Source: Candidatus Gastranaerophilales bacterium (GTDB lineage: Bacteria; Cyanobacteriota; Vampirovibrionia; Gastranaerophilales; Gastranaerophilaceae). From it: a stretch of DNA of 35,570 nt. Under the pieces are notes generated by a model. That model was not told where the DNA came from. It was given only the letters and a program-made list of their open reading frames with translations, and made no database searches. Both the position numbers and the translations under genes were made by a program. Positions within the stretch are counted from its first letter, which is position 1. Every line of letters begins with the position of its first letter. The stretch lies in assembly GCA_944323405.1 (NCBI GenBank), contig CALUSJ010000124.1, positions 1 through 35,570 on the forward strand. The letters are read 5' to 3'. Positions 1-35,570 of the stretch are shown piece after piece.

Positions 1-646
<646 letters not shown>

Positions 647-1023
647 CTCACTTTCAGTTTAACAATTCTACACCTATATTATAAAAGTATTTTTGCAGTA
701 ATTAATTGCCCAATGAGTTTATAAAAAAATTTAACATTTTTCTTAAACTATTTTATGTCTTATTAAGCGTTAACCCGTTTCCTTCAAGGGTTTTACACTC
801 TTTAGACTGGATACAATAAATTTAAAATCTGCCCATTTTTAAAATTTCCCATCCTCCCAATTGTTACAAATATTTACATTATTCGGCCGATAAACTAAAA
901 AAGAACCCCCTACCTCACATCAAACATCACCACGTTAACCACAAATCCATCCTTTATAATTATATACTCCTAGTTCTAAAGTATAATTTTTCTTGATTCT
1001 GCTTACAATTCTTCATATATGGA
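647..1023. other. gene-free AT-rich intergenic stretch
   Basis: No convincing coding region. Besides the -10 box at 678-683 it holds a second minus-strand promoter-like pair, TTGTAA (1003-1008) and TATACT (980-985) with a 17-base spacer. What that promoter would express is unclear: only very short reading frames follow. No tRNA, riboswitch or terminator hairpin was recognised. Confidence 0.5.
678..683 (-). promoter_or_regulatory. -10 box for the 75-aa gene
   Basis: A perfect TATAAT on the minus strand. The expected start point is near 671, giving a leader of about 25 bases before the ATG at 646. The matching -35 region is weak (ATTAAT-like). Confidence 0.4.
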
Positions 1024-1052
1024 TTGCTAAGTCCTAATATTTATGCTAAAAT
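1024..1052 (+). promoter_or_regulatory. promoter for the 50-aa gene
   Basis: TTGCTA (1024-1029), 17-base spacer, and extended -10 TGCTAAAAT (1044-1052). The same nine-base extended -10 recurs in front of ilvD. It is followed by a leader of about 78 bases to the ATG at 1138. Confidence 0.55.
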
Positions 1053-1137
1053 ATACCCATAAAAAGTGTAGAAGTTAACTGAACCAGAATATTGGTGTTT
1101 ATATAAAAAGTGTGTTACTAAAGTAGGAGAAAGGAAA

Positions 1138-1290
1138 ATGAAATTAATCTCTAAAGAAAAGAAAACAGTTAAATCTGCATTCGCTGACGAATTTGAGAAT
1201 TACTTAAAAAAACAACAATTGAGAACGACTTTTAACGGATATGATATTGAGTCATTCTCTTGGTACAAAAAAGCTCTTGGATTAGCATAA
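1138..1290 (+). CDS. small hypothetical protein, 50 aa
   Basis: Family unknown. A 50-codon frame (MKLISKEKKTVKSAFADEF... ending KKALGLA) stands behind a strong Shine-Dalgarno stretch, GTAGGAGAAAGGAAA, directly upstream of ATG. A good sigma70-type promoter sits at 1024-1052. The product is charged, probably helical, and has no signal or membrane segment. Strong translation signals plus a dedicated promoter argue that this is a real gene despite its size. It is monocistronic: the next gene is on the opposite strand. Confidence 0.6.
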   Translation: MKLISKEKKTVKSAFADEFENYLKKQQLRTTFNGYDIESFSWYKKALGLA

Positions 1291-1362
1291 TCTATTCATT
1301 ATAACATTTTGGGAATTTTTGGTTTTTACATAGATAATGATAGAGAGCTAAGTTTTTAAATA

Positions 1363-2055
1363 TCATTTATCGAGTGGGGTTTGTTTTGCTGTTTTATTAC
1401 CAACTTCGTTACCTGCCACCATTAAGGCTAGCGGGATAACTCTTGCTACACCGTGCACAAATGCAGATTTTGGAGCAACATATGAAGCTGCTAAAATCGC
1501 ATCGTCAAGGTGCGCCGAAAAATCTGTAATTTTTACACCTCTGCCGTCAGATTTGTTATTAAAAATAAAATTACAAAGCTTATTCATTATAAAATTTGCT
1601 GCAACTACACCCACTCCAATACCTGCTAATGCTCCTATAGCCTGAGGAATTTTACCGAATCGCTTGCATTTTTTTGATATAAAATCCACAATTACTATTG
1701 GAATAGAAATATTGCCTATCTGCATCAGCGTCTCACGTCTTTTGGCTTTTCTGTTATTTTTATTATTATCAATCATATACCCGCCGGCAAGTCCACCCAA
1801 TGAAGAGCCGATGCCTATTGGTATTACTTGTTTATCATCATAAAAAACTTTAGAAAGATACGAGTGTCTTATATTTTTAAACATTCGTTTTGGATTCAAT
1901 GAATAACCGCCCCTTTTTGCCATTACAGCACAGCTCAATGCCGTACCAATAGCAGTCATGCCGGCAACAACAGCTCTTTTATTATTAGGATATGGACTCT
2001 CTAAATGTACATGCCCAAATCTTGTATTATCATCATTAACGGAATTAATTCTCAT
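1363..2055 (-). CDS. hypothetical glycine-rich membrane protein, 230 aa
   Basis: Function unknown. The N-terminus (MRINSVNDDNTRFGHVH) resembles the 'MxIxxI..F-G' openings of other hypothetical proteins in this window. It is followed by hydrophobic, glycine/alanine-rich stretches at roughly residues 28-46, 80-94, 115-127 and 140-157, likely membrane-inserting helices, and by a small-residue-rich segment near 205-220. The start ATG at 2055 has a GGAAGG ribosome site ten bases upstream. It lies 65 bases downstream of the 159-aa gene on the same strand, so the two are probably co-transcribed. Confidence 0.7.
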   Translation of the reverse strand: MRINSVNDDNTRFGHVHLESPYPNNKRAVVAGMTAIGTALSCAVMAKRGGYSLNPKRMFKNIRHSYLSKVFYDDKQVIPIGIGSSLGGLAGGYMIDNNKNNRKAKRRETLMQIGNISIPIVIVDFISKKCKRFGKIPQAIGALAGIGVGVVAANFIMNKLCNFIFNNKSDGRGVKITDFSAHLDDAILAASYVAPKSAFVHGVARVIPLALMVAGNEVGNKTAKQTPLDK

Positions 2056-2120
2056 AACTGTTTAACCTTCCGCTAATAAAAAACATGTAAAAATTTTTTT
2101 TGCGTGTTTTTTAAAATTTC

Positions 2121-2600
2121 TTAACAAATCGGTGAATAAAACTTAGAAATTTCTTCAAAATACTTTTCTAAAGCCTTATAGCCATTATATATTTCGTTAG
2201 TAACTGTTGCATAGCGGCTTGCAACAATATATTTGAGTTCCTTAGCTCTAATTCTCAACAACTCGTCCGAATCCTTACGCAAAAGTTCATTATTTGATGT
2301 AGACCACTTCTTTAAATAAGATAATTCTTCATTTACTTGTTTGATAGTTGAAAACTCAAGCCTGTTAAAATCATATTTTTTAAGAAGTTGAGCCTCTGCA
2401 TTTGTAATCTGGCTCTGCACTGCCTGAAAACGATAAATACGCTTTATAATAACGTAATTATCTGCAATCCTTCTATGAGAATATGGAACGGCACTTTTTG
2501 CCAATAAAGCCGATGTTGATAAGGCCGTAAAGGCATCATCATCCCTCGATAATGTACTTTGCACAGGATTCACTGTTTCTATCTTCTTATTGTTAAACAC
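2121..2600 (-). CDS. hypothetical helical protein, 159 aa
   Basis: No family recognised. The product is mostly predicted helical and charged, with repeated Leu/Ile heptad-like spacing from about residue 60 on (LLKKYDFNRLEF, ELSYLKKW, LLRIRAKELKYIV), and no membrane segment. The start is GTG at 2600, with GAGGGG eleven bases upstream. Its leader is unusual: a stronger ribosome site 5' of it drives an out-of-frame upstream ORF that overlaps this start, and an 8-bp hairpin lies between the two. First gene of a probable two-gene unit with the 230-aa membrane protein. Confidence 0.65.
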   Translation of the reverse strand: MFNNKKIETVNPVQSTLSRDDDAFTALSTSALLAKSAVPYSHRRIADNYVIIKRIYRFQAVQSQITNAEAQLLKKYDFNRLEFSTIKQVNEELSYLKKWSTSNNELLRKDSDELLRIRAKELKYIVASRYATVTNEIYNGYKALEKYFEEISKFYSPIC

Positions 2601-2644
2601 GAGCTAAAACCCCTCATTTCCTCTGGAGGGCAGAGGAATTTCAC
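2579..2644 (-). CDS. possible upstream ORF (21 codons) overlapping the 159-aa gene start
   Basis: GTG at 2644 is preceded by a purine-rich, near-consensus AGGAGG element nine bases away, much better than the site of the following gene. It encodes a 21-residue peptide beginning MKFLCPP and ending at TAG (2579-2581), 22 bases inside the next gene in another frame. No homology is expected. Its interest is regulatory: ribosomes translating it would open the hairpin at 2618-2638. Confidence 0.35.
   Translation of the reverse strand: MKFLCPPEEMRGFSSCLTIRR
2618..2638 (-). promoter_or_regulatory. leader hairpin before the 159-aa gene
   Basis: Perfect 8-bp stem, TTCCTCTG/CAGAGGAA, closing a 5-base loop. 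On the transcribed minus strand the loop reads CCCTC, which is complementary to the GAGGG of the downstream gene's ribosome site 2-6 bases 3' of the stem. Two mutually exclusive structures are therefore possible. Confidence 0.4.
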
Positions 2645-2722
2645 AATTTCCTTCCTCCTCCCATATTACTAAATTTATAATATCTTAATTTGTTTATATT
2701 GTCACTAGAATATGAATTAATA

Positions 2723-2753
2723 TTTACAAATATTAAAATTTTTGTGTTATACT
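2723..2753 (+). promoter_or_regulatory. promoter of the activase gene
   Basis: TTTACA (2723-2728), 19-base spacer, TATACT (2748-2753) with a TG extension (2745-2746). The gene's ATG follows 29 bases later with GGGAAGAAGG in between. Confidence 0.5.
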
Positions 2754-2782
2754 AAAACGTAAATAGGGAAGAAGGTAAAAAG

Positions 2783-3787
2783 ATGAGTTTAGATGTTTAT
2801 TTAGGTATCGATGTCGGTTCAGTTACAACTAAACTGGCTCTCGTTGATGAAAAAGGCAAATACATAGATTCTTATATGCTAAAAACAGCCGGCAAGCCGG
2901 TTGATGCAGTTCAAGAAGGATTAAAACATATTATTTCCCAAGCACTTTGTGACTATAATGTCCAAGGTGTCGGAACTACCGGCTCCGGGAGAAACCTTGC
3001 AGGTGCTTTAGTAGGCGCTGATGTTATTAAAAATGAGATTACCGCTCATGCCGTCGCCGCTAGTACAAACATTCCAGGAGTACAAACCATTCTTGAAATC
3101 GGCGGGCAAGACAGTAAAATCATTATTCTTCGTGACGGTATTGTAACGGATTTCGCAATGAACACCGTGTGCGCAGCCGGAACTGGCAGTTTTCTTGACC
3201 ATCAAGCACAAAGATTAAATGTTCCTATTGAAAAGTTCGGCGAAACAGCTCTTAAATCCGAAAACCCCGCTCGTATAGCAGGAAGATGCGGAGTTTTTGC
3301 TGAAAGCGATCTTATCCACAAACAACAGCTTGGATACCCTGTCGAAGATTTATTATATGGACTTTGTCAAGCACTTGTTAGAAACTACCTTTCTAATCTG
3401 GCGCTTGGTAAAGAACTGCTTCCAACCGTTTCTTTCCAGGGCGGAGTTGCTACAAACACCGGCATGGTTAAAGCTTTTGAAGAAGCTCTTAATACTAAAA
3501 TTGTTGTACCTGATAACCACCAAACAATGGGCGCTATAGGAGCAGCTCTTTTAGCTATGGAAAATCACCAATACACAGAGACTCCTACAAAATTTAAGGG
3601 CTGGGAAGTCGGCAATATGAATTTCCAATCTGTAACATGCCAGTGCACAGGCTGCTCTAACAACTGCGAGGTTATTACAATCCTTGAAGGAGCTGAACCC
3701 GTAGGACATGTTGAAAAAATAGGTGATATCAAAGGAAACATCATTGCTCGCTGGGGCGGCACATGCGGCAGATGGGATATTAATTAG
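2783..3787 (+). CDS. 2-hydroxyacyl-CoA dehydratase activase-like ATPase (BadF/BadG/HgdC family)
   Basis: Member of the ASKHA-fold activators that hydrolyse ATP to inject a low-potential electron into 2-hydroxyacyl-CoA dehydratases or benzoyl-CoA reductases. The phosphate-binding motif GIDVGSVTTK is at residues 8-17. EIGGQDSK is at 105-112, and the cluster-ligating cysteines appear as Cys130 (NTVCAAGTGSF) and Cys169 (GRCGVF), the same 39-residue spacing as in HgdC. After the ATPase fold comes an extra C-terminal segment with Cys286, 288, 291, 295 and 328 (C-x-C-x2-C-x3-C ... GGTCGRW). This segment resembles the linker that, in long activase fusions, precedes a dehydratase-like part. Here the protein stops right after it, and no dehydratase gene is adjacent. 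RBS GGGAAGAAGG; a bidirectional terminator follows. The substrate is unknown. Confidence 0.85.
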   Translation: MSLDVYLGIDVGSVTTKLALVDEKGKYIDSYMLKTAGKPVDAVQEGLKHIISQALCDYNVQGVGTTGSGRNLAGALVGADVIKNEITAHAVAASTNIPGVQTILEIGGQDSKIIILRDGIVTDFAMNTVCAAGTGSFLDHQAQRLNVPIEKFGETALKSENPARIAGRCGVFAESDLIHKQQLGYPVEDLLYGLCQALVRNYLSNLALGKELLPTVSFQGGVATNTGMVKAFEEALNTKIVVPDNHQTMGAIGAALLAMENHQYTETPTKFKGWEVGNMNFQSVTCQCTGCSNNCEVITILEGAEPVGHVEKIGDIKGNIIARWGGTCGRWDIN

Positions 3788-3812
3788 ATACTTAATACAC
3801 AAGTACAATAAA

Positions 3813-3848
3813 AAAAAATGGGACGAAATTCTATCGTCCCATTTTTTT
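3813..3848. terminator. bidirectional intrinsic terminator
   Basis: TGGGACGA (3819-3826) pairs with TCGTCCCA (3834-3841), flanked by an A-tract on the left and a T-tract on the right. It works in both directions between the activase gene and convergent ahcY. Confidence 0.9.
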
Positions 3849-3864
3849 CAAATATTATTCTATT

Positions 3865-5306
<1,442 letters not shown>

Positions 5307-5328
5307 ATTATCTAAACCCTCATACCAT

Positions 5329-5357
5329 TTTATACCATAATCTTATATAAACAGCAA
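5329..5357 (-). promoter_or_regulatory. promoter of the 54-aa gene / ahcY unit
   Basis: On the minus strand TTGCTG (5352-5357), exactly 17 bases, TATAAA (5329-5334). It lies back to back with the ilvD promoter. Confidence 0.6.
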
Positions 5358-5386
5358 TAATAATTCTTTTTTCAAAACTCCTTTCG

Positions 5387-5395
5387 TGCTAAAAT
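5387..5395 (+). promoter_or_regulatory. extended -10 element of ilvD
   Basis: TGCTAAAAT, identical to the element before the 50-aa gene at 1044-1052. The -35 side is only T-rich. Transcription would start near 5402, leaving about 20 bases with GAGG before ATG 5422. This also rules out the upstream in-frame GTG at 5386 as the start. Confidence 0.5.
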
Positions 5396-5421
5396 TTTTC
5401 TTGAAAAGAGGTTTTTCAATC

Positions 5422-7083
5422 ATGCGCAGTGACAGTATAAAAAAAGGGATAGCAAGAACCCCGCACAGAAGCCTTTTAATGGCTGCCGGAGTATCGAAAA
5501 AAAATATGAACTCCCCGTTTATTGGTATAGCGAGTTCATTTTCGGATTTAGTACCCGGCCATATCGGAATGCGAGATTTGGAAAGACAGATTGAAAAAGG
5601 TATTCATTCAGCCGGCGGCCAGGCGTTTATATTTGGTGTTCCTGCTGTATGCGACGGTATCGCAATGGGACATTCTGGAATGCAATATTCGCTTCCATCC
5701 AGAGATTTGATAGCCGATTGTGTAGAAACAGTCGCCAATGCTCATCAGTTAGACGGACTCGTTTTGTTATCTAACTGTGATAAGATTACACCCGGCATGC
5801 TTATTGCATCTGCCAGAATAAACATCCCTACTATTATTGTAACTGCCGGCCCTATGCTTGATGGAGAGAGCAGGTGCGAAAAACTTACCATGATAAAGGG
5901 GGCTTTTGAATCAATCGGCAGATATAGAAACGGAGAGATTACAGAAGATAGACTAATTGAGCTCGAAGAAGCATCCTGCCCGTCTGCCGGTGCTTGCCAA
6001 GGATTGTATACCGCTAATACAATGGCCTGCTTGACCGAAGTTATGGGAATGAGCCTTCCATATTGCGCAACAGCAGCCGCCGTATCTTCAGAAAAAAGAC
6101 GCATAGCGTTTGAAAGCGGACTTGAAATCGTAGAAAGGGTGCGAAAAAATATTAAACCGCTGGATATAATAACCCGTGATACCCTAAGAAACGCCATAAT
6201 AGCAGATTTAGCCATGGGCGGCTCAACAAATTCATTTCTTCACATCTTGGCTCTTGCTAATGCCGCCGGTGAAACAATTGCATCACTCTCAGCCGGCAGC
6301 AAAGCTGCACCGCTTGTTACACTAAAAGATTTTGAAGAACTCTCTTACAAGATTCATCAGTTTGTAAAACTAGAACCCTCCTCTAATATAACAATGACCC
6401 AATTCCATCAGGCAGGAGGAATTCCGGCTGTCCTAGATGAGCTTGCAAAAAGTGTTCCAGAATTTAAAGGACAAAAAATTAAAGACGTATACTCAGATAA
6501 AAATGTTATTCATCCATATTCAGAGCCGTTTACTACAAAACCAGGGTTGGGGATTTTGTACGGCAATATTGCACCAGAAGGCTCTGTAATAAAGATTTCA
6601 GCTGTAGATGAAAGCTGCTATGAATTTGAGGGATATGCAAAAACCTTTGATTCAGAAGAAGAAGCAATGAAAGCTCTTGAAAACGACTTGATTAAAGAAG
6701 GCGATGTTATTGTAATCCGCTACGAAGGGCCAAAAGGCGGCCCCGGTATGAGAGAAATGCTTGCGCCGACTTCTCTTCTTGTAGGGAAAGGACTTGGCAC
6801 AAAGGCTGCTCTGATTACTGACGGCAGATTTTCAGGCGGGACAAGAGGCATATGCGTCGGGCATATCTGCCCTGAAGCTGCCAATGGCGGGGTTATTGCG
6901 CTTATTGAAGACGGTGACAAAATTAAAATTGATATAAACAATCGGACTCTGAACCTTTTAGTCACTGAAACAGAACTCGAAAAACGACGCAAAAACTTAA
7001 AACCTTTTGTAAGCAAAGCCTCTGGTTATCTCGCCAAATACTCAAGAACAGTTAGAGACGCAAGCCACGGAGCTATTGTTTGA
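5422..7083 (+). CDS. ilvD: dihydroxy-acid dehydratase
   Basis: Fe-S enzyme dehydrating 2,3-dihydroxy-isovalerate and -methylvalerate in valine/isoleucine synthesis. The 553 residues match the family. Motifs: [10 protein letters not shown] (14-23), [15 protein letters not shown] (73-87), [10 protein letters not shown] (90-99), [10 protein letters not shown] (117-126, cluster Cys119), [16 protein letters not shown] (186-201, cluster Cys192), GGSTNS, and the C-terminal [11 protein letters not shown]. At the position where many homologues carry a third cysteine (P-C-N), this protein reads PGH (45-47), as in a recognised subgroup. I chose ATG 5422 because it has GAGG upstream and the next possible start is inside the promoter. 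The stop TGA overlaps the ATG of the next gene, so translation is probably coupled. No ilvB or ilvC is nearby. Confidence 0.96.
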
Positions 7084-7577
7084 TGAAAAATGAATTAAGA
7101 AAGAATCTTAAAAACATATGCAAAAACGAATATAGCGAGAGTTTAACTAAATTACTCAGAGAATGTAAAGAATACAAAAATGCTAAAAACATCATGATTT
7201 TTTATCCTCTGAAAAACGAGATTAGCCTGCTAAGTCTACTTGAAGATGAAGATAAGAATTTTTATCTTCCTCGCATTGAAGGCTCAAACTTATACTGCTG
7301 TCCGTATAAAAAAGGAGATGCGCTTAAACTTTCAGAATTTAATACAAAAGAACCCATAAGCAGCCCAGTTGATAAAAACCAGATAGAACTAGTTGTTGTA
7401 CCTGCGCTCTGCTGTGATAAAAACAACTACCGGCTCGGATATGGAAAAGGGTTTTACGATAGATTCTTAAAAGATTTTCAAGGTAAAAAAGTAGTCTGTC
7501 TGCCTTCCAGCCTAATCCTGGATACTGTTTATCCTGAAGAACACGATGTCCCGGTAGATATTGTTATAACTTGCTAA
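7083..7577 (+). CDS. 5-formyltetrahydrofolate cyclo-ligase (MTHFS family)
   Basis: ATP-dependent conversion of 5-formyl-THF to 5,10-methenyl-THF, salvaging folate. At 164 residues it is close to the short bacterial form. Hallmarks are the N-terminal basic helix, FYPLKNEIS (substrate pocket), and the conserved C-terminal nucleotide motif RLGYGKGFYDRFL (about residues 118-130) followed by the D-V-P-V-D segment near the end. The start ATG overlaps the ilvD stop as TGATG, indicating translational coupling. An extra in-frame TTG one codon upstream is the less likely start. The gene is commonly called fau or ygfA; I leave the symbol empty because usage varies. Confidence 0.9.
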   Translation: MKNELRKNLKNICKNEYSESLTKLLRECKEYKNAKNIMIFYPLKNEISLLSLLEDEDKNFYLPRIEGSNLYCCPYKKGDALKLSEFNTKEPISSPVDKNQIELVVVPALCCDKNNYRLGYGKGFYDRFLKDFQGKKVVCLPSSLILDTVYPEEHDVPVDIVITC

Positions 7578-7625
7578 AAAATATTGTTTTTTTATATTAA
7601 AATACTTTATAAAGAGGTGATTATT

Positions 7626-8375
7626 ATGACAGAAATTTATGGAAATATACACTCAGTCGAAAGCTGCGGCACAGTAGACGGGCCAGGAATAAGGTTTGTC
7701 GTATTTACTCAGGGCTGCCCTATGAGATGCCAGTATTGCCACAACCCTGATACTTGGGAATTTAAAGACAACCAAAAAATGTCAATAGACGAAATTATGA
7801 CTCAATACGAAGGGGTAAAAGAGTTTTGCTCAGGCGGAATTACTGTTACGGGCGGAGAGCCTATGTGTCAAATGGAGTTTGTAACAGAGCTGTTTAAGAA
7901 AGCAAAAGAAAAAAATATTAACACTGCTCTTGATACATCTGGAGTTCTCTTTAATAAGAATAATACAGAAAAAATAGATGAACTCTTGAAATACACAAGC
8001 ATTGTACTTCTCGATATTAAGCATATTAACGACGAAGAGCATAAAAAACTTACAGGACACTCTAATAAAAACATCCTAGAATTTGCTCAATATTTGTCAG
8101 AAATTAAAAAACCAATCTGGGTAAGACATGTTGTTGTTCCGGGAATTACATATAAAGAAGAATATTTAACAGAACTCGGAAAATTTCTCGCCGGCTTGCA
8201 TAATATTGCAGCACTTGATGTTCTACCTTATCACGACATGGCCGTTCCAAAATATGAAAATCTCGGAATTCCTTATCCTCTAAAAGGCGTGCCTCCGCTT
8301 ACACACGAAGAAGCGCTTAAGGCCAGAAATATTATTATGAAAGCTTATAAAGAAACAAAAGAACTAAATAACTAA
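7626..8375 (+). CDS. pflA: pyruvate formate-lyase activating enzyme (radical SAM)
   Basis: Radical-SAM enzyme installing the glycyl radical on pyruvate formate-lyase in anaerobic fermentation. The [4Fe-4S] motif CPMRCQYC has Cys31, 35 and 38, following SVESCGTVDGPGIRFVVFTQG. The SAM-binding TGGEPM is present, as are the C-terminal family segments RHVVVPGIT and LPYH. At 249 residues it is the size of the single-domain PflA, without the extra ferredoxin domain of other glycyl-radical activases. ATG 7626 is chosen because AGAGGTG stands seven bases upstream; the open frame continues 5' without start signals. PFL itself is not in the window, so the partner is inferred from PflA-type sequence features. 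Confidence 0.92.
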   Translation: MTEIYGNIHSVESCGTVDGPGIRFVVFTQGCPMRCQYCHNPDTWEFKDNQKMSIDEIMTQYEGVKEFCSGGITVTGGEPMCQMEFVTELFKKAKEKNINTALDTSGVLFNKNNTEKIDELLKYTSIVLLDIKHINDEEHKKLTGHSNKNILEFAQYLSEIKKPIWVRHVVVPGITYKEEYLTELGKFLAGLHNIAALDVLPYHDMAVPKYENLGIPYPLKGVPPLTHEEALKARNIIMKAYKETKELNN

Positions 8376-8433
8376 AAAACGAGCTTGGTTTACTCCGCTT
8401 AAATCGACTCTAACTATTTAATTTTAAACAAAA

Positions 8434-8458
8434 AGAGGGTGACTTTTAGTCATCCTCT
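8434..8458. terminator. terminator hairpin between pflA and a convergent small gene
   Basis: AGAGGGTGACT (8434-8444) pairs with AGTCATCCTCT (8448-8458) with one G-T pair and a TTT loop. The left flank is A-rich, so it has a U-tract mainly for minus-strand transcripts. Confidence 0.75.
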
Positions 8459-8479
8459 ATACTATTTATACATTCCAAA

Positions 8480-8686
8480 CTAGTTGTTGCTCAAAACAAG
8501 TCTAAATGTTGCAAGATTCTTGATAGATAACATTTTATGCTTATTCGCCTGCTTATCAGCTATAGCAAAAATTCTGCATATTCTTCTGATTTCTTCTTCG
8601 TCTTTTCTTGATTCAATCTTATAAACATTATTGATTGGATCTGCAATAACTGACATAGTAGCGTTAAGTTCTTCTTCTTTCATCAT
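8480..8686 (-). CDS. small hypothetical protein, 68 aa
   Basis: Family unknown. Two adjacent ATG codons (8686 and 8683) follow AAAGGA at 4 and 7 bases. The second has the better spacing. The product is charged (MKEEELNATMSVIADPINNVYKIE then RKDEEEIRRICRIF) and likely mixed helical, with a single cysteine and no signal or membrane segment. A terminator hairpin follows the stop codon. The gene is monocistronic. Confidence 0.6.
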   Translation of the reverse strand: MMKEEELNATMSVIADPINNVYKIESRKDEEEIRRICRIFAIADKQANKHKMLSIKNLATFRLVLSNN

Positions 8687-8909
8687 TTTATCCTTTATAA
8701 ACTTCTTATGTATATATAAAGTATTTCATTTTCAAAAAATTGCCTTTTTTAAAGCAAATATTAAGAATTGTAAAGCATTATTTTTTAATAAAAAACTTAC
8801 GCCTTGTTATTACAGGGTTTCAGCGTTAATTTGTTAAGTTATGTAACAATTTTATTTAAAAGTGTTATAAATTTTATATACTGTGGAATATATAAAGTAT
8901 AATCTCTTT

Positions 8910-8977
8910 TCTTTATTTTCTCCTCCACTCCTTTATCTAACGAGAGTTAATGCCGCAAACGATTGCGGCTTTTTGTT
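8910..8977 (+). ncRNA. candidate small RNA with a C/U-rich unpaired stretch
   Basis: A perfect TATAAT at 8898-8903 predicts a start near 8910, and a canonical intrinsic terminator ends at about 8977. The roughly 68-base transcript carries no reading frame with a ribosome site, and the nearest upstream gene is on the other strand, so the terminator has no other obvious client. Before the terminator is an apparently unpaired pyrimidine stretch, TTCTCCTCCACTCC (about 8919-8932), complementary to Shine-Dalgarno sequences. The layout (unpaired CUCC-rich stretch, then terminator stem) recalls C-rich regulatory RNAs such as cyanobacterial Yfr1, but homology cannot be claimed from this alone. The -35 region is weak. 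Confidence 0.4.
8952..8977 (+). terminator. intrinsic terminator
   Basis: GCCGCAA (8952-8958) pairs with TTGCGGC (8963-8969) around a 4-base loop, followed by TTTTTGTT. It is U-tailed only in the plus direction. Confidence 0.85.
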
Positions 8978-9080
8978 ATGGAATTTTCTGGAGTGTATTA
9001 AACCATAATAGATATGGTAACTTGTCTGATGAAAAGTATTTGATTATTTCGTATTAATAAATTTGAAAGGAGAATTTTGT

Positions 9081-9386
9081 ATGTTTTATGATATTTTGAA
9101 AGCTAAAGATATTGTTAACTTAGATGGCGGGAAATTTGAAAGAAAGGTTTTGCTAGAGAACAATGACAGCTGTTTATCAGTAATTGCTTTAAAAAAGGAA
9201 GAAGTAATCGATACACACACTTCCTCTTCAGATGCTGCAGTATTTGTCTTAGATGGAGAAATTGAAATTCATTTTGAAGCAGAAAAGTTTAAGATTGATA
9301 AAGGTGAAATACTGATGTTTAAAAGAGATAAGGAACATAAAGTTCTTGCATTAAAAGACAGCAAATTTTTGCTTATAAAAATATAA
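9081..9386 (+). CDS. small cupin-domain protein, 101 aa
   Basis: Single-domain cupin beta-barrel. The first half carries VIDTHTSSSDAAVFVLDGEIEIHF, aligning with cupin motif 1 (H-x-H ... E ... G). The second has KGEILMFKRDKEHKVLAL, aligning with motif 2 (P/R-x4-H). Only part of the metal-ligand set is visible (one His in motif 1, one in motif 2; Asp in place of the usual Glu), so metal binding is uncertain. ATG 9081 is chosen because AAAGGAG lies nine bases upstream; the upstream in-frame TTG sits inside that site. The gene stands alone, followed by a long GC-rich hairpin. The ligand or substrate is unknown. Confidence 0.75.
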   Translation: MFYDILKAKDIVNLDGGKFERKVLLENNDSCLSVIALKKEEVIDTHTSSSDAAVFVLDGEIEIHFEAEKFKIDKGEILMFKRDKEHKVLALKDSKFLLIKI

Positions 9387-9426
9387 AACTGACATTTATT
9401 CACTATTTTAGGAGAAATAATTTCTC

Positions 9427-9460
9427 ATTGGGCCGTGTGCTTAAAAGCACACGGCCCAAT
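9427..9460. terminator. 14-bp GC-rich hairpin after the cupin gene
   Basis: ATTGGGCCGTGTGC (9427-9440) pairs perfectly with GCACACGGCCCAAT (9447-9460). A smaller GAGAAA/TTTCTC hairpin precedes it at about 9412-9426. There is no U-tract on either side, so termination may be inefficient or factor-assisted. Confidence 0.55.
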
Positions 9461-9537
9461 ATCTAGAAAGCTTGGTTTGAAGGCAAAAATCTACCAATCT
9501 TTAAAATTTTCGGTATTCTGAATTATATACAAATCTC

Positions 9538-9566
9538 TTTACAATTTTGAAAAATTCCAGTATTAT
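9538..9566 (+). promoter_or_regulatory. promoter of rne
   Basis: TTTACA (9538-9543), 17 bases, TATTAT (9561-9566). Predicted start near 9573, which leaves a leader of about 260 bases before the RNase E start codon. Confidence 0.6.
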
Positions 9567-9572
9567 ATAGAT

Positions 9573-9832
9573 AGGTTTTTACCTTCGGATAAAATTTTAA
9601 TCACGAAGAAAAACAGGAAAGGTTTAGAAAAAACAACAGATTTTAGAAATCTATGAGTAGGTTTGAAGAGAATAGTCTGTTTATAAGGTTTAAAAGTCAT
9701 CCAAGGCTCTGATATTTTAGTATGGAGGGCTGAAGGTTTAATAGAGATAACTAACCCCAGATAAGTCAAAAGAGCCGGAGTTTTAAACTAAAAACCTCAA
9801 CGAGACATAGTTTTGAAAAGGATTAAAGAAAA
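9573..9832 (+). promoter_or_regulatory. long structured 5' leader of rne
   Basis: A gene-free leader of about 260 bases. AGGTTT occurs five times (9573, 9620, 9659, 9686, 9734). The first copy extends to AGGTTTTT (9573-9580), which is exactly complementary to AAAAACCT at 9790-9797 near the 3' end, so the leader can close into one large domain. A local hairpin TTTTA...TAAAA capped by C(TTCG)G follows the first copy. GGCTCT (about 9704) can pair with AGAGCC (about 9770). E. coli rne is autoregulated through its leader; by analogy this may be too. Confidence 0.5.
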
Positions 9833-11560
9833 ATGAAAGATGCAGTTGCTAACAAAATTGTTATAGCCGAACGTGATAATATTGCTGCGGTTATGGAAAA
9901 CGGAAAAGTTGCAGAGTTTTACGTACATAGAGGCGAAATAATCTTAGGTGATGTTTACTTAGCGCAAGTTGAAAATATTTTACCCTCAATAGAAGCCGCA
10001 TTCGTAAATGTAGGTTCTGATAAAATGGGATTTTTACATGCTCAGGATGTTGCTGGAAAGGGTGCCTTACAGGACAAGCTAAAACCAAAACAAAAGCTGG
10101 TTGTTCAAGTTGTAAAAGAGCCTACAGGTCATAAAGGGCCTAGAGTAACGACAGAAATTTCACTTCCTGGAAGATTCTTGGTATTAATGCCAAATGAAGC
10201 AGGAATTAATGTCAGCAAAAAAATAACCTCCGCAAAAGAGAGAGCACGCTTAAAATCAATCGTCAATCTTTTAAAACCAGTTGGCGTAGGTATTATTGTA
10301 AGAACGGAAGCCGAAGGCCAAACAGAAGCTGATATTCAGGAAGATTTAGAAATTCTTCTTGAGAAATGGAACAACATAATTACTTCTGCCGAAAGTCTTA
10401 CTCCACCGAGTCTCTTATACAGAGATCAAGATTTATTATACAGAGTTATAAGAGAAGCCTGCAATGAAGAAACTCAAGAAATCATTGTTGATACAGCATT
10501 TGCGCTCAACAGGGTTCAGAATATACTTCAGAACTGGCATATGAATAAAAACATTAATGTGACTTTATACAAGGGATCTGAACCGCTTTTAGTCGCAATG
10601 GATATTCATAAAGAGATTAAAGCAGCTTTGCAAATGAAAGTTAATCTCCCCTCAGGCGGTTATTTATTCATTCAGACAACGGAAGCACTCACTGTTATTG
10701 ACGTAAACAGCGGTAAGTTTACAAACTCGGCCACTCAAGACGAAACTATTCTAAAAACTAATATAGAAGCTGTTCACGAAATCGCACGTCAATTACGACT
10801 ACGAAATATCGGCGGTATGATTATTATCGACTTCATTGATATGCTGTCTAGAGTTGATAAACTTACCATGATGGAAGAGTTAGAGCTTGCAATGGAAGCC
10901 GATAAAGCAAAGCCGCAAGTAGGTCAGCTTTCAGATTTAGGGCTTGTAGAAATGACTCGTCACCGTCAAGGGCAGGCTTTGAGTGAAATCTTTGCTAAAA
11001 GATGTCCGCATTGCCAGGGTAACGGCTATATAATGGAAGATTTGAAATTCGCTTCTGCGACTTCAGAAGGCGAGTACCGTGCAAAAGCGGCTAAAATTAA
11101 GCTTCCTATGGGCGGGAAAAAGAAATTTAATAACAAATTCAATAACAAACCTGAAAAAGAAGAAATTAAAGAACAGCAGCCGATGATTCAGGAGGAAAAG
11201 CTTGAAATAACAGAAAATCCTTCGGTTGTTGCTCAAGAAGAAGTGAAAGAACTTAAAGAAGAAAAAACAAAAGCTGCCAAAACTCGTGGACGCAGCAGAA
11301 AACTCAAGAAATCGGATGTCGCTGCTGAAAACTTAGCGCAAACTGTCATCAGTGAAGGAGCTGAAATTGCACCGATAATTGCAGAAGACGCTGACCTAAA
11401 CAAAGTTGATGAAGTTAAACCAGAATCTCCTGACGTTAAGCCGGAAGCTGAAAGCAATCAGGAAGAAGCTAAGACTAAAACAACAAAAAGATCACGGCGG
11501 CCAAACAGGAATTCTCAAAAAAGAACAAGAAAGACTGCAAATAAAGATGCTGAAGAATAA
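9833..11560 (+). CDS. rne: ribonuclease E/G family endoribonuclease
   Basis: Endonuclease initiating mRNA decay and rRNA/tRNA maturation. S1-type RNA-binding region about residues 35-120 (GDVYLAQVENILPSIEAAFV..., GFLHAQDV). Catalytic metal-binding aspartates are Asp290 (VIDVNSG) and Asp333 (IIIDFIDM), with the same 43-residue spacing as E. coli Asp303/Asp346. The zinc-link CPHC is at 391-394. Residues beyond about 400 form a short, disordered, Lys/Glu-rich tail ending in a strongly basic stretch (TKRSRRPNR, KRTRKTANK). This resembles the compact cyanobacterial RNase E, where a basic tail element binds PNPase. The start is ATG 9833 with AAGGA 11 bases upstream. Its last 14 bases overlap the next gene. 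It could be named rng instead; the tail favours rne. Confidence 0.93.
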   Translation: MKDAVANKIVIAERDNIAAVMENGKVAEFYVHRGEIILGDVYLAQVENILPSIEAAFVNVGSDKMGFLHAQDVAGKGALQDKLKPKQKLVVQVVKEPTGHKGPRVTTEISLPGRFLVLMPNEAGINVSKKITSAKERARLKSIVNLLKPVGVGIIVRTEAEGQTEADIQEDLEILLEKWNNIITSAESLTPPSLLYRDQDLLYRVIREACNEETQEIIVDTAFALNRVQNILQNWHMNKNINVTLYKGSEPLLVAMDIHKEIKAALQMKVNLPSGGYLFIQTTEALTVIDVNSGKFTNSATQDETILKTNIEAVHEIARQLRLRNIGGMIIIDFIDMLSRVDKLTMMEELELAMEADKAKPQVGQLSDLGLVEMTRHRQGQALSEIFAKRCPHCQGNGYIMEDLKFASATSEGEYRAKAAKIKLPMGGKKKFNNKFNNKPEKEEIKEQQPMIQEEKLEITENPSVVAQEEVKELKEEKTKAAKTRGRSRKLKKSDVAAENLAQTVISEGAEIAPIIAEDADLNKVDEVKPESPDVKPEAESNQEEAKTKTTKRSRRPNRNSQKRTRKTANKDAEE

Positions 11561-11981
11561 AATTACAACAATAGTACTATTTATGGCTCTTTGCATACCA
11601 ACAATTGCAGAAGAGCCTATGAATAGTGCAATCCCGCAAGGGCAAGCTGTTCAGGAGTATAACGAAAATACTTCTGAAGAAACTTTTGAGCAAATAAAAG
11701 CTAACAGCAGTGTTGCTCAAGAACAGGAAAAACAGGAAACAATAACTTACAAGCAGCCTGTGAGCAAAAGAAAAATTGCAAAAAAGTTTTTGCTTGCAAT
11801 GGCTGGTGTTGCAATTTCTTCCATAATTCTATTTGTACTACTTACAATTTACAATAAACTCCGTGCGAGTTTTACAAACACTCAACAAATTGATACAGCA
11901 AAAGAGCCATCTCTAGAAACACCCCAAAACCTTACAGATGCTGTTAGAACTTTCTTTGATAAAACAAAATGGGATAATTAG
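11547..11981 (+). CDS. hypothetical membrane protein overlapping rne, 144 aa
   Basis: Unrecognised family. ATG 11547 lies inside the last codons of rne (14-base overlap, different frame) and begins MLKNKITTIVLFMALCIPTIA, a typical signal sequence or N-terminal anchor. A Gln/Glu-rich segment of about 55 residues follows, then a basic border (KRKIAKKF) and a clear transmembrane helix at about residues 76-98 (LLAMAGVAISSIILFVLLTIY). A polar C-terminus ends AVRTFFDKTKWDN. The tight overlap means translation is coupled to RNase E. An association with the degradosome or its membrane attachment is a possibility, not shown. The longer in-frame extension upstream is only the shadow of the rne tail. 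Confidence 0.7.
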   Translation: MLKNKITTIVLFMALCIPTIAEEPMNSAIPQGQAVQEYNENTSEETFEQIKANSSVAQEQEKQETITYKQPVSKRKIAKKFLLAMAGVAISSIILFVLLTIYNKLRASFTNTQQIDTAKEPSLETPQNLTDAVRTFFDKTKWDN

Positions 11982-12030
11982 CTGAATAAACAGAAACAAA
12001 ATATTCATTTAACACCATCAAAAATTTAAA

Positions 12031-12058
12031 TTGACATTTACAAATATGTCCTTATATA
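12031..12058 (+). promoter_or_regulatory. promoter of the Q-rich TPR gene
   Basis: A perfect TTGACA (12031-12036), 16 bases, TATATA (12053-12058). The predicted leader is about 75 bases and ends with AAGGAAGGA. Confidence 0.6.
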
Positions 12059-12141
12059 TCGTATAAACGGATGAAATTTTATAGAAACTGGTAAAGAAGC
12101 CTTAATAATATCCGATATTATTAAAGGAAGGACGGTTGATA

Positions 12142-13836
12142 TTGTTTAATACGATGAATACAGTGCGCCCGCACCCATATCCTCAGCGAGGCAATTATAA
12201 TGCAGGAAGTGACAGTACAGACAAAGACGGTCACAATGGGAATGCACAAGAACAGCAGCAGCAAAGACAAAACCAGCAGGTTATTGCTCGCGGCAGAGCT
12301 GAAAGTGCTCAACAGCAGCCTCAAGCCGCACCACGTCAGGCTGTTTATTCTCCTGCCGCTAATGCATATCCGGCATCAACTCCTCGTCAGGCTTATCAAA
12401 TACAAACTCCTCCTATTAGATATAATACTCATCAGATTAACCCAATGCAATATCAGGCTGCGCAAGCCGGATATCAGCCTATATCACAAACCCCGGTTAA
12501 TACAGCCCATAATGTTCACCCGAAAGATAACAGGGTGAATATTGCCCAAATATTAAAGGATTTTAGAAATACTATAAAAGCAATTGCCACACCAGAAGAT
12601 GTTGAAGAGCAAGTAAACCATTATCTACAGATTGTTGAAAGGCTTGTTAGAGAAGCGCACCCGCAAGTCAATTTAATCCAAAGCAATTTAAAAATAGCAG
12701 CATCACTATTGGACAAATATATTTCAGAAACATTAAACAAAGACTCTAAAGTTGTACAAAACTGGCTTGATGCATTATTCTTACAAAAGATTAATTACAA
12801 CTACAACGAAACAGAAATAAATCCAAACTTTCTTGTAAAATTTCCAGAAAACAATCCTAAACAGAGTCAACCGACCCCAAAACAACAAGAAGTTGTTCAG
12901 CCAGAAGAGCATAATGTTCAAGCAGATATAACAACAGAAGTTATACCGCAAGAAAATATAACCCAAGAAAACAAACAAGAAACCATAGAGTTTGAACCAG
13001 AAGAACTTTCGCTTGAAGAAGAGTATGTTCAAGCAAAAGAAACTATTTCTAAAAAGCCTAATATCACAATAATCCCGCAGGATACCAGATTAAAGACATT
13101 ATTCATAGAAGCAAAAAAACAAGCTTTTGCAAACAACCCGCAAAAAGCAATGCAAATGTTTAAAGAAGCCTTTACTCGAGCTTCAGAGCTTAAAGATAAT
13201 GAAACACAATCAAGAATTTGTCTTGAAATCGGGAAAATTTATGATGATAACGACCATTTTGTACAAGCCTTAAACAGCTATAATAAATCATTACAATATA
13301 CAACCGATGTAAATGTCAAATCTCGTGCGCATTTTTCAATGGCACAAATTTATGATGATGTAAATGAAATTGAACCTGCATTAAATCATTACATGACATC
13401 AATTTCTTATGCTGGAAAATCGGATGATTTAATCGGCCAATCAGATTCACTTACACGCATGGCAAATATATTTACAGATAAATATGATGAAAATGCTTTT
13501 GAATATTATGAAGTTGCACGACGGCTTATTGAACAAACAACTGATAACACTATGAAAGGCTATGTTTTATCAAATACAGCTGATGCTTGTGTGCAATTTA
13601 AAAAAAATGATAAAGCTTTAAAATACTACGCCGAAGCCGTTAAAAATTATGAAAAGACTAATTCTAGAGAAGAAATTGCATCTAACTATAAGGCCGCAGC
13701 TCAGATTATGATTGATTTCAACAGTCCTAACAAAGCTAAATCACTTCTAAAAAAAGCCTTAGTGAATGCCATAAAAACTTCTAATGAAGATTTAGTTGCA
13801 GAAATCAATGCTTTGCTTGTATCAGTTGAAGAATAA
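12142..13836 (+). CDS. Q/P-rich TPR-repeat protein, 564 aa
   Basis: Function unknown. Residues 1-130 are low-complexity, rich in Gln, Pro, Tyr and Ala. Residues about 135-225 form a helical domain, followed by a Gln/Glu-rich linker (about 230-300). From about 305 to the end runs a tandem helical array of tetratricopeptide type (for example AMQMFKEAFTRASEL, ALNSYNKSLQYT, ALNHYMTSISYA, ALKYYAEAVKNYEK), about six 40-residue units. There is no signal peptide or membrane segment, so it is presumably a cytoplasmic scaffold. The start is taken as TTG 12142, nine bases after AAGGAAGGA. TTG 12136 is too close to it and ATG 12154 too far. It has its own strong promoter. Confidence 0.8.
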   Translation: MFNTMNTVRPHPYPQRGNYNAGSDSTDKDGHNGNAQEQQQQRQNQQVIARGRAESAQQQPQAAPRQAVYSPAANAYPASTPRQAYQIQTPPIRYNTHQINPMQYQAAQAGYQPISQTPVNTAHNVHPKDNRVNIAQILKDFRNTIKAIATPEDVEEQVNHYLQIVERLVREAHPQVNLIQSNLKIAASLLDKYISETLNKDSKVVQNWLDALFLQKINYNYNETEINPNFLVKFPENNPKQSQPTPKQQEVVQPEEHNVQADITTEVIPQENITQENKQETIEFEPEELSLEEEYVQAKETISKKPNITIIPQDTRLKTLFIEAKKQAFANNPQKAMQMFKEAFTRASELKDNETQSRICLEIGKIYDDNDHFVQALNSYNKSLQYTTDVNVKSRAHFSMAQIYDDVNEIEPALNHYMTSISYAGKSDDLIGQSDSLTRMANIFTDKYDENAFEYYEVARRLIEQTTDNTMKGYVLSNTADACVQFKKNDKALKYYAEAVKNYEKTNSREEIASNYKAAAQIMIDFNSPNKAKSLLKKALVNAIKTSNEDLVAEINALLVSVEE

Positions 13837-13839
13837 ATC

Positions 13840-13858
13840 TGTAGTTAAAATTTCTACA
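13840..13858. terminator. weak hairpin between convergent genes
   Basis: TGTAG/CTACA, 5 bp with a 9-base AT loop, overlapping the stop of the symporter gene and followed by a T-rich stretch. It is the only candidate terminator in the 17-base gap. Confidence 0.3.
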
Positions 13859-15317
13859 AATTTATCTTTTCATTAATGTCATATCGTTCGCAATAGCGTT
13901 TTAATTCTTTTATCACTACATTAGAAAGTGCAAAAACAGCAATTAAATTGGGTACAGCCAGAAATAGTGTTACAGCGTCAGAAAGATTAATTATACTTTT
14001 AAAATTCATAGCAGAACCAGCAATAATACATATACAGTATATTGCCTGAAAAATTCTTGTTTTTCTATTTCCGTCCCCAAATAGGAACCCCCAGGCTTTA
14101 AGGCCGTAATATGAGCCGCAAAGCATTGTAGATAATACAAAACAGCTTGCCATAATTGTTAAAAGTATTGGATAAAACGGACAAATTGTTGCAAACGCCT
14201 TTGATGTAAGTTCAATTCCTGCTATACCATCAACATTCATATAAACCTTGGAAACAACAATCACAAAAGCCGTTGCAACACCAACAATCACAGTATCAAC
14301 AAAAGGCTGTAACATAGAAACGAAAGCTTGTGCAACAGGTTTATTAGTATTAACGGCTGAAAATGCAATCGGAGCAGTCCCCAAGCCGGATTCATTTGCA
14401 AACATTGCACGCCTAAACCCCCAAAGCATACACGCAAATGCACCGCCTGTCATAGCTTTTGGAGAAAAAGCCTCTTTTAAAATAAGCATAACTGTTTCTG
14501 GAAGATGGTGTATATTCACAATACAAACTAAAAAAGCACTCAGCACATACAAAGAACACATAACAGGAGTAACTTTAGAAGTAAATTTCCCTATAGCTTT
14601 AATCCCGCCGATTATTGTAAACCAAGTAATAATTGCAACTATCAATCCTAATATCCATCCATTGTTTGCAAAAATACTTTTATCTCCGCCCGTAACCTCT
14701 GTAAACTGAGCTGTCATAGCATTAATCTGAAATAAATTCCAGCCGCCAATCATTGCAAAAATACAGCAAACTGCATAAGTTTTTGCGAGAATCTGACCAA
14801 ATTTATCCCCCCATTTTCCCCTAAAAGCAATCGGGATATAATACATCGGTCCCCCGGATGTTGTTCCGTCAGGATTTGTTTTCCTAAATTTTACACCTAA
14901 AAGTACTTCTGAGAATTTTAGCGCCATTGAAAAAAGACCTGCAACTATCATCCAAAAAATGACACCCGGCCCGCCGACTGAAACAGCCGCAGCTGAACCT
15001 GCCACGTTACCAATACCTGCTGATGCTGAAATTGTTGCACTCAAGGCTTGAAAAGAAGAAAGTTCTCCTTTTTTCTTCCTCTGAAATCCATTAGGATTAT
15101 TATGTTTATATCTATTAGTGATAAGTTTTAATGCGTGTTTGAACCCCCAAAAACCTATAAACCTTGTTCTCAGAGTAAAAAACAACGCTGCTGTGATTAA
15201 AAGCGCAACAAGAAACTCGACTTTAACCCCGCCTATTGTAACATAAGAGAAGATTAAACCCGATACTTTATCAGCTATCGGAGAAAGCAAGCTATCTATT
15301 GCGGCATCTAAATTCAT
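13854..15317 (-). CDS. sodium:alanine/glycine symporter (AGCS family)
   Basis: Integral membrane carrier coupling Na+ (or H+) influx to uptake of alanine, glycine or related amino acids. The 487 residues contain about ten to eleven hydrophobic helices. Signatures of the family are SSFQALSATISASAGIGNVAGSAAAVSVGGPGVIFWM (about 87-123), the SGGPMYYI stretch (about 154-161), and FANESGLGTAPIAFSAVNTN (near 310). ATG 15317 has only a weak AGAG ahead of it. The 115-aa hypothetical gene ends 29 bases upstream on the same strand, so transcription is probably shared. Substrate preference cannot be read from sequence. Confidence 0.93.
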   Translation of the reverse strand: MNLDAAIDSLLSPIADKVSGLIFSYVTIGGVKVEFLVALLITAALFFTLRTRFIGFWGFKHALKLITNRYKHNNPNGFQRKKKGELSSFQALSATISASAGIGNVAGSAAAVSVGGPGVIFWMIVAGLFSMALKFSEVLLGVKFRKTNPDGTTSGGPMYYIPIAFRGKWGDKFGQILAKTYAVCCIFAMIGGWNLFQINAMTAQFTEVTGGDKSIFANNGWILGLIVAIITWFTIIGGIKAIGKFTSKVTPVMCSLYVLSAFLVCIVNIHHLPETVMLILKEAFSPKAMTGGAFACMLWGFRRAMFANESGLGTAPIAFSAVNTNKPVAQAFVSMLQPFVDTVIVGVATAFVIVVSKVYMNVDGIAGIELTSKAFATICPFYPILLTIMASCFVLSTMLCGSYYGLKAWGFLFGDGNRKTRIFQAIYCICIIAGSAMNFKSIINLSDAVTLFLAVPNLIAVFALSNVVIKELKRYCERYDINEKINL

Positions 15318-15346
15318 ATCTCTATATTATTACAAACATGAGAATA

Positions 15347-15694
15347 TTACTTTTTCTTCATTTTTATAGCAAGATAAATCTGTTCGCCCAAAACTTTTTC
15401 TGCTTTTTCTGTATCAGGATACAACTCAGGATTAACTTCTTTTCGCTTTTCTTTCTTCTTCTCTTGAATCTTTTCCTGCTCTGCAATTGTCACTGTCAAA
15501 AACTTGTTAGTTACATAGTTTAATTTTTTAGCTTCCCTCAATTCTATTTCATGCAATTTAGCCCTATCAACACTTTTACTCCCAGTAGGAGTTACGCCAT
15601 ATTGGAGCAGGCGCCTTGCAATCCTTTTCTCTTCAGCATCCGGCCCGTTTAAAAATACCATTGATGAACAATTACTAATCTTATTTATTTCCAT
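15347..15694 (-). CDS. hypothetical charged protein, 115 aa
   Basis: No family recognised. The N-terminus MEINKISNCSSMVFLNGP has the 'M-x-I-x-x-I-S' opening shared with other lineage-specific proteins here. The middle contains EEKRIARRLLQYGVTPTGSKSVDRAKLHEIELREAKKLNYV, and the C-terminal third is a strongly basic/acidic helix (EQEKIQEKKKEKRKEV). There is no membrane segment. Starts at 15712 (TTG), 15703 (ATG) and 15694 (ATG) are all possible. GGAG at about 15707 is three bases from the second and twelve from the third; I prefer 15694 from the N-terminal pattern. It precedes the AGCS symporter in the same direction. Confidence 0.55.
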   Translation of the reverse strand: MEINKISNCSSMVFLNGPDAEEKRIARRLLQYGVTPTGSKSVDRAKLHEIELREAKKLNYVTNKFLTVTIAEQEKIQEKKKEKRKEVNPELYPDTEKAEKVLGEQIYLAIKMKKK

Positions 15695-15771
15695 AATACA
15701 CATAAACTCCAAGTCTTTATATTTTTGTTATCGGCATAAATAAATAAAACTTTAGGCTCTTTTCTAAAATT

Positions 15772-15800
15772 TTTACAAAATTTAATAATCGTGATAAAAT
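15772..15800 (+). promoter_or_regulatory. promoter of aroA
   Basis: TTTACA (15772-15777), 17 bases, TAAAAT (15795-15800) with a TG extension (15792-15793). AAGGAGG follows at 15804-15810, so the 5' leader is very short. Confidence 0.65.
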
Positions 15801-15819
15801 AACAAGGAGGTATTTTATT

Positions 15820-17103
15820 TTGTTAAAGAGTGTTAAAAACCCAAAAACCCCCTTAAAAGGTGAAATAACAATTCCCGCAGATAAATCGATTTCACACAGA
15901 GCGGTGATGTTCTCTTCTATTGCGCAAGGAGAATGTATCATAAGGAATTTTTCAAGTGGAGCCGATTGTCATTCAACTTTAAGTTTGTTTAAAAAATTGG
16001 GTGTGAATATAGAATTTATTGATGAAAAAACTTTAAAAATTATTTCATCAGGAAAACTCAAGCCAGATTCTAATAATGTATATTCCTGTGGCAATTCTGG
16101 AACAACAATGCGTCTTGTATCCGGCATTTTGGCAGGAGAAAATTTTGATTCCATATTAACAGGCGACGAGAGTCTTTCTAGACGGCCGATGAAGCGTATT
16201 ATTGAACCTCTTACTCTTATGGGAGCTGATATAAGTTCAATTGAAGGACATGCTCCGCTTACAATAAAAGGAAAAGAATTAAGGGGAATAGAATATGTAT
16301 CAAAACTTGCAAGTGCTCAGGTGAAATCTTGTATATTGCTTGCAGGTTTGAAAGCTAAAGGTGAAACAAGCTTTGAAGAACCTTATCTTTCAAGAAACCA
16401 TACAGAAAATCTTTTCAAATATCTTGGTGCTGATATTAAAATCCAAGGAAACAAAGTTACTGTTAAACCTTCCGTTTTAGAAGCCAAGAATATTGATATT
16501 GCCGGTGATATTTCATCAGCAGCCTTTTTTATTACAGCAGGACTTATAATAAAAAATTCAAATTTTGTTATAAAAAATGTCGGAATTAATCCTACAAGAG
16601 CCGGCATTGTAGATATTGTAAAACGTATGGGCGGTAATATTGAAATTCTTAACAAACGTCTTATCTCAGGAGAAGAAGTTGCAGATATTCGTGTTCAATA
16701 TACTGACAGCCTAAAATCTTGCACCATAGAAGGCGCAGATATTCCCAGATTAATTGATGAATTACCTATTATAGCTGTTTTGGCCTCACAAGCACAAGGT
16801 GAAACAATTATTAAAAATGCTGAAGATTTAAGAAATAAAGAATCTGATAGAATAAAATGCCTGGTCAAAGAACTTTCTAAAATGGGCGTCGATATAAAAG
16901 AAAAAGAAGACGGTTTTATAGTTACGGGTAGAAAAGATCTTATAGGCGGATGTGAATTAGAATCATATCATGACCACAGACTTGCTATGAGTTTTTATGT
17001 AGCCGGTCTTATTTGTCAAAACGAGATTGCAATCAACGGTTTTGAATGGACAAATATATCATTCCCCGAGTTTGAAAACTTATTTAGCCGGCTTATTCAA
17101 TAA
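15820..17103 (+). CDS. aroA: 3-phosphoshikimate 1-carboxyvinyltransferase (EPSP synthase), class II type
   Basis: Transfers enolpyruvyl from PEP to shikimate-3-phosphate, the sixth step of the shikimate pathway. Seen: DKSISHR (21-27), GNSGTTMRL (91-99), DESLSRRPMKRI (116-127), SAQVKS (165-170), DELPIIAV and the LRNKESDRIK region. RPMKR and SAQVKS, together with GNSGTTMR rather than NAGTAMR, are the class II pattern found in Gram-positive and other glyphosate-insensitive enzymes. Sensitivity itself cannot be concluded. The 427 residues are full length. Start is TTG 15820, nine bases after a consensus AAGGAGG; no nearby ATG competes. Bounded by its own promoter and a strong terminator. Confidence 0.96.
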   Translation: MLKSVKNPKTPLKGEITIPADKSISHRAVMFSSIAQGECIIRNFSSGADCHSTLSLFKKLGVNIEFIDEKTLKIISSGKLKPDSNNVYSCGNSGTTMRLVSGILAGENFDSILTGDESLSRRPMKRIIEPLTLMGADISSIEGHAPLTIKGKELRGIEYVSKLASAQVKSCILLAGLKAKGETSFEEPYLSRNHTENLFKYLGADIKIQGNKVTVKPSVLEAKNIDIAGDISSAAFFITAGLIIKNSNFVIKNVGINPTRAGIVDIVKRMGGNIEILNKRLISGEEVADIRVQYTDSLKSCTIEGADIPRLIDELPIIAVLASQAQGETIIKNAEDLRNKESDRIKCLVKELSKMGVDIKEKEDGFIVTGRKDLIGGCELESYHDHRLAMSFYVAGLICQNEIAINGFEWTNISFPEFENLFSRLIQ

Positions 17104-17117
17104 AAATTTAGTTATTA

Positions 17118-17151
17118 AAAAAGCGGGTGAGCTAAAGCTCACCCGCTTTTT
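17118..17151. terminator. bidirectional intrinsic terminator
   Basis: A perfect 15-bp stem (17118-17132 with 17137-17151; GC core GCGGGTGAGC) around a TAAA loop, with A-tract and T-tract at the ends. It separates aroA from the convergent glucanotransferase gene. Confidence 0.93.
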
Positions 17152-17162
17152 CCCTTAAATTA

Positions 17163-19031
17163 TTAACTTAACTTCTCAATTAAAGCTGCATGTTTAGACG
17201 CAAATTCTTTTCCTCTTGATATAATTGCCGCCTTCAATATTGCATGCAAATCTATCGGTGTAAGTTCTTTATAGTTATTCGGAAGTCTTAATGACCAGTT
17301 TTGATCACCAGATGTTCCCGGCCTATTATACACATCATTAATTTGGAAGTAATCCGTAAAGAACATTTGAATATTTTTTGCTTTTGAAGCAAATATTTCT
17401 GTAATTTTAACAAACTTCAAATATTCTTTATCCTGAGTCAGCCTTACAATAATATCATCCTTATTTTCGGCTTCAGCAAACAAATCCTCAACCAGATTTT
17501 TAGCATGTAAATATCCTTCATGAGTATTAATCATGCTGTCTGCCCACATAGAAATCGGGAGATTGTCGTGCGTTCCGACCATTGTCCAAACATTCTCACC
17601 GATATTTTTACATCTATAAGGATGTTCCGGCTTTTCAGGAACAACAAACTGAGTTAATCTCATACCCTGCAAACCGTATTTTTTCATAACTGCATCAACA
17701 GGATTTGTCAGCGTTCCTAAATCCTCACATACAATTGCATTTTTATCTAAGCCGCATTCTTTAGCTGCTGCAATAACTATCTTCTCTATAAAGCGGCCAT
17801 AAAGCTTAATCTGCTCTTCAGATAAAGTCTTTACTCTTTTTTCCTTATCAGCTTCAAGAGTCCAGTCCAAATCCTCATTTTTTGCAATTGCATACTTAGA
17901 AAGCTCTGGGTGCTCTGGTGAAGAATACAATCTTCCAGCTCCTTCTTCGCACATCGGCTTTTTACCTACTTTATAAACCCAAGGGTCAATTAAACCAACA
18001 ATATGGTCAATTCTTACACCGCCGGGATTTTCTTTGAACATCTTTTTATAAAGATTTTTCATGAGCTTTCCGCCTTCCCCCAAAGAATTGTCTTCATTAA
18101 ACATTTTTTCAGGATCCATCACCGGGAAACCCCATGCCTGACCATCTTTTGAGAAGTAATCCGGCGGGCAGCCTAAATACCAGCCGTCCAAAAATAAAGA
18201 CTGATACGCCCAAGCATCTCTATCTGAAAACGCAACTTGTCTATCAGCTATCATTTTAATACCTTTTGATAAGGCAAATTTCTTTGTTTCTTCATTCTGA
18301 ACTTCCAAAACAAATTGACAAAATTTATAAAAATCTATTTCATCTTCATATTTCTTCTTGACTTCATCAATTCTCTTTGCGTAAGCCTTCTTTTCTTCAT
18401 CAGACTTTGGATTCATCAACTTCTTATCAGTTTCATTTTTCCAAGTGTACCAAAAATCATTATCATTCTCGATAGAAAGAGCTTCATACAAAGAATCATT
18501 ATCGAGCCAAGCTGAATTTTCTTTCTTGAATTTTTCAAAATCTTTTTTCAAAGGAGAACCCAACAAACCGCCGTGGATTTCTTTAAAATTACTCCAAGCT
18601 TCTTTTAATGCTTCATTTTGAGCTTTTGTTATATAAGTATAAGCGGTTTTCCCCTGATTTTGGTTAGGATTTGCTGCCACAACTTTTTCATAAGTCGCTT
18701 GTGACAATATGTTATCCCATTTTTTTTCAGTTAATTGTTTTAAATCAATAAACAAAGGATTCCCGGAAAAAATTGTTCCAGTATATGGTGAAGAGTCTGA
18801 GACTTTCGTTTTTCCAGCAGGACCAAGCTGTATGGCATTAAAAATTCCATGAGCATAATCTATAAGCTCATGCCCTGCTTCAGAATTGAATGTACCAAAA
18901 CCAGTATCCTCACCTTCTTTTGAAGGGAAACTGCTTCCGTGAATAATCAAAGCAAAGTTTTCTTTGCCCAATGCTTTTAACGCTTCTGATACAAGTTTTG
19001 TATCTATTTTTTGTGATGTTAAACAGACCAT
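17163..19031 (-). CDS. malQ: 4-alpha-glucanotransferase (GH77, amylomaltase-like)
   Basis: Disproportionates alpha-1,4-glucans in glycogen/maltodextrin metabolism. The GH77 catalytic triad is visible: nucleophile Asp342 in GGVRIDHIVGL, acid/base Glu436 in VCEDLG, and Asp489 in VGTHDNLP. Also seen are LGPAGKTKVSDSSPYTGTIFSGNPLFIDL (about 69-97) and CPPDYFSKDGQAWGFPV (288-304). At 622 residues it is over 100 longer than typical amylomaltases; the excess is a Lys/Glu-rich stretch near 125-235. The usual GD-x-P motif before the substrate loop reads MIADRQVAFSD. These changes make it a divergent member. ATG 19031 has AAGGAG nine bases upstream. Symbol by family, confidence moderate. Confidence 0.88.
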   Translation of the reverse strand: MVCLTSQKIDTKLVSEALKALGKENFALIIHGSSFPSKEGEDTGFGTFNSEAGHELIDYAHGIFNAIQLGPAGKTKVSDSSPYTGTIFSGNPLFIDLKQLTEKKWDNILSQATYEKVVAANPNQNQGKTAYTYITKAQNEALKEAWSNFKEIHGGLLGSPLKKDFEKFKKENSAWLDNDSLYEALSIENDNDFWYTWKNETDKKLMNPKSDEEKKAYAKRIDEVKKKYEDEIDFYKFCQFVLEVQNEETKKFALSKGIKMIADRQVAFSDRDAWAYQSLFLDGWYLGCPPDYFSKDGQAWGFPVMDPEKMFNEDNSLGEGGKLMKNLYKKMFKENPGGVRIDHIVGLIDPWVYKVGKKPMCEEGAGRLYSSPEHPELSKYAIAKNEDLDWTLEADKEKRVKTLSEEQIKLYGRFIEKIVIAAAKECGLDKNAIVCEDLGTLTNPVDAVMKKYGLQGMRLTQFVVPEKPEHPYRCKNIGENVWTMVGTHDNLPISMWADSMINTHEGYLHAKNLVEDLFAEAENKDDIIVRLTQDKEYLKFVKITEIFASKAKNIQMFFTDYFQINDVYNRPGTSGDQNWSLRLPNNYKELTPIDLHAILKAAIISRGKEFASKHAALIEKLS

Positions 19032-19102
19032 AAATTTTTACTCCTTATCTTCTCTTTATTGAGTGTATCATTTACAAGAACTAATTTCAACGGGTTATTA
19101 TT

Positions 19103-19504
19103 TTATTGGGTTTTCTTGCGTAAATATGATTCAAAGCTCTTATCTTCAACTTTGTATCCGCATCCTTCGTGTAGTTTCCCTGGATAAGCAATCTTTCTGG
19201 CCGGATAATTTCTACACATTTTCAGCCTCTTTTCATAAACCGAACACAGCCCTTCTTCTGTAACATATTTGCACGCAAAAATCAAATTTCCAGCTTCATC
19301 CTTACCCCTAATATAAAAGCGTCTGTATGCAGGAAAAAGAAATTGCATAATCTTAAAATCTGTTGTTGTATAAGTGTCAAAACTGTACATATAGCGGCAG
19401 CATTTCCCGCATTTCAAGCACTTTCCAGTAATTTTATATTCCATCTTCTCCACTACAAAATAAGATAAAATTTCATTCTTTAAAATTGTCAAAAAACTTA
19501 ACAT
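19103..19504 (-). CDS. YkgJ-family cysteine-cluster protein
   Basis: Putative zinc- or iron-chelating small protein. Eight cysteines are arranged as C-x2-C-x2-CC (GKCLKCGKCCRYM), then a C in FACKYV, C in GLCSVY, C in KMCRNYP and C in EGCGYK, the pattern of the YkgJ family (often described as an Fe-S/Zn cluster domain). The biochemical role is unknown in the family. Start is uncertain: ATG 19504 (MLSFLTILKN...) follows TTGGAGAAA closely. A later ATG (MEYKITGKC) follows GTGGAGAAG, and a longer TTG start overlaps the PBP promoter. It lies 71 bases upstream of the glucanotransferase gene, same strand. Confidence 0.8.
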   Translation of the reverse strand: MLSFLTILKNEILSYFVVEKMEYKITGKCLKCGKCCRYMYSFDTYTTTDFKIMQFLFPAYRRFYIRGKDEAGNLIFACKYVTEEGLCSVYEKRLKMCRNYPARKIAYPGKLHEGCGYKVEDKSFESYLRKKTQ

Positions 19505-19537
19505 TTTCTCCAAAAAATCTCCGATAATATATTTATT

Positions 19538-19546
19538 TGATAGAAT
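19538..19546 (+). promoter_or_regulatory. extended -10 of the PBP gene
   Basis: TGATAGAAT, matching the TGnTAnAAT elements of this window. The ATG follows 34 bases later. No convincing -35. Confidence 0.4.
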
Positions 19547-19580
19547 ATAAACATAGTACAAACTTTGAGAGAAAAAAACA

Positions 19581-21749
19581 ATGGGAAATTACAATATTCC
19601 AAAGACTCGAAAGAGCAAATCTAAAAAGGTTAGAATAGATAATCCTCTATGGAATTTTATTGCCGGTATAACTGTATTTATTTTAGGAGTTGCTTTGGCA
19701 GGCATGCTCGCTCTTAAACTTTATCTAGCATCTTTACCTCCAATAAAAAATCTTAATACGCTGAAACCAAATATAGTAACCACGTTTTGCGCAAGCAACG
19801 GTGAAGTCATTAAAACATTTGCTGCATATACATATTCAAATGTTGAGCTAAAAGAAGTTCCTGAACAGCTTGTAAAAGCAATTATTGCAACCGAAGATAA
19901 AAACTTTTATACTCACCCTGGGTATGACATCTTAGGCCTTGCTCGCTCAATGGTTGCAAATATCTTAGCCGGACATGTTGTCCAGGGCGCAAGTACTATT
20001 ACTCAGCAGCTTTCAAGGATTCTATTCCTTTCTAACGAAAAAACTTTCACAAGAAAAATCAAAGAATTACAAGTCGCTGCTAGAATAGAAAAAACCATTT
20101 CTAAAGATAAAATCCTTGAAATGTACTTAAATAATGTTTATTTAGGCTCAGGTGCTTATGGAGTTAAGAGTGCTGCAAGAATATACTTCAATAAAAATCT
20201 TAACCAGCTTACATTGCCGGAAATGGCACTTATAGCAGGCCTTCCTCAAGCACCGTCGGTATATTCTCCATATAACAATATTGAACTTGCTAAAAAACGC
20301 AGAAATCAGGTTCTGTTAAGAATGTATAAAATGCAATACATTGACAAAGAAACATATGAGAATGCAAAAAAATCATCAATCGTACTTTCAAACATGCCTA
20401 TAATGTATGCTACAAATAAAGCACCTTATTTCTGTGATTATGTCATGAAAGAACTCCATAAACTTGGTTTTACAGAAGATGAAATAGTAAATGGCGGCTA
20501 TAAAGTAGTTACAACTCTTGATTACAAAGCTCAGGTTAAAGCAAATGAAGCTATATTGAAAAACTTAAATGCCTGGGGCTTAAAGAGCGACAAAAACCAA
20601 GCAGCAGTATTTTCGTTCAGCCCTCTGGACGGCCGTATTTTGGTATACTCAGGCGGTAAAGATTATTCTAAGAGCCAGTACGACAGAGTAACTCAATCTC
20701 TCCGGCCATCAGGTTCGGCCTTCAAACCATTTATATACACGGCAGCTATAGAAAAAGGCTACTCTCCTAATGATATGATAGATGATCTGCCTTTTAAAGT
20801 CGGAGATTGGACACCTAAAAACTATGGCAACAAATATAGAGGCCCAATACCTTTATACACAGCGTTAATGGTTTCTTCTAACGTTTGTACTGCAAGATTA
20901 ATGGACGCAATAGGCGTAAGACCCGTTATCCAGCTTGCAAGAGTTATGGGGATTACGACTCCTATACCTTATGACTATACGATTTCATTAGGTTCCAACA
21001 GCGTAAAACTATTCGAAATGACACGTGCGTATGGTGTATTCGCTAATGGAGGATTTAAAGTTGAACCGTACGCTATAGAAAGAATTGAGTCTTCAAGAGG
21101 AACAATCCTTTATGAGGCTAAAAAAGCCCGCTCCAGCAAGGTTCTAAATATAAATACAGCCGCTACAATGACTGCTATTATGAAAACCGTTATTACAAAT
21201 GGTACAGGTCGTGCAGCTAATATCGGAAAACCTGCAGCTGGAAAAACAGGTACAACAGATGACTGTAAAGATGCATACTTTATAGGCTTTACGCCAGATG
21301 TCGTTACCGGCGTCTGGGTTGGGAATGATGACAACTCTCGAATGGGCGAGCTCACAGGCGGTACAGTCCCCGCAAAAATTTGGAGAGATGTCATGTTAGT
21401 AGCAACAGAGCAATACGGAAACACGGATTTTGAATATCCAGAAATTATCCTTAATCCGTTCAAAGCTCCGGGCGTATCTATTATTCCTCAGAGTGAAGCA
21501 AAAAAAGAATTAGAAGAGGCTGAGCAAAAGGCTAAAGAGGCAGAAGAAAAGAAAAACGCACCGCCTGAGCCACCTGTTGTAAAGCCAGACAGTATTAAAC
21601 CTTTAGATATAATTCAAATGCCGAATATCATCAGGAAAAAAGAGCCTGCTCCAACAGTAGAAGTTCCGCAAGAACGGTTAAACGAAGAAGCGCCGGTTCA
21701 ATATGCTCCCGTCCCTATGACTACAGCACCGGTTGGAAATCAACAATAA
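19581..21749 (+). CDS. class A penicillin-binding protein (bifunctional glycosyltransferase/transpeptidase)
   Basis: Peptidoglycan polymerase and cross-linker at the inner membrane. A basic cytoplasmic N-terminus precedes a transmembrane helix at about 24-50. GT51 domain: catalytic Glu105 in ATEDKNFYTHPG, GASTITQQLSR (136-146), RKIKELQVAARIE (158-170), LEMYLNNVYLGSGAYG (179-194). Transpeptidase: Ser379-Ala-Phe-Lys382 (GSAFKPF), Ser432-Ser-Asn434, Lys555-Thr-Gly557. From about 635 the tail is Glu/Pro-rich and probably disordered. The 722-residue length fits PBP1A types. The next gene starts 17 bases downstream, likely the same operon. Symbols mrcA and ponA are both in use, so I leave it empty. 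Confidence 0.95.
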   Translation: MGNYNIPKTRKSKSKKVRIDNPLWNFIAGITVFILGVALAGMLALKLYLASLPPIKNLNTLKPNIVTTFCASNGEVIKTFAAYTYSNVELKEVPEQLVKAIIATEDKNFYTHPGYDILGLARSMVANILAGHVVQGASTITQQLSRILFLSNEKTFTRKIKELQVAARIEKTISKDKILEMYLNNVYLGSGAYGVKSAARIYFNKNLNQLTLPEMALIAGLPQAPSVYSPYNNIELAKKRRNQVLLRMYKMQYIDKETYENAKKSSIVLSNMPIMYATNKAPYFCDYVMKELHKLGFTEDEIVNGGYKVVTTLDYKAQVKANEAILKNLNAWGLKSDKNQAAVFSFSPLDGRILVYSGGKDYSKSQYDRVTQSLRPSGSAFKPFIYTAAIEKGYSPNDMIDDLPFKVGDWTPKNYGNKYRGPIPLYTALMVSSNVCTARLMDAIGVRPVIQLARVMGITTPIPYDYTISLGSNSVKLFEMTRAYGVFANGGFKVEPYAIERIESSRGTILYEAKKARSSKVLNINTAATMTAIMKTVITNGTGRAANIGKPAAGKTGTTDDCKDAYFIGFTPDVVTGVWVGNDDNSRMGELTGGTVPAKIWRDVMLVATEQYGNTDFEYPEIILNPFKAPGVSIIPQSEAKKELEEAEQKAKEAEEKKNAPPEPPVVKPDSIKPLDIIQMPNIIRKKEPAPTVEVPQERLNEEAPVQYAPVPMTTAPVGNQQ

Positions 21750-21766
21750 AATAAACGAGGTAAAAA

Positions 21767-22654
21767 ATGGTTAAAGAATTAAACAATATAACAGCAGAAA
21801 ATAAACATCAAACCGCAACGCTGGAAAAAGGCGAAAATGATATTAGTTATATCTCAAGCGGAGAACTGGATTATACTGATATAATTGCGATGGGCAAAGG
21901 TTTAAATGTAATAAGCGAATTCTTTGATGTTAATGCTGCTGCTATAATCAATAAGGCAAATATTTCGGCCGTTGCACTCGGGAAATCACTGGAAGACGCT
22001 CTCCAAAAAGCAATAGATTCCAATCCCATTGATTATATGAACTCCGTGCTTGTCGTATCCTCTGAGGTAAATTCTGATATTGCAAAGCTTTTAGAAAACA
22101 CAAACAAAATTGCAGCCCCAAAATTCACTCCAAATGCAGAAGAGCTGCTCGCTAAAAAAGGGGTAACTTATGTAAAAATTAACACTCCGCTTAAAGATTA
22201 TAAAAAATTTCTCTCTGAAAGCATTAAAATAACACCTTTTGGAATATTAAAACAAACACCAAATATGAGTGAGCTTAATAAAGACACTTTTAAGATTCTA
22301 TCAAAAACAAAACCAACTGTTGAGCAGATAGAAGACGCCGTATTTGCTTGGAAAATTTCTAAACATGCAAATTCTAGAGCTATAGTCATTGCAAAAGATT
22401 TATGTACTGTTGCAATTTCGCAGGGATTAGGCGCCTCGTCTGCTGAATACGCACTGGATTTTTCCTGTGACAGTTCTAAAGATGCAATAATGGCAATGGA
22501 TTTACCTGCTGCAATTCATGACATAAATGTTGCAGCTCAAGGCCGAATTAGCACCATTATCGCACCATCTGCGGCCGCAGATGTAATTAACATGGCCGAT
22601 AAATATAATATGGTTCTCATTACAACTGGCATAACAAATGCTCTATACAGCTAA
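21767..22654 (+). CDS. stand-alone, degenerate AICAR transformylase (PurH C-terminal)-like protein, 295 aa
   Basis: The whole chain follows the AICARFT half of PurH. ELDYTDIIAMGKGLNVISEFFDVNAAAIINKAN (33-65) aligns with the PurH segment leading to NPCG. LEDALQKAIDSNPID (75-89) aligns with the following helix, AVFAWKISKHANSRAIVIAKD (191-211) with the transformylase Lys-His/SNAI region, and DLPAAIHDINVAAQGRISTIIAPS (245-268) with the C-terminal lobe. However, the IMP cyclohydrolase (MGS-like) domain is absent. NPCG reads NISA (65-68), FGG reads MNS (91-93), SNAI reads SRAI, and the FFPF segment is missing. It is probably not an active transformylase, perhaps a regulatory or binding paralogue. 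RBS GAGG; 17 bases after the PBP gene. Its stop overlaps the convergent DAHP synthase stop. Confidence 0.7.
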   Translation: MVKELNNITAENKHQTATLEKGENDISYISSGELDYTDIIAMGKGLNVISEFFDVNAAAIINKANISAVALGKSLEDALQKAIDSNPIDYMNSVLVVSSEVNSDIAKLLENTNKIAAPKFTPNAEELLAKKGVTYVKINTPLKDYKKFLSESIKITPFGILKQTPNMSELNKDTFKILSKTKPTVEQIEDAVFAWKISKHANSRAIVIAKDLCTVAISQGLGASSAEYALDFSCDSSKDAIMAMDLPAAIHDINVAAQGRISTIIAPSAAADVINMADKYNMVLITTGITNALYS

Positions 22655-23664
22655 ACTATTTCTTTACCAACAATCGGAGCTATTTGTTTAATCTGTTTAT
22701 ATAAAAGATCATACTGCCAAGGATAAAGAGATTGAGCACCATCACAAACTGCTCTATCAGGATCGTGGTGCACTTCTATAATCAACCCGTCGCATCCTGC
22801 TGCAACAGCTGCTCTTGACATAGGCTCAACCTTATCTCGCAAACCAGTTGCGTGCGAAGGATCAACTATAATCGGCAAATGGCTCAATTTCTTAATAACA
22901 GGAATCGCCGTTAAATCAAGCGTATTTCTTGTGTATTTCTCAAAAGTTCTTATACCACGTTCGCAAAGTATAACCTGATTGTTTCCCCCAGCCATAATAT
23001 ATTCGGCAGACATAAGCCATTCTTCATATGTAGAAGAAAGACCACGCTTAAGAATAACTGGTTTATGCGCATGTCCAAGTTCTTTTAGCAGATTAAAATT
23101 CTGCATATTTCTTGCGCCAACCTGAAGGATATCAACATATTTCTCAAACATTTCAAGCTGTGCAACCTCCATAATCTCAGAAGTTACAGCCATACCGTGG
23201 TTATCAGCAACACTTCTTATAATCTTCAGCCCTTCTTCTCCGAGCCCTTGAAAAGCATAAGGACTCGTTCTTGGCTTAAAAGCTCCGCCTCTTATAATTT
23301 TTACATTAGATTCTTCAAGCTCCTGTGCTGTTTCATCCATCTGATCATATGATTCTATTGTACAAGGCCCGGCAATAAGCCCAGTGTATTTGTCGCCAAA
23401 TTTAACACCATTCACCTCTACAACAGTGTCCTTACCTTGACAAGCCCTTGCCGCAAGTTTATAATTCGTGGTTAATTTTATAACTTCATCTACGCCTGGA
23501 AGCAATTCAAAATCACGCTGATCAACTTCTTTAACACCTATTGCATGTACAACCGTTCTGGCTTCTCCATGAGAAACCCTCGCTTCAAATCCTTTAGACT
23601 CTATAAACAACTCTACACGCTTAATATCTTTTTCTGATGCGTGGCTATTCATTACAACTAGCAT
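22651..23664 (-). CDS. aroF: 3-deoxy-7-phosphoheptulonate synthase (DAHP synthase, type I-beta)
   Basis: Condenses PEP and erythrose-4-phosphate, the first step of the shikimate pathway. N-terminal ferredoxin-like regulatory domain (about 1-70, MLVVMNSHASEKDIKRVELFIESKGF...) is followed by the TIM barrel: AGPCTIES, IIRGGAFKPRTSPYAFQGLGEEGL, VGARNMQNFNLL, ILKRGLSST, VDPSHATG and IIEVHHDPDRAVCDGAQSL. The 337 residues and the N-terminal domain match the Thermotoga/Bacillus-type enzyme, where this domain mediates aromatic amino acid feedback. ATG 23664 follows GGAGG by eleven bases. It overlaps the convergent upstream gene by 4 bases, with interlocked stop codons and no terminator between. aroF, aroG and aroA have all been used; aroF is by convention. 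Confidence 0.95.
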   Translation of the reverse strand: MLVVMNSHASEKDIKRVELFIESKGFEARVSHGEARTVVHAIGVKEVDQRDFELLPGVDEVIKLTTNYKLAARACQGKDTVVEVNGVKFGDKYTGLIAGPCTIESYDQMDETAQELEESNVKIIRGGAFKPRTSPYAFQGLGEEGLKIIRSVADNHGMAVTSEIMEVAQLEMFEKYVDILQVGARNMQNFNLLKELGHAHKPVILKRGLSSTYEEWLMSAEYIMAGGNNQVILCERGIRTFEKYTRNTLDLTAIPVIKKLSHLPIIVDPSHATGLRDKVEPMSRAAVAAGCDGLIIEVHHDPDRAVCDGAQSLYPWQYDLLYKQIKQIAPIVGKEIV

Positions 23665-23743
23665 TTTTTATTTAACCTCCAGTATGAATAATTATAACGC
23701 AAAGATAAAAAGTTTCAAAAGTTTATATCTTAAAAAAAAGAAC

Positions 23744-23767
23744 GAGAGCAGCTTTCCTACTGCTCTC
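23744..23767. terminator. terminator hairpin after the metallopeptidase gene
   Basis: GAGAGCAG (23744-23751) pairs with CTGCTCTC (23760-23767). On the minus strand it is followed by a run of eight T residues, and there is also a shorter T-tract on the plus side. Confidence 0.88.
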
Positions 23768-23793
23768 ATTTTTCTTATATATAAGTAAAACCT

Positions 23794-25689
23794 CTATTCA
23801 TTTAATAATTTATCTGCAAGAGGTGATTCAACACGGCCATTCAAAGTCTTTGAGACTTTTTTAATATTTTCGGCCATTTTTTCCATCTCTGGTGTCCATA
23901 CAAAATAATCCGTCACATATTTCTCTGCTTTAGAAAAATCACCTTTCATCTGCACCTGAATAATCTCTTCAAGCATTTTTCTAGCCGTCGGAACCATTTT
24001 GTCAATGTTTACATTCAAAACGCCGTCTTTTGAAATCTCAATAGCTCCTTCTTTTATAAAATAATAGTTCTGCATTACAGAACGCACCCTGTGAGCTTGG
24101 CTCATTGTCGGCTTTGAAGTCATCATATTATCAGCAGCATAAGTAACTATTATTTGTTCTCTCTGCTCTGGAGTATACATGCCGGCTTCCGTCAAGACAT
24201 CAAGCATAGCAAGAGAAATCATATCCGCCTTATTTTCTTCAATTATTGATTTGTATTTCCCCAAACCCTCTGTTCCAGATTTAGGCCCGAGAGAATGTCC
24301 GTTTTCGTGTCCTACCGTAAACCAATGGTCTGCTTCATCATTATAATATTTGTGAAGTTCTGGGTTTAAAGTTGCATCCAGCCTTTTCTTCATTTTTTCT
24401 CTGGCATCTTCTGATGTTATAAGACGGATTTGTCTATGGTAAACATTTCTTCTTCCTCCATCCAATTCTCTTATAGAAAGTTTATCATCATTCGGAAGAT
24501 TTTCAGCAAGCGTAATTCCAGCTCTAAATTCTCCGACATCACCCGTTACAGCAACTAAATCCGCATCAACCATTGTCTGCTTGGAATCCTGACCGTCAGG
24601 GTTAATATTCTGAATATAATCATCCTTAAACGGCATATTCTGAGCCATCAAAGGCAAAAACATCTTAACGTTTAAAATTGCATCCGTACCTTTCTTATTA
24701 ATAATCCCGACTCTTCCGCCAAGAAAATCTTTTGCTACAGGCACAATACCATTTTCATCCAATAATTTTTTGAGTTCAGGATTCTCCACAACCGTCTCTG
24801 TTAACTCATCAGAATAATTTTCTCTTGTAATCGTAAATTCTAATGGCGTATCCTGTAAAGTTGCCCACTTTTTATCAGCATAAGCATCTAACATCGGATC
24901 GGCCGTTCTCAAAGCCTTTGCCTGCAATTTAAGAAACTCATTAAAATCAGCATTCGTAGAAGTTTCCGCAGCTTTTTCAAGCTCCGATGCCATATAGGCA
25001 AAATCATCTCTGAACTTATCTACATAATCCGTTGCAACAAGCTCATTTCCAGCCCTTTCAACAACAGAACGCTGGTTAAGGATTTTCGCTACCTCGTCAA
25101 CTTTCCCGTTTTTTAGCATGTTGATTAAGATTTGATGAAACTCTTCTTTCTCTAAATCTTGAGGATAAACACCTTTGCCGGGACGCATTGAAACACCCTT
25201 AGCAAGTTCAATCATGTTGCTTTCTCTATCTAAAGAACAAACACCCTTTTGTGCGTCAAAAAGAATTTTTGTTAATTTAGCATCCTCATTCCCTTTTTCA
25301 ATCTCTTTTTCTAAATACTCTTTAAAAGGCAAATTATTCGGATTATCAAGCTGCATATTTACTTTATCCAAAACAACAGCAGCCCTCACAAGATGCTTCA
25401 GTGCCTCTTTATCGCCGTCTGCAAGTTCCAAATACTCAGGTGCATCAACAGCCAGCATTTTTTTAGTCGTTAAATAATCTTTGTGCGTCCTCTTCTCTAA
25501 CTCTTCATGCGAAAGATTCAGCGCAAAATCTTTTTTGCCAATATTGACATTATTAATAATACTCATCTTATCAAGCTCCTTTACTAACTTATTTTCATTA
25601 GGACAACTCTCACCAGCAAAAGATGGTGTTTTGTTATTTTTTATATTTAAAGAATGTACACTAACTCGACTAATTGGGTCAATATTCAT
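23794..25689 (-). CDS. putative zinc metallopeptidase, dipeptidyl-peptidase III (M49)-like, 631 aa
   Basis: The C-terminal half carries His461-Glu-Asn-Gly-His465 (VGHENGHSLGP) and, 19 residues on, Glu484-Glu485-Asn-Lys-Ala-Asp (IIEENKADMISLAML). This is the paired zinc-site layout of the M49 family, where the first motif is HExxGH or, in some bacteria, HExxH, and the second EExxA(D/E). Length and helix-rich sequence also fit. No signal peptide is seen; instead the N-terminus MNIDPISRVSVHSLN...TPSFAGE has a lineage-style pattern ending F-A-G. Expression looks leaderless: extended -10 TGATATAAT ends six bases before the ATG and there is no ribosome site. A terminator follows. Peptidase activity is inferred from motifs only. 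Confidence 0.7.
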   Translation of the reverse strand: MNIDPISRVSVHSLNIKNNKTPSFAGESCPNENKLVKELDKMSIINNVNIGKKDFALNLSHEELEKRTHKDYLTTKKMLAVDAPEYLELADGDKEALKHLVRAAVVLDKVNMQLDNPNNLPFKEYLEKEIEKGNEDAKLTKILFDAQKGVCSLDRESNMIELAKGVSMRPGKGVYPQDLEKEEFHQILINMLKNGKVDEVAKILNQRSVVERAGNELVATDYVDKFRDDFAYMASELEKAAETSTNADFNEFLKLQAKALRTADPMLDAYADKKWATLQDTPLEFTITRENYSDELTETVVENPELKKLLDENGIVPVAKDFLGGRVGIINKKGTDAILNVKMFLPLMAQNMPFKDDYIQNINPDGQDSKQTMVDADLVAVTGDVGEFRAGITLAENLPNDDKLSIRELDGGRRNVYHRQIRLITSEDAREKMKKRLDATLNPELHKYYNDEADHWFTVGHENGHSLGPKSGTEGLGKYKSIIEENKADMISLAMLDVLTEAGMYTPEQREQIIVTYAADNMMTSKPTMSQAHRVRSVMQNYYFIKEGAIEISKDGVLNVNIDKMVPTARKMLEEIIQVQMKGDFSKAEKYVTDYFVWTPEMEKMAENIKKVSKTLNGRVESPLADKLLNE

Positions 25690-25695
25690 AACCCA

Positions 25696-25704
25696 ATTAT
25701 ATCA
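25696..25704 (-). promoter_or_regulatory. extended -10 for a leaderless transcript
   Basis: On the minus strand TGATATAAT, then six bases, then ATG (25689). Expected initiation is at or next to the A of ATG. Confidence 0.55.
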
Positions 25705-25739
25705 CCAAAATCTTAAAACTGAAAAACAAAATATTTAAA

Positions 25740-26342
25740 TTAGTTCATTTTAAAATCTTGTACAAATTCTTGTCTTTGATTAACATAATTATGTTCAGAC
25801 TGTTCGTCAGCTTCAACCCTTCTGCGTTCAAGCTGCAACTGGCCATTCTTCACAACCTCTTGTAACTGACCGAGATTTTGTTCTAAATTCACCAGCACCT
25901 GTTCTGCATAAACTGTTGCACCATCTTTTATTCTAGCAGCCTCATCACTCGCTTGAATCCTTACATTCTCTGCATCATCCAGAGCCTTGCGTTTTATTTC
26001 TTCACAATCAGTTATAACCTGTTCCTTAATTTTTTCAGCTTCTCTTTGCACAGCCCTAAGCAAATCTGATTCACTCAAAAGACGATTTGCTTCTGCCTGA
26101 GCATCAGAAATTATTTTTTCAGCCCGCTGCTGCGCCTCATACTGAAGTTCATCTTTACGGCGAAGAAGCGCACGTGCTTCTTTTATTTCATCAGGCAGCG
26201 CAGCATACAACTTATCTAAGATGTTTGTTACAGTCTCTTTTTTTACAACAGTAAAACAATATCCTAGCAATGGAAACCCTTTGTCCAAAGCTTCTTCTAA
26301 CTCATTCATTAAACCGTATATAACATCTTGTTGTGAATTCAT
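25740..26342 (-). CDS. coiled-coil protein resembling cyanobacterial Cdv3 / DivIVA-like proteins, 200 aa
   Basis: After an N-terminal segment (MNELEEALDKGFPLLGYCFTVVKK, then ILDKLYAALPDEIKEARALLRRKDEL) the chain becomes one long Glu/Ala/Arg-rich coiled coil (about 58-170: AQQRAEKIISDAQAEANRLL, AEKIKEQVITDCEEIKRK, DGATVYAEQVLVNLEQNLGQL). Cyanobacterial Cdv3, a cell-division factor of the DivIVA-like group, has this same layout as I recall it, including the L-P-x-x-x-x-E-A junction. ATP synthase subunit B annotations are a common false hit for such sequences; there is no membrane anchor here. ATG 26342 has GGAG six bases upstream. A division or cell-shape role is inference. Confidence 0.65.
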   Translation of the reverse strand: MNSQQDVIYGLMNELEEALDKGFPLLGYCFTVVKKETVTNILDKLYAALPDEIKEARALLRRKDELQYEAQQRAEKIISDAQAEANRLLSESDLLRAVQREAEKIKEQVITDCEEIKRKALDDAENVRIQASDEAARIKDGATVYAEQVLVNLEQNLGQLQEVVKNGQLQLERRRVEADEQSEHNYVNQRQEFVQDFKMN

Positions 26343-26509
26343 TTTTAACTCCGTATTTTTTTATGATAGTTAACAGAATTGTACAACAAATCAAATAAAA
26401 AAGTCAACGAGCAAGAATGTTTGATTTTACAAAAAAAAGTGAAAATATGCAAATTAAGCGAGATATACATATATTTATAAGCCGGTTGGCGGATTTTCAA
26501 AAAAAACTC

Positions 26510-26537
26510 TTTACATTTTTTTCGTTTAGAGTAGAAT
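26510..26537 (+). promoter_or_regulatory. promoter of the 61-aa gene
   Basis: TTTACA (26510-26515), 16 bases, TAGAAT (26532-26537). The leader of about 42 bases contains CGGG/CCCG complementary arms just before the ribosome site. Confidence 0.55.
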
Positions 26538-26585
26538 AAAAGAACACCTCATTTTACGGGAGGAAGTACATTACCCGAAAGGAAA

Positions 26586-26771
26586 ATGAATATGATTAGC
26601 AATAATCTAGCTTTGCTGTCCCAAAACATAAGAACAGCGACAAACTTGGGAACTTTAAAATCTAAATACTCAACAGATCCGCAACGTAGCGTGCTAAAAT
26701 ACAAATTCCAAGCCAGAATTAAACAATCCAGAGAAAATTTGTTTAATTTCATTAATGATACTATCATATAA
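26586..26771 (+). CDS. small hypothetical protein, 61 aa
   Basis: Unrecognised. ATG 26586 is preceded directly by GAAAGGAAA and by a good promoter. The product is basic (MNMISNNLALLSQNIRTATN ... KYKFQARIKQSRENLFNF) and probably two helices; there is no membrane segment. It ends 36 bases before the stop of convergent recN, with no terminator visible between. Promoter plus ribosome site support it as real. Confidence 0.6.
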   Translation: MNMISNNLALLSQNIRTATNLGTLKSKYSTDPQRSVLKYKFQARIKQSRENLFNFINDTII

Positions 26772-26807
26772 TGAAGCTTTCTGATATTGCAGACAGTGCA
26801 TTTGGAT

Positions 26808-28457
26808 TTAATTCATCAATGTCTGTGCAAATTTTAATGACTCATCCGTTATTTCGCCTCCTGCCAGTTCTGCAATCGCTTTCAATTTGTTATCCTCAGC
26901 AAGAACGGATATGTCTATACTTGTTTGCCCATCTTGGGTTTTCTTCACATAAAAATGTCTGTCAGACTTGGACGCTATTATTGCTTGATGCGTAATCATA
27001 ATTACTTGCATATATTCTGATAGTTCCTTCACTTCTTCTGCTACTGCTTGTGAAGTTTTGCCTGATATTCCAGTATCTATCTCATCAAAAATTACGGTAT
27101 CTATTTCGTCACTTTGTGCAAAAATAGTCTTTATCGCAAGCATGACACGTGATATTTCTCCGCCAGACGCAACTTTTGCGAGAGGCTTAAGCCCTTCCGA
27201 AATATTTGTGGAGATTAAAAACTCGACTTTGTCACTTCCATTAAGGTTCAATTCACACTTGTCAAAATGTATCTCAAATTTAACTTTAGGAAGCTCTAAT
27301 TTTTCCAATTTTTCTATGATTAGCGCAGAAAGTACTTTGGCATAATTTTTTCGTTCTACAGAAATTTCATCCGCCAAAACTTCCAATTGTTCATACAAAT
27401 CCTTTATTTCAGATTCCAGCTCCTCAATATTTTGAGTCGAAAACTCAATACTTTCCAGCTCTTTCTTTAAAGCATCTCCCTGCTGCATAACTTTTTCCAG
27501 CGTTCCGCCATACTTACGTTTGAGTTTATCCAATAAAAATAAGCGTTCTTGTATATTATTTATCCGCTCTTCATCGTTTTCTAAAGAACTTGAATACTCC
27601 CTCAAGCTTGACGAAATGTCTTTTAAGTTCTCTATTGTATCAACAAGCTGGTTTTCTACTGCCTCTAAAGAACCGTCCATTGAAACAGCCTTTGATAGAT
27701 TTGCTTTTATCTGCAAAAGAGCATCCAATATTGCGCCATCATCACCAGATATAGACCAATAAGAACTGCCGGTTAAATCTTTTAGCTTTTCGACATTTTC
27801 AAGTACTGCAAGCTCATTGTTTAGTTCCTCATCCTCTTTCTCTGAATTAAGCTGAGCTTCTTCTATTTCATTTACCTGAAATCGCAGAAAATCGATTTGT
27901 TCAGCAGTTTTGTCTGCTGAATTCTTCAATTGATTAAGCTTTTCTATTAAACTCTTATAGCGCAAAAACTCTTTTTTATAATTTTCTAATTTTTCTCCAC
28001 AAGTATTCTTGGAATAAGAATCTAATAATGTGATATGATATTTTGGCTGTAAAAAAGAATAAGTCTGATGCTGAGAATGGATATCTAGAAAAAGTTCCCT
28101 GAATTTTTTCATAAAATCCTGATTCACCAAGCATCCATTTACTCTTGAACGAGAAGCCGTCTGGGTTATCTCTCTTGAAAGAATTATCTCATCTTGAATG
28201 TTATCAATGCCATTCTTTTCAAATAAAGAGGTTAAATCCTGCTTTGTATTTATTATTGTAAGCTCTATTGTCGCTTTCTCGGCTCCTGTTTTGATAACTT
28301 CACGCCCGGCTTTTGCACCAAAGGCTATATCTATCGCATTTATTAAAATGCTTTTCCCAGCCCCGGTCTCACCTGTTATAATATTTAAACCCTTTGAAAA
28401 TTCTAATTCCAATTCGTCTATTAATATATAATTTTTTATAAATATCTTTGATAACAT
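26808..28457 (-). CDS. recN: DNA repair protein RecN
   Basis: SMC-like ATPase acting in double-strand-break repair. Walker A GETGAGKS at 29-36, with the following RecN segment NAIDIAFGAKAGREVIK. Conserved SQHQTYSFL is at about 128-136, two coiled-coil arms (about 155-225 and 325-385) flank the middle region, the ABC signature SGGE is at 431-434, and Walker B VIFDEIDTGISG is at 455-466 followed by ITHQA. The 549 residues are full length. The start ATG lies four bases after the TAG of the upstream TPR gene and has little ribosome-site sequence of its own, so translation is probably coupled. Confidence 0.96.
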   Translation of the reverse strand: MLSKIFIKNYILIDELELEFSKGLNIITGETGAGKSILINAIDIAFGAKAGREVIKTGAEKATIELTIINTKQDLTSLFEKNGIDNIQDEIILSREITQTASRSRVNGCLVNQDFMKKFRELFLDIHSQHQTYSFLQPKYHITLLDSYSKNTCGEKLENYKKEFLRYKSLIEKLNQLKNSADKTAEQIDFLRFQVNEIEEAQLNSEKEDEELNNELAVLENVEKLKDLTGSSYWSISGDDGAILDALLQIKANLSKAVSMDGSLEAVENQLVDTIENLKDISSSLREYSSSLENDEERINNIQERLFLLDKLKRKYGGTLEKVMQQGDALKKELESIEFSTQNIEELESEIKDLYEQLEVLADEISVERKNYAKVLSALIIEKLEKLELPKVKFEIHFDKCELNLNGSDKVEFLISTNISEGLKPLAKVASGGEISRVMLAIKTIFAQSDEIDTVIFDEIDTGISGKTSQAVAEEVKELSEYMQVIMITHQAIIASKSDRHFYVKKTQDGQTSIDISVLAEDNKLKAIAELAGGEITDESLKFAQTLMN

Positions 28458-28460
28458 ACC

Positions 28461-29600
28461 CTATTCGTCTTTGTCCTCTATATCTTCTTCATTATCATAC
28501 TCTTCCAATGCGTCATTATCAACTTCATCTTCTTCATCTTCATCATCATCTTCTGCTACTGCTTCATCATCTTCTTCTGCAAATTCAGACTCTTCAGACT
28601 CTTCAAACTCTTCTGGCTCTGCTGATTCTCCAGACTCTTGTTCTGGAATCTCTGTTTCAGGCTCTATTTCTTCTTTTCTGCCAAACTTCTCTTCTGCATA
28701 ATCAAATTCTTCTTGCACAGCTTCTTTTGGAAAAGTCAGTGTATAAGGATTTTTAAGTGCCGATTTTAATGCTGAATAGTATTCTTCTATTTGTCCTGTA
28801 TATTTATAAACCCGGGCAAGACAATAGTACAAATCGCCGTTTTCTTCCTTCTCAAGTCTCGTATGCAATATCTCCAGAATCTCTTCTATATCGCCCAGTT
28901 TTAAACAAATTTTCACAAGAAGCTTATATGCTTCAATATCTAAAGAGTTGTATTCTATTGTTTTTAATAAATAGTTTTTTGCTTCTTCAATATTACCTGT
29001 CTTATATTCTATTGATGCAAGATTAAAGTATGCCCAGCTATAATCAGGAGATATTGCCAAAACCTTTTGATAACTCTCTATTGCAAAATTCGTCAATCCG
29101 TCATTTTGATAAATATATCCTAAATAAAAATAAGCAAAAATATCCTTTGGATTGAGTTCAACTGCCTTTTGAAAACAATCAAGAGCCATATTTTTTTCCT
29201 GCTTGTTAAAATAACAAACCCCTAGATTAAAATAGCAATTCCCGTCTTTCGTATCTGTCTGCAAAACTTTTCTAAAAGCAGCAATTGCCTCATCCCACTC
29301 TTTTAAATCTACAAGAACTTCTCCTAAATTATAATAAAAATCCTCCTGAGGAGAGAGTTCTATGGCTTTTTGATAAACACGCTTTGCCTTATCAAAATCC
29401 TTCAGCTTTTCATAAACAATTCCAAGATTGTAATAGAGTTCGGCATCGTCTGGGAAATATTTAATCAAATATTTCAAATTTCCTTCTGCTTCTTCATTAA
29501 AACCGCTATTCACAAGCAAAATAGAAAGTTCCCGTCTTGCTTGAAAGTTTGAAGGATCTTTTTTCAAAATATTTTGAAGTGACTCAATTTCTTTATCCAT
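28461..29600 (-). CDS. TPR protein with acidic C-terminal tail, 379 aa
   Basis: About eight tetratricopeptide units fill residues 1-300, with classical W/Y-x-x-L-G ... A-x-x-x-x-K-A-L/I-x-x-x-P spacing (AELYYNLGIVYEKLKDFDKA, NCYFNLGVCYFNKQEKNMA, AYFYLGYIYQNDGLTNFA). The last 60 residues are almost entirely Glu and Asp with Ser/Ala, a disordered acidic tail. No signal peptide: cytoplasmic. It is a protein-interaction scaffold of unknown partner, co-transcribed with and almost touching recN. It appears leaderless: a TATAAT box ends six bases before the ATG and no ribosome site is present. Confidence 0.85.
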   Translation of the reverse strand: MDKEIESLQNILKKDPSNFQARRELSILLVNSGFNEEAEGNLKYLIKYFPDDAELYYNLGIVYEKLKDFDKAKRVYQKAIELSPQEDFYYNLGEVLVDLKEWDEAIAAFRKVLQTDTKDGNCYFNLGVCYFNKQEKNMALDCFQKAVELNPKDIFAYFYLGYIYQNDGLTNFAIESYQKVLAISPDYSWAYFNLASIEYKTGNIEEAKNYLLKTIEYNSLDIEAYKLLVKICLKLGDIEEILEILHTRLEKEENGDLYYCLARVYKYTGQIEEYYSALKSALKNPYTLTFPKEAVQEEFDYAEEKFGRKEEIEPETEIPEQESGESAEPEEFEESEESEFAEEDDEAVAEDDDEDEEDEVDNDALEEYDNEEDIEDKDE

Positions 29601-29606
29601 AAAATA

Positions 29607-29635
29607 ATTATAACAAAGTCACATATGTTCAACAA
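29607..29635 (-). promoter_or_regulatory. leaderless promoter of the TPR-recN unit
   Basis: On the minus strand TTGTTG (29630-29635), 17 bases, TATAAT (29607-29612) with TG extension, six bases, then ATG at 29600. Confidence 0.65.
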
Positions 29636-29655
29636 GATAAAAAACCTCCTTCAAA

Positions 29656-29684
29656 TTGATTAATACATACGATAGTGCTATAAT
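29656..29684 (+). promoter_or_regulatory. leaderless promoter of the winged-helix gene
   Basis: TTGATT (29656-29661), 17 bases, TATAAT (29679-29684) with TG extension, six bases, then ATG at 29691. It is back to back with the TPR promoter; the two -35 boxes are 20 bases apart. Confidence 0.7.
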
Positions 29685-29690
29685 AAGTGC

Positions 29691-30005
29691 ATGAGTTCGG
29701 AAGCTGAAGATAAAAACTTAAAAATGGTCGGGCTGGAACTCATGTTCCTTACCCCGGAAAAATGCAGCCATAAAGATGGTATTACTGCTGTTGAACTAGC
29801 TAAACGCACGAATTTACCTCTTGAAGAAGTCAAAAAAAAGCTGCAAATTCTTAAAGACAAAAACATCGTGCGGGTAAAAGGTATTAATCCTAAATACTGG
29901 AAATTCGATGAATATAATTTTCAACGTCTTGATGACGACGATGACATTTTCCACCTCTTATGTAATTTTGAAGATGTTGATTTTGACCGATATTTCACAT
30001 ATTAA
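29691..30005 (+). CDS. small winged-helix-like DNA-binding protein, 104 aa
   Basis: Residues about 30-75 read GITAVELAKRTNLPLEEVKKKLQILKDKNIVRVKGINPKYWKFDEY, a helix-turn-helix followed by a beta-wing, as in MarR/ArsR-like and replication-type winged helices. The C-terminus is very acidic (RLDDDDDIFHLL, FEDVDFDRYF). A transcription factor is likely; its target is unknown, but the shared divergent promoter region with the TPR-recN unit makes local control plausible. There is no ribosome site: the ATG lies exactly six bases after a consensus -10. Confidence 0.7.
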   Translation: MSSEAEDKNLKMVGLELMFLTPEKCSHKDGITAVELAKRTNLPLEEVKKKLQILKDKNIVRVKGINPKYWKFDEYNFQRLDDDDDIFHLLCNFEDVDFDRYFTY

Positions 30006-30047
30006 CCCCTTTTTTAAACGGCCTGAGTTAGAGCAAAAGTCTGGCAT

Positions 30048-30131
30048 AAAAAAAAGCTATGAACTTTTTATCGTGCATAGCTGTTGATTAGGGATATGTG
30101 TATCGTCGTTTTTTAAGGAGTATAGTTATAT
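30048..30131 (-). ncRNA. candidate minus-strand small RNA with terminator
   Basis: On the minus strand TTCTCA (30161-30166), 17 bases, TATACT (30138-30143) predicts a start near 30131. The terminator is AGCTATG/CATAGCT (30055-30061 with 30076-30082), followed on that strand by eight T residues. No reading frame with a ribosome site lies inside, and neighbouring genes are on the plus strand, so the hairpin has no other client. An ACTCCTT stretch in the 5' half is complementary to ribosome sites. A second TATACT at 30119-30124 could start a shorter form. Confidence 0.3.
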
Positions 30132-30153
30132 ATTAGCAGTATATTTTTTAAAT

Positions 30154-30177
30154 AAAATCATGAGAATGTATGATTTT
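30154..30177 (+). terminator. AT-rich hairpin downstream of the winged-helix gene
   Basis: AAAATCAT pairs with ATGATTTT around an 8-base loop, followed shortly by a T6 run. It may terminate plus-strand readthrough before the next operon. The stem is weak. Confidence 0.3.
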
Positions 30178-30266
30178 AACAACTTTTTTATTCATTCACA
30201 CTATTGCATGCTTGTAGTAAAAAGCCCCACATCCAGCTAATACTATCCCAACCCTTCCTTTTATAT

Positions 30267-30272
30267 TATTAT
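30267..30272 (+). promoter_or_regulatory. -10 of the aryl-polyene-like operon (leaderless)
   Basis: TATTAT followed by six bases and ATG 30279, with no ribosome site upstream. It has the same spacing as three other genes in the window. No TG extension and no clear -35. Confidence 0.4.
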
Positions 30273-30278
30273 ATATCT

Positions 30279-30707
30279 ATGAATAAAATTGCAAAAAAAT
30301 GGTATAGTACATTTAAAGCAATTCTGCCTTTTGCAGGGATGTTTGTTGTAATTGTCGCTTTTCATTTCACAGACTGTATCTTTTTCAAATTCTACCCCCC
30401 GATAGTCAATCTAGGCTTCTTTATAGTATTTTTCTCTTCAACATTTCAAGAAAAAACAGTCATACAAAAAATTGCACTCTCTATGGAACCCGATGCTAAA
30501 CCTTGGGTAATGAATTATACAAGAAAGCTGACTTATATATGGTCAGTATTTATGTTTATTAATTTCTTGATATCTTTTGCTACAATGTTCATGTCTGCTA
30601 AAATTTGGACTATTTATAACGGTTTTATATCATATTTACTTGTTGGTGCATTTTTTGGTATAGAATATATTATAAGAATATTGTTTAAGAGGAAGTATGA
30701 CGGCTGA
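30279..30707 (+). CDS. COG4648-like four-helix membrane protein
   Basis: 142-residue inner-membrane protein with four hydrophobic segments (about 13-31, 40-56, 83-103, 110-130) and the loop MEPDAKPWVMNYTRKLTYIWSVFMF. These characters match the COG4648 family of predicted membrane proteins, typically encoded next to AMP-ligase and dehydratase genes in aryl-polyene clusters, where its exact role is unclear. First gene of a four-gene operon: its end overlaps the ligase gene by 11 bases. I chose ATG 30279; the open frame extends upstream without a start signal, and the ATG has a -10 box at leaderless spacing. Assignment rests on composition, one loop and context. Confidence 0.7.
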   Translation: MNKIAKKWYSTFKAILPFAGMFVVIVAFHFTDCIFFKFYPPIVNLGFFIVFFSSTFQEKTVIQKIALSMEPDAKPWVMNYTRKLTYIWSVFMFINFLISFATMFMSAKIWTIYNGFISYLLVGAFFGIEYIIRILFKRKYDG

Positions 30708-32151
30708 TTTTTATAACTGTTTTTTTAGTAATAAATATGATGATAAAATTATTCTCAAAGATTCAAAACGAGAATATACTGTTGGTGATATAAAAAATCT
30801 TAAAAATATTGACAGCATAGAAAACTTCAATCTAAGATTCATAGCTTCTAATATCCACAAAATAATCTCCCACGCAGATAACGGGATATTTGAGTTTTAT
30901 ACAAGCGGTTCCAGTCATTCCGAAAGAAAATGCATAAAGAAAGTTCTTCAAAATTTTCTTGCAGAAGCCGAGGATGCTCAGAAAGCATTACACCTAGGAG
31001 AAAATCTAGAATTTATAACAACAACCACTCCTGAACACGCTTTTGGGTTTGTATTTTATTTTATATTTCCTCTAGATAAAAACTCTATCATTAACCTTGA
31101 AAGAATCAGCTACCCAGAAGAGATTAAAGTCAAAAATGCAATTTTAATAACCACACCATCTTTTCTTGAGTCATTAAGAAAATATAATGCAGAAGTAGAG
31201 ATAAAGCCCAAAGCGATTATATCTGCTGGTTCTAAACTCAAGGATGAAACATACAAATATGCAGAAACTATTGCTGAGCGGGTTATTGATATATACGGAA
31301 GCACTGAAACCGGCACGGTTGGATATAGAGAATCCTCTAAAGAGTCTCTCATTAAACTTTTTAATGGTATAAAAATTCTGTCACAAGAAGATAATGGAAC
31401 AAAACTCTCTACTATATACACAAAAGAAAACATACAAACAATAGGGGACAGAGTCAAATTACACGGAGATAAAATCGAACTATTGGGCAGATGTGACAGA
31501 ATACTAAAAATTCAAGAAAAAAGAATTTTAGCAGAAGATATTGAAGAAGAATTGAAGAAGAGCGAATTTGTCGAAGATTGTTATAATTTTGAACACGACG
31601 GGAAAATTGCCGCAGCTGTTATTCTTTCAGAAATAGGGAAAAATTTTATTATAGAACAAGGAAATATTGAACTTGTAAAAAGGCTTAAGAACGAATTGCT
31701 GCAAAAATTTGAAGTTGTTCCTCAAAGATGGAAATTTATTGATGAAATGCCTAAAAACAGCAGGGGAAAAATTGATGTTGAACAAATTAAAACTCTGTTT
31801 AATATCAATTTAAGCCTCCCGCTTGTTTTATCAAGAAAAATCGCAAAAGAATCGGCTGAATTTGAATTATGTTTTTTAAAAAGCAGTAATTTTTTTAGAG
31901 GACATTTTGATGGAATGCCGATTTTACCGGGTGTTGTACAGTTCTTTTATGCTGACTTTTTTATTAAAGAAGCTTTTAAAACGGATTGTCATTGCGGACA
32001 AATACGAAAGGTAAAATTCTCAAATATCATACAGCCAAATAAAATTCTTAAACTCAAGCTCAATAAAACTGATTCTAATATAAGTTTCAAATACGAAGAT
32101 AATGAAAAAACATATTCAAGCGGAATTTTCCCGATACAAAATTACTTATAG
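30697..32151 (+). CDS. acyl-AMP ligase fused to a hot-dog dehydratase domain (aryl-polyene type)
   Basis: Residues 1-370 are an adenylate-forming enzyme: phosphate loop YTSGSS (68-73), YGSTE (200-204), Gly250-Asp251, hinge GRCDRILKI (264-272), and catalytic-lysine motif PKNSRGK (Lys358). The N-terminal part is shorter than in typical acyl-CoA synthetases. Residues about 385-484 are a FabZ/ApeI-like hot-dog domain: RGHFDGMPILPGVVQFFYADFF (401-422), with His403 at the dehydratase position; the FabZ catalytic Glu is not obvious. In aryl-polyene clusters a ligase loads an aromatic acid onto an ACP and a dehydratase works on the growing polyene; fusing both in one chain fits. RBS AGAGGAAG. No ACP or ketosynthase is in the window. 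Confidence 0.8.
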   Translation: MTADFYNCFFSNKYDDKIILKDSKREYTVGDIKNLKNIDSIENFNLRFIASNIHKIISHADNGIFEFYTSGSSHSERKCIKKVLQNFLAEAEDAQKALHLGENLEFITTTTPEHAFGFVFYFIFPLDKNSIINLERISYPEEIKVKNAILITTPSFLESLRKYNAEVEIKPKAIISAGSKLKDETYKYAETIAERVIDIYGSTETGTVGYRESSKESLIKLFNGIKILSQEDNGTKLSTIYTKENIQTIGDRVKLHGDKIELLGRCDRILKIQEKRILAEDIEEELKKSEFVEDCYNFEHDGKIAAAVILSEIGKNFIIEQGNIELVKRLKNELLQKFEVVPQRWKFIDEMPKNSRGKIDVEQIKTLFNINLSLPLVLSRKIAKESAEFELCFLKSSNFFRGHFDGMPILPGVVQFFYADFFIKEAFKTDCHCGQIRKVKFSNIIQPNKILKLKLNKTDSNISFKYEDNEKTYSSGIFPIQNYL

Positions 32152-32160
32152 GAAATATTG

Positions 32161-32571
32161 ATGAAAAATATTACAACAAAAACTCAGATAAAAGTTGCAT
32201 TTTATGATTTAGACCCGATGAACATTGTCTGGCACGGAAATTATGTTAAGTATTTAGAGCAGGCAAGATGTGAATTTTTTAGCAAAATCAATTATACATA
32301 TAAAGACATGTATGATGATGGCATTATGTATCCTATTGCAAAAATGGATCTAAAATTCATAAAATCTGCAAGGTTTGAAGATAACTTAACAGTAGAATGT
32401 ATCTTAAAAGAACTTGAACCTGCTATTATTATTAAGTACAATATTTATACTAAGAATGAAAAAATTTTGAGTGCAAACAGCATGCAAATATGCGTGAACG
32501 CTAAAACTGGAGAGACTTTGTATAATGCACCAGAAAAACTTTTAAAATCAATCGAGGAATATAATGAATAA
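32161..32571 (+). CDS. acyl-CoA/ACP thioesterase, 4-hydroxybenzoyl-CoA thioesterase family
   Basis: Single hot-dog domain, 136 residues. The signature FYDLDPMNIVWHGNYVKYLEQAR (14-36) contains catalytic-type Asp16 and the D-x-D-x-M-x-x-V-x-H-x-N-Y pattern of the 4HBT/YbgC group. The remainder (YPIAKMDLKFIKSARFEDNLTVE) follows the fold. It hydrolyses or transfers acyl thioesters; in this operon it is likely the thioesterase companion of the ligase/dehydratase. ATG 32161 is nine bases after the ligase stop, with AGGA eight bases upstream. Its end overlaps the next gene by 8 bases. Confidence 0.9.
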   Translation: MKNITTKTQIKVAFYDLDPMNIVWHGNYVKYLEQARCEFFSKINYTYKDMYDDGIMYPIAKMDLKFIKSARFEDNLTVECILKELEPAIIIKYNIYTKNEKILSANSMQICVNAKTGETLYNAPEKLLKSIEEYNE

Positions 32572-33073
32572 ATTTTTAGGATTAATAATATTGTTATCAG
32601 CAGTTTCTTGTATATCAGTTAGCGGGAGTGTTTTTGAGCACCCTGCAAAGCTCGAAAATATTGCAGATGAAATCCCAAGATATGAAAATGTGTCTTGTAA
32701 ATTTACCCAGGAAAAAACACTACCTAAATCAGATATAATACTTAAATCTGCCGGGAATTTTAAATACGAAAAAGACAAAGGCGTCACTTTTTATACTATT
32801 TATCCTATAAAAAGTACTACGTCTTATACCAATAAAGAATATAAACATATTAACAACGTTATTTCAGCAATAACTAATAAATCATATTCCAAACTCGAAA
32901 AAGATTTCCAATTTTATTATGAAAGCGGCTGGAAGCTCGGACTTGTTCCTAAAAAGGACTCACAAGCACACAGTTATCTAAAATCCGTGGAGGTTGAAGG
33001 AAACAAAGATATGATTACTAAAATCGTAATCCTGACAGTCGATTCTGGGAAAACATCCATAAAATTTGAATAA
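32564..33073 (+). CDS. LolA-like outer-membrane lipoprotein carrier protein
   Basis: A secreted 169-residue protein: signal sequence MNKFLGLIILLSAVSCISVSGS, then the LolA-fold beginning IPRYENVSCKFTQEKTLPKSDIILKSAGNFKYEKDKGVTFYTIYPIKSTTSY. The F-x-Q-E-K ... S-x-G-x-F/x-Y-x-K-x-x-G order is the family signature. A Cys near the end of the signal is not in a convincing lipobox. LolA paralogues are regular members of aryl-polyene clusters, presumably carrying the hydrophobic product or a lipoprotein across the periplasm. Overlaps the thioesterase gene by 8 bases with GAGG as its ribosome site. Three bases separate it from the convergent HAD gene. Confidence 0.8.
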   Translation: MNKFLGLIILLSAVSCISVSGSVFEHPAKLENIADEIPRYENVSCKFTQEKTLPKSDIILKSAGNFKYEKDKGVTFYTIYPIKSTTSYTNKEYKHINNVISAITNKSYSKLEKDFQFYYESGWKLGLVPKKDSQAHSYLKSVEVEGNKDMITKIVILTVDSGKTSIKFE

Positions 33074-33076
33074 CTT

Positions 33077-33865
33077 TTAGAGAAGACAATATTTTTCCAT
33101 TGCGCTTACAAACCCGTCATTATAAACAGTATCAGTTATATCATCTGCGACACTCTTCAGCTCATCAGTCGCATTCCCCATTGCAACCTTTATTCCGCCG
33201 GCTTTTAATAGTGCTATATCGTTATTCTGGTCTCCGATTGTCAAAGTCTCTTCTCTTTTGATTCCCCATAGTTTCTGCAAAAACTCTACCGCACAATATT
33301 TTGAGGCCTCTTTATTTGAAAACTCCAAAAAATAAGGCGTTGATTTGACTATATATAACTCTGGAAAAACATTGGGAAGTTCCCGCTCATACTTATTTAT
33401 CCTCTCGGGATTATCATAATCTATTGCAAGAAGCTTATTCACTTTTGTTTTATCGATTTCACAAAACTTTTTACACGTATATTTTGTATGTAAATTATTA
33501 CAGTATCTTTTTACTTCGTAACATTCTGATTCAGAATATAAAACATCATCGTTATATAAATTAAGGTGGATTTTCTCATCATTAGCCCATTCAATAATTT
33601 TCTCCGTCTGCTCCTTGGTAAGACATTTTTCATAAAGAGTTTTTTCTCTATCTTTTATAAGCCCTCCCTGATAAGAAACAACAGGAGTATCCAGCCCCAA
33701 ATCTTCTGCAATAAGTGAAGCCGCTGCATGCATTCTCCCAGTTACAAGAACAACTTTTATCCCTTTTTCACAAAGCTTTTTTACACAATTCTTTACCCTT
33801 GGCCTGAATTCACCCTCTGGAATCAATATAGTGCCATCAATATCTGTTGCAACAAGTTTTATCAT
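33077..33865 (-). CDS. HAD-superfamily phosphatase, Cof/IIB type
   Basis: Cytoplasmic sugar-phosphate-type phosphatase, 262 residues. Motif I DIDGT (8-12; nucleophile Asp8), motif II VTGR (42-45), a C2B cap domain in the middle, and motif IV GDQNNDIALLKAGG with Lys in motif III upstream. Substrate cannot be deduced. It starts inside the stop of the tolC-like gene (ATGA overlap, 4 bases), so the two are one transcriptional and translational unit. Confidence 0.9.
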   Translation of the reverse strand: MIKLVATDIDGTILIPEGEFRPRVKNCVKKLCEKGIKVVLVTGRMHAAASLIAEDLGLDTPVVSYQGGLIKDREKTLYEKCLTKEQTEKIIEWANDEKIHLNLYNDDVLYSESECYEVKRYCNNLHTKYTCKKFCEIDKTKVNKLLAIDYDNPERINKYERELPNVFPELYIVKSTPYFLEFSNKEASKYCAVEFLQKLWGIKREETLTIGDQNNDIALLKAGGIKVAMGNATDELKSVADDITDTVYNDGFVSAMEKYCLL

Positions 33866-35130
33866 AAAAGTTCCTCATCTATTAATAATATATCATGCCC
33901 GACATCTTGCATAATTTCTAAGTATGAATAAAAATGCCGTGACATTGCGTTCAAATATTGGCTTAAAACCTCTTGATGCGCAGTTTCATTAATAATCAAA
34001 TCGGTATAAGAGTTTTTTCCTTTTATATAAGCATCCGTTGAAAGCTTTACGATTTTTGCAGACTCATCAAGAATTTTCTGTGAATACTCCATATTTTCAG
34101 CAGAATATTTGAAAGTGTTATAATCCTTTTTCAGCTCATACTTAAGCTGGTTTTCATAAGCTTTTTTATCAGCTTTACTACGCTTTAAAAAAATTTCAGC
34201 CTTCTGAATATCAGGCGTAAAATTATAAAGAATCGGCACATCCATTCCAAACCCCACAAAAGCACCGCTGTAATTATTTGGCGCTGAAGGATGCGCCTGC
34301 CAAGCATAACCGCCCGCAACACTTATATCTGGAACCCTCTTTCGCTTGGCTTCCTTTAGCTGAAGTTCTGATTTTTCTATATTGTTATCAGAAATTTTTA
34401 TAATATAACTATACGCTAATGCCGTATTTTCAAGGGTTTTGTATTCAGGCAGCTTTATATTCCAATAAGACCAGTTACCAAACAAAGAAGGATCCTTTGT
34501 ATCATACATAATGTCATCGTGACCGATATTTAAAATCTTATTGAGCTCAAACTGCTTGGCAAGCATATTTGCTTTTGCCCTGTTTAATTCAATCTTCTGA
34601 CTTGCATACTGAATATCGGCTTTCAGATTATCAATCTCATAATAAGCAGAACTCTTTGGACGCTCCGTTGTAATTTTAACTAAATCTTCAAACAATTTGA
34701 GCCGCTCTTCCTGAATTTTATAAACCGATTTTGCATACAATACATCAAAATACGCCTGCATAACCTGAAGTTTATAATTATGCTCCGCCTGCTTAAGCTC
34801 TGTTTCCTTTATCGTAAACTCCTCTTCTGCAATCTTTTTCCTAACTCCTCGCTTTAAAATTTCTATCGGAAGAACCAGGCCGGCCTGAGAAGAATTACCT
34901 AATGCAACATTTCCAAGCATCACGTTTGATTGTAACTGAGGATTCTGAAGCCTGTTTGCAATCTTTATATCTTTTCTATACGCATCTATTTCCAAACGCT
35001 TAATATTAAGCTCGCAGTTTTCCCTCAAGCCAATATCAATCAGTTCATCCAAATCAACTTTTACAATTGCAGCTCTTGTATTAAGCGGAGATATAATTAT
35101 TAAGGCCAGTATAATCAAAAATCTCTTCAT
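33862..35130 (-). CDS. TolC-family outer-membrane efflux protein
   Basis: Outer-membrane channel component of type I secretion or RND/MFP efflux systems, 422 residues. Signal peptide MKRFLIILALIIISPLNTRA, then two OEP (PF02321-type) halves rich in long helices (about 28-210 and 225-410). Typical segments are LDELIDIGLRENCELNI, the beta-strand LQSNVMLGNVALGN, LQVMQAYFDVLYAKSVYKIQEERLKL, RVPDISVAGGYAW and the final YLNAMSRHFYSYLEIMQDVG. Inner-membrane pump and adaptor genes are not in the window. The start ATG has no ribosome site; an extended -10 TGTTAAAAT ends nine bases before it, so the transcript may be leaderless or nearly so. Next to the polyene-like operon, but on the opposite strand. 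Confidence 0.9.
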   Translation of the reverse strand: MKRFLIILALIIISPLNTRAAIVKVDLDELIDIGLRENCELNIKRLEIDAYRKDIKIANRLQNPQLQSNVMLGNVALGNSSQAGLVLPIEILKRGVRKKIAEEEFTIKETELKQAEHNYKLQVMQAYFDVLYAKSVYKIQEERLKLFEDLVKITTERPKSSAYYEIDNLKADIQYASQKIELNRAKANMLAKQFELNKILNIGHDDIMYDTKDPSLFGNWSYWNIKLPEYKTLENTALAYSYIIKISDNNIEKSELQLKEAKRKRVPDISVAGGYAWQAHPSAPNNYSGAFVGFGMDVPILYNFTPDIQKAEIFLKRSKADKKAYENQLKYELKKDYNTFKYSAENMEYSQKILDESAKIVKLSTDAYIKGKNSYTDLIINETAHQEVLSQYLNAMSRHFYSYLEIMQDVGHDILLIDEELL

Positions 35131-35139
35131 ACATAAAGA

Positions 35140-35148
35140 ATTTTAACA
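35140..35148 (-). promoter_or_regulatory. extended -10 of the tolC-like gene
   Basis: TGTTAAAAT on the minus strand, nine bases before ATG 35130. No recognisable -35. Confidence 0.4.
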
Positions 35149-35364
35149 TAAAAATTCTTCACGCCCGTATAAAAATATCTCACCAAAATATTTTTTTAAA
35201 CTAATATATCCTTAGAAAATCTGGGGGTAAAGCAGAGAAGTTCGAACTTTTTAAAGTATATAAAAGAGTTGATTGAAAAACTCAAAAAGTCAGAAACAGT
35301 CTTACTTTTGGAATATTATAGACTTTTTAAACAAACATATATTACATCAGAAAATAACATAAAC
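35149..35364. other. gene-free stretch before the repeats
   Basis: AT-rich with no reading frame of note. The only structure I see is a perfect 12-base palindrome, AAGTTCGAACTT (35238-35249), immediately followed by T residues. Confidence 0.4.
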
Positions 35365-35383
35365 TGTCATGCTGAACTTGTTT
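35365..35383 (+). repeat. partial copy of the palindromic repeat
   Basis: TGTCATGCTGAACTTGTTT differs at one base from the start of the next copy (35405-35423). It then diverges. Confidence 0.6.
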
Positions 35384-35404
35384 GACAAAGCGAACCAAAA
35401 TTTT

Positions 35405-35490
35405 TGTCATCCTGAACTTGTTTCAGGGTCTTATCAAATGGATGTTATAACTATAAACTGGTAAGATTCTGAAATAAATTCAGAATGACA
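35405..35490. repeat. inverted pair of TGTCATyCTGAA-type palindromic repeats
   Basis: The left arm (35405-35434) and the reverse complement of the right arm (35461-35490) match at 24 of 30 positions; all differences are transitions. Each arm contains its own palindrome (CCTGAA...TTCAGG; TTCTGAA...TTCAGAA). This is a REP-like dispersed intergenic repeat of a type seen in many bacterial genomes. The pair can fold into one long stem with a 26-base loop. It ends five bases from a GIY-YIG nuclease gene. Confidence 0.75.
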
Positions 35491-35494
35491 ATAT

Positions 35495-35570
35495 TTATTC
35501 CCAATCCATTGATAAATCTTTAAATTGAGGATTCATCTCTTTAATCAAATTTATTTTCCAATCTCTATGC
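35495..35570 (-). CDS. GIY-YIG endonuclease family protein, C-terminal fragment (5' end outside window)
   Basis: On the minus strand the frame is open from the window edge (35569) to TAA at 35495-35497. The 24 visible residues (HRDWKINLIKEMNPQFKDLS then MDWE) match the conserved C-terminal end of small URI/YhbQ-type GIY-YIG nucleases, which read R-x-x-K-x-x-L-I-x-x-x-N-P-x-W-x-D-L-S. The catalytic GIY-YIG part would lie beyond the window. Only the tail is seen, so the call is provisional. Confidence 0.6.
   Translation of the reverse strand, partial: HRDWKINLIKEMNPQFKDLSMDWE

Follow-up and report, generated by a model that had tools for sequence, protein, structure and literature searches.

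Aryl polyenes (APEs) are yellow membrane pigments. Flexirubins are made with a tyrosine ammonia-lyase and dialkylresorcinol genes, and the flexirubin clusters of Bacteroidota contain related ketoreductase (KR), LolA, MMPL and ligase genes; they differ from the system described here, in which the ammonia-lyase is absent. Few bacterial lipid pigments are as widespread as APEs, which in E. coli have been linked to protection against oxidative stress and to biofilm formation (PMC8253772). In Acinetobacter baumannii, ApeH carries ApeI at its C-terminus, and the fused ApeI pairs with a separate ApeP (PMC8041823).

The DNA analyzed here, referred to as the window (35,570 nucleotides), is the whole of contig 124 in a draft metagenome-assembled genome (1.76 Mb in 172 contigs, 80% complete) of an uncultured Candidatus Gastranaerophilales bacterium, from an order of Melainabacteria; the initial annotation, made from the window alone, had correctly guessed a Vampirovibrionia host. 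An APE pathway that is otherwise nearly complete is scattered over this genome in five pieces, one of which is formed by four genes of the window. With a probability of about 0.88, these four genes form one transcription unit of this pathway, which is spread over contig 124 and four other contigs after a former single cluster was separated by shuffling.

Relative to the ape cluster of E. coli CFT073 (PMC8253772), whose gene letters we adopt, 15 of the 18 genes have orthologs here, and the E. coli orders C-D-E-F-G-H-I-K-L-M and O-P-Q-R are matched in relatives with intact clusters. In contrast to E. coli, the O-P-Q-R arm is divergent, a single gene combines H and I, J is shifted to the 3' end and lacks its glycosyltransferase half, ApeA and ApeN were not found near any cluster, and the genes of the window's genome occupy five contigs. 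The H-I fusion, the separate ApeP and the half-size CLF ApeC are shared with the A. baumannii APE system (PMC8041823, PMC8358021), which belongs to a different phylum and, unlike the present one, is clustered and has a LolB-like lipoprotein; the ligase-dehydratase fusion is thus not a novelty, having already been described in Acinetobacter (PMC8041823). Overall, the pathway is a known one, while its host group and its unusual layout over five loci both appear to be unreported. No report of APEs in this order or in Melainabacteria was found in our literature search, which lay outside subscription papers and antiSMASH databases. The range of the APE pathway is thereby extended to gut-dwelling, non-photosynthetic relatives of Cyanobacteria with few cultures.

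The four genes of the window

The four genes are co-oriented and closely packed, with junctions formed by an 11-base overlap, a 9-base gap and an 8-base overlap. The open reading frames (Table 1) agree with the initial annotation on this packing and on the 484-residue fusion, as well as on the flanks, where a small gene precedes the cassette and a convergent HAD gene follows it. That annotation had also described the window as devoid of ketosynthase (KS), KR, ACP, acyltransferase and MMPL genes, and indeed no further APE gene was found there, nor any tRNA or Rfam family. The APE-type family assignment it proposed is borne out, each protein matching its own counterpart in E. coli CFT073.

Table 1. 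Coordinates of APE genes and other features (plain ranges are window positions)
Feature	Position	Strand	Details
ApeG-like COG4648 membrane protein (P0001)	30279..30707	+	142 aa; five predicted helices
ApeH-ApeI fusion (P0002)	30697..32151	+	484 aa; AMP-forming aryl/acyl-ACP ligase and ApeI-type hot-dog dehydratase
ApeK-like hot-dog thioesterase (P0003)	32161..32571	+	136 aa
ApeL-like LolA-family protein (P0004)	32564..33073	+	169 aa
TPR-recN unit	26808-29600
ApeO (KS), divergent from ApeC (half-size CLF), ApeD, ApeE and ApeF	contig 112
ApeP, ApeQ, ApeR	contig 60
ApeM, MMPL exporter	contig 162
ApeJ-type LpxL-like acyltransferase	contig 159		matches C-terminal half of ApeJ
Sister-species fusion genes	L031:2715-4166; L032:13060-14511
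4'-phosphopantetheinyl-transferase-like gene	L022:5202-5873; L024:13868-14539		overlaps MMPL gene on opposite strand
Intergenic motif (~75 bp)	15711-15790; L033:8899-8971; L031 near 7533; L027 near 14614; L130:8838-8897

For the COG4648 protein, the Pfam search gave no match and Foldseek returned nothing meaningful (best E 5) for its AlphaFold model, which is all-helical (pLDDT 88.8). It was matched to E. coli ApeG by hhalign (99.0%) and by BLASTP (31% over 127 aa, 3e-19), and it is kept across 17 genomes.

The fusion protein comprises a ligase part (about residues 1-370) and a dehydratase part (about 376-484), which hhalign relates to E. coli ApeH (99.9%, 5e-31) and ApeI (96.2%, 2.5e-9), respectively. 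The Pfam ApeI-like family was matched just above cut-off at residues 397-467 (1.6e-6), in line with the ApeI relationship suggested in the initial annotation for the hot-dog segment, and a profile search aligned residues 376-471 with PDB 6QSR_A (1.9e-9). The Pfam AMP-binding family was matched below cut-off at residues 57-210 (4.6e-6), and Foldseek recovered the ligase fold, for the ligase part only. The motifs TSGS, YGSTE and GHFDGMPILPG were all found. In the sister-species fusions listed in Table 1, PILAGVV replaces PILPGVV in the ApeI motif, with the GHF histidine retained.

The thioesterase matches Pfam 4HBT_2 (8e-11), belongs to the YbgC/FadM family by profile, contains the DLDPMNIVWHGNY motif, and matches E. 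coli ApeK (26%, 7e-26); its hhalign comparison with ApeK was set aside as circular, since E. coli ApeK was itself a member of that alignment. The LolA-family protein was matched to E. coli ApeL (hhalign 96.8%, 2.9e-10), to the LolA-family PDB chain 8t5j (profile, 3.7e-12) and, below cut-off, to the NCBIfam flexirubin LolA2 family (3.8e-6).

The remaining pathway genes, the proposed route and its head group

A search of the whole genome identified a KS, a CLF, a second KS, a KR, a second dehydratase, two ACPs, acyltransferases and an MMPL exporter on the other four contigs (Table 1), with the KS/CLF, ACP and KR genes that the initial annotation proposed to look for located on contigs 112 and 60. 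The four genes are accordingly not the minimal cassette they had been taken for. Of the two possibilities raised at that time, the first, that the rest of the pathway lies elsewhere, was correct, whereas the second, a reduced system making another lipid, is not supported. The case also serves as a warning that cluster-based reading may miss or misread such pathways.

Each Ape-type protein of this genome pairs with its own E. coli CFT073 Ape counterpart as a one-to-one best match in BLASTP. The identities are 58% for R, 54% for Q, 53% for E and F, 32% for O, 31% for G, 30% for I, 28% for C, 27% for D and P, 26% for K, and 25% for H, M and J; the ApeL counterpart was matched by profile and is not part of this list. 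By hhalign, the KS and CLF of contig 112 match E. coli ApeO at 100% and ApeC at 97.5%, respectively. The ApeP-type protein matches the Pfam ApeP-like family above cut-off, and the best PDB profile matches are 6QSR_B for this protein and 6QSP_B for the CLF, so that both members of the ApeI/ApeP dehydratase pair (6QSR chains A and B) are recognized. The Cys/His active-site motifs of the KS, the serines of the ACPs and the GHF motif of the dehydratase were all found. The ApeJ-type protein has no N-terminal glycosyltransferase half. ApeN (LolB-like) and the lipoprotein ApeA, which E. coli has but which may not be defining for the family, gave no phmmer match in the cluster regions fetched. No ApeB methyltransferase was detected in this draft, which is 80% complete; the gene occurs in many relatives, including G030, where it adjoins J.

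The genes present, their homologies, their joint retention and their dispersal are observed directly; the catalytic roles, the product, its head group and its membrane location are predicted from characterized homologs (PMC8253772, PMC8041823, PMC8358021). The ligase part of the fusion would adenylate an aromatic acid and load it onto the first ACP (ApeE-like), after which ApeO-ApeC and ApeR would condense malonyl units borne on the second (ApeF-like). The keto group would be reduced by ApeQ, and the conjugated polyene would then arise through removal of water by ApeP, whose gene lies on another contig, acting with the ApeI domain of the fusion. ApeK may edit the acyl-ACP or release it, attachment of the chain to a lipid would fall to ApeD and the ApeJ-type acyltransferase, and ApeG, ApeM and ApeL are the candidates for moving the product towards the outer membrane.

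Neither a UbiC-type chorismate lyase (PF04345) nor an aromatic ammonia-lyase (PF00221) was detected in this genome (80% complete) or in any APE-positive relative. With both starter routes absent, the aryl acid that would supply the head group would have to come from the gut or from another lyase, or else be a different compound. It is possible, if somewhat doubtful, that Gastranaerophilales make an APE-like envelope lipid whose head group arises by neither of the tested known routes, with operons scattered by genome-wide shuffling yet co-selected, in which case cluster-based mining would undercount such pathways.

The same absences would fit the use of these enzymes with a different starter, such that a non-aromatic or unusual acid derived from diet or gut gives a polyene lipid that lacks the customary 4-hydroxyphenyl head, and the divergence of the ligase (25% identity to ApeH) and its short N-terminus point in the same direction. 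However, the best profile for the ligase is 4-coumarate-CoA ligase (8e-18, below cut-off), the remaining enzymes are orthologous to APE enzymes, and 4-hydroxybenzoate from the gut or another chorismate lyase family could provide the aryl acid, so that we regard a change of starter as unlikely.

A flexirubin/dialkylresorcinol-type pathway in place of a plain APE pathway is very improbable. Although the NCBIfam flexirubin LolA2 and FlxB families appear among the profile matches, both fall below cut-off; tyrosine/histidine ammonia-lyase is absent, no DarA/DarB-like genes were recognized in the clusters read, and the gene order is that of the E. coli ape cluster.

Occurrence and gene order among relatives

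An APE pathway that was once a single cluster is consistent with the arrangement in relatives. In G044, G039, G025 and G010 the genes form one cluster in which R-Q-P-O is divergent from C-D-E-F-G-HI-K-L-M-(B)-J, and the order within each arm equals that of E. coli. Among the 80 best named loci, 32 contain the whole set, with ApeP undetected in a few; many others end at a contig edge, and several are truly split inside long contigs. The fused H-I gene was found in 87 of 386 genomes sampled from the phylum, all from two families of this order. The fusion gene is present in 17 of 57 relatives, mostly within longer clusters, and since the four-gene order, which the initial annotation suggested looking for in related genomes, is kept there, the arrangement is not due to chance.

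Some intact clusters include a 4'-phosphopantetheinyl-transferase-like gene overlapping the MMPL gene (Table 1), which the E. coli cluster lacks. One genome record (L151, L152) contains a partial D-to-M cluster twice on different contigs, reflecting either duplication or assembly redundancy.

The 17 relatives with the fusion are the same 17 that have the CLF, the MMPL protein and the J-type acyltransferase, and ApeP was found in 16 of them; none of the other 40 relatives gave a strong match to any of these. Presence changes state only three times on a RecN tree of the genus, and hence the 17 genomes do not represent independent events and the statistical weight of their agreement is modest. 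This co-retention gains weight from the window's genome and the sister species G007 and G030, where all five pieces occur without loss at 60-91% identity.

A decaying pathway, midway to loss, would account for the dispersed genes, the missing ApeA, ApeN and ApeB, and the restriction to part of the genus, but it is hardly probable given that all open reading frames are intact with active-site motifs in place, that all five pieces keep 60-91% identity across the sister species, and that none of them has been lost in the three dispersed species. That the four genes make up a reduced system which yields a separate product without the other pieces is highly improbable: they do stand alone on their contig here and in G007 and G030, but the CLF, MMPL and acyltransferase genes accompany the fusion in every relative searched that bears it, the fusion-free relatives are without strong matches to them, and the ApeI domain requires an ApeP partner, which is present.

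The layout is not a contig-break artifact, as the window and G007 both have the cassette in the interior of a contig, and in G030 at least 9 kb of unrelated DNA follows it; only the P-Q-R piece begins near a contig end (296 bp upstream). Contamination during binning is unlikely, because the sister species carry the same five pieces, which are thus not stray contigs.

The dispersal into five pieces agrees with a loss of gene order throughout the genus and is not special to the APE pathway. At none of the five sites do the window's genome, G007 and G030 have a flanking gene in common. The 20 kb between window positions 10001 and 30000 correspond to 11 blocks, all of which lie apart in seven genomes of the same genus; by our count, 0 of 70 block-to-block adjacencies were seen to be retained on one contig, although some are hidden by contig ends. 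This loss occurred despite DNA identities of ~70-87% within the genus. In contrast, tight units persist, for instance TPR-recN, which stays together in most genomes, so that operons are kept while the order between them moves. The breakpoints of the ape cluster also vary, being D|E in G021 and G043, O|P in G003, and O|P, F|G, L|M and M|J in the clade of the window. Genus-wide shuffling would thus have split a cluster like that of the relatives, with the order inside each operon and the pathway itself kept. An inserted cassette was rejected, as no mobile genes were recognized beside the pieces and shuffling is just as strong elsewhere in the window. An intact pathway distributed over five loci offers a natural test of the need for clustering.

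An intergenic repeat of ~75 bp (Table 1) was considered as a cause of the shuffling and rejected as too rare in the loci examined. It consists of CGGCAT-n8-AAACTTTA, then TTTACAAA, and is located in the window upstream of an aroA-like gene and in G003 between F and G of the ape cluster. Its core has 4 matches in 0.5 Mb, as opposed to 0 in shuffled sequence, and it is possibly a shared promoter or regulator site.
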